This document shows, one piece after another, positions 1 through 43,769 of a stretch of 43,769 nucleotides of DNA. Made by a program: the position numbers and the translations under genes. Source of the stretch: a virus. The first letter of the stretch is position 1. Each line of letters opens with the position of its first letter. The notes beneath the pieces are model-generated. The model did not search any database. It was not told the origin of the DNA and was given only the letters and a program-made list of their open reading frames with translations. The stretch covers positions 1-43,769 of the IMG/VR virus record IMGVR_UViG_3300046694_000231. One strand, written 5' to 3'.

Positions 1-598
1 TGTACCAGTTATAGGCAATCGGATAGGGATAGCCGTAGGAGCGGCAGTAGAAATTCCAGGGTGTGATGTGCGAAAGCGGGTCGATCCACTCTTCATTGAA
101 GGGCTTGGCGCCCATGTTCTGATTGGTGAGGCACGTGGTTGCAGGAGAGCCGTAGAGGCGAAAGGTGTTATCGAAGATCAGTACATGATCCTCACCGCAC
201 TGGGCCTTCATCTCGGCATTCAACAGGTCCAGAGTGGCTTTCTTCTGCGCCAGGGTGGTGGGATTGGCATTGGCATAAGGCACCAAGGCCGTGACGGCGT
301 TGCCGGTTGGCATCGACAGAATCAGCACGCCGGCGCCGCCATCACTGCGGGCGGCCAGGGCCGGCTTGACGATGGTGGTCCACTTGGCATAAATGCCGTC
401 AGGGTCCATGCCACTGAAGCCGTAGTACTGCACGGCCACGATGTCACTCAGGCCGTGGCCGACCTGTATGTAGTCCAGGCCGGCGGCGAGAAAGCCGTTG
501 GCCATGCCGTTCTCGATGGAAGCGCCAACCAGCAGGATGGTGTCGACGTCAGTCAGTGGTGGCGGTAAAGGTGCACTTAAGTAACTAGTAGTGGGCAT
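1..598 (-). CDS. Phage-like SGNH/GDSL-hydrolase-like protein, partial
   Basis: The gene starts at the ATG complementary to 596-598 and runs off the left edge of the window, so 199 codons are visible. The N-terminus is proline-rich, followed by a hydrophobic strand and GAS (ILLVGASIENG), which could be block I of an SGNH hydrolase. A later MPTGNAV could be the Asn block. Such proteins are common as tail-associated or receptor-processing proteins of Pseudomonas phages, but here the family call is only by motif. It lies outside the prophage att repeat and overlaps the preceding gene fragment by TAATG, which suggests an old translationally coupled structural operon. It is probably part of a different, neighbouring prophage or remnant. 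Confidence 0.5.
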   Translation of the reverse strand, partial: MPTTSYLSAPLPPPLTDVDTILLVGASIENGMANGFLAAGLDYIQVGHGLSDIVAVQYYGFSGMDPDGIYAKWTTIVKPALAARSDGGAGVLILSMPTGNAVTALVPYANANPTTLAQKKATLDLLNAEMKAQCGEDHVLIFDNTFRLYGSPATTCLTNQNMGAKPFNEEWIDPLSHITPWNFYCRSYGYPYPIAYNWY

Positions 599-747
599 TA
601 CGGTATCCCCCAGATTAAGACCGGCGGGCCCGTGGCGGTGTCGCCTCCAATCTGGAGAACGGCGATGGTGCTCCCTGCGTCATCAGCCAGGCTGGTAACG
701 ATCAGCACCGCAAGGGTGCGGCGGTCGGAGTGGTCGTCCAAATGTGC
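598..747 (-). pseudogene. 3' fragment of a phage-like structural gene
   Basis: An open stretch of 49 codons after an in-frame TGA (748-750) reads as well-formed protein (RRTLAVLIVTSLADAGST, then a Gly-Asp-Thr-Ala run and VLIWGIP). It ends in TAA at 598-600, overlapping the start of the next gene. No start codon or ribosome site is visible in frame, so this looks like the tail end of a gene whose front was lost, perhaps by recombination at the nearby tRNA att site. Bases 751-970 hold nothing I can recognise. Confidence 0.45.
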
Positions 748-970
748 TCAAAAATGGCCAGCTCACAACACTAATGATGTGCTGTTACCCAACAATGAAT
801 GGCGTCGCACCCCGCCTGAAGATCCACTGACAAGCGGACCTGGCCAGGGCCAGCGGTGTGAGGTGCATAGCGCCACGCGCAACGAAATAGCAGTTTTCGC
901 GCCAAAATAGAATGGTTCGCAACACCGCTGGTCAGAGAATTGGCTATAAGAGGGACGAACGCTAGAGCGA

Positions 971-1023
971 TGGTGCCGTTGAGAGGAATCGAACCCCCGA
1001 CCTCCTGATTACGAATCAGATGC
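971..1023. repeat. att: att site, distal (left) prophage end
   Basis: These 53 bases are identical to 43643-43695 and correspond to the 3' CCA end, T arm, variable loop and anticodon arm of tRNA-Thr on the minus strand. Identity stops on both sides (970 a versus 43642 c; 1024 g versus 43696 t). This copy lacks the D arm and 5' acceptor strand, so it is a crossover scar and not a tRNA gene. Bases 1024-1139 carry no gene, but two GTACG-containing segments near 1058 and 1125 recall the repeats beside the other att site. Confidence 0.95.
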
Positions 1024-1139
1024 GCGACTTAATGAAATCAAGGCGATGCGGCCGTTATTTGTACGCCGAACTCGGCGCGCGGCCCACTTGCTGCGCGGGG
1101 CAAGCCTGGTAATGTACGTAGGAAAAAAGGGGTCTGGTT

Positions 1140-1484
1140 ATGGATGACGAGCGATTTTACGAAGCGGTTGCCGAAGAAATCAGCAACGGCATTTACAAGC
1201 AGGGCATCCGCACTAAGGCATTTGCCGAAGCCGACGGGGTCGAGTCGAAAGCCCAGGCTCTGTACATCAAGTATCGAGTGGCCCAGCTCATTGAGCAGGC
1301 GAGCCTTGAAAAGAAAGCCAGGGAACTGGAAGCGGCAGAACAGCGCAAACGGGATATAGCAGAAAAGCAAGCCAAGGAAGCTGCAGATGCAGCCTCCGAA
1401 GGTATTGTGCCGGTGCACGTGATCGTGTTCGTGCTCATCGTTGTTTTCCTTGTCTCCTTCGCTTCCGCCCTGATCAAACACTGA
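1140..1484 (+). CDS. Small C-terminally anchored coiled-coil membrane protein
   Basis: The protein has 114 residues. The first 60 are charged and helical. Residues about 60-85 are rich in Ala, Glu and Lys and look like a coiled coil. Residues about 90-111 form a single hydrophobic segment (VIVFVLIVVFLVSFASALI), after which only a Lys-His tail remains. No signal peptide is visible, so the likely layout is a cytoplasmic body with a C-terminal anchor. A run of A and G (ggaaaaaagggg) lies upstream of the ATG as a weak ribosome site. It is the first gene inside the left end, beyond the late operon, where phages often carry cargo genes. I do not recognise the family and give no function. Confidence 0.7.
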   Translation: MDDERFYEAVAEEISNGIYKQGIRTKAFAEADGVESKAQALYIKYRVAQLIEQASLEKKARELEAAEQRKRDIAEKQAKEAADAASEGIVPVHVIVFVLIVVFLVSFASALIKH

Positions 1485-1596
1485 CCTACCGACATTTCCT
1501 TATGATGCCCCTCGGGGGTCATAGGGGCCTGTAGGGCGCATTCCCTCGTTGTTCCTACCCCGCTTCACCCGCCAACTTCCCCTGCTATCCCCATGC

Positions 1597-1618
1597 ATTG
1601 GTACAGAAATTGGTACAG
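1597..1618. repeat. Tandem 10-bp repeat, 12-bp period
   Basis: ATTGGTACAG occurs at 1597-1606 and again at 1609-1618, so the units are phased at 12 bp. The pair at 43572-43592 beside the integrase also has a 12-bp period and a similar TT.GTAC core. Tyrosine integrases bind arm-type repeats on both sides of the crossover, so these may be integrase arm sites, although this pair lies about 570 bp from the core. The rest of 1485-1700 holds no gene that I can support. Confidence 0.4.
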
Positions 1619-1700
1619 CCATCAGCCCGTCCTGGGCAACGCACACCCCCCCTTCTGCATTTCGTCTGACCATCCTCGAAAACCGCTCGAAGCCATAATA

Positions 1701-1716
1701 CTGTATGCACATACAG
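1701..1716. promoter_or_regulatory. LexA (SOS) box upstream of SRAP operon
   Basis: CTGTATGCACATACAG matches the gamma-proteobacterial LexA box CTGT-N8-ACAG at all eight fixed positions and is an almost perfect inverted repeat. A -10-like TAATAC overlaps its left edge (1697-1702). The GGAGG ribosome site (1729-1733) and the ATG at 1739 follow closely. Bound LexA would therefore cover the promoter. This predicts that 1739-1978 and the SRAP gene are induced by DNA damage. Confidence 0.85.
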
Positions 1717-1738
1717 CATTCTGATTGCGGAGGTTTTT

Positions 1739-1978
1739 ATGAGCGGCAAAATCCACCACGAAGGCCTGGCCAACGTGACCGTTTCCAATGAAGTCACCCA
1801 AGCGGAGCTCCCCGGTGTAAGCGTCCTGCTGCTGGAGGTGATGCCCGGCATGTTCTCCATCCAACTGCCCGACGACCAAACGCCGGCCGACGCCTCCACC
1901 ATCACCGTCTCCTACGGGGACCAGGTGCGCACCGGGACAATTGAGTACCAGCAGGGCGGCAACCTCACCTTCCGATAG
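1739..1978 (+). CDS. Small SOS-regulated protein of unknown function
   Basis: The protein has 79 residues, mostly predicted beta strand, without membrane segments, cysteines or a recognisable domain. The start is well set by GGAGG six bases before the ATG. The gene is the first after a LexA box and lies 62 bases before the SRAP gene, with no terminator between, so the two probably share one DNA-damage-induced transcript. LexA-controlled small phage proteins include antirepressors, which makes this one candidate for an induction factor. That is only an inference from position. I do not recognise the family. Confidence 0.75.
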   Translation: MSGKIHHEGLANVTVSNEVTQAELPGVSVLLLEVMPGMFSIQLPDDQTPADASTITVSYGDQVRTGTIEYQQGGNLTFR

Positions 1979-2040
1979 AGCTCGCACGCTTAGGGCTACA
2001 GTTGGTCACAGCTACTGGGTAGAACGACGAGGTGGGCGAA

Positions 2041-2739
2041 ATGTGCGGGCGCTACGCGAAAGAGCAGGACCTTGACCGGTGGCGGGACGTGCTGGCGATC
2101 ATGCAGCCGATCGAGGACCGGACTGACCCGGCTGCCGGACCGCGCTACAACATCGCCCCAACCCAGAAGGCGCCGATCATCTATGACACTGGGAATGGGC
2201 TGGCAGCCGAGGCCATACGCTGGGGATGGGCGCCTCAGTGGGCGAAAGGAAGAATGGCAGCGGCAATTAACGCCAGAGTGGAGACGGTGGCCACAGGTAA
2301 GTTCTTTCGAAGTATCTGGAAGCACCGCGCCCTGGCTCTCGCTGATGGCTGGTTCGAATGGGTAAGGCACCCGGACGACCCGAAAATCAAACAGCCCTAT
2401 TTCATCAGGGCGAAAGACAGGGCCCCGCTGTTCTTCGCTTCGATCTGCCAGGTGACGCAAGGTTTAAAGCAGTCCGATGGGGACGGGTTCACCATAATCA
2501 CCGCAGCGGCGGACTCTGGACTGCTTGATATCCACGACCGGCGCCCCGTGGTTTTGCCGCCGGCGCTAGCTACCGAATGGCTCGACTCCGCAACGGACGA
2601 GACCAGAGCTTTGGCGATAGCAACCGATCACGGTTTGGGCGCTGAGGCGTTCGTTTGGTATCCCGTCTCGAAAGCTGTTGGCAGCCCCAAGAACCAAGGC
2701 CCGGAACTGATAGAGCGCATCGAGCCCCCGGTGGCATAG
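2041..2739 (+). CDS. yedK: SRAP-family protein (YedK/HMCES), abasic-site DNA crosslinker
   Basis: SRAP proteins form a thiazolidine DNA-protein crosslink with abasic sites in single-stranded DNA and so shield them from cleavage. I chose the ATG at 2041, not the in-frame ATG at 2032, because the catalytic residue must be Cys2 and this start gives MCGRYA. The other active-site residues are in place: Asn37 (RYNIAPTQ), Glu106 (DGWFEW) and His165 (IHDRRPVVL). The 232 residues match the usual family length. The gene follows a LexA-boxed small gene, which agrees with the family's link to SOS. In a prophage it may protect phage DNA during damage-triggered induction. Confidence 0.93.
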   Translation: MCGRYAKEQDLDRWRDVLAIMQPIEDRTDPAAGPRYNIAPTQKAPIIYDTGNGLAAEAIRWGWAPQWAKGRMAAAINARVETVATGKFFRSIWKHRALALADGWFEWVRHPDDPKIKQPYFIRAKDRAPLFFASICQVTQGLKQSDGDGFTIITAAADSGLLDIHDRRPVVLPPALATEWLDSATDETRALAIATDHGLGAEAFVWYPVSKAVGSPKNQGPELIERIEPPVA

Positions 2740-2954
2740 TGTTACCTAGCCCCGACCGCGTTTTTCGACAAACGGCAATCGCGTTCGGGATAAGGCACTT
2801 CTAGCATTTTCGGAACAAGAAGCGACACCTTTCAGGCCCATTTGCTTCCCCTCCTATTACCAGCGGTTCCTGATATCACAACGCCTTCTCGCAGCTCCCG
2901 TCTCTGGTTGATACCCTCCGGCCATTACGACAGCGCGATTTTTTAAGGCTGCAC

Positions 2955-3227
2955 ATGGAATCAGTGATTTTTTACGTCAGGAACGGCGTTGAGAAAACCG
3001 CGATTATTAGAAGCCGGCGAGTACCAAATATTCTCTCCGTAAAGTTCGCGGTTATCTCTGCAGAGCTAGGCCAGGATCCCTCTCCTCCTTCTCTAAAAGG
3101 GGCTTCTACCCTTAGCGATATCCTAGAAAGCCTTGCCATTGTCATCACCGACGTTCGGCCAAGACTTCAACGGCTTAGGCGGACAACCCAAGGGTCGATC
3201 CCTCCCTCGGAAGACCCAGTTACGTAG
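2955..3227 (+). CDS. Hypothetical protein, 90 residues
   Basis: This is an open frame with a modest ribosome site (aagg, about nine bases before the ATG). The protein starts with strand-like segments (VIFYVRNGVEKTAII), has a low-complexity proline/serine patch in the middle and a helical C-terminal half. No known domain is visible. It lies in the same direction as the SRAP gene and the DUF1652-like gene. The 215 bases before it hold no clear promoter or gene. It may be a real accessory gene or a chance open frame. Confidence 0.45.
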   Translation: MESVIFYVRNGVEKTAIIRSRRVPNILSVKFAVISAELGQDPSPPSLKGASTLSDILESLAIVITDVRPRLQRLRRTTQGSIPPSEDPVT

Positions 3228-3357
3228 TGTGCGCACCACCAGTTGAGCGCCTCAATTGCCAGTGCAAGAGCAACGCCAGCTGATTTTATTGAGCTTGCTG
3301 GTGGCGACTATCCCCGCCCCTTCACCCTCAATCCAAAGACGCGACGAGGAGTGGCCG

Positions 3358-3633
3358 ATGCTTGGATATACGCTTTCTGTTTTGGAAGTCAGCCGCATCA
3401 TAGAAGAAGCCTTTCTGCCTGAACGCTGTGTTTGTTCCTCATCCGACGGGCAAACTCTTACTGTCCAAGTAGTCCCTAGCGACAACCCGCAGAATGGGAT
3501 GACCTTTGCGGGCATTCCTATGTCGGGTCTGACCAGTAGTCGAGCGATCGCGCAATTGGTCTTGGAGCTTCGGCAGGAGCTGCTCGACGGTCGCCCCCCC
3601 TCTGCTGCCGACCAAAAAAAACGGAATGGATAG
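3358..3633 (+). CDS. DUF1652-like Pseudomonas protein
   Basis: The protein has 91 residues counted from the ATG at 3358, which has a good GAGGAG ribosome site. An upstream in-frame ATG at 3256 would add a poorly conserved-looking leader. The pattern SVLEVSRIIEEAFLPERC, then a strand (GQTLTVQVV), a Gly-Met turn and SSRAIAQLVLELRQEL is what I know of DUF1652, a small family found mainly in Pseudomonas, often in several genomic copies. Its function is unknown. The gene converges on the spanin gene with no base between the two stop codons and no visible terminator. Confidence 0.75.
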   Translation: MLGYTLSVLEVSRIIEEAFLPERCVCSSSDGQTLTVQVVPSDNPQNGMTFAGIPMSGLTSSRAIAQLVLELRQELLDGRPPSAADQKKRNG

Positions 3634-3891
3634 TCAGCGTGCCCTTACAGCCTCAATGAGTCCTTGGTGGTTCCGCTGGCACTCTAGGTACTGGCCGGCC
3701 AGGGCCACATCCGCCAGCACCAACTCGCCCGGGTCGCCGGTGCCATCCTCTGCCGCCGGCACCGCCACCAGATCAGGGCACGGTTGCAGCAGGTTCTGAT
3801 CGATCAGCACCGGCGCGGGCGGCGTTGATGTTGCGCATCCAGCCAGCAGGCAGACGGCAGCCAGGGTCCATAGGCTCTTTGATAATTTCAT
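3634..3891 (-). CDS. Rz1-like outer-membrane spanin lipoprotein
   Basis: This is a short secreted lipoprotein of 85 residues. It has a basic start (MKLSKSLW), a hydrophobic stretch and the lipobox LLAGC with the lipidated Cys19. A proline-bearing linker and a short helical tail follow. The o-spanin joins the i-spanin across the periplasm and fuses inner and outer membrane in the last step of lysis. Its first 40 codons lie inside the Rz gene in another frame, the classic nested Rz/Rz1 arrangement. It is the last gene of the late operon. Confidence 0.85.
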   Translation of the reverse strand: MKLSKSLWTLAAVCLLAGCATSTPPAPVLIDQNLLQPCPDLVAVPAAEDGTGDPGELVLADVALAGQYLECQRNHQGLIEAVRAR

Positions 3892-4126
3892 GGCGGGTCT
3901 TCTGGTAGATGGTGGTGTTGGTGATCTTGATGCTGGCCACGGCCTTGGCGGTGCTATCCGCTACGCTGGCGATTACCTGGCGCGCCAGATCCTGCTGGGC
4001 CTGCTGCACCTCCAACCGCGAGGCTTCGTCACTGCCGGCTTTCCAGTCGCGGATCTGCCAGCCGATGCCAATGCCGACAACACCAACCACCAGGTAGGCC
4101 ACAACCCTCAGTACCAGCTCGTTCAT
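3773..4126 (-). CDS. Rz-like inner-membrane spanin
   Basis: The protein has 117 residues. Residues about 4-22 form a membrane anchor (LVLRVVAYLVVGVVGIGIGW), followed by a charged periplasmic helix likely to be a coiled coil (EASRLEVQQAQQDLARQV). The C-terminus is cysteine- and proline-containing, as in many i-spanins. The ATG at 4124-4126 overlaps the endolysin stop codon (ATGA), so translation is coupled. An upstream extension of this frame runs antiparallel in register through the endolysin gene and is not real. It partners with the Rz1-like lipoprotein at 3634-3891. Confidence 0.85.
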   Translation of the reverse strand: MNELVLRVVAYLVVGVVGIGIGWQIRDWKAGSDEASRLEVQQAQQDLARQVIASVADSTAKAVASIKITNTTIYQKTRHEIIKEPMDPGCRLPAGWMRNINAARAGADRSEPAATVP

Positions 4127-4752
4127 GCCAGCACCCGCTTCGCCGCTTCCCAAAGCGCCACCCGCTCGGCCTGGCCGTTCAACCCGCCGTTGATGCGCTT
4201 GGTGATCGCCTCGAAGTGGCCTGCGTCGGCCAGCTCGTTCAGGCCGTGCTCTTGCCAGAACCAAGCCGCCGATAGCGCGGCGTACACCGGCTGCTCCAGC
4301 AGTTGGGGCGTGGTTTCCAGGGCAGCCCCCAGAGCCATGCCCGCGGCGCGGTAGTTCGCTCGGCCGGTGGTCTGGATCAGGCCACGCCCACGGAAGCGCC
4401 AGCCATCGCCGGAATTTTCCGGACCATTCCCCAGCCGACCGCCGTACACCGAGTTGGCAATCGCCTGCGGGTTGCGCTGCAGCTGCAAGGCCTGCGCGTT
4501 GGGTTTGCCGTCGGCGCCTCGGAATCGGCCAGGCCAAGTGTTGGCCAGGCCCTGGGCGCTGTAGTTGAGGTTTTCCACCAGGTGAGCGAGCTGCCCGCTT
4601 TCGTGCCCGACCTGGGCCAGGAAGGCGGCGGCGCGCGCCGGCGTGTTGACTTCGAAGCGGGCCATGGCCGCGTTGAGCGCAGATGCAAAAACGCCCGCGA
4701 CTGGGCGGGCGTTCGGCAGAATCTGCACCAGCTGCTGCTGGGTGAGTTGCAT
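4123..4752 (-). CDS. Endolysin, glycoside hydrolase family 19
   Basis: This is a 209-residue muramidase/chitinase-like lysin that cuts cell-wall glycan. The GH19 hallmarks are visible: Glu51 in the QVGHESG motif, Glu60 nearby, the YGGRLGN segment and the GWRFRGRGLIQTTGRANY block. No signal peptide or signal-anchor is present, so it depends on a holin to reach the wall. The holin-like genes lie 20 kb away, at the other end of the late operon. The length is that of a single-domain GH19 phage lysin without a binding module. The ribosome site is weak (gag), and a terminator-like hairpin lies just upstream. Confidence 0.93.
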   Translation of the reverse strand: MQLTQQQLVQILPNARPVAGVFASALNAAMARFEVNTPARAAAFLAQVGHESGQLAHLVENLNYSAQGLANTWPGRFRGADGKPNAQALQLQRNPQAIANSVYGGRLGNGPENSGDGWRFRGRGLIQTTGRANYRAAGMALGAALETTPQLLEQPVYAALSAAWFWQEHGLNELADAGHFEAITKRINGGLNGQAERVALWEAAKRVLA

Positions 4753-4768
4753 GGTTTTCTCCAGGCAT

Positions 4769-4793
4769 GAAAAAGCCCGCGCTTGGCGGGCTT
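4769..4793 (-). terminator. Terminator-like hairpin before endolysin
   Basis: Read on the minus strand, an AGCCCGC...GCGGGCT stem is followed by TTTTTC. It lies in the 48-base gap between the tail-fibre assembly gene and the endolysin gene. It would damp endolysin transcription unless RNA polymerase is antiterminated, as expected after Q action. Confidence 0.7.
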
Positions 4794-4800
4794 GTGGGTC

Positions 4801-5190
4801 TTATGCGGGGCGGACTGGCCTATCTCCGAAAGGAAAGGCGGTGTTGGTCTCTTTCCAGGCACTCACTTTGGTGCGATAGCTCAGCCACTTGTTTCGAGTG
4901 CCCGGCAGCAAATCGGCTGGTGGGTCCTCCCCTTCTTCAGCTGCCGCAGCGGCTTCCTCGATCGCCTCAAGCTGACGAGCGATCACCGTTAGCTCGCCGT
5001 CCCGCCACTCGGTTTCCAGGTTCACTGCAGCACTGCGACTCGGCCCATAGGGGCCATCAGGGAACTGCCAAACCTGGTCTGAGTTCTCAGGACCGTAAGG
5101 CACCTCGATCCATCCTTCAGGCGGTTCTTCGGTGGCGTCGGCAATCGAACCTAGGCAAACGCCATCGCCATTTACGTAAAACTTCTGCAT
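4801..5190 (-). CDS. Probable tail-fibre assembly protein
   Basis: The protein has 129 residues from MQKFYVNGDG. I preferred this start to an upstream in-frame ATG at 5247 because that one lies inside the fibre gene and this one has a GAGG ribosome site. The N-terminal half has a repeated Gly/Pro/Trp pattern (PPEGWIEVPYGPE), the middle is an acidic alanine-rich helix, and the C-terminus has KWLSYRTKVSAW, as in phage tail-fibre assembly chaperones. It directly follows the last fibre gene, the standard place for a fibre-specific chaperone. Confidence 0.65.
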   Translation of the reverse strand: MQKFYVNGDGVCLGSIADATEEPPEGWIEVPYGPENSDQVWQFPDGPYGPSRSAAVNLETEWRDGELTVIARQLEAIEEAAAAAEEGEDPPADLLPGTRNKWLSYRTKVSAWKETNTAFPFGDRPVRPA

Positions 5191-5201
5191 CTGAGCCTCT
5201 C

Positions 5202-5942
5202 TTAGCTGTCGGCGATTGCCAGAACCCGAAGAACTAAACGCCAGCAAGCCGGGTTCATAACGAAACCAAGTCCTGTGGAGTTATTCATTCCGGCCAGCCC
5301 CGATGTGCCCGGGCGGACGATCAAGCTCGTCGCGGTTTTTTTAATGCTCAAACCGTACGTCCCACTGGTGCTTGTACTGGGGCTATCCGTCGCGGTTTGC
5401 ATCACCACCACATCGTCGACTACGAACGCGCCATCAGCCGCAATACAGACGGCGTCCGCAGATACCGAAAACAAAGTGCCAGCCAACCCATGCACGACCG
5501 TAATAGGCGATCCGGCTGTGTATGCGAGTAGGCCGCTGGTGTACCTCTTGATCAGCTGCGGCGCCTGATACGAAGTGCAACGCCAGTTCCCAGAGCCCAG
5601 CGAAAGGAACGTTGCCGTGTCACCGGCCACCGTAGTGATGTTGGCGGCTCCCGGTAGGATGAGCGAAGTACCGCTATGGGTCAGCGTAAGAGCGGCGGCA
5701 AAGACCACGGTGCGCTCGGCGCCGGCGGCGATGCTGTCGAAAGCGGTGATGGTGGTGGTGCCGGTAATTGTGATGTTGTTGGACGCTGCGGCGCCGATAT
5801 TCACGGTGCTGGCAGATGCAATGCTCACAGGGGCCGCGCCATTTACCGCACCCGCCAGGGTAAGCGCGTCGCCGTCGGCGAACTCACGGAGTTCCCCTAT
5901 CCCGCTTCCTGCATCGACCAGTTTCAACGCGCGACTAGCCAT
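5202..5942 (-). CDS. Tail fibre-like structural protein
   Basis: The protein has 246 residues and is low in charge and rich in Ala, Thr, Ser, Gly and Val. Repeated short strands (NITITGTTTITAFDSIAAG) are typical of trimeric beta-helical fibres. The C-terminal half has a more globular composition (NSTGLGFVMNPACWRLV) and may be the receptor-facing tip. It overlaps the preceding small gene by eight bases and is followed by the assembly protein. Receptor specificity cannot be read from sequence. Confidence 0.7.
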   Translation of the reverse strand: MASRALKLVDAGSGIGELREFADGDALTLAGAVNGAAPVSIASASTVNIGAAASNNITITGTTTITAFDSIAAGAERTVVFAAALTLTHSGTSLILPGAANITTVAGDTATFLSLGSGNWRCTSYQAPQLIKRYTSGLLAYTAGSPITVVHGLAGTLFSVSADAVCIAADGAFVVDDVVVMQTATDSPSTSTSGTYGLSIKKTATSLIVRPGTSGLAGMNNSTGLGFVMNPACWRLVLRVLAIADS

Positions 5943-6210
5943 TGGTGGTCACCTGTACTTTCAATTCAGTACCCCCAGCCAGGTAGGCCGATACGGAAGA
6001 GCCGGCGTTCAATGCCAGCTTGAGGACGGTGCCGCCGGCTTTGTAAACCGGCAGCGACTTCGGCACGTTCAACCGAGAGGCCACGATGGTTCCGGAGTGG
6101 TTGGTCACGTACTGGTCGTAGCCGTCGCCGGCCCGCACGAAGTATATGGCATCCGCCTCCAGCGTGCCCGGCAGCGCGGCCACGAACTTATGGATTTTGA
6201 GCTCTGCCAT
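5935..6210 (-). CDS. Small tail protein with fibre-docking-like N-terminus
   Basis: The protein has 91 residues from the ATG at 6208-6210. The first 45 residues (FVAALPGTLEADAIYFVRAG and YVTNHSG) repeat the pattern of the next gene upstream (SLPGTLQPDSFYYLLNGD, SYLTNAAG). The two therefore share an N-terminal module, probably one that docks to the baseplate or to another fibre subunit. The rest is a short strand-rich segment. Longer in-frame extensions lie inside the upstream gene and are not supported. Confidence 0.6.
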   Translation of the reverse strand: MAELKIHKFVAALPGTLEADAIYFVRAGDGYDQYVTNHSGTIVASRLNVPKSLPVYKAGGTVLKLALNAGSSVSAYLAGGTELKVQVTTNG

Positions 6211-6214
6211 GGGG

Positions 6215-6781
6215 CTACCAGTTCGTGGTGTTCCATTCCGCCGGGATGGCGGTGCCGTTGAAGCGCACCAGGCCGCCCGCTTCGCTGAACTTGTCCAGGG
6301 TTGCCTTGTTGGCGTGCGAGTGGCTGGCAGATACGGCCGCGTCGATCTGCGTCGGCGTCGATACCGGCTTGCCCGTGATCGCATCCCAGGTCAGTTCGAT
6401 ATCCATCGACTCGTATTCAGCCACCTTCAGCCAGCTGCTGGTGGCCGGGTTCCAGGCATAAAGCGCGGCGCCAGCCTCGACGGTTGGGTCGCCGGTGGCG
6501 TCCTGCACCAGGACAAACACAGCCTGGGTCAGGTCATCCTCAAGGGCATCCCGGGCGGCGATATCGGCGGCGAACAGCACCGGGGCTCCAGAGCTTGGCA
6601 AGCTGCTCAGCGCGGCAGTGATCAGGGCGTTGATCATCGCGCTGTTGCCCAGAGACTTCGCCTCACCGGCCGCGTTCGTCAGGTACGACTCGGCGTAGTC
6701 GCCATTGAGCAAGTAGTAGAACGAGTCGGGCTGCAGCGTGCCGGGCAGCGAAGTGACTTTGAAAAATTGAATCTGTGCCAT
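6215..6781 (-). CDS. Tail fibre-like protein
   Basis: The protein has 188 residues. An N-terminal module shared with 5935-6210 is followed by a helical region (MINALITAALSSLPSSG), a segment common in phage and phage-tail proteins (ALYAWNPATSSWLKVAE), a WDAITGKP element, and a SHSHANKATLDKFSE stretch often seen in tail-fibre proteins. This composition supports an adhesin/fibre role but no specific ligand. It is tightly packed in the fibre cluster. Confidence 0.7.
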   Translation of the reverse strand: MAQIQFFKVTSLPGTLQPDSFYYLLNGDYAESYLTNAAGEAKSLGNSAMINALITAALSSLPSSGAPVLFAADIAARDALEDDLTQAVFVLVQDATGDPTVEAGAALYAWNPATSSWLKVAEYESMDIELTWDAITGKPVSTPTQIDAAVSASHSHANKATLDKFSEAGGLVRFNGTAIPAEWNTTNW

Positions 6782-6803
6782 TGGTTCACCTGCAAGGGTT
6801 GGG

Positions 6804-6995
6804 TTACCAGTCTTTTACTTGCCACTCGGCGGCGCCCTCTCCGGGCGGACCTGGTGGGCCTTGTTCTCCGGCCGTGATCACCAGCACGTCGGCGCCGGCC
6901 TCCACGGTTACGGCGTATTCGATGGCGGCTTCGATCACCAGCGGCGGGCAGTCGCCCTCCACCGTCACCGCCCAGGGTTCACCGGTTTCAACCAT
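6804..6995 (-). CDS. Small protein with collagen-like GPPGPPG patch
   Basis: The protein has 63 residues: strands with many Val and Glu, then EQGPPGPPGEGAAEW near the C-terminus. Short Gly-X-Y runs are common in phage tail fibres, where they help trimerise or link segments. The gene overlaps the upstream gene by eight bases. It is likely a minor tail component. I do not recognise a family. Confidence 0.55.
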   Translation of the reverse strand: MVETGEPWAVTVEGDCPPLVIEAAIEYAVTVEAGADVLVITAGEQGPPGPPGEGAAEWQVKDW

Positions 6996-7575
6996 CGCGT
7001 GTCACCTCCAGGCTCACCGTCACTGCCCCCTCGAAGTAGCGGTGCACCGTGCCGTCGGGATACTCGACCTCGAGGTCGTAGACGCCCTTGGTCCAGGTGA
7101 ACGCGGCCGTTTCGTCGGCGCTGACCTGGCGAACGATGGTGCCGGCGCCGGTGATGGTCAGGCCGTCGCTTTCCGTGGTGAGCTCGAGCAGCACATTCCC
7201 GCCAGGTGCATCGCGCACTTGCATGCGGGCCTTGGCGCCAGTCAGGTCCACCGGTGGCTGGTAGATCAACTGGCCGCCGGCGGGCATCCGGCCAACCGCC
7301 GAGATAGTGTTGATGGCCAGGGTGTCGTCATCGATGACCTGCACCCGGTGCGGCACCTGCGTGCGAGGCACCCGGTTCAGCTCGGACATTTGTTGCACGC
7401 CCTGAATCCACACCAGCCAGTCGCCTGGCAGGCCGTGGTCAACCGTCAACAGCACCGGGGCCGCCGGCGCGATTGAGGTGATCGGCCGGTACACGAAGAG
7501 CGGCTGCATGATTCGAAGCGTGTCGCGCAGGGTCGCGCCCTGAATGACGCGCAAGGGGACATTGGCCGGCTGCAT
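6988..7575 (-). CDS. Minor tail/fibre-network protein, unknown
   Basis: The protein has 195 residues. The opening MQPANVPLRVIQGATLRDTLRI and the closing segment (YDLEVEYPDGTVHRYFEGAV) resemble the small beta-sandwich proteins that sit beside fibres in Pseudomonas siphophages, where a material-property-like fold binds a neighbour subunit. The middle is strand-rich. Position within the fibre cluster is the main support. Confidence 0.6.
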   Translation of the reverse strand: MQPANVPLRVIQGATLRDTLRIMQPLFVYRPITSIAPAAPVLLTVDHGLPGDWLVWIQGVQQMSELNRVPRTQVPHRVQVIDDDTLAINTISAVGRMPAGGQLIYQPPVDLTGAKARMQVRDAPGGNVLLELTTESDGLTITGAGTIVRQVSADETAAFTWTKGVYDLEVEYPDGTVHRYFEGAVTVSLEVTRDG

Positions 7576-7605
7576 GCGGCTACTCCATTGAGAAAGGTGG
7601 CGGGA

Positions 7606-9060
7606 TCAGACCCAGGTAAAAAGCTCGGTGTTCTGGTTGCGCAGAACCTGTCCGGTGATGGGGTTGTATGAGCCTGACCCACGACCGGGAAGTCCGGCTT
7701 CGCTGGTGTGGTAGGTGTACAAGCCAGCATGGCGCCCGCTGGGGGTGAGCGCTTCAGAGTCCACCACCAAGCGGGTCGAGTCGAACCGGTCAGGAAAATC
7801 GAAATATTGCACCGGGCAATCCAAAACCTTGTTGGATAGCGCGCTGAATGACATCAGCGATTGCCGACCGATGTACGCCTGGGTAGTAGGAATAGCCCCG
7901 GGATACAGCCACCGAAGCGCCTGGTTGATCGGCTCTACATCCGTCTCTAGGGCTTCCCAGTAGCTGTTGAAATTTAACGCGCCAGATGACGTGAACGTGG
8001 AGGCCAGGGCCATGACCTCGAAGCCGTCAACGTCCATGCTGATATCGCTACTGAAACTGATGACGCCGTCAGAATTCACCGAGCCGTTCACCACTTCCGA
8101 GCTGTTCACCACGGTGGTCGCCACCCCGGTGCTCGACGTTAGCGTTCGAGTTTGCGCGAGCTGAAGATTCAGCGAACCTGATTGGCTGCTCGCATCGCCG
8201 CCCAGGGTGTTCGTTTGCACAGCGTAAATCTTCACCTGGTACTGAATGAGGTCCACTGACCCATCGGGCAAGTACCAGGCCCAGATAGTCGCGTCCATCT
8301 GGGAATCGGTAATCCAGGTTCCGACCTTTGCCGAACTGCTGCCGATCGTGACCACGCCCGCGGGCTCGGGTGGCGGCTCGGTGGTCACGGTCACTACGCC
8401 CCGGGTGTCCGTTCCGCCAGCGAGCAGCGTCAGGCTGGCATTCATCGTCGCGAATTCACCGGTGACGGTGATTTCAATGAGTGCCACCGTCTCTTCCGCG
8501 TAGCTGAGCGAGCTTGCCCGGGCGCGGCTGACACGGACGATCATTCCCGTGCCGTCGGGTTTCCTATCCACCGGCACAGCAACAGGCGTAAAGCCTCCGC
8601 TAACCGTGTCAGGAAAGCCGGCGGCGGCCGCGGTCATCGTCAGGTACTTCTCGACGTAGATCGGGCCGGCGCCAAGGTTCACGTTGGTGGACACGGTGAA
8701 GGACATCACGCCATCGCTCCAGTTGAACTGGACTCCGAGCACACCGACGTGGTCGCCGAGCTTGATGGGGCCGCTGCCAACATCTTGGCCGCCGTAAATT
8801 CGCATCGGATAGAAATTGCGGTCGCCGCGGATGATGCCCTTGGTTAGCCACTGTTCATCGGGATCTTCCGGCGTGTAATCCACAGCAGGCATCCCGATGT
8901 CCCACAGGTACGTCCAGTTGCCGCCAAACACCGGGCAGTCAATCACCCGGCCACTTGGCAGCGGAAGCGTGCCACGCGCGCCGGCCTGGGTGATCAGGCC
9001 ATGCCAGGGCCAGCCCCAAATGTGCGGCGCGGGGTCCAAGACGCTATTCGGAATTCCCAC
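7606..9060 (-). CDS. Large tail structural protein, unknown
   Basis: The protein has 484 residues. The N-terminal third is rich in aromatic residues and proline (WGWPWHGLI, GGNWTYLWDIG, EDPDEQWLTKG). The centre has repeated Val/Thr strands with a proline linker (TTEPPPEPAGVVTIG), and the C-terminal third has mixed composition. There is no enzymatic motif that I can name. It lies between a DUF-like tail gene and the fibre genes, so it may be a distal tail or central fibre component. Confidence 0.65.
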   Translation of the reverse strand: MGIPNSVLDPAPHIWGWPWHGLITQAGARGTLPLPSGRVIDCPVFGGNWTYLWDIGMPAVDYTPEDPDEQWLTKGIIRGDRNFYPMRIYGGQDVGSGPIKLGDHVGVLGVQFNWSDGVMSFTVSTNVNLGAGPIYVEKYLTMTAAAAGFPDTVSGGFTPVAVPVDRKPDGTGMIVRVSRARASSLSYAEETVALIEITVTGEFATMNASLTLLAGGTDTRGVVTVTTEPPPEPAGVVTIGSSSAKVGTWITDSQMDATIWAWYLPDGSVDLIQYQVKIYAVQTNTLGGDASSQSGSLNLQLAQTRTLTSSTGVATTVVNSSEVVNGSVNSDGVISFSSDISMDVDGFEVMALASTFTSSGALNFNSYWEALETDVEPINQALRWLYPGAIPTTQAYIGRQSLMSFSALSNKVLDCPVQYFDFPDRFDSTRLVVDSEALTPSGRHAGLYTYHTSEAGLPGRGSGSYNPITGQVLRNQNTELFTWV

Positions 9061-9061
9061 G

Positions 9062-9634
9062 CTATGCGCCCTCTACCGCCACATATGCGTTCGGTGTGAC
9101 ACGGAGCGTGAGGTAAATCCCGACGATGGCCGAGCTTTCGTTCATCTGCCACTCCAGATAGTCGAAGGAAATCCTCACGACATCGGTGACCAACAGCTTC
9201 AACACATTGCCGTCCTGAGTGGCAGTCACTCCAGCGACATCCCCCTGAAAGCCAAACGCATTGGTGTTGCCAAGGGCCGAAAAATCGAGATCGATAGGAA
9301 CTGTTACGCCAGCAGCAACGCTAGTCACATCAATGGCAAAGCCGTGCGGGAGGCCTCCCCAGGCCGGCATTTCCAGCGTGGTCACGGGCGCTGTTGGGCC
9401 AGCTTCGCCGGTGGCGTCGATGGCGATCAGTCGCTGCATACGAGTCGGGGAAAACGTGGCTCCGGCGTTGAATCCAACTCCTTCCTGAGCACCTCGGATC
9501 TGTACCCAGTCCTCGGGGTTGGTCGTACCAGTACCAAAGAAAATGGCGTCGCTGTACATGTAATGGCAGCCGATAGATGGCGGCGCTTCGCTTGGCCATT
9601 CGGTCGCGACGATCGTGTGAATTTTGTCGACCAT
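9062..9634 (-). CDS. Tail protein, unknown
   Basis: The protein has 190 residues and is strand-rich, with few charged residues. Features such as MVDKIHTIVATEWPSEAPPS and a C-terminal ESSAIVGIYLTLRVTPN point to a soluble beta-structured virion protein. A GAGG ribosome site lies upstream of the ATG. It ends one base before the next gene begins, as usual in this operon. No family is recognised. Confidence 0.6.
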   Translation of the reverse strand: MVDKIHTIVATEWPSEAPPSIGCHYMYSDAIFFGTGTTNPEDWVQIRGAQEGVGFNAGATFSPTRMQRLIAIDATGEAGPTAPVTTLEMPAWGGLPHGFAIDVTSVAAGVTVPIDLDFSALGNTNAFGFQGDVAGVTATQDGNVLKLLVTDVVRISFDYLEWQMNESSAIVGIYLTLRVTPNAYVAVEGA

Positions 9635-9636
9635 GC

Positions 9637-10053
9637 TTATGCCTCGATTAGTTGATTGCCCAGGTGATCCACCAGCCGGTTGCCGGTTTCATCGGTCAGC
9701 GCACCACCAGGAGACGGCACGCTATTTTCCAAAGCCAACACCCGCGCGGTAAGACCAGCGATCGCGGTCTGCGCCGCTGCCAACTGGCTAAACAAGCTCG
9801 TCAGCAGACCAGCAGTCAGCGGGCAGTAAATGACGCTCCCGGCCGGCCAGTCCTGGGCGGCCGTTGCCTCCCGTGCCCGGGTAAGCGTGGCGGTACCACC
9901 GACCACCACCGCGTCGACGATTTCCCACCTGGTGGGAGATGAATCCGAATCGGTGATGGTCAGCCGGTAGCTGCCATTGGGCAGCGCCAGGGCCAGCGAC
10001 GTGGCCGCCAGCGGCAGCGTGATCGACGCTCTGTAGTTGTTGATGAAGTTCAT
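9637..10053 (-). CDS. Tail protein with C-terminal coiled coil
   Basis: The protein has 138 residues. The N-terminal domain (MNFINNYRASITLPLAATSL, then YRLTITDSDSSPTRWEIV and ATLTRAREATAAQDWPAGS) matches a small tail protein family seen in Pseudomonas siphophages that often carries a fibre-like opening domain. A heptad-like segment follows (FSQLAAAQTAIAGLTARVL) and the C-terminus is short. It probably trimerises. It sits between the hub-like gene and the fibres. Confidence 0.65.
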   Translation of the reverse strand: MNFINNYRASITLPLAATSLALALPNGSYRLTITDSDSSPTRWEIVDAVVVGGTATLTRAREATAAQDWPAGSVIYCPLTAGLLTSLFSQLAAAQTAIAGLTARVLALENSVPSPGGALTDETGNRLVDHLGNQLIEA

Positions 10054-10055
10054 TG

Positions 10056-10502
10056 CTACTCCAGCCCGTTCTTGTATTCGAAGACCACTTCGGCGCCGTT
10101 GGCGTCGGTCATAACCACCTTCTTCACGCTGCGGAACCTGGCCCAGGCCATGCCGTCAGTTGTGGGAATCAATGCCGACTCGAAGTACTCGCGCGCTGCG
10201 GCCGAGGGCTCGATCAGAGGGCTGGCAATACCGCCGCCGGTGGCCGCGCTTTTCGGCGCAACGTAGGGCGCACTGCCCCGCTGCGCCGGCAGAAAACCGC
10301 GAGGCTCTACCGTGCGCAGCTGGGCGGCCTGTTTCTCCGGCCGGATCAGGCTGTTGAGGTCGTCCTGAATCGACGAGCCTCGGCGCTCGTTGGTGTTGTT
10401 GGTCTGGATCGCGCGACGCTCGGCGGCGTTGTTCTTGCCAATGGCCTGGCGCTCAGCAGCGTTTGCCCGGCCGCTGGCCCGGCGTTCATCTCCCAATGCC
10501 AT
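10056..10502 (-). CDS. Tail-associated protein, unknown
   Basis: The protein has 148 residues. The first 45 are a repetitive basic helix with three copies of an (A/N)xxERRA(I/S) pattern around RANAAERQAIGKNNAAERRA. A proline- and glycine-rich linker and a folded C-terminal domain of about 60 residues (AREYFESALIPTTDGMAWAR) follow. The repetitive N-terminus may bind DNA or a partner virion protein. It lies directly after the hub-like gene, separated by one base. Confidence 0.6.
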   Translation of the reverse strand: MALGDERRASGRANAAERQAIGKNNAAERRAIQTNNTNERRGSSIQDDLNSLIRPEKQAAQLRTVEPRGFLPAQRGSAPYVAPKSAATGGGIASPLIEPSAAAREYFESALIPTTDGMAWARFRSVKKVVMTDANGAEVVFEYKNGLE

Positions 10503-10503
10503 G

Positions 10504-12228
10504 TCAAAGCTCCAACCAGTCGTTCGGAATTGCCACGCGGTAGGTCACCGGCACCTCCGTTGCTTTCTCGTCGCGCAGCGCCTCGGCGATCTCCGGCGCT
10601 TCCAGATCAAGGCGGCGCGGGAACAGTTCGAGATCCGGGTTTATGTCCAGATCGTTCTCGGTGTAGTTGCCCGAAAAGCCCAGCTTTTCCTCGTCATAGA
10701 TCGGGCTTTCGTTTCGGCCACCCAGTTGCGTCGGCAGGATCTTGTCCTGGTCTTCGGGGTCGCCTGGCGACGGCACGTAGCCGGCGAACGCCGGAGCGGT
10801 CAGAGGATCGGAAACGGTGCCGCCGCCGCGCATCACCGAGATACTCAGGGTGGTGATGGCAATGGCGCTGGCCATATCGAAGCTGTCGTTCACCCGGCTG
10901 CAGCGCGCCTGGGCGCCCACGTTCTGGTCTTCCAGGCGCAGCGTGTGGGTGAGGTCCACACCCATGACCATGCTGGTGGGAACATCCCAGCTCACTTCCG
11001 TCTGGGTATGCGCGCCGATCACGGTGGTGGCGGCCTGGTGCAGGATGCACTCCAGCGCCGACACCCGGCGGGCTTCGTCGATCACATCGGTTTGGCCGGT
11101 GGTGCCACCGGTGAACTCGCCTGATTCCCAGGCCTCGCTGGTGTCGTTCTGCACCTCCAGCGCGACACGCTCCCGGCCGATCACCTCGCCGGCGGCGGCC
11201 ACACTCGCCTCAGCCACCACGTTGATGCGGTACTGCATGGTCACCGGCTGATTCCACCGGCGCCCGCCCACCCAGCCAGCGGCCAGCAGCAGGTCGGTGA
11301 AGTTGTTGGTCCAGCCCTGGGGAGGATCGCAATAAACACCGGACGGCGGCAGCAGCTGGTAGCTGGCACCGGCGAGTAGGGTCTGGCCGCTCGACTCGGT
11401 GGCCGACTGCACCATGTCGATGGTCGGCAGTTCGGTGTCGTCCTGACGCCAGTTGCAGAAACCAGCCTCGCCGGAACTACCACCCAACCCCGGGTGCACC
11501 CACCCATAGTGAATGTTCCATTGCCACAGCCGCGCGAAGCGGTAGTCGGCCTCGATCTTCACCGTGTTGGTGAGGTTGGTCAGCTCGGCATAGGAAACCC
11601 GGATGGATTCGTAAACCGTGGTGTCCGGACCAAACACAAAATCCGGCGTTGCAGCGGCGTACCAGCTGCTGACGCGCAGCGTGCCGTCGGCGGCAGAGTC
11701 CAGGCTGGCCGGTATCGTGCCCATGCGCTCAAGCGCGTAATCCCAGCGGCTGCGGCCGTCGACCGCTTCGAACACGTCCGGCGACCAGTAGCCACCAGTG
11801 AGCGCATCGATGGCGGTGACCTCCAGGGCCTCCACACGCTGCTGCAGCTGGTCACTGCATTGGCAGCTGAGCGTGCGCGTCAGCGAATCCCAGTCGGTCT
11901 TCACGATGCGGCCGGTGAAGCGCAGGGACAGCGTGGTTTCGCCCAGGGCGGTGCTGACGTAGTGGATGGTCACCGTGCGGCCGATCCAGTCGGAAGGCAC
12001 CACGGCACCAGGCAGAAGCTGCAGCACCAGGGTGGCCACGCCGGCAGAGCCTCGTTCCCGGTCCACGGTAACTGTGCCGGTCAGGCGGCTGGACATGTCC
12101 ACCCCGCCGATCAACACCAGCAGCTTCCACCGGTATGAATCACCCTTTACGACCGGAACTGTGTAGGTGACAGCGGCGGCCAAGGCATTCAGCGGTAGCG
12201 CGTTTAAAGGCGATCCGTTGAGCTGCAT
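10504..12228 (-). CDS. Tail hub / baseplate-like protein
   Basis: The protein has 574 residues. It starts with an unusual repeat (LNGSPLNALPLNALAAA), then has a strand-rich region (SRLTGTVTVDRERGSAGVAT, VTIHYVSTALGETTLSLRF) that resembles the two barrel domains of tail hub proteins such as GpD/gp27. The C-terminal third is less ordered and contains NESPIYDEEKLGF. The order tape measure, distal protein, hub, fibres is standard for siphophages and supports the call. The start codon overlaps the stop of the preceding gene by one base. Confidence 0.6.
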   Translation of the reverse strand: MQLNGSPLNALPLNALAAAVTYTVPVVKGDSYRWKLLVLIGGVDMSSRLTGTVTVDRERGSAGVATLVLQLLPGAVVPSDWIGRTVTIHYVSTALGETTLSLRFTGRIVKTDWDSLTRTLSCQCSDQLQQRVEALEVTAIDALTGGYWSPDVFEAVDGRSRWDYALERMGTIPASLDSAADGTLRVSSWYAAATPDFVFGPDTTVYESIRVSYAELTNLTNTVKIEADYRFARLWQWNIHYGWVHPGLGGSSGEAGFCNWRQDDTELPTIDMVQSATESSGQTLLAGASYQLLPPSGVYCDPPQGWTNNFTDLLLAAGWVGGRRWNQPVTMQYRINVVAEASVAAAGEVIGRERVALEVQNDTSEAWESGEFTGGTTGQTDVIDEARRVSALECILHQAATTVIGAHTQTEVSWDVPTSMVMGVDLTHTLRLEDQNVGAQARCSRVNDSFDMASAIAITTLSISVMRGGGTVSDPLTAPAFAGYVPSPGDPEDQDKILPTQLGGRNESPIYDEEKLGFSGNYTENDLDINPDLELFPRRLDLEAPEIAEALRDEKATEVPVTYRVAIPNDWLEL

Positions 12229-12743
12229 CAGACTTCTTCCCAGTCAATTTGCCAGCTGTAGCGGCGCGCGCCATGGCTAAAGCTTTTCGGTGGCTTTGAA
12301 GCGAACACGGTAAACATCGGCATCCACTCAACTAGGTAGCGCTCAGCACCAGCCACAGCGTCCACCGTTACAACCTGGCCAGCGAGAACGCAGGGGCTGC
12401 GCACCAGCTCGCCGTCGACCATGGCATATGCCCATGGCGCGACGTCATCCCGCGGGGTGCTGGTCAGCGGTATTACTCGGCCTGCATCGGAAATGCATTC
12501 CGGCATGGTCAGCTTGAGCAGCAGCGGCCCGGTAAAGTCCAGGCCGTCCAGGCCCGAGGAAAACAACCCCTCGCCACTGATGCTTCCTGATGCCTTGCCC
12601 CAGTGGTTCAGCTTTACCCCGCCGCCCTCGCCCATGCGGACAATCGACTCACCAAAAATAGGATCGCTGCTTTGGTCAGGCGCACCCGAATCAATGACGA
12701 TAGGCACCCCGCCCAACTCAACACGTGGGTAATTGGGCTCCAT
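12228..12743 (-). CDS. Probable distal tail-like protein
   Basis: The protein has 171 residues and is predicted mainly beta. It starts MEPNYPRVELGGVPIVIDSG and ends with a Trp-rich motif (SWQIDWEEV), as seen in the ring-forming protein directly after the tape measure in this phage group. A ring that joins tail tube and hub would fit the position. No direct domain evidence is available by eye. Confidence 0.55.
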   Translation of the reverse strand: MEPNYPRVELGGVPIVIDSGAPDQSSDPIFGESIVRMGEGGGVKLNHWGKASGSISGEGLFSSGLDGLDFTGPLLLKLTMPECISDAGRVIPLTSTPRDDVAPWAYAMVDGELVRSPCVLAGQVVTVDAVAGAERYLVEWMPMFTVFASKPPKSFSHGARRYSWQIDWEEV

Positions 12744-12760
12744 CTAAATACTCCGGGGAA

Positions 12761-14815
12761 TCAGGTTCTGTTGCGGCCGCGCTTCACGCGGAGCATTTGG
12801 ATTTGATTGAGAGCATCTGCCTCGCCTTGCAACATGACTGCCTGGCCGCCGACGTTCAGGTGCACAGTGCCAAGGTCTCGCCCACTCGCCGGCGTAACCG
12901 CCGCAGCCGCGGCCGATGTGCTGTCGAGAACACTGGGGATATTCAGCCCCGCCATGCGCGACGCAATACGCCGCGAAATATCGGCCGGATAGATGCGCTC
13001 GCCGCCCCCCATCTGCATCAGCTCCGGCCCGTTCTCGCCGACCCAGGCCATGCCCGGCGGCGCACTGTTGGTGCCCGTGGCGTAGCCCGGAACAGCAGCG
13101 GTTCCTGCATCAGTACCGGCGGCGATGGCGGCGGTGTTGGCCACAGGAGTGACTTGGACTGGAATCACCAAGGTCTTCCCCAACGTCGCTGCAAGCGCCG
13201 TTGCCTGCGCTACTGCAGCGGCAATCTGCTCAGGAGGAAGATTTACCGAGATGTTCACCTCTTTCAGATCATCCAGCTGATCTTTGAGCTGTGTGGCGGC
13301 CAGCCCCATGTTGAGTATTTTCCGCTCGGCCTCTGATTGAGCAACGCCATTTGCAGCCAATTCAATGGCTTTAAGTTCCTCGGCGACACCTTTGAACCCG
13401 TAGGTATTCTCCCCAGCAGAGGCCAGATTACTCAGCATCTCCAACGCCGCCTGCGCCTGTTGCTCAGCGGTTTTGAAGTCACCCTTATTCAGTGCGTCTC
13501 TGGCAGATATTTTCAGGTCTTGGGCCGCCGAATAGCTGCCGCCAGGGTCTCCGCTCGCCGTAGAAAAAGAGGCCATTGCCTTGGTGTACCGGGCCTCAAT
13601 ATCAACTCGGTCCTGTTTGAGCTTCTTGAGTGCTGTGATCTCTGTTTTTTGCGAAGCAATAATCGATTTGCTTTTAGCAGTCGCGTCCTTCACCAGTTCG
13701 GCGTTGAGGGATTTGATTTCATCTACGTATTGCTGCTGATCGCTGACGATTTCCTCGTTTGCTTTTTTCTTCTTGATTTGACGCTCTACCTCCATTGCGC
13801 CTTCTTTCGCGTATTCATCGCTCCAGATTTTGTTGATCCTGGACATCGCCTTTTCGATGTTGCTGGCCATCTCTGCGGTGGAGTCTTGGCTGATATCGGC
13901 CGCCCCTTGGAACTGGCCCTTCATTACCGCTGCCGCTTGCGCCGCGAGGGCACCAAGGTAAGTACCCACAAATTGAAACGCTGCGCTCAATGCAATGCCT
14001 GCGGTGGTTATCACCTTGAGAGCGCCACCGAGAAAGCCGGCGGAGGTTGCGGCACCATCGGCATCGTTTTTGAAGTCCAACAACAAGCCGGTCAAGGTAT
14101 TGAGCGTCGGCAGTAGCCCGATCGCGATCTTGTTACCGACGCCGTCGGCAGTTGATCCAAGGACATCCAAGCTGTCATTGAACGCGGCGGCGGACTTGTA
14201 GTCAGCCTCGCTAAGAACCAGACCAAGCTCTTCCGCCTTGTCCTTGAGCTCCTGAAGGCCAGCGGCGCCCATGTTTAAAATTGGAAGAAGTTTGGCGCCG
14301 GACTTCCCAAATAGCTGAAGTGCTAATGCCGACTTCTGAACGCCGTCCGGCATTTTTTCGAATCGATCAGCAACTTCGGAAAATAGGCTGTCAGCCGATT
14401 TGATATTTCCTGCCGCATCGCGAATGGAGATGCCCAGACTGCCGAACGTAGCGACTTGGGCCTTTGAGCCACCGGCCGCCTTGGAAATAGTTTGGTTAAA
14501 TTTGGTCAGGGATGCAGCCAGGTCTTCAGGCCCCATGCTTGCGAACTTCGCGGCGTACTGCAGACCCGCAAACTGCGATGAAAGGAAGCCTGTCCGCTCT
14601 GCCAACTCGTCCGTTTTGTCGATCGCGTCGATGCTGCTTTTCACCCAGGCTGCAAACGCGGTTGCCGAAACAGCGAGCGAGGCGCCAATGACTGCCCCCG
14701 CGCTAACGGCCGTTTTGCTCAGCTTGTCGAACGACGCATCCGCTTCAGCAAAGGCTTTCTGCGATGTGTTCTTGCCCTCAATAATGAGCTGCGTTTTGAC
14801 TTTGCTATCTGCCAT
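12761..14815 (-). CDS. Tape measure protein
   Basis: The protein has 684 residues, sets tail length and is injected or forms the channel for DNA. An N-terminal helix with ADASFDKLSKTAVSAGAVIG is followed by a membrane-active hydrophobic region (about 260-300), long charged helices with coiled-coil character (about 340-480), and the typical C-terminal GYATGTNSAPPGMAWVGENG / ELMQMGGGERIYPA motif found in many tape measures. Length and position just after the chaperone frameshift pair are diagnostic. It overlaps the chaperone fusion's end by 11 bases. Confidence 0.93.
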   Translation of the reverse strand: MADSKVKTQLIIEGKNTSQKAFAEADASFDKLSKTAVSAGAVIGASLAVSATAFAAWVKSSIDAIDKTDELAERTGFLSSQFAGLQYAAKFASMGPEDLAASLTKFNQTISKAAGGSKAQVATFGSLGISIRDAAGNIKSADSLFSEVADRFEKMPDGVQKSALALQLFGKSGAKLLPILNMGAAGLQELKDKAEELGLVLSEADYKSAAAFNDSLDVLGSTADGVGNKIAIGLLPTLNTLTGLLLDFKNDADGAATSAGFLGGALKVITTAGIALSAAFQFVGTYLGALAAQAAAVMKGQFQGAADISQDSTAEMASNIEKAMSRINKIWSDEYAKEGAMEVERQIKKKKANEEIVSDQQQYVDEIKSLNAELVKDATAKSKSIIASQKTEITALKKLKQDRVDIEARYTKAMASFSTASGDPGGSYSAAQDLKISARDALNKGDFKTAEQQAQAALEMLSNLASAGENTYGFKGVAEELKAIELAANGVAQSEAERKILNMGLAATQLKDQLDDLKEVNISVNLPPEQIAAAVAQATALAATLGKTLVIPVQVTPVANTAAIAAGTDAGTAAVPGYATGTNSAPPGMAWVGENGPELMQMGGGERIYPADISRRIASRMAGLNIPSVLDSTSAAAAAVTPASGRDLGTVHLNVGGQAVMLQGEADALNQIQMLRVKRGRNRT

Positions 14816-15352
14816 TGCTCAGCCTCTGAATGTATTGGGAGAACACCTGCTCTTTGGCCTTGGCATAACGTGCTGCCGTAGCCATGGAGCGCTCTGCCTT
14901 TCTTCGATGCCCGTCAACCGCCCCCACCCAGAGTTCAAGCTGGGCGAGCGTGTATCCCTTCACGTCGGCCCATTGGTGGCCCGCGCCGATCAGGGCCTGG
15001 ATTGAACTTGCCCAACCAGCTGATTTGCCTGAGCCAGTAGGGCCTGGTCGAAAAAATCGGCATTCACCCGCAGCACGTGGAGGGTGAGCTCGAGGGCTGC
15101 AGCGGCCGGCAGCTTGCGTCGTTGGCGCCAGCTCAGGGTCGTGCAGCAAGCCAGAATCCCTTGGAGCAAAGCCGTGTTCTTGCTGAACTCGAAGTATTTA
15201 ATCGGCGCTGGATCAGCAAGTAGCGCAAACGTAGCGGCCCCCATCTTCGAAAATTTTTCGAAGTTCTCAAGCGTGACGGGCTTGATTCGCACTCGACTTC
15301 CCATCACCACCACCACATGCGGTTCGGGAAACAAAACCTCTAGGTCGGACAT
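14805..15352 (-). CDS. Tail assembly chaperone, -1 frameshift fusion (gpGT type)
   Basis: Ribosomes that slip by -1 at 15050-15056 after codon 101 would read a further 81 codons in the next frame, giving a fusion of about 182 residues. The added part (GHQWADVKGYTLAQLELW, then AERSMATAARYAKAKEQVF) has the helical, tyrosine/alanine-rich character of the T domain that binds tail tube subunits. It has no start codon of its own in a useful place, overlaps the shorter product, and ends inside the tape measure start, which is the conserved siphophage layout. The slip itself is predicted, not observed. Confidence 0.75.
14990..15352 (-). CDS. Tail assembly chaperone, short product (gpG type)
   Basis: The protein has 120 residues from MSDLEVLFPEPHVVVVMGSR. 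The N-terminal beta part carries the pattern of phage tail chaperones (SRVRIKPVTLENFEKFSKMG), and helices follow. It coats the tape measure during tail assembly and is absent from the mature virion. It ends with TGA 20 codons after the slippery site, so most ribosomes make this form. A terminator-like hairpin belonging to the moron lies 13 bases upstream of its start. Confidence 0.8.
   Translation of the reverse strand: MSDLEVLFPEPHVVVVMGSRVRIKPVTLENFEKFSKMGAATFALLADPAPIKYFEFSKNTALLQGILACCTTLSWRQRRKLPAAAALELTLHVLRVNADFFDQALLAQANQLVGQVQSRP
15050..15056 (-). promoter_or_regulatory. -1 ribosomal frameshift slippery heptamer
   Basis: On the minus strand the codons GAT TTT TTC hold the heptamer T TTT TTC, a classical X XXY YYZ slip site in the correct frame. 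The -1 frame is open from here to 14805 and gives plausible protein. A GC-rich segment follows, but I cannot prove a stimulatory structure. Confidence 0.75.
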
Positions 15353-15364
15353 TCTTCACTCCAT

Positions 15365-15389
15365 AAAAAAACCCGCTTTCGCGGGTTTT
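15365..15389 (-). terminator. Rho-independent terminator of the tail-region moron
   Basis: On the minus strand, AACCCGC-gaaa-GCGGGTT is followed by a run of Ts: a strong seven-pair stem with a GNRA-like loop. It lies between the moron (15406-16113) and the tail chaperone gene. Such a terminator inside the late operon fits a gene transcribed on its own from the prophage. Late transcription must read through it. Confidence 0.85.
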
Positions 15390-15405
15390 CGATACTTCAA
15401 TAATT

Positions 15406-16113
15406 TCACTGAACAAGAGTTCCGTCTTGGTACAGAACTTTGCCCACCGTGAATTTCACTTTTATGTTTTGTGGCTCTGCGTTCTTGAATCGGGTGTGCG
15501 CATCAATGAACTGATTGTACTTTATCTGCCCATCCCATCTGACAGTATCGTTACCCGCCAATGGATCATTGATCGATATATTGCTAATAAGTAGGGCATT
15601 CCCCAAGAGATCCGTAAATTCTATTTTCCCATCAAAGGCCCGGATCGGCTTACCCGTCAGGTTGGATATGCTGATTCCAAACTCTATGAACTCTTGGTAC
15701 TCATCCTTTCTAAACCCCTTATCAAGAAGTTTAACTTCAACCACCTTTGGCACTTCAGGAACTGCCGTAGGCTTCGACTCTGAGGGCTTCGGAGCTGTAT
15801 TACCTCCAAAAGCTTTTGAAAGCCCCCCGAAAGAACTTTGCAGAGCGGACCGGAACTCATATTTGATGTGTTCACGCCCAGCAAAATAACCAAAAATCAA
15901 GCCAACAAAAAGCGCGACCACGACATATATCCGAGGATCTCTTCTGCCAGGGCTCGGCGCATAATTTCTCGGGACGTCAATCGAGGCCTCAGGCTTTGCA
16001 ACCTTCGCATAGAAGACGCCACAGGCCGGGCACTTTCCGGGGTGCTCCCCGATTTCATTCAGTGTTGGTTCGTAGCCGCATTTTGGACAGATCAACGGGT
16101 ATCCCTCCCACAT
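15406..16113 (-). CDS. Moron: zinc-ribbon protein with one membrane segment
   Basis: The protein has about 235 residues from the ATG at 16111-16113; a TTG start at 16137 would add eight. Residues about 1-35 form a zinc ribbon with two CxxC knuckles (CPKCGYEP and CPACGVFY). A basic proline linker and a single membrane segment (IYVVVALFVGLIFGYFAG, about 80-98) follow. The rest is a soluble C-terminal domain, strand-rich after residue 140. The gene is visibly more AT-rich than its neighbours, splits the major tail and chaperone genes, and has its own terminator. It is therefore a late-acquired moron, probably a lysogenic factor acting at the inner membrane. Its role is unknown. Confidence 0.8.
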   Translation of the reverse strand: MWEGYPLICPKCGYEPTLNEIGEHPGKCPACGVFYAKVAKPEASIDVPRNYAPSPGRRDPRIYVVVALFVGLIFGYFAGREHIKYEFRSALQSSFGGLSKAFGGNTAPKPSESKPTAVPEVPKVVEVKLLDKGFRKDEYQEFIEFGISISNLTGKPIRAFDGKIEFTDLLGNALLISNISINDPLAGNDTVRWDGQIKYNQFIDAHTRFKNAEPQNIKVKFTVGKVLYQDGTLVQ

Positions 16114-16155
16114 AGTTGTGGAAGGGAATCTACACAAACCCCACGGTCAAACCAA

Positions 16156-16941
16156 TCAGTCCGGGCTGGTTTCTTCCCACTTGAGCAACGCCGACTCGCC
16201 AGCACCGAAGAAGTCCGGATCTTCCGAGAGCGTGAAGGTCACCCCCACGACCGCGAAGTCGTCGCGGTTGATCAGCGGAAGCTCACCGGACAAGCCGATT
16301 CGAGAGCGACGAATTTTTACGCGGCGGTTCTGCAGCTCGCCGGCTTCGTTGGTGGTCTCGATGAAAACCTCGTAGTACTTCCGGCCCTGGATGAACGCTT
16401 CGACCAGGTTGGTTTTCGGGTACGTGTAGGCGTACTTGACCAGCAGGCTCTTGTTGCCGTCAGCATCAGCTACGGTAGCCGCGATATCGGTGGCCAGCTG
16501 GCCGCCCGGCAGGATGCGGATACCGCCAGGGGTTTTCACGAAGTCGACGTCGGCTTCGTACTCGTCGGTACCGTCCTCACTGGTGAGGCTGGTAATGGCC
16601 AGCGGCAGCTTGTCGGTGATGATGGTGCGGCCGACCATTGCGGCCTTGGTTTCAGCAGCCACCGTGCCGGAAGCGACAGACACATTGATCGAGCCGAGCA
16701 AGGCGGCCAGGCTTTCCGGTGGCAGCTCCAGGAGCTCACCTTCCAGGGTGCCGCCGGAAGCACGGCTGACCCCGTCCAGCTCGCTGTTCGAGCGACTGCG
16801 CGGATCGGCAATGGTCAGCTCCGTCAGCTCTGGCGTGAACGCCACAGTGCGGAACGGGCCGAACTCGAAGGGCGGCAAGGTGGAACCTTTCGGGCGCACG
16901 TGTACGCGGCCGTAGTACAGGCCAGTAAATAGACCACTCAT
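16156..16941 (-). CDS. Major tail tube protein
   Basis: The protein has 261 residues, is mainly beta, and lies between tail terminator and chaperone genes, as the tube protein does in HK97-like phages. It opens with SGLFTGLYYGRVHVRPKG and has a compact core (PRSRSNSELDGVSRASGGTL) and the expected size for a tube monomer with one extra domain. The gene has a ribosome site (ggagaaac) just before the ATG. Confidence 0.8.
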   Translation of the reverse strand: MSGLFTGLYYGRVHVRPKGSTLPPFEFGPFRTVAFTPELTELTIADPRSRSNSELDGVSRASGGTLEGELLELPPESLAALLGSINVSVASGTVAAETKAAMVGRTIITDKLPLAITSLTSEDGTDEYEADVDFVKTPGGIRILPGGQLATDIAATVADADGNKSLLVKYAYTYPKTNLVEAFIQGRKYYEVFIETTNEAGELQNRRVKIRRSRIGLSGELPLINRDDFAVVGVTFTLSEDPDFFGAGESALLKWEETSPD

Positions 16942-16967
16942 TTGTTTCTCCTGTGGGCGGCGCCCGG

Positions 16968-17393
16968 TTATTGGTATTGCTCGACGTACTCAACATCGAA
17001 CATGACGATCACCCGGCGCTGCGTTGCGCCTGGCTCGTTCGGGTACTCGACGCTGTCCTGTTTGCACTGGCCTGGAATCGGGCGATCAAATTCACCGCCA
17101 GCCCAGCCCAGGGCACGAAGCACGTCGTCGTGAAAAAGCTGCATCTCGATCAAGGTCGCGGAGCGAGGGAAAACGCCCTCAACCTCATACGAAGCCTGGC
17201 GCTTCGCCGTCCTGGGGAGTTTGTCCAAGGTCTGGTCGTCAGCGATCCGCAGCAGCGCGTAAGGCGCTGGCTGCTTGTCTTCGACGGCCTTGATAAGGAA
17301 CACCCCTTTCAGCGCTGTCTTGTATCCATTGCTGGGGGCGATAGCCTCCAACCGAGCTTCGATGGCTCGGGTCAGCTCGGTGGCCACTGTCAT
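16968..17393 (-). CDS. Tail terminator / minor tail U-like protein
   Basis: The protein has 141 residues with an alpha-helical start (ELTRAIEARLEAIAP), then strands (APYALLRIADDQ) and a C-terminal VIVMFDVEYVEQYQ. The size and place, between the tail-completion gene and the tube gene, match the ring that ends tail growth and joins the tail to the head. The family call is from size and order more than from motif. Confidence 0.65.
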   Translation of the reverse strand: MTVATELTRAIEARLEAIAPSNGYKTALKGVFLIKAVEDKQPAPYALLRIADDQTLDKLPRTAKRQASYEVEGVFPRSATLIEMQLFHDDVLRALGWAGGEFDRPIPGQCKQDSVEYPNEPGATQRRVIVMFDVEYVEQYQ

Positions 17394-17419
17394 GGGGAAA
17401 CTCCGGGGTATGCGCGGGC

Positions 17420-18001
17420 TCAGCCCTTCGCGAGCTCGCGGCGGATGCGCTTCTCGAACTCTTTTTGCAGGAAGATGTTTGTCCAGCGGATGGTCTGGTT
17501 GCCGCTCAGTTGCTTGAACCAGTAGGCAACCGACGGCGCCATCGCTTCGCCCAGCGGCACCTTGTAGCTATACGCCTTGGAGCCAGTTGATTTGTTCCGG
17601 GCGCGTGACGACATGTTCGCCAGAGGAAGTTTTCCTCGGCTGCTCGGGTTCACGAACCCGGCCGCTACCTTCTTTCCGTTCGGACCTTTCACCCAGATAC
17701 GGGCGCGGGTCGCGTCGATGGGATCAAACCCCCATGACTGGTAGTTGGTGATCGGCACCCCGGACGATGACGGGATGATTCGGCTATTCAACCGCCGGCT
17801 GTTCGCGCGTTTTACCCGCAAGGCCTTTCTGGCCTGGGCCGGTTTGATCGTTCCCCGCAGGGGCTTCACATACCGCTCCGTGCGGGTTGCCGTAGCGCCG
17901 GTGTTCAACGTACCGCGCAGCACCGGCACGACCGACTTGGACTGTGCTTCGAGCCGGCGCTGAGCAAGCTCTACCCCAACCACGCGAACGCCGACTTGCA
18001 T
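17420..18001 (-). CDS. Tail completion / minor tail Z-like protein
   Basis: The protein has 193 residues, is very basic and rich in Arg, Lys and Ser. It has an N-terminal strand-helix pair (VVGVELAQRRLEAQSKSVV), a long basic segment and a C-terminal helix (FLQKEFEKRIRRELAKG) typical of head-tail joining proteins of the GpZ/HK97 gp10 group. It overlaps the preceding gene by one base. Confidence 0.65.
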   Translation of the reverse strand: MQVGVRVVGVELAQRRLEAQSKSVVPVLRGTLNTGATATRTERYVKPLRGTIKPAQARKALRVKRANSRRLNSRIIPSSSGVPITNYQSWGFDPIDATRARIWVKGPNGKKVAAGFVNPSSRGKLPLANMSSRARNKSTGSKAYSYKVPLGEAMAPSVAYWFKQLSGNQTIRWTNIFLQKEFEKRIRRELAKG

Positions 18002-18552
18002 CAGAGACGCTCCAGCCAGACCGCGCGCACCACGCCGTCATCGCTGGATTCGTCATAGGCGATCACGTTGTAGATCTCGGCGCCGACGATGAACTGGTCG
18101 TCTACTTGCACCCGGCCGGTTTCGATCAGCACCACCTCGCCGCGAATACGGTAGGACGTGGCCTGGCCATCTGGATCGAGATACGGCGCTTCGTAGTTCA
18201 GCTGGATACGGCAAGGTGCATCCGGGCAGCCTGGTGTGCGCCGAAGCGCTGGCTCACCCACAAACTCATCAGCAGAGCACCGCAGCTCGGCCTTGGTGCC
18301 AATCGGATCGCGAACACTCGTCAGGTAGAACAAGCGATCGCCATGCTTGAGGTAGCGGCCCTGCTGCAGGCGATCGCTGTACCTGGCCCGGATATCCACA
18401 CGGGCCAGGCTGCGTACACCTGGTGCGGCCGCAATGTCAGCCGCGTCCTTGCTGGCGATGCCCAGCCATACCCCGCCGAGCTCACTCGGTACCAAATCCG
18501 CGCCAAGGACCAGGATGGTGGCGCGCTTGTTCAGTCGCCCGACCTCCATCAC
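18001..18552 (-). CDS. Head-tail adaptor (head closure) protein
   Basis: The protein has 183 residues. It opens with EVGRLNKRATILVLG, the beta-barrel start common to head-closure proteins (SPP1 gp16 / HK97 gp7 type). A VRSLARVDIRARYSDRL segment and KHGDRLFYLTSVRDPIG follow, matching the 'binary toxin-like' repeat shape of this family. It is longer than the usual 110 residues, with an inserted Cys-containing region (CPDAPCRIQLNYE). Position between connector and completion genes agrees. Confidence 0.7.
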   Translation of the reverse strand: MMEVGRLNKRATILVLGADLVPSELGGVWLGIASKDAADIAAAPGVRSLARVDIRARYSDRLQQGRYLKHGDRLFYLTSVRDPIGTKAELRCSADEFVGEPALRRTPGCPDAPCRIQLNYEAPYLDPDGQATSYRIRGEVVLIETGRVQVDDQFIVGAEIYNVIAYDESSDDGVVRAVWLERL

Positions 18553-18878
18553 TCCACCACCGCCGGCGCTGCGCCGGACCAGTTGCGGCAGCTGAACAAC
18601 AGCGCCTCGGCCATGGGGTTCTTATACAGCTGGAATTCGCTCTGGCTGGATCGATGCTCGAAGAGGTCGGTCAGCACCAACAGCATCGCGCTTTCTACCT
18701 GGCTTGGTACGTCCGCAGAGGTCAGCCACCGCGGCTCGTCACAGAACCACAAACACCACCCGAGGGCAGCATTCGCATAAAGGAGGATGGTGCCATCCTG
18801 GCTGTCGTCGTCCGATTCGAGGCGCAGGTGCTCGCGCATGCGCTCGATCGGCACCAGGGTGGCAGCATCAATGGTCAT
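18549..18878 (-). CDS. Head-tail connector (gp6-like)
   Basis: The protein has 109 residues, all-helical, with the pattern of gp6-like connectors: an N-terminal TLVPIERMREHLRLESDDD, a central helix (GTILLYANAALGWCLW) and an alanine-rich helix (VESAMLLVLTDLFEHR). The ring of this protein sits below the portal. The start codon overlaps the preceding stop (ATGA), and the end overlaps the adaptor start. Confidence 0.8.
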   Translation of the reverse strand: MTIDAATLVPIERMREHLRLESDDDSQDGTILLYANAALGWCLWFCDEPRWLTSADVPSQVESAMLLVLTDLFEHRSSQSEFQLYKNPMAEALLFSCRNWSGAAPAVVE

Positions 18879-19057
18879 TTCTTCTTGGTTTCCTTTTTGG
18901 GCGGATCGGCCGGCGCCTCATCGGCGTCCACTTCAACGGCCAACTCCATGCCGATAAGCGCCTCGGCGATGTCATCCGCTACGTTCTTCACCTCGCCCTC
19001 GTCCACCGTGCCCAGGTGAAAGTGCGAGAACTGGCGGAGTGCTTTGATTTTGGTCAT
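18875..19057 (-). CDS. Small acidic protein after capsid gene
   Basis: The protein has 60 residues. An N-terminal TKIKALRQFSHFHLGTVDEG is followed by an acidic helix and a lysine-rich end (PPKKETKKK). Small proteins with this opening commonly lie between capsid and connector genes in Pseudomonas siphophages. Their role is unknown, and a minor head or decoration function is possible. The start overlaps nothing, and its end overlaps the connector start by four bases. Confidence 0.65.
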   Translation of the reverse strand: MTKIKALRQFSHFHLGTVDEGEVKNVADDIAEALIGMELAVEVDADEAPADPPKKETKKK

Positions 19058-19109
19058 TCAGCAAACAGGGCCGTTACCGGCCCTGCCCTCATTGGCAACA
19101 GGCGGACCT

Positions 19110-20264
19110 TTACGCCGGAGCGGTAAAGGTGCCTTTGATGATGGCGGAGGTGCGGTAGTGAGCCAGTGCCAGGCGCTCTTCGCACAGGATGGTCAGCATG
19201 TTCTTCACGAAGTTGTCGCGGTCTTCGCGGCTGATTTCGACGGTGGCATCCATGCGATCCCAGATCTGCGACGCCAGGTCGAAGCCGCCAACAGTAAACG
19301 TGCCTTGGGCCTGGGCCTTGGTGGCAACCACTGGCATACCCCACATGACGCGAGCAGCAAACGCGGCTGGACCGCCGAAGATGTAGCGGCCTTCGCCATC
19401 CTTAAGCAGCGCAATGGAATGCCAGTCGCGCGGGTTGAGGATGATGCCGGAGGCTTCAAACTCGGACTCGCTGGTCTGGAAGATCGCGTGGGCGATCTGG
19501 TCAGCCTTGGTGTCACCGGTAGCGTTCAGGGTGGTGTCGTAAACGGTCGCCACAGTGTTCAGGCCGGACAGGTTGTCTCCGGTGCCGCTACCGTTCAGCA
19601 GCTGCCCTTCTTCAACCAGCTTCAGGCCGTACATCAGGCGGTCGTTTACATAGGATTCGAGCATCGGTGCGTCGTCCATGATCTGGCGCGAGGCCTGGAT
19701 CCAGTGGGCGATGGTTTTGACGTTCGCCGTTTCCTTGGTGAAGGTCAGGTTCGACTCTGGCTTCAGAGTACCTTCGGCAACTGGCGCAGCACTGTTGGTG
19801 AACACATTCTCGCGAACGTATTCAAGCGAGTTGCTGGAGATCCGGCCCTGCGCCAGCAGGTCACGAATGGTGAGGCGGCGCAGGCCTGGCATCAGAATGC
19901 CCGGGTTACGCTGCACATCAACCAAGCCGCCGGCCGAAGCCGCGCCGCTGCCCAGTACCTTGTTGAAGGTTTTAACGTCGACCTTGGCGGCTTTACCGTC
20001 CCAGGATTTCATCAGATCTTCGGCGGTGCGCTCGGCGAAGGACTTTTTGTTTTCCTGATCAGGTGCGCCAGCGGCAAGCTTTTGCTCCAGGTCGAACAAA
20101 CGAGTGCCGGCGGTTTTCAGCTCGTCGGTGACAGTCTGAAGGTCGGTCTGCAGTTTTTTGCTGACCGCGCCGGTATCGGTGATTTCTTTCTTCTGCTCGT
20201 CGAACAGCGCTTGCATGTTCTTCTGAGCGGTTTCGATCGCTTGCTGAATTTGGGCAAGATCCAT
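19110..20264 (-). CDS. Major capsid protein, HK97 fold
   Basis: The protein has 384 residues. The first 95 or so are a charged coiled coil (AIETAQKNMQALFDEQKKEI, then LQTDLQTVTDELKTAG), the delta domain used as scaffold and removed by the protease. The rest carries HK97-fold marks: LRRLTIRDLLAQGRI, an E-loop region around FTNSAAPVAEG, the QIMDDAPMLESYVNDRL helix and the GMPVVAT strand near the C-terminus. A good match in size for this class. The start follows the protease gene stop by three bases. Confidence 0.93.
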   Translation of the reverse strand: MDLAQIQQAIETAQKNMQALFDEQKKEITDTGAVSKKLQTDLQTVTDELKTAGTRLFDLEQKLAAGAPDQENKKSFAERTAEDLMKSWDGKAAKVDVKTFNKVLGSGAASAGGLVDVQRNPGILMPGLRRLTIRDLLAQGRISSNSLEYVRENVFTNSAAPVAEGTLKPESNLTFTKETANVKTIAHWIQASRQIMDDAPMLESYVNDRLMYGLKLVEEGQLLNGSGTGDNLSGLNTVATVYDTTLNATGDTKADQIAHAIFQTSESEFEASGIILNPRDWHSIALLKDGEGRYIFGGPAAFAARVMWGMPVVATKAQAQGTFTVGGFDLASQIWDRMDATVEISREDRDNFVKNMLTILCEERLALAHYRTSAIIKGTFTAPA

Positions 20265-20267
20265 GGG

Positions 20268-20933
20268 TTATGTCCTCAGTTTGGAGGGGAAGCTACTGAT
20301 GCTCGCGACGAGCGCGGCGATTTCGTCGCCGCCTTCGGAATCGCTCCGAACTGCGGACTTGATGCAGGCGATGACCGCCTGCGCTTCGGCCTTGGAAAAC
20401 CCAGCTGCATCTCGCAGCCAGTGCTCCGCGTCACGAATGGTGGTGACGCCTTCGAGGCTCTTCATCGAAGCGATGGTCGCGAGCTCGTTGGCGGGGTTAG
20501 TGCAGATGCTGATTTCGCTCAGACGGGAAACGCTCTTGAACGAGCGGCCGGTGGCGATGCGGTCGTAGTCGTCTTTGGTGGCGCCGAAGCCAACCGAAAG
20601 CCCGCCCACCGTCTGGTGCTTCATCGCGGCCAGCAGGTCGGCGGCTCCAGCGTGGCCAGGCGTCAATTCGCCGTGCACCAGCAGGCCTTTGCTGTCCTCT
20701 TCGATCGTCAACCACTTGCCCACCGGGATTTCCCAGGTGCGGTGGTTGAAGTGCATCGAGACCTGGCGACTTTGGCTGCCAAGCACCTTTGAAAATGCGC
20801 CTGGAAGCATGATGTCGCCGTCACCATCAACGACTCCGAACACCGAGGCATAGCCCTCGAAGGTGCTTGCGCCGGAGCTAGCGAACTTGATCTCGGCTTG
20901 TTCGAAGGCGAGCGTTTTGCAAATGTTTGGCAT
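20268..20933 (-). CDS. HK97-type prohead protease
   Basis: The protein has 221 residues and is a serine protease of the herpes-assemblin-like fold that trims the capsid delta domain. The start has the family's GYASVFGVVDGDGDIM motif. Catalytic His is in the SMHFNH motif (His61 or His64) and Ser113 is in GGLSVGF. It lies between portal and capsid genes, as expected. The C-terminal helical part (about 165-221) is longer than in minimal proteases and may hold a scaffold-like extension. Confidence 0.92.
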   Translation of the reverse strand: MPNICKTLAFEQAEIKFASSGASTFEGYASVFGVVDGDGDIMLPGAFSKVLGSQSRQVSMHFNHRTWEIPVGKWLTIEEDSKGLLVHGELTPGHAGAADLLAAMKHQTVGGLSVGFGATKDDYDRIATGRSFKSVSRLSEISICTNPANELATIASMKSLEGVTTIRDAEHWLRDAAGFSKAEAQAVIACIKSAVRSDSEGGDEIAALVASISSFPSKLRT

Positions 20934-20950
20934 ACTTGCCTCCAGAAAAA

Positions 20951-22219
20951 CTAAACCCCGCTGGGTGCGGGGTTCGGTTGGCCAAGTTGATTGATCGGTA
21001 TGTTCTGCGACTGGCGCGTTGCCACATCCCCACCGGGTAGCGGTGGACGGTTATCCAAGCGACGACCTTCGTTGATGGTGAGCAGGCCGCACTCAATCAT
21101 CACTTTGAGGAACGCGGCACGCGCAGTGGAATCGCCACGCAGCAGGCCTTCAATGTTGTGCTCGGCGTGGTAGCGCTCGATGTCGGCCGGCTTCACCAGC
21201 CAGCGCCAAATGGACTGCTCCCACCGGACCAGATAAGGGGCTAAGACGTACTGCAGGAAGGCGAGGTTTTGTTGCTCAATGCCCGAGCCCCAACTGGTGG
21301 ATTTCTCAACGTCACCCACCAGGTGCGGCGGAACGCCAAAGAACCGCGCCAGCTCGCTGACCTGAAACTTTCGGGCGGCCATCGTCTCGGCATCTTGCGG
21401 GCTTACCCCGATCGGCTGCGCGGTGAAGTTCGCTTCCAACACCCATAGACGCTTGCGGACAGGGCCGCCGCTGATCTCCTTGAAGTTTTCCTCTACCTGC
21501 GCTCGCTGCTCTTTGTTGAGCACCTTGTCACCCGTCATGAGCAACTGTGGGGCTTTGGCGCCGTTGGCGTAAAAATCGCGCTGTTGGTCTTCCATCGCCA
21601 CCGCGACCACGGCCGAACGGGAGGCGAAAGCGATCGGCGAAAGGCCAACCAGGCCGTTAAAGCCAAACCCTTTCAGGTGAAAAATATCGGCTGGTTTGAA
21701 GTCGGCGTATTCGGTATCACGCCGGTACCGGTAAACCACGCGCTTATTCTCCAGACGCACGTCCATGTTCACCGTCATCAGCGGCAGCAGTGAAATGGGG
21801 TCGCCTACCGAATTGCGCTCGATCAGCGCGTACGCATTCCCGTAAAGACAGAGCTGCATGGTCATGGCCTCGCGGAATTCCTGCGCGGTCATGAACATGT
21901 TCGGCGCGTAGCACAGCAGGCGGGCCAGCGGATTCGCCAGTCCGACCTTGGACCGGTTCCCATCCTTGGTTTCGTAGATATCCAGCGGCAGCACCGCGCT
22001 GACGGTAGAGATCAAACGAACGCATGCCCACACGGTAGAGATTTGCAGCGAGCGCTCATCGGTCAGCGTGGAATCGCCAACGGTTCCGCCAGCGGAAGTC
22101 TGCCCAAGCTGAGACCCCTTCTCGGGCGTGGCCAGGCGGCCGCCCACAAAAAAGGAGGCCATACGCGCCCAGAAAGGACTGCGCGTGCGCAGGTCAATCG
22201 TGTAGTCGGTATCGGCCAT
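20951..22219 (-). CDS. Portal protein, HK97 family
   Basis: The protein has 422 residues and forms the dodecameric DNA gate at the capsid vertex. Family marks are LQISTVWACVRLISTVSAVL near residue 60, the LCLYGNAYALIERN block, the wing segment with IFHLKGFGFNGLVGLSPI, and the clip/helix region KFQVSELARFFGVPPHLVGD. The C-terminal NIPINQLGQP is the usual end. A terminator-like hairpin without a T tract overlaps the last codons (about 20953-20974). The ATG overlaps the terminase stop by one base. Confidence 0.95.
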   Translation of the reverse strand: MADTDYTIDLRTRSPFWARMASFFVGGRLATPEKGSQLGQTSAGGTVGDSTLTDERSLQISTVWACVRLISTVSAVLPLDIYETKDGNRSKVGLANPLARLLCYAPNMFMTAQEFREAMTMQLCLYGNAYALIERNSVGDPISLLPLMTVNMDVRLENKRVVYRYRRDTEYADFKPADIFHLKGFGFNGLVGLSPIAFASRSAVVAVAMEDQQRDFYANGAKAPQLLMTGDKVLNKEQRAQVEENFKEISGGPVRKRLWVLEANFTAQPIGVSPQDAETMAARKFQVSELARFFGVPPHLVGDVEKSTSWGSGIEQQNLAFLQYVLAPYLVRWEQSIWRWLVKPADIERYHAEHNIEGLLRGDSTARAAFLKVMIECGLLTINEGRRLDNRPPLPGGDVATRQSQNIPINQLGQPNPAPSGV

Positions 22220-23976
22220 TACGCACTCAGCATTTGATTTAGGAATTCATCGACGTCAGGTTCCGAATCCACCGCAAGCCGAGCGCAGGCCACCGCCATA
22301 AGAAGCGCAGCCATGTCGTCGATTTTGTCGGCAGATTTTTTCTTGTCCGGCGCCATGTTCAGGTTGTCGTCCCGCCTGGCCACCAGGTTGGAAGCGCACC
22401 AGTTCAGGATTGGGTCACCGCCGTGGGCAAGCGCCCCGGAGATGTAGGCCACCTCCAGCGCCTGCATGGCCGGGTGGTAGCTTTTCGGCCCCTGGATAAA
22501 CTCCAGCATTGGAACGCCTGCCTCGGCCAACCGGATCGCCACTTCCATGGCGTTCCACTTGTCGTAGGCGAGCTGCTGGATGTTGAAGCGTTCGTGCTGT
22601 TCGAGAATGACCCGCTCGATTTCGCGGTAGTCGGTCACGTCACCGGGGGTCTGAATCAGTAGCCCTTCAGCAACCCAGCCGGCGTAGGGCACCGTGCCTC
22701 GCTCGGTGCGAAATGCCACAGCGCTTTCCGGTGCCCAGCGCCAGGCGTGGGTATACAGAACGCCTTCAACATCCCACACCAGGCGGAAGGAACAGAGGTC
22801 GGTGGTGGACGCCAGGTCCATACCACCCCAGCAGGGATAGCCCTCAAGCCAGGCCAGATCGACTGGCCCGCTGCACTTGTTCCACTTGGTTAAATCAATC
22901 CAGCCGCTGGCTGTCGATGCCGGCCGATTGAGCCGCTTGATGCGAAACTCAGCCAGCTTCGATGGCATCTGCTTGGCTTCTACAGCCTCCTTGCGGATGG
23001 CGGCAAGCAGGTGCGGGTTCACGTCCATCAGCGGGTTGGCTTTGATCCAAACCCGCTCATCAAACTCTTCGTCGGCCTTGATGCCTTCGGTTTTGTCTTC
23101 TTCATCGACCGCGTAGAACACCACCAGGAAGTGGTCGGCCGTTGTTCCAAATACGCCCGCCAGCAGCTTCTTGGCGAACATCCGAATTTCAGCCCAGGGA
23201 CCTGGGTTCGTGTAACCCTCGGTGGTGGTGTACAGCCACAGCGGGTTCGCCCGGGCGCCGGCGGCCGACGTCAACACGTTCAGCAGATCGGCGTTCTTGT
23301 GGGCGTGGATCTCGTCTAGGCCAACGTGCGACGGGTTCAAGCCATCCTGGGTGCTGGCCTTGGCATGGATCGGCTTAAACGTGGCGCCGGTCTCGGCCCG
23401 GCTGATCGCCTTCGCCCACACTTCCAGCCCGAACGCCTCGCGGAGCTCGATGGTTTTTTCCACCATCCGCTTGGCTGTGTTGAAGATGATCGATGCCTGC
23501 GGGAACGTGGTCGCCGCGCTGATGACCTGGGCGCCCTCCTCCGGCTCGCAGCACTCGCAGTACAGGAGGATGCCGGAGGACAATGTGGACTTCGCGTTCT
23601 TCCTGGCCACAGCAAACAGCGCCGAGCTGTAGCGACGCGGTCGGAAGTAGCCCCACCCTTCTATCTCTTCCCCGTCGCGCTTTCGAAAACCGAAGAGCTG
23701 CACCACAAAAAAAATGTGCGACGGGTGCATCTCGATTTCTGGCTTCGCCCATTTGCCTTCGACGTGGGGCAACTTCTCGATGAAGTCGCACGGGTCGTTT
23801 GCGTGCCAGGTGTCGAAGATGAACGGATTGTTGCGCTTCTTCGCGCGCTTCAAATCATCCAAAAACCGCCTGGCGGCCTGGCGAATAAGCTTGCCGTGCT
23901 TCTTCCGCTTCTTATCAGCGATGGCCCCTTTGGCGTAGTCGATCGCGATCTGTACATAGTCGCGGTCATTCGCCAT
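22219..23976 (-). CDS. terL: Terminase large subunit
   Basis: The protein has 585 residues and is the packaging ATPase and nuclease. The variant Walker A RKNAKST lies at 125-131. Walker B ends at Asp221-Glu222 (LDEIHA). The nuclease domain begins near GGMDLASTTDL, which provides the first metal-binding Asp. A late TERGTVPYAGW and VAYISGALAHGGDP complete the HK97-like terminase pattern. It acts with the TerS at 23982-24395 and probably the HNH protein at 24503-24898 on a cos site near this locus. Confidence 0.95.
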   Translation of the reverse strand: MANDRDYVQIAIDYAKGAIADKKRKKHGKLIRQAARRFLDDLKRAKKRNNPFIFDTWHANDPCDFIEKLPHVEGKWAKPEIEMHPSHIFFVVQLFGFRKRDGEEIEGWGYFRPRRYSSALFAVARKNAKSTLSSGILLYCECCEPEEGAQVISAATTFPQASIIFNTAKRMVEKTIELREAFGLEVWAKAISRAETGATFKPIHAKASTQDGLNPSHVGLDEIHAHKNADLLNVLTSAAGARANPLWLYTTTEGYTNPGPWAEIRMFAKKLLAGVFGTTADHFLVVFYAVDEEDKTEGIKADEEFDERVWIKANPLMDVNPHLLAAIRKEAVEAKQMPSKLAEFRIKRLNRPASTASGWIDLTKWNKCSGPVDLAWLEGYPCWGGMDLASTTDLCSFRLVWDVEGVLYTHAWRWAPESAVAFRTERGTVPYAGWVAEGLLIQTPGDVTDYREIERVILEQHERFNIQQLAYDKWNAMEVAIRLAEAGVPMLEFIQGPKSYHPAMQALEVAYISGALAHGGDPILNWCASNLVARRDDNLNMAPDKKKSADKIDDMAALLMAVACARLAVDSEPDVDEFLNQMLSA

Positions 23977-23981
23977 TTAAA

Positions 23982-24395
23982 TCAGGCCTTCGTCGGTCTC
24001 CCGTTGCTGGAGAACTTGTTTGCAGGGGCTTTATCACCGCCGGATGCAACCTTGCGCCGGCTGGCGGGTGTCATTCCGAACTCAGAGAACAGCGCCTTCA
24101 ATGCCGTCAGCTCGGCGGCCGTCGCCTCCATATCGGCCTTGGCTTTTTTTCGGAAGCACTGCCACGCGAAGCACAACTGCTCTAGCGAGTAGAGGTCCAC
24201 GACCTGGAGCACGCGGGCAGCCACAAGCTGCGGGCCGAGGTTGTTCCACATCTCGGCGCCGTCGACGTTCAGGTGTTGGGGTGGACTGGGGAAATCATCG
24301 ATCAGATCGAACTCAGGTACGTCCGCGACCTCACGATCAGGGCGATTCGTACCAGCCAGGACCTTGAGGGCGGGAGGTGTCGCCTTCCGTCCCAT
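23982..24395 (-). CDS. terS: Terminase small subunit, P27 family
   Basis: The protein has 137 residues. The opening GRKATPPALKVLAGTNRPDR is the standard P27-family start. A helical core (LVAARVLQVVDLYSLEQLCF) and a basic C-terminal end with ASRRKVASGGDKA follow. It recognises the phage DNA end and delivers it to TerL. It lies directly before terL in transcription order, with a five-base gap. Confidence 0.9.
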   Translation of the reverse strand: MGRKATPPALKVLAGTNRPDREVADVPEFDLIDDFPSPPQHLNVDGAEMWNNLGPQLVAARVLQVVDLYSLEQLCFAWQCFRKKAKADMEATAAELTALKALFSEFGMTPASRRKVASGGDKAPANKFSSNGRPTKA

Positions 24396-24502
24396 TTTTC
24401 AAAACCTCAAATTTTCAAATCATAATTTTGACGGCGCGAAAATTTGGCTCCCCCCGTCGTTCGGGACGCGTATTTATGGGAAGTTTTACCCCTCCCCCCC
24501 CT

Positions 24503-24898
24503 TCAGCTCGTAGCCAGACCCACGCGCTCACCCACCTGGTTGTGGCATGGCTTGCATAGCGCCCGGACGTTGGTCCAGTCGAAAGCAAGCTCGGGGTGGC
24601 TCTTGTAGGCCTTGATGTGGTCAACCAGGGCGGAAGCAGTGGTGCGACCGTTCGCCTGGCACTCGCGGCACAGAGGGTGCAAGCGTCGATAGTAGAGACT
24701 GAACTTGCGCCACTTCTCTGTCTTGTAGAAAGCGTCGGACTCGTCGCGCTTCTGGTTGTACTGCTTGTGCACCACCTTCATGCGCTCGGCACGTCGGGCA
24801 TCTACCACCGCCTTATGGGCTGGGCAGTAGTGCGATGCCGCAGCTGTGGCCTTACCGCACCCGAGCTCAGTGCAGATGCGCCCTGGACGTGACGGCAT
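24503..24898 (-). CDS. HNH endonuclease of the packaging module
   Basis: The protein has 131 residues from MPSRPGRICTELGC; the upstream in-frame extension lies in the holin gene and lacks a ribosome site. The HNH motif is visible: CREC, then LVDHIKAYKSHPE, then CKPCHNQ, with the two CxxC pairs binding zinc. An N-terminal CTELGCGKATAAASHYC adds another possible zinc site. HNH proteins next to terminase are needed for cos cleavage in HK97-like phages. The 107 bases between this gene and terS may hold the cos site, but I cannot pinpoint it. Confidence 0.9.
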   Translation of the reverse strand: MPSRPGRICTELGCGKATAAASHYCPAHKAVVDARRAERMKVVHKQYNQKRDESDAFYKTEKWRKFSLYYRRLHPLCRECQANGRTTASALVDHIKAYKSHPELAFDWTNVRALCKPCHNQVGERVGLATS

Positions 24899-25266
24899 CA
24901 GCGGTGCTCCCGCATTCTCCGCTCGGCGCCTGACCAAGGACTGGTCCAGTCGAGACGCAGGATGCTGGCCACGTTGCCACGAGCCTTGAACACCAGGCCG
25001 AGCAGGACCAGCAGCACGACCACGAGCCAAGGGGACACGCTGTCTACTGGCTGGCCAACGGCCGCACCCAGGACGACAGAGAGGGAGTAGCAGCCTGTTG
25101 CAGCAGCCAGCACCCAGGCACAGAGCGACACACGCAGCTTGTACTGCGCATCACCTCGGCGGTAAGTAACGATGCGGGCGCTAATGGCACCGCATGCCAA
25201 TGCGGCAAGAGCAGTCCAGACATCGAGCTGCACAACCACAACAGCTGTAGCCGTGGCGTTATCCAT
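24898..25266 (-). CDS. Holin-like membrane protein
   Basis: The protein has 122 residues. Three hydrophobic segments are visible: about 8-27, about 46-69 (CAWVLAAATGCYSLSVVLGA) and about 78-93 (WLVVVLLVLLGLVFK). A charged C-terminal tail ends RRMREHR. Size, membrane topology and place at the head of the late operon fit a holin or a holin partner. It overlaps the next holin-like gene by eight bases, so the two are probably made together. Which is the true pore former is unclear. Confidence 0.7.
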   Translation of the reverse strand: MDNATATAVVVVQLDVWTALAALACGAISARIVTYRRGDAQYKLRVSLCAWVLAAATGCYSLSVVLGAAVGQPVDSVSPWLVVVLLVLLGLVFKARGNVASILRLDWTSPWSGAERRMREHR

Positions 25267-25651
25267 TCGAGCCTCCAGCGCCAGGCATTGCCCGACGGAT
25301 CCAGGCCAGGACAGCCTTGACCCATCCCGGCATGCCGCCGCCGGCGAACCACTCCACCACGCTGATCAGCGCAGTAACGATCACGGCGGCGGCCAGCAGC
25401 GCGGGCAGCCCGGTGTATTTGGTGACAGCCTGACCAACCAACTCCACCGCGGTGAAGTAGCCCCCAATCCAGGAGACAATGAGGTAGCCAAGTCGTGCCC
25501 AGGCCGAGAGATTCCGGGCCCAGGTCACGAAGAAGAGAGCGCCAGCCCAGGCGCCAATAACGGCATTGAGATCAACGCCAGGCAGCAGCGCGGCAGTGGT
25601 GATACCCACGACAGCAGGCCCAGCCACCAGCGTGATGCTTGGCTCTGCCAT
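25259..25651 (-). CDS. Holin
   Basis: The protein has 130 residues from MAEPSITLVAGPAVVGITTA; a GGAG ribosome site favours this start over the ATG at 25663. Hydrophobic segments lie at about 8-26, 30-46, 60-80 and 88-105, followed by a basic C-terminal tail with an amphipathic stretch (GWVKAVLAWIRRAMPG). The opening sequence is typical of a holin family I know from Pseudomonas prophages. It is the first gene transcribed from the late promoter. The lysin it serves lies at the far end of the operon. Confidence 0.8.
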   Translation of the reverse strand: MAEPSITLVAGPAVVGITTAALLPGVDLNAVIGAWAGALFFVTWARNLSAWARLGYLIVSWIGGYFTAVELVGQAVTKYTGLPALLAAAVIVTALISVVEWFAGGGMPGWVKAVLAWIRRAMPGAGGSNG

Positions 25652-25664
25652 TGGGGACTCCATG

Positions 25665-25692
25665 AATAAAAGGCCCGGTGTGATCGGGCAAG
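25665..25692 (-). terminator. Second late-leader terminator
   Basis: On the minus strand, GCCCG-atcacac-CGGGC is followed by CTTTTATT, close to the holin start. It lies about 45 bases beyond the stronger hairpin at 25730-25760. Tandem terminators in a late leader are typical targets of a Q-type antiterminator. Confidence 0.6.
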
Positions 25693-25729
25693 TCCGTCGC
25701 TGGGGAAGCAAACGGAGAGGGCTGAAACG

Positions 25730-25760
25730 AAAAAGCCCCGGCGGTTAGGCCAGGGCTTTC
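25730..25760 (-). terminator. Late-leader terminator (tR'-like)
   Basis: On the minus strand, the stem AAAGCCC..GGC pairs with GCC.GGGCTTT and is followed by TTTTCG. It lies about 20-50 bases after the predicted late promoter start and before the holin gene. Without antitermination, late transcripts should stop here. Confidence 0.8.
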
Positions 25761-25787
25761 GAAGCGGAAAAACCGCAAAGTAAACGA

Positions 25788-25817
25788 AATCTACAGTTCT
25801 TGACCGGTCGCCGTCAA
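25788..25817 (-). promoter_or_regulatory. Late promoter (pR'-like)
   Basis: On the minus strand, TTGACG (complement of 25812-25817) is followed after 18 bases by TAGATT (complement of 25788-25793). The -35 overlaps the Q-like gene's stop codon, and the terminator pair follows. This is the order Q, pR', tR', lysis genes of lambdoid phages. No start site has been mapped. Confidence 0.65.
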
Positions 25818-26146
25818 GCAGCTTCGCGACGAACCTCAAGGGCGCCATCTATCCATGCAACGCCAGCCTTCCAAAGCTGGCGAACCTTCTCTTTTCCCAT
25901 GCCTAGCTTCTTCGCCAACGAATCCAGCGGCAACCCGCTGGTGTAGTAGCGCAGGATCACCTCTCCGCACTCAGGGTAGCGATTACCCAACCGGCCTACC
26001 AAGCGGTCGATCAGCAGCCCCTGATCATCGGTAATCATCGGTGTGGCGCGAACTCCGATCACAGAACAGGAAGCCACACCCGACCCCTGCACCACCCACA
26101 TCCCCCATTGCTCCAACAATTCCTCTGTGTCTCTCGTGTCTTCCAT
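25814..26146 (-). CDS. Q-like late antiterminator
   Basis: The protein has 110 residues. The core has a sigma-region-4-like helix-turn-helix (GLPLDSLAKKLGMGKEKVRQ) after ECGEVILRYYTSG, the pattern of Q-type antiterminators of the phage 82/21 group, which bind DNA at the late promoter and load onto paused RNA polymerase. It is the last gene of the early operon and lies immediately before the predicted late promoter and terminators. Short for the family but complete. Confidence 0.8.
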   Translation of the reverse strand: MEDTRDTEELLEQWGMWVVQGSGVASCSVIGVRATPMITDDQGLLIDRLVGRLGNRYPECGEVILRYYTSGLPLDSLAKKLGMGKEKVRQLWKAGVAWIDGALEVRREAA

Positions 26147-26157
26147 CGCCGCCGCCC

Positions 26158-26490
26158 TCAGTCCCCAGTCCAGTTACCACCGCCAGTGCCTAGGCGGTTT
26201 CGGTCTTGCGCGTAATCCTTTGCAGCACCATCGACCTTGGGCCGCTGGCTTTCGAGGTGTTGAATCTGCCGATTCGCACGGTTCAGCCTCAGCCTCAACT
26301 GGGTGACCATCGCTTCAGCGGCCAGTGCCCCGCCGGTCTCTCTGTGCACCAGACCCGAACCGTTGCACCCGGCACAGGCCATTTCGTGAAAGATCCCCTT
26401 CAACACGCCGGCGCCCTGGCAGATCTCACAGCGCCCCAACGGGACGACTTCTATCGTTCTGGATGGCCCATGCCGCTTCGGTATCGCCAT
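26158..26490 (-). CDS. DnaJ-like zinc-finger protein, unknown
   Basis: The protein has 110 residues from MAIPKRHGPSRTIEV; the start has a GAGG ribosome site and overlaps the preceding stop (ATGA). It has two CxxCxGxG-like knuckles (CEICQGAGVL and CAGCNGSGLV), as in the central zinc domain of DnaJ. A helical region (MVTQLRLRLNRANRQIQHLE) follows. Small proteins of this shape often precede Q in Pseudomonas prophages. A role in late control is possible from position only. Confidence 0.75.
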   Translation of the reverse strand: MAIPKRHGPSRTIEVVPLGRCEICQGAGVLKGIFHEMACAGCNGSGLVHRETGGALAAEAMVTQLRLRLNRANRQIQHLESQRPKVDGAAKDYAQDRNRLGTGGGNWTGD

Positions 26491-26831
26491 CAGAATTCCT
26501 CGAACTGCCAACCACCACCCTTGCCCTTGGTCACACCCAAGAACCGGAACGGATAGTCGGCGGCGGCCACCTTGGTCTTCACACGGGCGTCATCCGTCCA
26601 GAAGCCCTTCACCTCGTGCACTTCCAGCACCCCGTCGGCGGCCATGACAAAAAAGTCGGCGGTGTAAAACGTGTTCTTGGCCAGGCGCAACTTCACGCCC
26701 TCAAACCGGTACCACTGGATATCACCGGCCAGCTGCCGCTGCTTAAGCACCAGGTCATAGGCCTTTTCGGTTTTGTTCATCTCGCCGGCGGGCAACCTGC
26801 CGAGCGCCTGAAGGCGCCGCTTAGCCTGCAC
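26490..26831 (-). CDS. DUF1064-like phage protein (nuclease-like fold)
   Basis: The core is MNKTEKAYDLVL, YRFEGVKLRLAKNTFYTADF, LEVHEVKGFWTDDARVK and a C-terminal KGGGWQFEEF. This is the pattern of DUF1064, whose conserved Asp and Glu-x-Lys (ADF ... EVKG) recall the PD-(D/E)xK nuclease core. The start is uncertain: a GTG at 26831 gives 113 residues and overlaps the upstream gene, and an ATG at 26780 gives 96. I list the longer form because a basic leader (VQAKRRLQALGRLPAGE) is common before this core. A Holliday-junction or DNA-end function is conceivable but unproven. Confidence 0.75.
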   Translation of the reverse strand: MQAKRRLQALGRLPAGEMNKTEKAYDLVLKQRQLAGDIQWYRFEGVKLRLAKNTFYTADFFVMAADGVLEVHEVKGFWTDDARVKTKVAAADYPFRFLGVTKGKGGGWQFEEF

Positions 26832-27111
26832 GGAAGGCCGCCCGAATATCGCGATCAATCCAGAGTGCAGCGCCAGCAGCCGTTGCGTAGGTGCCCAGGG
26901 TGGTGCCGGCCGGCGTGTTGGTGCGGTACTTCCAGCAGGGGAAGCCATCAACCGAACCGAACTCCGCAGTGATGCTGTAGCCCGCCGGGTGCTCGAGCAG
27001 ATGCAGCCCTTTCGGCACCCAGCCGGCAATGGTCATGCTCTCGAAGGTCATGCACAAATTCAGGCTCCAGCCGTCAGGGTGGTGGCGATGCTTTCGCAGG
27101 GTTGTTTTCAC
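26821..27111 (-). CDS. Hypothetical early protein, 96 residues
   Basis: The start is basic (MKTTLRKHRHHPDGW). A compact alpha/beta domain follows with FPCWKYRTNTPAGTTLG and a terminal helix (AALWIDRDIRAAFRAG). The start overlaps the Ref-like gene's stop (ATGA), and the end overlaps the DUF1064-like gene. I do not recognise a family. The coupled overlaps support that it is a real gene. Confidence 0.65.
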   Translation of the reverse strand: MKTTLRKHRHHPDGWSLNLCMTFESMTIAGWVPKGLHLLEHPAGYSITAEFGSVDGFPCWKYRTNTPAGTTLGTYATAAGAALWIDRDIRAAFRAG

Positions 27112-27464
27112 GCTTCTATCTCCGTTCCATCAAGCCAGGCCATAAAGCCGGCGGGGATATCCTGGCCGCCGCGCGCCAGCAACTCGCAGCAGCGCTGCAG
27201 CAGCTCCTCTTGGGTGCCGTAGCGACGTTCAAACCGGAATTTGTTGTGGTGGAATGCCACGCCTTCCCCGCCGTGCTGGTGGTGCAACTCACAGAGCGGC
27301 AGCACGTACCAGTGCGCGTGCGGCTTGGTGCGGCCGTCGCAGTGGTGGATGGAGCAGTAGTGGTTGACCCGGCCGTGCCAGATGCAGGCGATGCAGCCCA
27401 CTTCGTTGACCAGCATGTCGTGCCAGCGCTTCTGCTCCTTGGTGACCGATCGCCCCTTCAGCAT
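27108..27464 (-). CDS. Ref-like RecA-dependent nuclease (HNH)
   Basis: The protein has 118 residues. It has the Ref-family pattern: GCIACIWHG (zinc Cys pair), IHHCDGRTKPHAHWYVLPLC, LHHQHGGEGVAFHHNKF, and a closing RYGTQEELLQRCCELL. Phage P1 Ref cuts DNA only inside a RecA filament displacement loop. This copy lacks P1 Ref's long basic N-terminal tail, as do many prophage versions. With no Red-type recombinase in the phage, it may steer host RecA recombination. Confidence 0.8.
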   Translation of the reverse strand: MLKGRSVTKEQKRWHDMLVNEVGCIACIWHGRVNHYCSIHHCDGRTKPHAHWYVLPLCELHHQHGGEGVAFHHNKFRFERRYGTQEELLQRCCELLARGGQDIPAGFMAWLDGTEIEA

Positions 27465-27745
27465 GTGGCAGCCTCCGCAAAGCCGTTCAAGGCGTCGAAA
27501 GCCTTCTTGAATGCCGGGGACATCGAGGCGTACAGGTCGGCAGCTATCAACACCGGCACTTCATCCATGGACTGCACATAAGCGAAGGGGATTTTCTCGC
27601 CAGCGCGGATCACTGCGACCGGCATAAAGGGGCGCTGACTCAACACTACGGCGTAGCCGCCTGGAGTGGTCCAGCAGCCGGCAATCACGGAGCCGTCGGC
27701 GTTCTGTTTCGGTTTCCAGTGCTGCGGCACATTCACGTCAGTCAT
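27458..27745 (-). CDS. Hypothetical early protein, 95 residues
   Basis: The opening is VNVPQHWKPKQNADGSVIAG, followed by a strand-rich middle and a helical C-terminus (DLYASMSPAFKKAFDALNG). The end overlaps the Ref-like gene's start by seven bases, and the start follows the DnaC-like gene by three. I do not recognise the family. Tight coupling with replication genes suggests a small accessory role in DNA metabolism. Confidence 0.65.
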   Translation of the reverse strand: MTDVNVPQHWKPKQNADGSVIAGCWTTPGGYAVVLSQRPFMPVAVIRAGEKIPFAYVQSMDEVPVLIAADLYASMSPAFKKAFDALNGFAEAATC

Positions 27746-27748
27746 GGG

Positions 27749-28549
27749 TCACTCCACCTGGCCACGGGCGGATGCCCAACTGAACAACACGAGCTTGCCG
27801 CCGTTCTCCCGCAGTCGATCGACCACTCGATCACCGAGGTAGGTGGGTAGTTCGCTGTGGCCTCGGTTGGAGATCACAATGGTCGGCTTCATGTTTTCGT
27901 AGCGGGAGTTGATCAGCTCAAACATCACCGTCCGTTCGAACTCCGTGGCGTTCTGGACCCCAACTTCATCGAGAATCAGTAAGTCAGGGCCGGCGAACAG
28001 CGCATACGCCTGCTGCTCGTTGTGGCTGGTGTCCCGATCGAAGGAAGCCTTCACGTAGCGGATGACGCCGCCGGCGGTCATGTACAAGGCGGTGAGCCCG
28101 AGCTGACGCATGATGTGGTTGCCAGTGGCCGTGGCCAGCAGCGTTTTCCCGGTGCCAACGTGCCCCAGCAGCATCAGGCTGCGCCCAACCTTGGCGTGGG
28201 ATTTGAAGTTTTCGGCATAGTCGACACAGATCGCCAACGCCGCCCGCTGGTCATCGGAGACCGCCCGGAAATCGTCGAAGGTCTTGTCTGCGAACCGTGC
28301 AGGAATGCAGCTACGCCCAATTTTTGCCTCGAGCGCTGCGCGCCTATTCCCCTGCACCAATTCGCGCTGGGCGGCCTGAGTGTCGGCCACTCGCTGGTCG
28401 GCAGCGCAGACAGGACACCCACTCCATTCCGGCGGCCGTTGGGCAACCAGGCTGATCAGGCAGTTGGTGAACTCACCGTGTTGTGCACAGTGCCCGTGGG
28501 CAGAGTCCACCACCTGGCCAATCATTCGCTCAGATCCGGTACGAGCCAT
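27749..28549 (-). CDS. DnaC-like helicase-loader ATPase
   Basis: The protein has 266 residues. An N-terminal cysteine set (Cys21, Cys30, CPVC at 45-48) may bind zinc. The AAA+ core has Walker A GHVGTGKT (129-136), Walker B LILDEV (191-196), a sensor-1 strand with TIVISNRG, and an arginine-finger-like GDRVVDRLRE. It loads the host replicative helicase at the phage origin with the initiator encoded just upstream (28530-29327), which it overlaps by 20 bases. A GGAG ribosome site precedes the ATG. Confidence 0.9.
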   Translation of the reverse strand: MARTGSERMIGQVVDSAHGHCAQHGEFTNCLISLVAQRPPEWSGCPVCAADQRVADTQAAQRELVQGNRRAALEAKIGRSCIPARFADKTFDDFRAVSDDQRAALAICVDYAENFKSHAKVGRSLMLLGHVGTGKTLLATATGNHIMRQLGLTALYMTAGGVIRYVKASFDRDTSHNEQQAYALFAGPDLLILDEVGVQNATEFERTVMFELINSRYENMKPTIVISNRGHSELPTYLGDRVVDRLRENGGKLVLFSWASARGQVE

Positions 28550-29327
28550 CGTTGTTTCTCTCCAGGTTGTCTGCGTGGTTCACGGTGCTGAGACCGACAT
28601 GTGTGGACTTCACCGGCAACGGGTGCACGTTGGTCGCCGGGGGCTCGTCCTTCCAGCGCTCACCGTTCAGCCAGGTCGCGGGGTGAGGAATGAAAGCGCC
28701 GCCGTCCTTGCGCCAAGCCAAGGACATGGCCTGGTTCGCTAGGGCTTGGGCGATCACGTCGAATAGCGGCTGGGTAACCTTGAGTTTGGTGAACGCCTTC
28801 GCTGCGTCTTTTTTTCCGACCTTGTTCGGGTACAACTTCCAGAAGCTGGCGAACAGATCCGTCGCCGCCTTTGGTGGCGAGTCGGGTGATTGGGGAATCA
28901 GAGAATCAGAAGATGGGGAATCAAGAGAGAGGGAATCAGCCGGAGCACTTCCGATTAATTCGGTACTCGTTCCGATTTTCTCGGGAGCGATACAACCATC
29001 TGAGGCGCAAGGGATTTCCGACTCGGGTTCGTTCTTGTGCGGGTTCTGATGTTTTACGAAGTTATCGATTTCGATGTAGCGCTTCGCGCCAACCTGGTAG
29101 CGAACGATGAACCCGTTTTCTGCCAACCAATTCAGCATCGAATCAATGTCCAAACCATCCCGGTATGGGAACAGCTCCCCTTTAACTCGAAGGGGGCGAT
29201 CTTCCAACCGCCCTTCTCGATCGGCCAGCAGCCACAACCCCTCAAACAACAAAGTCAGCAGAGGGTCCGCGACCCCCAACACTTCGTTCTTGAAAAGCGC
29301 GGGCTTGATGTTCCGTGCTCGTGCCAT
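28530..29327 (-). CDS. Replication initiator (O-like), winged-helix N-terminus
   Basis: The protein has 265 residues. The N-terminal 100 form a winged-helix domain like phage replisome organisers (FEGLWLLADREGRLEDRPLR, then SMLNWLAENGFIVRYQVG). A serine/proline-rich linker (DSLSLDSPSSDSLIPQ) follows. The C-terminal domain has FASFWKLYPNKVGKKDAAKA and GGAFIPHPATWLNGERW, the usual partner-binding part. The repetitive serine-codon linker region (about 28860-28960) could also hold origin iterons, as lambda ori lies within O, but I cannot define repeats of regular length. Confidence 0.85.
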   Translation of the reverse strand: MARARNIKPALFKNEVLGVADPLLTLLFEGLWLLADREGRLEDRPLRVKGELFPYRDGLDIDSMLNWLAENGFIVRYQVGAKRYIEIDNFVKHQNPHKNEPESEIPCASDGCIAPEKIGTSTELIGSAPADSLSLDSPSSDSLIPQSPDSPPKAATDLFASFWKLYPNKVGKKDAAKAFTKLKVTQPLFDVIAQALANQAMSLAWRKDGGAFIPHPATWLNGERWKDEPPATNVHPLPVKSTHVGLSTVNHADNLERNNDGSYRI

Positions 29328-29360
29328 TACATTTGCCTCACAACGTTGTTGCTGTAGAAG

Positions 29361-29387
29361 AAGCCGGGCCGCAATCCCGGCTTTTTT
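29361..29387. terminator. Hairpin between cII-position gene and replication genes
   Basis: AAGCCGGG (29361-29368) pairs with CCCGGCTT (29376-29383), followed on the plus strand by a T run. On the minus strand the tail is CTTCTTCT. It may act in either direction. For pR transcription it stands where lambda has tR1. Confidence 0.6.
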
Positions 29388-29398
29388 GTGCCTGCGAT

Positions 29399-30019
29399 TT
29401 AGCCGGCCACGCGGAGGGTTGTTTTCCCCCTGTTCGCGGACAGCACGTTCTCAGCACGGCGGCGAACCTCGCAGGCGCGGGCCTCCACCGACAGCAGGTG
29501 CTCGATGAACACCGGCAGGTTTGGTACGTCGGATTCGTCAATAACGCCGTCGGCGAGCACATCGCTGCCCTTCGCCACCGCCTGCCCCATGTGAGCGACG
29601 AAAAGGCCGAAGGCAGTCACCGGGTGTTCGTCGACGCCGGAAGCTCGGGCGCCGATCAGGCCGTGACGGCTGGCCAACTCGTTGATGCAGCGCTCCCGGT
29701 GCTCTTCGTCCAGCGCCAACACCCAGGCCTCTTCGATCCAGCTGGCCAACTCCACCTCACCACTCAGCCAACGATTCACCCGGCGCAGCCAGCTGCCCGA
29801 CGCTTTCACGAAAGCCGAGGTGTCGTTGGTGCCGGCCAGGGCCTGGAAGTCGGGCACATCCTTGGCACGGGCCTTGTCAGGAATCGAAAGGTGAATCTGG
29901 CGGCTCAGCTCTTCGGCGAAGTCGTCCTGGCTGAGGCTGGTGCGCGCGATCATCTCGGCGGCGTGGGCCACCAGCACCTGGTCACGGCTGAGGGAGTGTC
30001 TGAGGTTGGACGTATTCAT
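29399..30019 (-). CDS. Early protein in the cII position, unknown
   Basis: The protein has 206 residues from the ATG at 30017-30019 (AGGTG upstream); a GTG at 30028 is an alternative. It is all-helical, with SRDQVLVAHAAEMIARTSLS, SGSWLRRVNRWLSGEVELAS and WVLALDEEHRERCINELASR. The second and third segments look like a DNA-binding or oligomerising domain of the type found just after cro in Pseudomonas prophages. It could be a CII- or YdaT-like regulator, but no diagnostic motif lets me choose. Confidence 0.65.
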   Translation of the reverse strand: MNTSNLRHSLSRDQVLVAHAAEMIARTSLSQDDFAEELSRQIHLSIPDKARAKDVPDFQALAGTNDTSAFVKASGSWLRRVNRWLSGEVELASWIEEAWVLALDEEHRERCINELASRHGLIGARASGVDEHPVTAFGLFVAHMGQAVAKGSDVLADGVIDESDVPNLPVFIEHLLSVEARACEVRRRAENVLSANRGKTTLRVAG

Positions 30020-30108
30020 GGTTCGCACCTGCTTTTATCGTGGAGCCATGAACAACACGGCCCTACCTAATTTTCTAAACCACCGAGACGCCGGCGCCGC
30101 CGGAGCGG

Positions 30109-30303
30109 CTAAGCAGCGTTTTTTTGCGAAGGAAACGGGCGCAGCTCTTTCGCCTCGAAGCCACCAGCAGGTAGCTGAAGCACGCGGATATCGCGTTTCG
30201 CAGATAGCGCCTTGTGGATTGCGGGGGCGGTTACGCCAAGGAGCCTGGCTGCTTCCGACTGCCCTTTCTCAGCCACAAATGCAGCGAGGGTGGTTTCATT
30301 CAT
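30109..30303 (-). CDS. cro: Cro-like repressor
   Basis: The protein has 64 residues, with one helix-turn-helix at about 15-34 (QSEAARLLGVTAPAIHKALS) and a short strand (RDIRVLQL) for dimerisation. The gene is first on the pR transcript, has a GAGG ribosome site, and faces cI across three operators. It should favour lytic growth by blocking the cI promoter. The short C-terminal tail (PFPSQKNAA) is basic, as in other Cro proteins. Confidence 0.88.
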   Translation of the reverse strand: MNETTLAAFVAEKGQSEAARLLGVTAPAIHKALSAKRDIRVLQLPAGGFEAKELRPFPSQKNAA

Positions 30304-30333
30304 GGTCGTGCCTCGGGGGTGTTCTTCGGCACA

Positions 30334-30362
30334 ATATTAACCATCTGTTAACTCTCAATCAA
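30334..30362 (-). promoter_or_regulatory. pR promoter of the lytic operon
   Basis: On the minus strand, TTGATT (complement of 30357-30362) and TAATAT (complement of 30334-30339) are separated by exactly 17 bases. The -35 touches the middle operator and the -10 overlaps the cro-proximal operator, so repressor binding would block it. The cro ATG lies about 25 bases downstream of the predicted start. Confidence 0.75.
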
Positions 30363-30399
30363 TACCGATGGTTTCTTCTTATTTTTAACCATTGGTTTA
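30337..30399. promoter_or_regulatory. OR: three phage operators at 24-bp spacing
   Basis: Three 15-bp near-palindromes are centred on 30344 (TTAACCATCTGTTAA), 30368 (complement GAAACCATCGGTATT) and 30392 (TTAACCATTGGTTTA). Centre-to-centre spacing is 24 bp twice, about the spacing in lambda OR. The consensus TTAACCAT.GGTTAA recurs at OL (32739-32778). CI and Cro are the natural ligands. Confidence 0.85.
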
Positions 30400-30403
30400 A
30401 ATT
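30398..30403 (+). promoter_or_regulatory. Possible -10 of pRM giving leaderless cI mRNA
   Basis: TAAATT lies at -12 to -7 from the A of the cI ATG (30410), and no ribosome site precedes that ATG. A start at the ATG itself would give a leaderless message, as lambda cI has from pRM. The -35 region (TTCTTA at 30376-30381, spacer 16) is weak, which would fit activation by CI bound at the middle operator. Confidence 0.45.
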
Positions 30404-30409
30404 CGCGCG

Positions 30410-31297
30410 ATGACAAAGAAACGCATCCTCCCCGCCGACCGCATCGCCGAGTGCACAGCTGCTCATGAGCTTTTTTTGGCCAAGAAGAATGAGCTGAAGC
30501 TCAGTCAAAAGAAAATCGCCGACGAAGCGAACATGACACCGGCTGCTGTGAACCTTTATTTCAAAGGCATCAACCCCTTGAACGCTCAGTTCGCGGCCGT
30601 GCTTTCTCGAGTGCTGCAAGTCCCTGTGGAAGCGTTCAGCCCTCGCCTGGCTGACGAAATTAAGGGCTTGTCTCGAGTACAGGCCGTCGCCGCGCCTTCG
30701 AGTGCAGCGGACCAGGTGAAGAAGATGCTGGCGAAGCACGGGAAAGGGCTTCCCGAGGAAACTCGGCAGAAGATCGCCGACGCCGTTACCGAGTCGCTGG
30801 CCGAACAGGCGCTCGGGACGGCAGACCAGAGCAACGTGATCGTTGCAGACTTCTCACGCCGGGCGCCGGTGGGCGACGAGATCCGTATTGCCCACTACGA
30901 CGTCCAGGGCGCCATGGGCAACGGCAAGCAGGTGCACGACTTCCCCGAGCTATTCAAAGACGTCACGGTCAGCCAGCAGCACCTTCGCGAGCTGGGTGTG
31001 AAGTACGAAGACCCCCGGCACCTGAAAATGATCACCGGCGACGGCCAGTCGATGGCGCCGACGATCCAGGACAAAGACCCCATGATCGTGGATGCCAGCA
31101 TCCGCGAGTTCACCGGTGACGGGATCTATGCGTTCACCTGGCAAGGCCTGTTCTACATCAAGCGCCTGCAGCTGAAGGGCGGCGAGCACTTCAAAATGAT
31201 CTCGGACAACGCTCTCCACTCCCCAGAAGAAATTCGGGTGGATGAAACCTACATTCAGGCCAGAGTTCTATTGGTTTGGAACGCAAAAAGACTTTGA
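30410..31297 (+). CDS. cI: CI-type repressor, HTH plus S24 peptidase-like domain
   Basis: The protein has 295 residues. The N-terminal helix-turn-helix lies at about 30-52 (LSQKKIADEANMTPAAVNLY). A long alanine-rich helical linker follows, then a LexA/CI-like C-terminal domain with Ser214 (GDGQSMAPT) and Lys251 (FYIKRLQL), spaced 37 residues as in LexA. At the place where cleavable relatives have Ala-Gly, this protein reads VQGAMGNG, and no Ala-Gly or Cys-Gly pair occurs in the linker. Self-cleavage is therefore doubtful, although the dyad is intact. It is likely leaderless. It should hold OR and OL and keep lysogeny. Confidence 0.93.
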   Translation: MTKKRILPADRIAECTAAHELFLAKKNELKLSQKKIADEANMTPAAVNLYFKGINPLNAQFAAVLSRVLQVPVEAFSPRLADEIKGLSRVQAVAAPSSAADQVKKMLAKHGKGLPEETRQKIADAVTESLAEQALGTADQSNVIVADFSRRAPVGDEIRIAHYDVQGAMGNGKQVHDFPELFKDVTVSQQHLRELGVKYEDPRHLKMITGDGQSMAPTIQDKDPMIVDASIREFTGDGIYAFTWQGLFYIKRLQLKGGEHFKMISDNALHSPEEIRVDETYIQARVLLVWNAKRL

Positions 31298-31388
31298 TCT
31301 GGAACGAATTCAACCTTCTTGAAGTCGCTAGATTCTTGGCCATCTAAGCGGTCCGTACCGACCGCCAAGTATTATTACCGGAGCTAAC

Positions 31389-31727
31389 ATGTCGGACAGC
31401 AACAAGCCTGCCGAACATAAATTCGCAGTCAGCGGGGATGACTTCATTCGATTTCTGAGGGAGAAAACCGATGAGGTTGCATGCCCGGCGTGCGCCTCAA
31501 ACGAGTGGACAATTTTTAGCCTTACGGAGCCCGATCAGGCCTACCGGCTTATTACCCCCCTCAAATCGGCTGCTCACTCCTCCTTTGTAAACATGCTTGC
31601 TCTCTACTGTGATGAATGCGGCTATGTGCGGCATCATTTGGCGCGAATTGTTAAGGAATGGGTGACCCAAAACCCAGAAGCTCAGGGCCAGCTTGAACTC
31701 GATGAGCCGGAAAATGACCCAATATAA
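31389..31727 (+). CDS. Zinc-ribbon protein, first of a pair downstream of cI
   Basis: The protein has 112 residues. After SGDDFIRFLREKTDE come two CxxC pairs (CPACASNEW and CDECGYVRHH) separated by about 45 residues. This makes a split zinc ribbon like those in small phage and host proteins that bind nucleic acid or ribosomes. The end is acidic. A GGAG ribosome site lies seven bases before the ATG. The gene overlaps the next by 14 bases and should be made in lysogens from the cI transcript. Function unknown. With its partner it is a candidate exclusion or defence pair. Confidence 0.75.
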   Translation: MSDSNKPAEHKFAVSGDDFIRFLREKTDEVACPACASNEWTIFSLTEPDQAYRLITPLKSAAHSSFVNMLALYCDECGYVRHHLARIVKEWVTQNPEAQGQLELDEPENDPI

Positions 31728-32310
31728 TAAGAGCGATGAGCCAACCGCTGAAGCGGTGAAAGGCAAGCTGCAGCTTGCGTCCCGTGCGCAATTCAAGCAC
31801 CCAGACGTTCATACGCAACCAAATGCTGACAACACGCAAAGGGAGGGAGATACTTCTTCCATGAACGAATTCAGCCGCCAAGAATTGGATGCGAAACTTC
31901 AACTCCTTGAAGAGCGAATGGCATCGCGCTCCCAGTTAGTTGAGGGGAAAATTGATGTTTTCCTTGCGGCGCAAGTTGAGCGGGATAGACGCGTTGAGGC
32001 CCAGGTGAACTCCTCGATCACTCTTAGCGATGAATGGAACCAGAAATTCCGCCTTCTATCAGAGCAAGCCGTAACAGCTGCTAACCGCGCGGATAGTTCC
32101 GCGGCTGAGGCCGCGACGCTAAAAACGCATTTTTGGGCGAGTGTCGTCGCTCAACTAATTGGGGTTGGCGCGATCGTAGTCGGGGCCTACTTCGCCAACC
32201 AGGCGAATGTTTTTTCGGCCATCTCGACCACCATAAGCGCGATGCAGGTTGTTAAGGAGGCCCCGCAGCTACCCGCGGCACCACCTCCGCCCACTGCATC
32301 TCCGAAGTAA
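31714..32310 (+). CDS. Coiled-coil membrane protein, partner of zinc-ribbon gene
   Basis: The protein has 198 residues from the ATG at 31714, which lies inside the end of the preceding gene, so it is translationally coupled. Residues about 1-50 are polar and probably unstructured. A long helix follows (ELDAKLQLLEERMASRSQLV, then QVNSSITLSDEWNQKFRLLS), with coiled-coil character to about 140. One membrane segment (VVAQLIGVGAIVVGAYFANQ, about 148-168) and a proline-rich tail (LPAAPPPPTASP) complete it. The topology suggests a cytoplasmic sensor anchored in the inner membrane. It ends just before a terminator. Confidence 0.75.
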   Translation: MTQYNKSDEPTAEAVKGKLQLASRAQFKHPDVHTQPNADNTQREGDTSSMNEFSRQELDAKLQLLEERMASRSQLVEGKIDVFLAAQVERDRRVEAQVNSSITLSDEWNQKFRLLSEQAVTAANRADSSAAEAATLKTHFWASVVAQLIGVGAIVVGAYFANQANVFSAISTTISAMQVVKEAPQLPAAPPPPTASPK

Positions 32311-32319
32311 TTGACTTTC

Positions 32320-32346
32320 AAGCCCCGCCAAGAGCGGGGCTTTTTT
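32320..32346 (+). terminator. Terminator of the cI operon
   Basis: AAGCCCCGC-caaga-GCGGGGCTT followed by a T run forms a strong Rho-independent terminator on the plus strand. It closes the transcript that carries cI and the two genes after it. The DUF1654-like gene converges on it from the other side. Confidence 0.9.
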
Positions 32347-32353
32347 ATGGCTG

Positions 32354-32668
32354 CTAGAAAGGAATCTCGGCCTCAGTGACCGATTCGTCCTCGCGCACGG
32401 GCGGCGAAACCCCACCCTCTTCCCTCTCCCAGCTCACCATCACGTTGCCGTCGTCATCGAATAGCAGGTGAAGCCCGTCGGTTTCGGCCAGCAGCCCCAT
32501 CACCCCATCCCACGCTTCATCCTCATCCGTGTCCAGGCGGTGAATCAACACGCTCCGGTTCATCTGCGATATAGGCGACTGGATCATTGCTGACACCCTC
32601 AGGCCCAGGCGCTCAAGCCCCGTTAGCTCGACCTTCTCCGTGATTTCCGCCGACTTCTTTCTGGCCAT
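32354..32668 (-). CDS. DUF1654-like protein under LexA control
   Basis: The protein has 104 residues. The pattern LTGLERLGLRVSAMIQSP, then QMNRSVLIHRLDTDEDEAWD and LLAETDGLHLLFDDDGNV is what I know of DUF1654, a small family found mainly in Pseudomonas and its phages. The function is not established. An AAGGAG ribosome site precedes the ATG. A LexA box lies 16 bases upstream of the start codon. The gene is read against cI and pL and lies between cI and OL. That position, with DNA-damage control, is what one would expect for a gene that helps switch the prophage on. Confidence 0.8.
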   Translation of the reverse strand: MARKKSAEITEKVELTGLERLGLRVSAMIQSPISQMNRSVLIHRLDTDEDEAWDGVMGLLAETDGLHLLFDDDGNVMVSWEREEGGVSPPVREDESVTEAEIPF

Positions 32669-32684
32669 TCGCCGCTCCTTTTAG

Positions 32685-32700
32685 CTGTATACCCATACAG
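32685..32700. promoter_or_regulatory. LexA (SOS) box of the DUF1654-like gene
   Basis: CTGTATACCCATACAG has all eight fixed LexA-box bases. On the minus strand a TATACA -10-like hexamer lies inside it. Bound LexA should block the gene at 32354-32668. OL begins 38 bases further along, so LexA and CI sites sit back to back in one small regulatory region. Confidence 0.88.
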
Positions 32701-32738
32701 TAGCAGCAAAAGAATAACGCACAGCCTGCAAAAATAAA

Positions 32739-32778
32739 TTAACCATCGGTATTGACGTTAAAATATACCGATGGTTAA
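32739..32778 (+). promoter_or_regulatory. OL: two operators with pL promoter
   Basis: TTAACCATCGGTAT (32739-32752) and its exact inverted copy ATACCGATGGTTAA (32765-32778) are centred 25 bp apart and match the OR consensus. TTGACG (32752-32757) lies between them. A weak -10 (TAACTT, 32776-32781, 18-base spacer) overlaps the second operator. This is the expected plus-strand promoter for the operon ending in the integrase. Confidence 0.8.
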
Positions 32779-32820
32779 CTTGGTTCCAACAAGGCCGCGA
32801 TGCCTCGGGGCAACCCGGAA

Positions 32821-32832
32821 CGCTCTTTAACA
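32821..32832 (+). promoter_or_regulatory. boxA-like antitermination element
   Basis: CGCTCTTTAACA closely matches boxA of rRNA leaders and lambdoid nut sites, the NusB/S10 binding sequence. It lies about 35-40 bases after the predicted pL start, as nutL does in lambda. I could not identify an N-like protein gene, so antitermination may use the RNA element with host Nus factors or an unrecognised small protein. Confidence 0.7.
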
Positions 32833-33139
32833 ACCAGCGCCATGAACAGCTAGCCCGCAAGGGCGAGGCAGCCCGAGCGATCTCCTGACGGGCGACAGAA
32901 ATTCAGGGGAGTAACAAAACGCAGCGCTTACCGGCGACCGGCGTACCGCTTCACCTTCCAACAGAGGGGAAGGCAGCGGACGAGGTGATGACCGAACTGA
33001 GCGAATGACCCGGTGGGCGCTGCGAATAAGCGGAGTGAGCACCAGCCATTGCTGACAGCCAACCCCGCCGCAACACGGAAAGCTTCACTTCTGCACCTGA
33101 TTCCGGGTGCAGCGGGAAGACAACCAAGGAGGAAGACAC
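32833..33139 (+). other. pL leader, about 300 bases without a gene
   Basis: No reading frame with a sound start fits here on the plus strand. The minus-strand frames overlapping it are antisense and lack ribosome sites. The stretch is rich in G-C runs that can form several small hairpins. It ends with the first of two related leader hairpins (33091-33112). It probably is the untranslated RNA between boxA and the first early gene. Confidence 0.6.
33088..33130 (+). ncRNA. Leader hairpin element, copy 1
   Basis: CTGCACC (33091-33097) pairs with GGTGCAG (33106-33112), followed by a conserved single-stranded run ending in AACCAAGGAGG, the ribosome site of the next gene. Copy 2 lies at 33379-33432. 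The outer stem pair differs between copies (C-G here, A-T there), a compensatory change that argues for a real RNA structure. The AAGGA at the ribosome site is also a CsrA/RsmA-type binding motif. Confidence 0.6.
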
Positions 33140-33373
33140 ATGTTTGAGGGTATCCATAGCTACGGCGGCGAAGCAGGGCTGTGTGGCGCTAGCTACACCA
33201 GCGGAGAGGTGCATGGTCACGTCTCCTTTGCGGCCAGCCCGGACCGTACCAGCGTTATGAGTTCCATCGGGACGGATGAGGCTGTGCTCAAGTGCAGCTT
33301 CAGCCACTACTTCAGCAGCATCTTGCGCCGGCAGAAAGCGCGAGTAGTTGCAGAAGTGGAAAGCCTGGTTTGA
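33140..33373 (+). CDS. First pL-operon protein, unknown
   Basis: The protein has 77 residues from the ATG at 33140, which has a strong AAGGAGG ribosome site. An upstream in-frame ATG lies in the leader hairpin and is not supported. It starts MFEGIHSYGGEAGLCGASYT, has a strand-rich middle and ends in a basic helix (SSILRRQKARVVAEVESLV). No family is recognised. First genes after pL often encode host-takeover proteins. Confidence 0.7.
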   Translation: MFEGIHSYGGEAGLCGASYTSGEVHGHVSFAASPDRTSVMSSIGTDEAVLKCSFSHYFSSILRRQKARVVAEVESLV

Positions 33374-33378
33374 GGAAT

Positions 33379-33432
33379 CTTCACTGATGCACCTGCTCAC
33401 CCGGGTGCATCGGGAAGCAACCAACCAAGGAG
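33379..33432 (+). ncRNA. Leader hairpin element, copy 2, upstream of csrA
   Basis: GATGCACC (33386-33393) pairs with GGTGCATC (33404-33411). The flanks CTTCACT before and CGGGAAG..CAACCAAGGAG after are shared with copy 1. The AAGGAG is the csrA ribosome site. A CsrA homologue binding here would block its own translation. Confidence 0.6.
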
Positions 33433-33439
33433 AAGGACC

Positions 33440-33616
33440 ATGCTGATTCTCACCCGCCGAGTAGGCGAAACCCTGCAGATCGGCGACGACATCACCGCAA
33501 CGGTGATGGAAGTGAACGGCAACCAGGTGCGCATAGGCATCGCGGCGCCAAAGGACGTGAAGGTCATGCGGCCTGAAGCGAAGTTGAAGCAGCCCAAGCT
33601 GGCCAGCGCCTGCTGA
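33440..33616 (+). CDS. csrA: CsrA/RsmA-like translational regulator
   Basis: The protein has 58 residues, short enough to be missed by length filters. [18 protein letters not shown], then [17 protein letters not shown] is plain CsrA. The RNA-contact residues Leu4, Arg6, Arg7 and Arg44 are kept. From residue 45 the usual EEIYQRI helix is replaced by a proline-containing basic tail ([14 protein letters not shown]), so the dimer's outer helix is probably altered. CsrA homodimers bind GGA motifs in mRNA leaders and change translation or stability. A phage copy could retune host or phage messages at early times. It has an AAGGAGAAGG ribosome site. Confidence 0.93.
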
Positions 33617-33632
33617 CCAACGGAGAGCCACG

Positions 33633-33836
33633 ATGACGCCCATCCTGAGACGTGCCTGCGAGTACGTGCGCAACACCGGCGGCAACGCCACCGAAGCGAT
33701 ATTCGACGACGACCACGAGCCCATCGGGCCGCGCTTAAGAGCCGACCTGCACTACGAAGGGTTGATTCGCGTCGAAGACGGAAAGCTGCACCTCACATAC
33801 AAAGCAAGTCAGGCCTTATCCGATCCTGTGTTTTGA
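33633..33836 (+). CDS. Small early protein, winged-helix-like
   Basis: The protein has 67 residues with a GGAG ribosome site. The pattern TPILRRACEYVRNTGGNATE, then RLRADLHYEGLIRVEDGKLH, has the helix-helix-wing rhythm of a small winged-helix domain. The family is not known to me. It follows csrA by 16 bases and should share its transcript. Confidence 0.65.
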   Translation: MTPILRRACEYVRNTGGNATEAIFDDDHEPIGPRLRADLHYEGLIRVEDGKLHLTYKASQALSDPVF

Positions 33837-34448
33837 AAATCCGCCAGCTCGCTGGCTACGCAGACCGGGAAACGCGCCCTTCTGCTTACGGTTATGCCGC
33901 GTGACAAGCGGGGAGAGACCCGCCGACCAAGACACTCTGCGAGTCGTTAACTGCCCGAAGTGTGACAGCCGGAGAGACGGCCCGAGCGCCTCGAAAGAGG
34001 CTGCATCGGAATGTCGGCGGGGGATGAAAAAAGCATTCTGGATTGGCGAGCAATACGAAGCCCCGGACGTAGCCAGTCGCAAACAGGTTGGACCGACATT
34101 CCAATGCAGCTTCCATAGGTGGCCACTGCCTGCCCAGTGAGCGAATAACGGAGGGTTTAGCCATGGGCCATTAGCGAACAACACACCCTGGGCGCGGCAA
34201 GCCTGAAGGCTGCGCATTGAACCGTGACAGGCAGCGGAACCTTAGGCCGTAGGTGTGACCGCGCACCGGCTGGGCAACCAGTGGCCGATCGAGCGAAGAC
34301 GAGTTATGCCCCGCTACCGATGCACGGATGCCCGGTAGCGGTTCCCTCCCCGCCTTCATACGCCGCCACCTTACCGGTTGGACCTTGCGGAAGACTCTTC
34401 CGGACAGGGTGGCGACCTATGCACGCAATTCCACCCAGGAGCTGCACC
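33837..34448 (+). other. About 610 bases without a convincing gene
   Basis: Open frames here (for example 33901-34140) lack ribosome sites and have odd composition. The stretch contains compact hairpins: GCGGG-GAGAGA-CCCGC near 33909, GCCG-GAGAGA-CGGC near 33969 (same loop), and CCTC-GAAA-GAGG near 33989. A GGAGG site with a three-codon frame (ATG GGC CAT TAG, 34163-34174) is also present. It may be a structured early RNA or a leader for the genes after it. I cannot assign a function. Confidence 0.5.
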
Positions 34449-34670
34449 GTGACCAAGAACGATGAATGCGGCTGGTACCTCAGCATCTACACCATCGCCA
34501 CGCTGTTCCTGCTGGCGGCCAAGCTTTCCGGCTCCATCGACTGGGGCTGGCTGGCCTGCACTTCCCCGGCCTGGGGCGCGATCGCCGCCCACCAGGTCAT
34601 TCAGTGGGCCGCCTGCCGCGGTTGGCTGAAACGCAACACCTCACCCATCCCATGCGAGCACAACCTATGA
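34449..34670 (+). CDS. Small two-helix membrane protein
   Basis: The protein has 73 residues from a GTG at 34449, with AGGAG seven bases before it. Two hydrophobic helices are visible (YLSIYTIATLFLLAAKLSG and the WLACTSPAWGAIAAHQVI region) with a basic tail. The LAAKLSGSIDWGWL segment resembles small phage proteins often labelled 'transmembrane Fragile-X-F', a name without known function here. Its stop overlaps the next start (ATGA). Confidence 0.7.
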   Translation: MTKNDECGWYLSIYTIATLFLLAAKLSGSIDWGWLACTSPAWGAIAAHQVIQWAACRGWLKRNTSPIPCEHNL

Positions 34671-34879
34671 ACCTGATCGATCAGCTCCACACCCTGCTAC
34701 TCGCCCGGCGCCGCTCTGCACAAAAGCGCCAGCTCCCTCGCACCCAGGTGTACATCAAAGGTGTTGGCCGCTACGAAGTGAAGGACATGGATACCGGCCG
34801 GGTTCTTGGCGAGCGGCCCACCTACACCGAAGCGCGCACCCTTGCCGACAGCATGGAGCGCGGGGAGCTCTGCGCATGA
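34667..34879 (+). CDS. Small basic early protein
   Basis: The protein has 70 residues from the ATG overlapping the previous stop. A basic helix (HTLLLARRRSAQKRQLPR) is followed by a strand-turn-strand (VYIKGVGRYEVKDMDTGRVL) and a helix. It may bind nucleic acid, judged by charge only. The stop overlaps the next start by ATGA, so four genes in a row are translationally coupled. Confidence 0.65.
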   Translation: MNLIDQLHTLLLARRRSAQKRQLPRTQVYIKGVGRYEVKDMDTGRVLGERPTYTEARTLADSMERGELCA

Positions 34880-35397
34880 TCGGCCGCAATGACCACCTGC
34901 TCAAAGCCCCGATATCCGCAATGCTGAATGACGCCATGGCCCAGTACCTCGCTGCTGGCGGCACCGTAGAAAACGTACCGACCCGCATCGGCGCACCGAT
35001 GCCGACCTGCTTCAACAATCACGCCCAGGTGATCCGGCCGCCAACGGAACGCATTGCCGCGGGCCGGGTTGCCTCGGACCGCCGCAAGGACCAAATCGAA
35101 AAGGCGCGGGCGGCGGCGGAAACGATGAGTCTGGTGGCGGCATCCAGGGCCCTGGGCATCAGCAGGGATTCTCTGCGGAGGATGGCGGCCGCCGGCGGCT
35201 TCAAGTTCCAGCCGCGCGACTTCTACATCGACCGCACCAACGATCCGGCCGACGTCGAACGCATCAACGCCAGCAAGGGCTTGGGGCTGACACGTAACCA
35301 GGTGATGAAGGCCCTCGGCATCTCCTACGAACGCTTCCACCGGCTGCTAAAGGAAAACAGCATCGACTTTCCCACGAAGCAGCCTCGCCCAAGATGA
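34876..35397 (+). CDS. Protein with two helix-turn-helix-like segments
   Basis: The protein has 173 residues. Two helix-turn-helix patterns are visible: MSLVAASRALGISRDSLRRM (about 85-104) and LTRNQVMKALGISYERFHRL (about 136-155). A paired layout like this is expected of a DNA-binding protein that contacts two sites or an extended one. The N-terminus (PISAMLNDAMAQYLAAGG) is helical. It could be an early regulator. No named family recognised. Confidence 0.7.
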   Translation: MIGRNDHLLKAPISAMLNDAMAQYLAAGGTVENVPTRIGAPMPTCFNNHAQVIRPPTERIAAGRVASDRRKDQIEKARAAAETMSLVAASRALGISRDSLRRMAAAGGFKFQPRDFYIDRTNDPADVERINASKGLGLTRNQVMKALGISYERFHRLLKENSIDFPTKQPRPR

Positions 35398-35457
35398 AGC
35401 GCGCAGCACACCACCGGCGGCGGATGCATATCACCCTGCCGCCCAGCGAGATAGGAC

Positions 35458-35796
35458 ATGGCCAAGAGCAATGCGGAGCTTCAGGTAGAGAAGCGGCGGA
35501 ACGAGAAAGAGCTGCTGAAGCGGATCGGCGGCCAGAAGCGCAACTGGATCATGTCGAAGGCGTTGCTCGACGCCATGGACGTCCTTTGCAAGCGGTATGA
35601 GTTCGAAGAGTGGCAGGAAGCGGCATCGACGATCCTGATCAACTTCGCCGCCGCAACGCCGGAGCAGGTCGCACCATTCGCCACCCTGTCGCGACACGAA
35701 TTCGCTATCACCGAAAAGCAGTCGCGACAGCTCGAAGAGTTCGCCAAGACCGGCGTGGAATCACGCCTAAGTCCATTGGGTGGCAGCAAGCGCTAA
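35458..35796 (+). CDS. Helical early protein, unknown
   Basis: The protein has 112 residues. A charged N-terminal helix (ELQVEKRRNEKELLKRIGG) is followed by NWIMSKALLDAMDVLCKRYE and a C-terminal helix. The first 25 residues resemble a basic DNA-binding arm and the rest a dimerisation domain, but this is by composition alone. Its last 30 bases overlap the minus-strand membrane gene. Confidence 0.65.
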   Translation: MAKSNAELQVEKRRNEKELLKRIGGQKRNWIMSKALLDAMDVLCKRYEFEEWQEAASTILINFAAATPEQVAPFATLSRHEFAITEKQSRQLEEFAKTGVESRLSPLGGSKR

Positions 35797-36117
35797 GGCA
35801 CCTAGGGAGCTGATGATGCCAACCCATTTGGCGAGGTCAGCCACGACATTCATCACAGGTACAAACGTGCGGCGCTCGTCGGCATGGATGTTCGCCCGAC
35901 ACCAAACCACCAAGTCAGATGCGATATAGCAGGCCAGGGCGTTAAACGGCCCTGCAAAAGCTGCAATCACCTGGGCTCGGTCAAGCGAATAGCCCCACCA
36001 GACCAAAGCAACTGCAAGGGATACCGCAGCCATCGTCTCTAGAACGATGGCTGCCCCCAACCGCAACGCCAACTGTTGGGGCGATGCAGCGAACTCTCTG
36101 TCAATTCCGAAATTCAT
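35767..36117 (-). CDS. Moron: small membrane protein on the opposite strand
   Basis: The protein has 116 residues. Hydrophobic segments lie at about 20-43 (LGAAIVLETMAAVSLAVALV), 50-70 (VIAAFAGPFNALACYIASDL) and 96-112. It is read against the pL operon, so it must have its own promoter and may be on in the lysogen. Membrane morons in this position often exclude other phages. There is no direct evidence for that here. The start has no strong ribosome site. Confidence 0.6.
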   Translation of the reverse strand: MNFGIDREFAASPQQLALRLGAAIVLETMAAVSLAVALVWWGYSLDRAQVIAAFAGPFNALACYIASDLVVWCRANIHADERRTFVPVMNVVADLAKWVGIISSLGALALAATQWT

Positions 36118-36222
36118 CTAGTAATTGCCCTCACCGTCTACGCGGTGGAGCGACACAAATAACCGAATCCATCACCGAATGCCACCAGCACTGGCACGGC
36201 GGCGCTTTGCCTGGAGTATCGA

Positions 36223-37350
36223 ATGACACCCTCCCACCAGATACGGGTTGGCCACTGCCTGGAGCTGCTGCAGGCAATGCCAAGCGAGTCCGTGCAGTGC
36301 TGCGTGACCTCCCCGCCCTACTACGGCCTGCGCGACTACAACGTCGAAGGACAGATCGGCCTGGAGGAAACGCCGGCGGAATTCATCGCCCGCCTCGTCG
36401 AGGTGTTCCGCGAAGTGCGGCGAGTACTCCGCAAGGACGGTACCGCCTGGGTGAACATGGGCGACAGCTATTCAAGCCGGCCGAATGGTCCTGTGGGCGG
36501 CGGTGGCCACCAAGGCCCTGCACCCCATGTTGCGGTTCGCACTGCCAACGCGCGGCGGTCCGGGCATATCCCGGCAGGCCTGAAACATAAGGACCTGATG
36601 GGCATGCCTTGGCGTCTCGCCTTCGCGCTGCAGGACGATGGTTGGTATCTCCGACAGGACATCATCTGGCACAAGCCGAATCCGATGCCTGAGTCGACGC
36701 GCGATCGCTGCACAAAGGCGCACGAGTATCTGTTCCTGCTCAGCAAGTCGCGCCGATACCACTGCGACATGAACCAGATCCGCGAGCCTGCAATCTGGGG
36801 TTCTACCCCGACTGGCGTTGGCTTCGGGCACGGATTCGACGAAGAAACGAAGCCGCGCGCGGTACGTCCAGCCGGTTGGGCAGACAGCGGAAAGAAGGAC
36901 GCCGCCAGCTGGGCGAGTGCCGAGCGCCAGGGCCGTGGAAGCAAGCGCAACAGCTTTGCCAGAGAAACCAAGCAAACCGCTGGCGAGCACGGCCAAACCG
37001 CGCAGCACCGGCCTTGCCGCCCGGACGTTGACTACAGCATGACCCGGAACAAGCGCAGCGTGTGGACGGTACCAACCCACAGTTTCAAGGGCGCCCACTT
37101 CGCCACCTTCCCGCCCGACCTGATCAGGCCCTGCATTCTCGCCGGCGCGCCGCGCGGAGGCCTTGTGCTTGATCCGTTCGGTGGCGCCGGTACCACCGGC
37201 CTGGTCGCCATGCAGGAAGGCCGGTGCTCGCTTCTGCTCGAGCTCAACCCCGAATACGCCGCGCTGGCCCAGGCCAGGTTGAACACAGCCTGGATAGATG
37301 GTGCCGCGCAGATGGACATCCTTCTCGACTCCAAGGAATCAGCCGCATGA
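36223..37350 (+). CDS. Orphan DNA methyltransferase, N4-cytosine type
   Basis: The protein has 375 residues. Catalytic motif IV is TSPPYY (Ser30-Pro-Pro-Tyr33) near the N-terminus and the SAM-binding motif I is DPFGGAGTTG (317-326) near the C-terminus, the order of beta-class enzymes. SPPY favours N4-cytosine over N6-adenine methylation. The middle (about 75-300) should hold the target-recognition domain. No restriction gene is nearby. It may shield phage DNA from host restriction. The ribosome site is GGAG. The stop overlaps the next gene by four bases. Confidence 0.9.
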   Translation: MTPSHQIRVGHCLELLQAMPSESVQCCVTSPPYYGLRDYNVEGQIGLEETPAEFIARLVEVFREVRRVLRKDGTAWVNMGDSYSSRPNGPVGGGGHQGPAPHVAVRTANARRSGHIPAGLKHKDLMGMPWRLAFALQDDGWYLRQDIIWHKPNPMPESTRDRCTKAHEYLFLLSKSRRYHCDMNQIREPAIWGSTPTGVGFGHGFDEETKPRAVRPAGWADSGKKDAASWASAERQGRGSKRNSFARETKQTAGEHGQTAQHRPCRPDVDYSMTRNKRSVWTVPTHSFKGAHFATFPPDLIRPCILAGAPRGGLVLDPFGGAGTTGLVAMQEGRCSLLLELNPEYAALAQARLNTAWIDGAAQMDILLDSKESAA

Positions 37351-38126
37351 CGACCAAACCACGAATCGTCTGCCAGTTCAGCTGCGGCGCCGCATCGGCG
37401 GTGGCCACCATGCTTGCGGTGGCCGAATACGGATCAACGCACGACGTGCAAATCGTGAATGCATTCCTGGCGAACGAGCACGCCGATAACCGCCGCTTCC
37501 TAGAAGACTGTCAGGATTGGTTTGGGCGGCCCATCACCGTCTTGGCCGACGAAAAATACGGCGCCGATATCACTCAGGTTTTTCGCCGCGAGCGATACAT
37601 GAAGGGCCAGCATGGCGCCCCGTGTTCCAAGCTGTTGAAGCGCCGACTTCTGGACACTTGGAAGCAACCCGGCGACGTGATGGTCTTCGGATACACAGTT
37701 GAAGAGGTTGATCGTCTGGATGACTTCCGCCAACGCAATCCCGACCGCCCAGTGATCGCGCCGCTCATTGAGCGCAGCTTAGGAAAAGAGGATTGCAAGG
37801 CCATGATCCTGCGCGCAGGTATCGAGCTGCCTTTCATTTATCGAATGGGGTATCACAACGCCAACTGCATTGGCTGCGTGAAGGGCGGTGAAGGCTACTG
37901 GCGGGCCGTTCGTGAAGACTTTCCCGAACAGTTCGAAGAGCGGTGCAAGGTTCAAGATGAGCTTGGGGAAGGGTCGTGGTTCCTGCGCTATCGGTCAGGG
38001 CCGAAGAGCGGGCAGCGCTTCCCACTCCGTGATTTGCCCGAGGGTGAGGCGCGCCGAAACGAGGCGCTGCCCTCCTGCTCATTCTTCTGTGAGATGGCCG
38101 AAGCCGACATCATCGCTGTGCAATAA
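37347..38126 (+). CDS. PP-loop (PAPS-reductase-like) protein, four-cysteine type
   Basis: The protein has 259 residues from the ATG overlapping the methyltransferase stop. The ATP-binding PP-loop is FSCGAAS (residues 11-17), a variant of SGGxDS. Cys92 (HGAPCSKLLKRR), Cys173 and Cys176 (NCIGCVKGG) and two more near 243-247 (PSCSFFCEM) could hold an iron-sulfur cluster, as in DndC and some PAPS reductases and tRNA thiolases. The usual role of this fold is to adenylate a substrate before sulfur or nitrogen transfer. Coupling to a DNA methyltransferase suggests a nucleic-acid-modification step. Its substrate is unknown. Confidence 0.85.
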   Translation: MTTKPRIVCQFSCGAASAVATMLAVAEYGSTHDVQIVNAFLANEHADNRRFLEDCQDWFGRPITVLADEKYGADITQVFRRERYMKGQHGAPCSKLLKRRLLDTWKQPGDVMVFGYTVEEVDRLDDFRQRNPDRPVIAPLIERSLGKEDCKAMILRAGIELPFIYRMGYHNANCIGCVKGGEGYWRAVREDFPEQFEERCKVQDELGEGSWFLRYRSGPKSGQRFPLRDLPEGEARRNEALPSCSFFCEMAEADIIAVQ

Positions 38127-38179
38127 CCAACCCTCCCCGGCACTTCCTTGCCCGATGCGGCCGGGTGGGTTAGATGGTG

Positions 38180-38644
38180 CTACTCAAAGAATACGTCGTT
38201 TGCATCGTAGCCGTTCATGATGGAGTGGGATTCGCTCGGGCAGTTAGAGTGCCCTACCAATCCTTTCCAGAAGTCATCGCCAAACCACTCCAGCAAACGG
38301 AAATATCGGCAGCAGTGGATGAGCTCCATCCGGTCCCAGGAATACTCACCACCACTTCCTCGAACGTCGTAATGATCTTCCAATTCATAAAACGTGATGG
38401 TCTTGTTCTCAAGATTCAACGAGTCCAGAAACTGCGCAAGTGAATCGATTTTTTCTTCTCGAATCGCAAAGCAATGCTCGTACGGGCGATGCCATTCAGC
38501 ACCGTTCGAACCAACAGGAAAAAGATCGTGGGCCCAGGCGTATGCATAAGCAGGCGTGAAGCTCCTAGTTGCACTTTCATCAGTAAATCGAGAAAGAATT
38601 AAAAATTTCTGCTGGTTGTAGAGCATCTGGTCTGTGCTGGGCAT
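38180..38644 (-). CDS. Moron: minus-strand protein of unknown function
   Basis: The protein has 154 residues from MPSTDQMLYNQQKFLILSRF, with a strong AAGGAG ribosome site; longer frames lack one. It is acidic, without membrane segments, with several Trp, Tyr and His residues (EWHRPYEHCFAIREEKIDSL, RYFRLLEWFGDDFWKGLVGH). The gene is visibly more AT-rich than its neighbours and runs against the pL operon, both signs of recent gain as an independently expressed moron. I do not recognise it. Confidence 0.75.
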   Translation of the reverse strand: MPSTDQMLYNQQKFLILSRFTDESATRSFTPAYAYAWAHDLFPVGSNGAEWHRPYEHCFAIREEKIDSLAQFLDSLNLENKTITFYELEDHYDVRGSGGEYSWDRMELIHCCRYFRLLEWFGDDFWKGLVGHSNCPSESHSIMNGYDANDVFFE

Positions 38645-38732
38645 TTCTGACTCTCCTTGTACCGGCTCCATGCCGGGCGCCATAACCAATACCCCATTAC
38701 CCACTGTCACGCCACCCTGGCGAGGTATCCCC

Positions 38733-39305
38733 ATGTCAGACAATCAGCCCAACCCGGTAAAGGTTGAAAAATCGCTGGCCACCAAGGTGGTCATCACCGG
38801 GGCGCCATCCCTCGACCCCATCACTGTCTTTATCGAGGACTTCGAGCCGGGCAAAGGGAAAATCACGATCAGCATCTACGGCCAAAGCTGGACGTCGTAC
38901 TGGGGCGGAATGAGCGGCCAGGACGTAGCCACGTTCATCAACTGGTGCAACGCCGACTACCTGGCAGGATGCCTCGCGCCGATGATGAACAGCAGAAAGT
39001 TCGATGCAGAAGTGCTCGCCGCGAAAGCGAAGAAAAAGATCATCGAAAGGCGACGCGGCCGGTGTCTGGATTTCGACTCTCTGGAGAAAGAACAGGCACG
39101 GGAGCTCTTCGACGGGGCCGACCACTTTGTTGGCCATGACACCCCCTACACCCTGGACGACGACACCATGTCGGCAATCTACGGGGATGACTGGCGCTAC
39201 TACCTCAGCTTCGACAACGCACCCAATCCCGAATACGACTACCTCTGCCGCGTCATAAAGGCAGTGCAGTCGGCATTGAAAAAACCAGAGGCTGCAGCAG
39301 CATGA
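38733..39305 (+). CDS. Early phage protein, unknown
   Basis: The protein has 190 residues from the ATG at 38733 with GAGG upstream. A beta-rich N-terminal half (TKVVITGAPSLDPITVFIED, then GKITISIYGQSWTSYWGGM) is followed by a helical C-terminal half with acidic and basic stretches. The GGMSGQDVATFINWC and GDDWRYYLSFDNAP segments suggest a compact fold common in Pseudomonas phages. Function not known. The stop overlaps the next start (ATGA). Confidence 0.75.
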   Translation: MSDNQPNPVKVEKSLATKVVITGAPSLDPITVFIEDFEPGKGKITISIYGQSWTSYWGGMSGQDVATFINWCNADYLAGCLAPMMNSRKFDAEVLAAKAKKKIIERRRGRCLDFDSLEKEQARELFDGADHFVGHDTPYTLDDDTMSAIYGDDWRYYLSFDNAPNPEYDYLCRVIKAVQSALKKPEAAAA

Positions 39306-39622
39306 AGCGCATCTACCTCAGCGGCCCTATGACCGGCCTGCCCGACGAAAACTACCCAGCCTTCAACGCCGAAGCCGCCCGTCTACGTGCCTTGGGCTAC
39401 GACGTGGTGAACCCTGCCGAGAACCCGCCGCAAGCATCCTGGGTTGAGTACATGCGCCAGGACATCCCGCAGCTGCTCACCTGCGACACCCTGGCCCTGC
39501 TCCCGGCCTGGCACAACTCCAAGGGTGCCAAGCTTGAGCACCACATTGCCGCCCAGCTCGGCATCCTCAAGGTAAGTGTCCACCAGATACAAGAACCAGC
39601 CATACAGGCGGTGCCGGCATGA
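39302..39622 (+). CDS. DUF4406 protein (nucleoside deoxyribosyltransferase-like)
   Basis: The protein has 106 residues. MKRIYLSGPMTGLPDENYPA, GYDVVNPAE, QDIPQLLTCDTLALLPAWHN and SKGAKLEHHIAAQLG form the DUF4406 pattern, related to nucleoside 2-deoxyribosyltransferases (SGPM phosphate loop, central Asp, SxGxxxE). Phage versions are thought to act on nucleotides or NAD-like compounds, but no substrate is proven. It is part of a run of coupled genes with ATGA overlaps. Confidence 0.88.
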   Translation: MKRIYLSGPMTGLPDENYPAFNAEAARLRALGYDVVNPAENPPQASWVEYMRQDIPQLLTCDTLALLPAWHNSKGAKLEHHIAAQLGILKVSVHQIQEPAIQAVPA

Positions 39623-39864
39623 GCAAACCAAGAGTGCGCACCAGTACCGGTGCAAAGGTACAGCTAACCATCGAGCTGACAGGGCTCGGCAGCTGGGGCC
39701 CGGACTGCAAGCTGGAGCAGGTCTACGACCAAGCGCGGGAAGCGGCAATCAACAGGATTAGCAAGGCGCTGGCCACGAAGGACGGCCAGCGCGCCACCGA
39801 TGCCCGGATCATTGGCCCCGTTGTGGTGACCGCCATCACTACCGACATGGAGCGCCGCGGATGA
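39619..39864 (+). CDS. Small early protein, unknown
   Basis: The protein has 81 residues. The opening SKPRVRTSTGAKVQLTIELT is followed by one helix (QVYDQAREAAINRISKALAT) and a final strand (ARIIGPVVVTAITTDMERR), an alpha/beta mini-domain. It is translationally coupled on both sides (ATGA). I do not recognise the family. Confidence 0.7.
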   Translation: MSKPRVRTSTGAKVQLTIELTGLGSWGPDCKLEQVYDQAREAAINRISKALATKDGQRATDARIIGPVVVTAITTDMERRG

Positions 39865-40298
39865 GCCTGCCCTACGAGAACGCCACCAGCGGCGATAAAG
39901 CCTTCGCCGAAATCCAGAAGATCCTCGGACGGTTCGGCTGCGACAACTACGGGATCATGCACAAGGCGAAGGAGCAGGTAACCCTGGTGCAGTTCGAGCA
40001 CCGCGGGCGCACCGTGTCGCTGCCCGGTCACTGGGGCGGCTATGCCACCGCCTGGCTGAAGGAGCACCCGCACAGCAGCCGCATGCGCTCGACGGTGGCC
40101 GAGCACCGGCAGAAAGCGGCCGACATCGCGCAGATTGCGGTCTGCTCACTGCTGCGGGACTGGGTGAAAGCCCAGGTCACCGCCGTGGAATGCCAGCTGA
40201 TGACCTTCGAAGAGGTGTTCATGCCTCACATGCTGCTGCCCGATGGAAGTCGGCTGGTTGAGCACGCGACCAAGCTGCTTCCGCCACCACAGCCCTAA
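39861..40298 (+). CDS. Early phage protein, unknown
   Basis: The protein has 145 residues. It has FAEIQKILGRFGCDNYGIMH and VTLVQFEHRGRTVSLPGHWG, then helices to the end. The pattern resembles a widely distributed Pseudomonas phage protein whose function is unknown. The start overlaps the previous stop (ATGA). The end overlaps a small minus-strand gene by four bases. Confidence 0.75.
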   Translation: MSLPYENATSGDKAFAEIQKILGRFGCDNYGIMHKAKEQVTLVQFEHRGRTVSLPGHWGGYATAWLKEHPHSSRMRSTVAEHRQKAADIAQIAVCSLLRDWVKAQVTAVECQLMTFEEVFMPHMLLPDGSRLVEHATKLLPPPQP

Positions 40299-40465
40299 CG
40301 CTTCGGCGGATGTTCCTTCAGCGCCCGGTTCACCAGGTCCTGAACTTCGCGCGCGTTCGCTCGGCGCTTCTGCTCTAGAGCTTGCTCGAGCGGGTGAGGC
40401 TTACGCTCAGGCTCAGGCGCATATTCCGGATGGTCTTCGAAGAATTCGTGCCAGTCATCACCCAT
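40295..40465 (-). CDS. Small minus-strand protein, 56 residues
   Basis: Read from an ATG at 40463-40465 with an AAGGAAAG ribosome site about six bases before it. The protein (GDDWHEFFEDHPEYAPEPE, then LEQALEQKRRANAREVQDLV) has an acidic, aromatic start and a basic helical end. A longer in-frame start at 40543 has no ribosome site. It fills the gap between two plus-strand genes. Antisense reading of the operon makes it moron-like. It could also be a chance frame. Confidence 0.5.
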   Translation of the reverse strand: MGDDWHEFFEDHPEYAPEPERKPHPLEQALEQKRRANAREVQDLVNRALKEHPPKR

Positions 40466-40580
40466 TTCACTTTCCTTGTAGTCGAGGTTGGAGCCCTGAA
40501 GTAGAGCCCAGCCTTCCAGAAAACGAAACCCCCACTTATCCAATCAACTGCCGGCACTGGCCGGCGGTAAGGACGAAGTC

Positions 40581-41258
40581 ATGTCTCAAACTCAGCAAAT
40601 CGCACTGATCGATACGCCAGCAGTTCAGCCAGTAATTCTGATCGAAGCCGCCCCGGTGGCGCGCGGGGAGCATGGCGAGTGGATTCATCCAGACATGCCC
40701 AACTTCGAAGACGAGGACATGGCACCGGTGTATCAGTGGCTGGCCGAACAGCAGTTGATCGTGAAGCAGGTGGAGATGGATGGGGACGCGCCACAGGAAC
40801 TGGCCGAGCGTTTCTTCGAGGCAGGCCAACCGGATTTCAGCTACTGGGAGCCCAGCAAGCCAACCGGAGACGGCTGGTTCATGCTCTCTATCCACGACAC
40901 CGAAGATGGCCCTTGCTGCTGGTGGGCGCGGCGTTTCAGCATGCTCACCCACCTGGAACGGCAGCGGGCATGGTCGGAAAAGACCTTTGGCCCCGGCGCG
41001 CGCACCGCCGGTGTGTGCGACCACATCCGCAAAGAACTGAAGGAAATCGAGGCGGCGCCACACGACATTAGCGAATGGATCGACGTTGCCATTCTGGCCC
41101 TGGACGGCGCCTGGCGCGCCGGCGCAACACCGCAGCAGATCGTAAGCGCCCTGGTGGCGAAGCAGTTGAAGAACGAGTCACGCACCTGGCCGGACTGGCG
41201 CACCGCTGACCCAAGCAAGGCCATTGAACACGACCGTTCGAAGGACGCGGCGCTATGA
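40581..41258 (+). CDS. DUF550 / dATP-dGTP pyrophosphohydrolase-like (MazG-like) protein
   Basis: The protein has 225 residues. An N-terminal half of unknown fold (PVYQWLAEQQLIVKQVEMDG, EDGPCCWWARRF) is followed by the DUF550 core: LERQRAWSEKTFGPGARTAG, DHIRKELKEIEAAPHDISEW and DVAILALDGAWRAGATPQQI. The ExxE and DxxxxxxD residues are MazG-like metal ligands. It may clear damaged or unwanted purine dNTPs during phage replication. It has an acceptable ribosome site (aagg) before the ATG. Confidence 0.85.
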   Translation: MSQTQQIALIDTPAVQPVILIEAAPVARGEHGEWIHPDMPNFEDEDMAPVYQWLAEQQLIVKQVEMDGDAPQELAERFFEAGQPDFSYWEPSKPTGDGWFMLSIHDTEDGPCCWWARRFSMLTHLERQRAWSEKTFGPGARTAGVCDHIRKELKEIEAAPHDISEWIDVAILALDGAWRAGATPQQIVSALVAKQLKNESRTWPDWRTADPSKAIEHDRSKDAAL

Positions 41259-41581
41259 AGGTCGGGCGCGCAAGTACGCAGGATCTGGAAATAGCCAATC
41301 AAATCGCGAGCTGCCTCGATCAGCTGATCGACGGTTACGTACCCGAGTCTATGACCAGCGGTGACGACTTCGAATGGCTCGATGTAGACGACGCCGAGCA
41401 GTGCCAGAGCGTCCTGCTCAAGATGATTGAAATAGCCAAGGGCGGGAGCATGGGCCGGGCAACCTTTGGCATGGCGGTGCTGCTGGATCCTCGCAACGAA
41501 ATCATGGACCCAAACGACGACTGCCTGGCGCTACACCCGAAGCTGGCCAGCCTGTTGAACAACCTCGCTCCAACTCCTTAA
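41255..41581 (+). CDS. Early phage protein, unknown
   Basis: The protein has 108 residues, acidic and helical (EIANQIASCLDQLIDGYVPE, DVDDAEQCQSVLLKMIEIA), with a short loop GRATFGMAVLLDPRNEIMDP. The start overlaps the DUF550 gene stop (ATGA). The composition recalls small partner proteins of nucleotide enzymes, but I do not recognise the family. Confidence 0.75.
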   Translation: MKVGRASTQDLEIANQIASCLDQLIDGYVPESMTSGDDFEWLDVDDAEQCQSVLLKMIEIAKGGSMGRATFGMAVLLDPRNEIMDPNDDCLALHPKLASLLNNLAPTP

Positions 41582-41629
41582 CCCCCACTCCCCTACAGCC
41601 TGCCGGTGATCGGCGGGCGGAGCATTGCC

Positions 41630-42175
41630 ATGAGCATTCACCTCAAAGGGCACGACCTGAACCAGCGCCAACTGGATGCCATCCTGCCCGTTATGAACGA
41701 CCTGATGCAGGGCAAAGTTAGCCAGAAGAAATTCGAGGCCGCCTGCGAAAAGGCCATGGAGGCTGCCGGCTGCCCGCTCGGCTACGACACAACCATGCCT
41801 GGCGCGGAGGCAACGGTGACGGAACGCGCCGCCAAGTGGCTTCTGGACGGCCAGGTGGGCATGTCATCCCGCGCCATCTATTGCCACATGACCGGAAACG
41901 AGGACAAGCGCTGGAGCTATCCATCCGACCCTGACGACCTGAACCGCTGCCTTCTGCTGCTGGACCTTATTCCGGAATGGAAAGAGCGGATGGGCGAGAT
42001 GGCCGCCCGCGGCACCGCCTGGGCAGGATTGGCAGTTCGCTGGGAAGAGCTGTCGGCGACCTTCCTTGATGAGGTAGGCCTGGGCTGGAGCAAAGCCAAG
42101 TCAGCCCCGAAAACCTTTGCCCTCATGAAGCAGCTGATCGGAGAAGAACCAGCGTTCCGCCGCTTCAGCCTGTAA
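41630..42175 (+). CDS. Early phage protein, unknown
   Basis: The protein has 181 residues from the ATG at 41630 with a GGAG ribosome site. It has SIHLKGHDLNQRQLDAILPV, GKVSQKKFEAACEKAMEAAG, a helix-turn-helix-like segment (KWLLDGQVGMSSRAIYCHMT, about 76-95) and PDDLNRCLLLLDLIPEWKER. The last resembles the helical end of proteins that sit before excisionase genes in Pseudomonas phages. A DNA-binding role is possible. Confidence 0.7.
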   Translation: MSIHLKGHDLNQRQLDAILPVMNDLMQGKVSQKKFEAACEKAMEAAGCPLGYDTTMPGAEATVTERAAKWLLDGQVGMSSRAIYCHMTGNEDKRWSYPSDPDDLNRCLLLLDLIPEWKERMGEMAARGTAWAGLAVRWEELSATFLDEVGLGWSKAKSAPKTFALMKQLIGEEPAFRRFSL

Positions 42176-42218
42176 CCCTTCCCCACCTTCTGCCGCCATC
42201 GGGCGGCATGGAGCACCC

Positions 42219-42425
42219 ATGAGCGCAGCACAAGTGCTTGAGTTCGATGAACTGCAGCGCATCACCGGCTACAGTCGTCGTTCCGATGTTGAGCGCACCC
42301 TGCGCTCGCAAGGCATCAAAATCTTCCTGGGGCGCAAAGGCCCCTGGACCACCATTGATCTGGTCAACCAGGCGGGCGGCATCAAAGCCGACACCGTGGA
42401 GAAATACGAGGCCGATATTGTATGA
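42219..42425 (+). CDS. DUF4224 excisionase-like protein
   Basis: The protein has 68 residues. EFDELQRITGYSRRSDVERT, then LRSQGIKIFLGRKGPWTTID is the DUF4224 pattern, a short winged-helix-like domain usually found beside tyrosine integrases. It probably acts as a recombination directionality factor for excision. The stop overlaps the integrase start (ATGA), so both are made together. Confidence 0.8.
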   Translation: MSAAQVLEFDELQRITGYSRRSDVERTLRSQGIKIFLGRKGPWTTIDLVNQAGGIKADTVEKYEADIV

Positions 42426-43570
42426 AGCGTGGCAGGAAGCGGCAGCACAATCCGAACATGCCCAGGCACATCGATCAGACCGCCCTGCCCCGTGATGTCT
42501 ACTTCGATCACCGCGGGAGCGGCATCTGGTACACCCTGTATTACAACGAGGCCGGCCGGCGCCAGCGCAAGAACCTGTGCGGTGCTGCCGTCACCCTTTC
42601 CGAGTTGCACCGAATAGTCGAAGAGCTGAACGGGGTAGACCGGGACAGCCTTCGTTTTCTGTGCGAGCAATTTCACGACAGCGACAACTTCAAGCGCCTT
42701 TCCGACAGCACGAAGGACGATTACACCTACTCGCGCGACGTGTTGCTGCAATACCCCACCAAGCTTCAGAAGCCGCTCGGCGACCTGGCCGTTAAGAAGT
42801 TCTCGCCGCCCCTGGTGCAGCGAATCGTTGACCAGATCGCCGCCGACGGCACGCCCTCCAAAGCTGCCCACGCCTTGCGCTACCTGCGCCGGGTAATGCA
42901 ATGGGGAAGAAACCGTGGCTTTGTCGACATCAACCCAGCCCTTGGCATTGAGGCGCCCCGCGAGCGTAAGCGCCGGCGTCTGCCTGGGCCGGCCGTCATG
43001 GATGCACTGATTGCGCGGGCGCAGGAAAAGGGGGCGCTGACCTCAGGCCGGCCGGGCGCGTGCTCGCCATATCTGTGGATCGTTATGGAAATCAGCTATC
43101 TCTGCCGCCTTCGAGGTATCGAGACGGTGACGCTCACCGACGCCAACGAGACAGCAGAAGGCCTGGTCACCAACCGACGGAAAGGCAGCCGGGACAACGT
43201 GGTGCGCTGGATGCCACGCCTCCGGGCGGCTGTGGATGCGGCAAAAGCTGGGCGCGCGACGACCTGGGATAAGAAGTCGGTGCCGGTGCCAATTCACGCA
43301 GATATGAGGCCGCTGATTGTGGCCTCGCATGGCGGGCCGCTGAAGAAGTCGAGCCTGGACACGGCCTGGCAGCGGTTCATCACCAACGCGATTGAAGAGG
43401 GGTTTATTACGGAAGATCAGCGATTCGGCCTGCACGACTTGAAACGCCGCGGCATCACCGACACACCTGGTACGAGAGCTGAAAAACAGGACGCTTCTGG
43501 CCACAGGTCCGAATCGATGATGGACGTTTATGACCACAGCAAACCGATGGTGGACCCATCAGCGGAGTGA
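42422..43570 (+). CDS. int: Tyrosine-recombinase integrase
   Basis: The protein has 382 residues. An N-terminal arm-type DNA-binding domain (about 1-70), a SAM-like core-binding domain (about 75-170) and a catalytic domain are present. The catalytic set is Arg231 (CRLRGIE), Lys254, His338 (LHDLKRRG), His361 (GHRS) and Tyr370 (DVYDHS). The usual HxxR is HxxK here, with Arg342 one residue later, a variant I have seen in related phage integrases. The gene lies 72 bases before the tRNA att site, with a pair of repeats between. Confidence 0.95.
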   Translation: MKRGRKRQHNPNMPRHIDQTALPRDVYFDHRGSGIWYTLYYNEAGRRQRKNLCGAAVTLSELHRIVEELNGVDRDSLRFLCEQFHDSDNFKRLSDSTKDDYTYSRDVLLQYPTKLQKPLGDLAVKKFSPPLVQRIVDQIAADGTPSKAAHALRYLRRVMQWGRNRGFVDINPALGIEAPRERKRRRLPGPAVMDALIARAQEKGALTSGRPGACSPYLWIVMEISYLCRLRGIETVTLTDANETAEGLVTNRRKGSRDNVVRWMPRLRAAVDAAKAGRATTWDKKSVPVPIHADMRPLIVASHGGPLKKSSLDTAWQRFITNAIEEGFITEDQRFGLHDLKRRGITDTPGTRAEKQDASGHRSESMMDVYDHSKPMVDPSAE

Positions 43571-43571
43571 T

Positions 43572-43592
43572 TTTAGTACGTGCTTTAGTACG
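43572..43592. repeat. Tandem 9-bp repeat beside att, 12-bp period
   Basis: TTTAGTACG occurs at 43572-43580 and 43584-43592. It lies between the integrase stop and the att core. Its 12-bp period and TT.GTAC core match the pair at 1597-1618. Probable integrase arm-type sites, from position and spacing. Confidence 0.5.
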
Positions 43593-43642
43593 CTTAGCCG
43601 GTATTCCGGGGTAACCGACAGGAGTGGAAGCCCCGAAATAAC

Positions 43643-43695
43643 TGGTGCCGTTGAGAGGAATCGAACCCCCGACCTCCTGATTACGAATCAGATGC
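43643..43695. repeat. att: att site, integrase-proximal (right) prophage end
   Basis: This is the second copy of the 53-bp repeat, forming the 3' part of the intact tRNA-Thr gene. Integration here rebuilds the tRNA, so the host keeps a working copy. The strand exchange point cannot be placed within the repeat. Confidence 0.95.
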
Positions 43696-43718
43696 TCTAC
43701 CGACTGAGCTACAACGGC
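43643..43718 (-). tRNA. tRNA-Thr (anticodon CGU)
   Basis: Reading the minus strand gives a full cloverleaf: seven-pair acceptor stem (GCCGTTG with CAACGGC), a D arm (GCTC..GAGC), an anticodon loop TTCGTAA with anticodon CGT, a T loop TTCGATT and an encoded CCA end. It reads ACG codons. Its 3' 53 bases are the phage attachment site. About 50 host bases follow at the window's right edge, with no recognisable feature. Confidence 0.95.
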
Positions 43719-43769
43719 GTGCCACCGATACTCTAGAACAGCGCCGGCGGTATTTGCCAACGCTGTGGT

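Follow-up and report, generated by a model that had tools for sequence, protein, structure and literature searches.

Among the closest described systems to the locus studied here are GfoA and GftA of the Gifsy prophages, Tum of phage 186 and AntC of phage N15, which, like the DUF1654 gene, are small, phage-borne and controlled by LexA (PMC3121763). The original prediction for this locus was modelled on the Gifsy prophages, and proposed that the DUF1654 protein is a candidate antirepressor of the neighbouring repressor CI. The Gifsy repressors, however, are without an S24 domain altogether (PMC3121763), and this comparison therefore does not carry over to the repressor described below. For DUF1654 itself, a single paper naming the family was found, which gives no functional data (PMC13028781), and no report of its function was found in the open-licence literature.

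The immunity region and the LexA box

The analysed stretch of DNA, referred to as the window, is an IMG/VR virus record of 43,769 bases from a Pseudomonas virus. In its immunity region, cro is located on the minus strand (30109–30303; Pfam Cro, E 5e-16) and cI on the plus strand (30410–31297), with the three operator copies of OR between them (30337–30399; sites at 30337–30351, 30361–30375 and 30385–30399). Two further genes follow cI on the plus strand. The one at 31389–31727 matches phrog_4293 and has a weak zinc-ribbon similarity, below the Pfam cut-off, while the one at 31693–32310 has no family match and possibly a later real start. Inspection of the sequence revealed a terminator-like inverted repeat with a T run (32320–32346, plus strand) that separates the cI transcript from the DUF1654 gene. 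The latter, which begins with ATG and encodes 104 residues, is on the minus strand (32354–32668) and is convergent to cI and to the two genes after it, all of which run in the same direction. OL, formed by two inverted operator half-sites with the same motif as OR (32739–32753 and 32764–32778), is located at 32739–32778.

The assignment of the gene to DUF1654 was confirmed, since the PF07867 profile scored 74.2 bits on the protein, above the curated cut-off of 27 (E 7e-21); the protein also matches phrog_2707 and has counterparts in the homologous loci described below. DUF1654 is its only Pfam match, and the OB-fold SSB domain PF00436 is not found in it. The predicted position between cI and OL is also right, but two genes intervene on the cI side and the DUF1654 gene faces cI.

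Upstream of the gene, at 32685–32700 on the minus strand, lies the LexA box CTGTATGGGTATACAG, a palindrome that reads CTGTATACCCATACAG on the plus strand. It agrees with the consensus CTGTAT-N4-ATACAG at 12 of 12 bases, as originally described, and only one other perfect match, at 1701–1716, occurs in the whole window. The spacing of 38 bases between the box and OL was likewise upheld, given that the OL half-sites match the three OR sites. We infer that the box covers the promoter of the DUF1654 gene, which LexA would repress and DNA damage would release.

Other features of the window deserve mention. The box at 1701–1716 is located 22 bases before a 79-residue gene without known family (1739–1978), after which comes a gene for an SRAP protein (SOS-associated peptidase; 2032–2739). 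The 79-residue gene had been put forward as a second candidate for the antirepressor; it is indeed a small gene with a LexA box, but the phage collection contained no relative of it. The pair of genes at 31389–32310, in line with cI before OL, occupies the position that holds toxins or ParA in other phages of the set, and may be cargo of the lysogenic state, for instance defence genes; a PADLOC defence scan gave no match for these two genes nor for the DUF1654 protein. To the right of OL, a CsrA/RsmA-like gene is present (33440–33616), and several related phages have CsrA-like or global regulators annotated at comparable positions.

DUF1654 in prophages and on chromosomes

Including the window, 182 DUF1654 loci were gathered from annotated phages, viral contigs and bacterial contigs, mostly Pseudomonas prophages. 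The predicted arrangement holds across the family: a LexA-like box with at most three mismatches is found just upstream of the DUF1654 gene in all 182 loci, and in 174 of them an S24-type CI gene is located downstream on the opposite strand. Among 166 distinct upstream sequences the CTG...CAG bases of the box are invariant, which, together with its presence in every locus, places the arrangement beyond chance. In phage LKA5, LexA sites before the DUF1654 gene are already marked in the annotation. The stop codons of DUF1654 and cI are separated by 37 to 4,792 bases (median about 1.4 kb), with less than 200 bases in 36 loci, and the gap often holds other genes, such as those for BrnT and YafO toxins or ParA in annotated phages. 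All 92 aligned DUF1654 relatives match phrog_2707, with no other common family in PHROGs.

A second, divergent DUF1654 gene was observed in phage P54 (L017, 3632–3871), on the opposite strand and back to back with the first. One DUF1654 prophage contig, L151, is filed under Streptomyces, probably as a result of contamination; the family was otherwise seen here in Pseudomonas and Azotobacter. In phage LESphi3 a one-mismatch LexA-like box (L014, 5002–5017) lies near the start of a BrnT-toxin gene directly downstream of cI, and a one-mismatch box has the matching place in LPPA33 (L020, 5024–5039); such boxes would possibly make the toxin SOS-switched.

DUF1654 is common in Pseudomonas genomes (103 of the 120 surveyed) and in many temperate phages, without an assigned function. 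The chromosomal copies in Pseudomonas resemble those of the prophages in the core motif and in a perfect or near-perfect LexA box, but differ in the tail of the protein and, in the four loci read widely, in the absence of a nearby CI relative. A LexA box with two mismatches or fewer precedes each of the 33 high-scoring chromosomal loci that were read, and none of the 33 proteins has an SSB-like tail, their ends being PKED or PKDD. Four of these loci were read over 13–14 kb each; their neighbours include an asparaginase-like gene and a sugar ABC transporter, and no relative of the prophage CIs was detected there with the CI profile, whose sole hit in the chromosomal search was weak and belonged to a separate mobile-type locus. 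As the chromosomal branch also carries LexA boxes, an SOS role would be a trait common to the DUF1654 family. DUF1654 would thus be an SOS family first, with the prophage copies forming one branch of it, and its members in general are then less likely to act exclusively as antirepressors.

An SSB-like C-terminal tip

In the DUF1654 protein of the window, three parts can be recognised, all encoded on the minus strand. A folded core comprises residues 16–83 (32420–32623), delimited by the Pfam match, and is predicted by AlphaFold2 as helix-helix-strand-helix-hairpin, with pLDDT above 90 over most of its length. It is followed by an acidic linker of residues 84–98 (32375–32419), predicted to be disordered (pLDDT below 50), and by the C-terminus EAEIPF, residues 99–104 (32357–32374), which resembles the tip of SSB. 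For the AlphaFold2 core, Foldseek found nothing below E 0.001 in the PDB or BFVD, and a sequence search of the PDB with the protein was likewise negative.

SSB recruits repair enzymes through a short C-terminal tail. The tip of this tail is DDDIPF, of which Ile-Pro-Phe is needed for function (PMC5872125, PMC10143822), and in the same Pseudomonas genomes SSB terminates in DFDSFDDDIPF. The DUF1654 C-terminus is similar to that of SSB in its acidic residues and terminal Pro-Phe on a disordered linker; unlike SSB, it is carried by the DUF1654 core and not by an OB fold, and the residue before Pro-Phe is usually Ala, where SSB has Ile.

This C-terminus, which the original account of the gene had overlooked, is widespread. 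Pro-Phe ends 153 of the 182 prophage-type proteins, and 142 of the 162 distinct ones do so after an acidic stretch. More than 80% of the proteins ending in Phe carry acidic residues at positions −5 and −6, position −3 is mostly Ala, and the tip reads EEx-A-PF in most members. In an alignment of 92 sequences, hardly any variation is seen at P103 and F104, in contrast to the variable linker that precedes them; linker and tail together, counted after W80, span 10 to 41 residues and have a mean net charge of −7.75. The same loci also served as a control, in which about 11,000 complete ORFs with a length of 60 residues or more were searched for acidic-PF ends. Besides DUF1654, only three ORFs had them, and all three were SSB according to Pfam.

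Roughly one in ten of the distinct proteins, namely the F116, LKA5, LESphi3, TC7 and phi297 groups, has no such tail, so it is not essential for every member. About nine changes of tail state were placed on the DUF1654 tree, indicating that the tail was sometimes lost or gained.

The CI repressor and the possible role of DUF1654

The CI of the window has 295 residues, with a lambda-CI-like DNA-binding domain in its N-terminal part and an S24 domain in its C-terminal part (Pfam). The Ser-Lys dyad is present in the motifs GQSM and IKRL, and the hinge, a putative cleavage site, is M-G (GAMGNG), rather than A-G or C-G. The original prediction started from Gifsy-like repressors incapable of self-cleavage, and suggested asking whether DUF1654 genes in other prophages sit beside non-cleavable cI genes. 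This premise does not fit the domain structure: a full S24 domain is found here, and the 174 neighbouring cI genes are all of S24 type, with the serine motif in every one and a recognisable lysine motif, hence the dyad, in 170.

Among the 174 CIs, the hinge dipeptide is M-G in 150, L-G in 9 and A-G in 15. CIs with an M-G or L-G hinge are paired with a PF-tailed DUF1654 in 148 of 159 loci, and those with an A-G hinge with a tail-less one in 15 of 15 loci, plus nine further loci. On the DUF1654-core tree, however, the hinge state changes about four times, with only two independent pairs on supported branches; given these few changes, the link between hinge and tail is taken as a lead, which chance or common descent may also explain. 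In Mantel-type tests against the two CI domains, DUF1654 distances covaried with distances in the C-terminal one (rho about 0.3) but not in the N-terminal one. This signal is above that of most control gene families, is matched by two other neighbouring families and does not fall with physical distance. Being modest and partly reproduced by controls, the covariation was not taken as proof of an interaction with CI; both interaction and linkage are compatible with it. Covariation and hinge-tail pairing hint at, but do not prove, some connection with CI. In related loci, CI N-terminal domains seem to be freely exchanged, whereas the S24 domain remains with the side of DUF1654; this pattern points to a recombination joint within cI.

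On these grounds, the 104-residue protein probably manipulates host DNA repair during the waking of the prophage, rather than directly disabling CI. For the more specific proposal, that a LexA-induced protein docks on host repair or replication proteins which interact with SSB, we put the chances at about even, judging from sequence and structure prediction. DNA damage would remove LexA, and the DUF1654 protein would appear as the prophage induces. Its tip would then dock on RecO, ExoI, RecQ, PriA, HolC or DnaG, as candidate partners, and either compete with SSB or carry the DUF1654 domain to them, by which host single-strand DNA repair or replication restart might be steered toward the inducing phage. 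Against docking, the tip is mostly EEx-A-PF and not DDDIPF, the groups named above lack it, and neither the PDB nor BFVD offers an informative match to the core fold; the constant position beside cI is also left unexplained by it.

A LexA-controlled antirepressor would, after DNA damage, bind the CI C-terminal domain and free OL and OR, alone or by aiding self-cleavage. The constant convergent place opposite cI, the covariation restricted to the CI C-terminal domain and the association of hinge and tail speak for it. Nevertheless, the CIs retain the S24 Ser-Lys dyad, and DUF1654 also occurs beside CIs with an A-G hinge and on chromosomes without a CI relative (the four loci read widely); furthermore, two neighbouring families show the same modest covariation, and the association of hinge and tail reduces to the few tree changes mentioned above. 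The antirepressor gains little from this analysis, and we consider it unlikely. An effect on CI might also be indirect: acting via RecO or another mediator, the protein would shift RecA loading and hence the rate at which LexA and CI are cleaved, as a feedback on the SOS response. Such a modulator would unite SOS control, the SSB-like tip, the chromosomal branch and the place by an S24 repressor, but the chromosomal form has no tip and a contact with RecA or RecO is conjectural, so that this role appears quite improbable.

It is very doubtful that the DUF1654 core has some other SOS function, with the acidic-PF end serving, for example, in protein turnover; the core is conserved in tail-less chromosomal proteins and gave no informative fold match, yet SSB is the sole other bearer of acidic-PF ends in the set. 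Least credible of all is an effect of transcription and not of the protein, in which SOS transcription that begins at the LexA promoter extends into cI, or determines the state of the divergent PL, and thereby lowers CI. The convergent orientation and the 36 loci with close stop codons would suit it, but the median gap is long and contains other genes, a terminator-like repeat intervenes in the window, and protein and tail are strongly conserved.

With its conserved LexA box and SSB-like tip, DUF1654 can now be tested as an SOS protein, and its candidate partners are few. Should the tip bind as proposed, phages would use the hub of SSB partners when they induce, and the tip peptide would naturally compete with the SSB interaction, which is a pursued antibacterial target. 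We also see a small chance that, in temperate Pseudomonas phages, an SSB-tip mimic beside cI, triggered through LexA, rewires RecO/RecA loading or restart during the SOS response and so sets the speed at which the S24 repressor is cleaved; if true, prophage induction would have a class of control acting via the SSB interaction hub, by means of a relative of a host SOS gene fitted with a tail.

In the open-licence literature searched, no report of phage mimicry of the SSB tip of this kind was found. Compared with GfoA/GftA, Tum and AntC, no family match ties the DUF1654 protein to any of them. Their genes are located outside the immunity region, whereas the DUF1654 gene is inside it, with its box close to OL, and the CI beside it, its candidate partner, has an S24 domain.

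Follow-up and report, generated by a model that had tools for sequence, protein, structure and literature searches.

The second of two overlapping genes in a temperate tailed phage, located at 37347..38126 (+), encodes a putative PptA/SspD-like PP-loop sulfur-transfer protein of 259 aa (phrog_424, 1e-48). We propose, with a probability of about one half and inferring chemistry, substrate and benefit, that this protein is a stand-alone SspD-like sulfur-transfer enzyme which is fed by the host IscS and sulfurates DNA, and that its gene is part of a loose DNA-protection island.

The phage and its host

The window is the whole stretch of DNA that was analysed, 43,769 bases in length, and corresponds to positions 1 to 43,769 of the IMG/VR record IMGVR_UViG_3300046694_000231. 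It contains terminase, portal, capsid, tape-measure, CI repressor, replication and integrase genes. Together these genes identify the record as a temperate tailed phage. Its host is probably Pseudomonas, since the nearest relatives of the PP-loop protein in named genomes (GTDB collection) are mostly from Pseudomonas and, of a 20-kb query covering the head region, 15% aligned at 76% with Pseudomonas phage PotUPM1.

The early region of the phage encodes a CsrA-like regulator of 58 aa at 33440-33616 (+; phrog_9500, 4e-22). The gene at 34876-35397 (+) shows a short PADLOC mad1 match (3.1e-6 across 32 residues), which is probably explained by a helix-turn-helix common to both proteins rather than by a role in defence. 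Convergent to the PP-loop gene lies an ORF of 187 aa at 38180-38743 (−), with a G+C content of 49.6% compared with 59.9% for the window. The PHROG and PADLOC scans gave no match for this ORF, and it is possibly a recently acquired accessory gene. A nucleoside 2-deoxyribosyltransferase-like protein is encoded at 39302-39622 (+; phrog_355, 6.6e-37), approximately 1.2 kb 3′ of the PP-loop gene.

The overlapping methyltransferase gene

The first of the two overlapping genes, at 36223..37350 (+), encodes an orphan beta-class DNA methyltransferase of 375 aa. Its product matches PF01555 N6_N4_Mtase (E=2.8e-45), phrog_67 (2.7e-75) and PADLOC MTase_II (7.6e-103). Motif IV (TSPPY, residues 29-33; 36307..36321, +) precedes motif I (DPFGGAGT, residues 317-324; 37171..37194, +), and this order together with the PF01555 match places the enzyme in the beta class. 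Motif IV ahead of motif I, in the SPPY form, points to a beta-class N4-cytosine enzyme. The target base is thus probably N4 of cytosine, in line with the N4-cytosine type assigned in the initial annotation, although some of the profile matches are adenine enzymes such as CcrM. Methyltransferases of this kind are common in phages, with matches in 259 phage records and 250 IMG/VR stretches.

The stop codon of the methyltransferase gene and the start codon of the PP-loop gene share the ATGA at 37347..37350 (+), an overlap that had already been reported for this pair and is confirmed here. By direct reading, a ribosome-site-like AAGGA (37333..37337, +) stands 9 bases 5′ of the PP-loop ATG. Both genes are real, since each has homologues in several hundred contigs from phages. 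The PADLOC scan found no dnd or ssp partners and no nucleases among the 10 ORFs of the right arm; neither an sspB/sspC operon around the PP-loop gene nor dndD/dndE partners were detected among these ORFs. The earlier statement that no dnd or restriction genes are near therefore holds for this set of ORFs.

The PP-loop protein and its phage family

By sequence, the PP-loop protein adds a member to phrog_424, a phage family that is large, known and still emerging. It has no Pfam match and no convincing match in NCBIfam. At least 595 relatives are found among IMG/VR contigs and 122 in the GTDB collection (84,980 species genomes). The closest relative in a phage record is encoded at 5965-6765 of Pseudomonas phage vB_Pae_U5 (PP003917.1, locus L002) and is 75% identical. 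Vibrio phage 168E36-1 carries a relative at 33% identity. Annotations in the family vary: the vB_Pae_U5 protein (WZB35042.1) is labelled "integrase", which is a misannotation, and relatives in mycobacteriophages carry the labels "ribonucleotide reductase" or "tRNA-methyltransferase".

Counted by eye, the protein contains nine cysteines (C13, 55, 93, 150, 174, 177, 200, 244 and 248), which agrees with the four or more noted before. Conservation was assessed in an alignment of 65 sequences, consisting of 64 hand-picked loci and the window, from which the partial or disrupted loci L120, L121 and L129 were excluded. The PP-loop itself reads S12-C-G-A-A-S17 (37380..37397, +). The initial annotation had recorded this SCGAAS loop correctly and regarded it as a changed one. 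This second part does not stand: judged from the alignment, SCGAAS is the norm of the family and not peculiar to the window gene, because S12, G14 and S17 are invariant in all 65 sequences. Cys93 (37623..37625, +) and the pair Cys174-x-x-Cys177 (37866..37877, +) are invariant in 65/65 as well, and so is K98. The C-terminal pair Cys244-x3-Cys248 (38076..38090, +) is kept in 64/65, the one remaining row having a gap at both positions, while C150 and C13 are each kept in 58. The conserved residues of the phrog_424/PptA family, namely the S-x-G-x-x-S loop, C93, the CxxC and the C-terminal C-x3-C, are present in the window protein.

The nearest solved relative is chain C, "PptA", of the PDB entry 21fy (E=1.4e-58, 38% identity over the full length). 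The profile of the 65 sequences finds 21fy at 4e-100 and all other PDB entries at no better than 0.47. This PptA comes from Vibrio phage vB_VhaP_VH-5, one of whose proteins is 100% identical to it across the 206 aa compared. Our guess is that "Ppt" stands for phage phosphorothioation. A literature search, in which subscription journals were thinly covered, turned up no publication dealing with the PptA of this phage. The sequence of E. coli IscS is present in the 21fy entry as well, and we infer that the entry represents a PptA-IscS complex. By analogy with this one relative, the window protein may bind IscS.

Deposition of PptA with IscS would also agree with two readings other than DNA sulfuration. 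The PP-loop protein could be a non-enzymatic IscS binder, which hijacks or blocks the host sulfur flow during infection, and the loss of the Gly-Lys-Asp of SGGKDS from its loop fits this idea. However, the invariant residues S12, G14, S17, C93, K98, C174 and C177 resemble an active site under strong selection, and we regard this explanation as unlikely. Alternatively, the protein could act like other PP-loop iron-sulfur thiolases and transfer sulfur from IscS to RNA, such as the tRNA of the phage or of its host. The iron-sulfur tRNA thiolases NcsA and TtuA have the same fold (Z about 10). Similarity to the TtcA profile is nevertheless absent (0.05%) while SspD is a clear match, and the gene is associated with DNA methyltransferases; RNA thiolation is therefore also an unlikely function.

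Assignment to a PP-loop branch

In the PADLOC scan the window protein matches SspD at 7e-7, and all 65 family members match SspD, the best at 6.5e-18. Comparison of the family with SspD by hhalign gave a probability of 99.4% (E=3.4e-20, 232 columns, 16% identity). In the same run CysH reached 13%, and DndC, TtcA, QueC and CysD remained at or below 0.2% (DndC 0.2%), with 9-13 sequences in each comparison family. The positive controls of this run joined DndC with SspD at 99.2% and CysD with CysH at 96.5%. The earlier view of the protein as one of the sulfur-transfer type, akin to the phosphorothioation enzymes, is thus supported, with SspD and not DndC as the relative.

Cys93 aligns with the cysteine of the SspD RWC motif and Cys174/Cys177 with the cysteines of SGCxFC, and the C-terminus of SspD has a C-x2-C. 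The nine SspD sequences compared carry an SGGKDS loop, whereas the window protein has SCGAAS, so that the canonical loop is not present. Since Cys93, the CxxC and the C-terminal pair align, yet SspD keeps SGGKDS, the protein is classed from these alignments as SspD-like and not as an SspD.

Most annotations of the family point to a PAPS reductase for sulfate assimilation. The name of phrog_424 says so, APS/PAPS reductases are the best folds in the PDB, and PF01507 is matched by 39/65 members (best 5.5e-10). The AlphaFold2 model of the protein (mean pLDDT 93.9) retrieved APS/PAPS reductases with Z of 12.3 and below, along with further PP-loop enzymes, among which were iron-sulfur thiolases. The window protein itself matches no Pfam or NCBIfam family of this kind (PF01507 or CysH-type, E<=1), and the CysH profile reaches only the 13% given above. 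ECGLH is the C-terminal catalytic motif of PAPS reductases. By direct reading, the C-terminus of the window protein, SCSFFCEMAEADIIAVQ, lacks ECGLH and has a cysteine pair instead. A role in sulfate assimilation is accordingly most improbable.

Genomic neighbourhood of the PP-loop gene

A search for the pair in other phages, which the initial annotation had suggested, did not reveal a conserved unit. A methyltransferase of the window type (>=60 bits) is near the PP-loop gene in 13/225 PP-loop loci, and a PP-loop gene is near the methyltransferase in 5/80 methyltransferase loci, as counted within the DNA stretch available for each locus. Two of the 13 paired loci, L076 and L095, have the identical 4-base overlap. 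No annotated methyltransferase lies inside 8 kb of pptA in phage VH-5. That the two genes form a fixed unit is not supported, because most homologues of each occur without the other.

Methyltransferases as such are over-represented beside the PP-loop gene. Across the 225 loci, methyltransferases of two unrelated classes were counted 32 times inside 500 bp (219 kb) compared with 21 times beyond 1.5 kb (2,232 kb), the count for C5-methyltransferases being built from four seed ORFs. After thinning to 74 loci at 70% identity, 6 methyltransferases remained near (71 kb) and 2 far (706 kb). The binomial P values for these counts correct for shared ancestry through this identity filter and treat accessory genes as if they did not tend to cluster. 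From 140 representatives with mechanical gene calls, 116 neighbours upstream and 131 downstream were compared with PHROG, which showed no common partner; the commonest named families among them were methyltransferases, with 4-5 members each. In a search for a fixed partner, mechanical clustering of neighbours yielded mostly antisense and shadow ORFs.

The two genes could still constitute one system, in which the methyltransferase provides the choice of target or the precursor for an unusual modification of base or backbone. The ATGA overlap, its recurrence in L076 and L095 and the enrichment of methyltransferases speak for this. The 212/225 PP-loop loci without this methyltransferase type in the available DNA stretch and the 75/80 methyltransferase loci without the PP-loop gene speak against it, as does the enrichment of not one but two unrelated classes of methyltransferase, and we find such a system quite improbable. 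Of the original idea of a coupled pair, the association with methyltransferases, of two classes, survives, and the conserved two-part system does not. We read the results as a DNA-protection neighbourhood, a loose island, to which general clustering of accessory genes may contribute.

Relation to host phosphorothioation systems

SspD was found in 3/25 genomes with a relative of the PP-loop protein and in 9/244 genomes of the order sample, and DndC above the cut-off in 2/25 and 13/244, respectively; the order sample includes one of the 25 relative-bearing genomes. These numbers are too few to claim an enrichment of host SspD or DndC alongside the PP-loop gene. SspD and DndC occur in different genomes, and 20/25 relative-bearing genomes contain neither. 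The PP-loop protein does not depend on the Ssp or Dnd systems, because 22/25 of these genomes have no SspD match and 23/25 no DndC match.

Proposed function

In the DNA-sulfuration model that we favour, host IscS would hand persulfide sulfur to the PP-loop protein. Cys93, Cys174/Cys177 and the C-terminal cysteine pair would carry or activate this sulfur, the cysteine site probably holding an iron-sulfur cluster. The S-x-G-x-x-S loop would hold the nucleotide phosphate; the use of ATP is only putative, because the canonical SGGKDS found in SspD is missing from it. DNA would then receive the sulfur, in the simplest case as a phosphorothioate-like modification of the phage's own genome, and this mark may help the phage to withstand the restriction systems of the host, among them those that depend on phosphorothioate. 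The overlapping methyltransferase would add an independent methyl mark. The two genes would have translation and purpose, i.e. DNA protection, in common and not a catalytic cycle.

Two further points count against this model. Ssp modification requires the partners SspB and SspC, and no Ssp partners were seen among the 10 right-arm ORFs. Furthermore, IscS also supplies tRNA thiolases. More tentatively, and with some doubt, we consider a one-gene route of phage DNA sulfuration, in which a PptA-type enzyme with a non-canonical loop and host IscS, without any Dnd or Ssp partner, would set a sulfur mark beside the methyl mark, so that the phage would appear as "self" to both phosphorothioate-sensing and classical restriction. 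Such a one-protein route would be new. The PP-loop family is widespread and usually labelled as sulfate-assimilation metabolism; if IscS-fed DNA sulfuration is true, many "auxiliary metabolic" genes of phages would be DNA-protection genes, and phosphorothioation would not require a multi-protein apparatus such as Dnd or Ssp.

Comparison with known systems

SspD shares with the window protein a full-length profile match and the cysteine sites. It differs in its SGGKDS loop and is remote, at 16% identity, and no sspB, sspC or sspE partners of the window gene were seen among the right-arm ORFs scanned. DndC, with its cysteine-rich sulfur chemistry, belongs to the same superfamily; it is much longer and shows no profile similarity to the PP-loop protein. 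CysH-type APS/PAPS reductases have the overall fold in common, but differ in their weak profile score, their loop and their C-terminal cysteines. PptA of phage VH-5 is of the same family and shares the S-C-G-A-x-S loop and the conserved cysteines. Its gene, however, is found in a T7-like phage, surrounded by genes for replication and for the head, whereas the window gene overlaps a methyltransferase gene in a temperate phage.

In the literature, SspD is stated to be the equivalent of DndC (PMC10853773), and further study of phage PAPS reductase homologues is called for (PMC11437467). Vibriophage PAPS reductases are described as countering Dnd defence (Piel et al. 2022, via PMC10945359), and these proteins are possibly of the same family as the window protein; we count this report in favour of the proposed DNA sulfuration. 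For the phages of PMC10945359 itself, the paper indicates that the PAPS reductase gene seems to have no anti-Dnd effect. The phiLM21-like prophages of Sinorhizobium contain a PADLOC "SspD" together with type II methyltransferases, and the authors leave function open (PMC12429752). Like these prophages, the phage of the window combines a PADLOC match to SspD with one to MTase_II.
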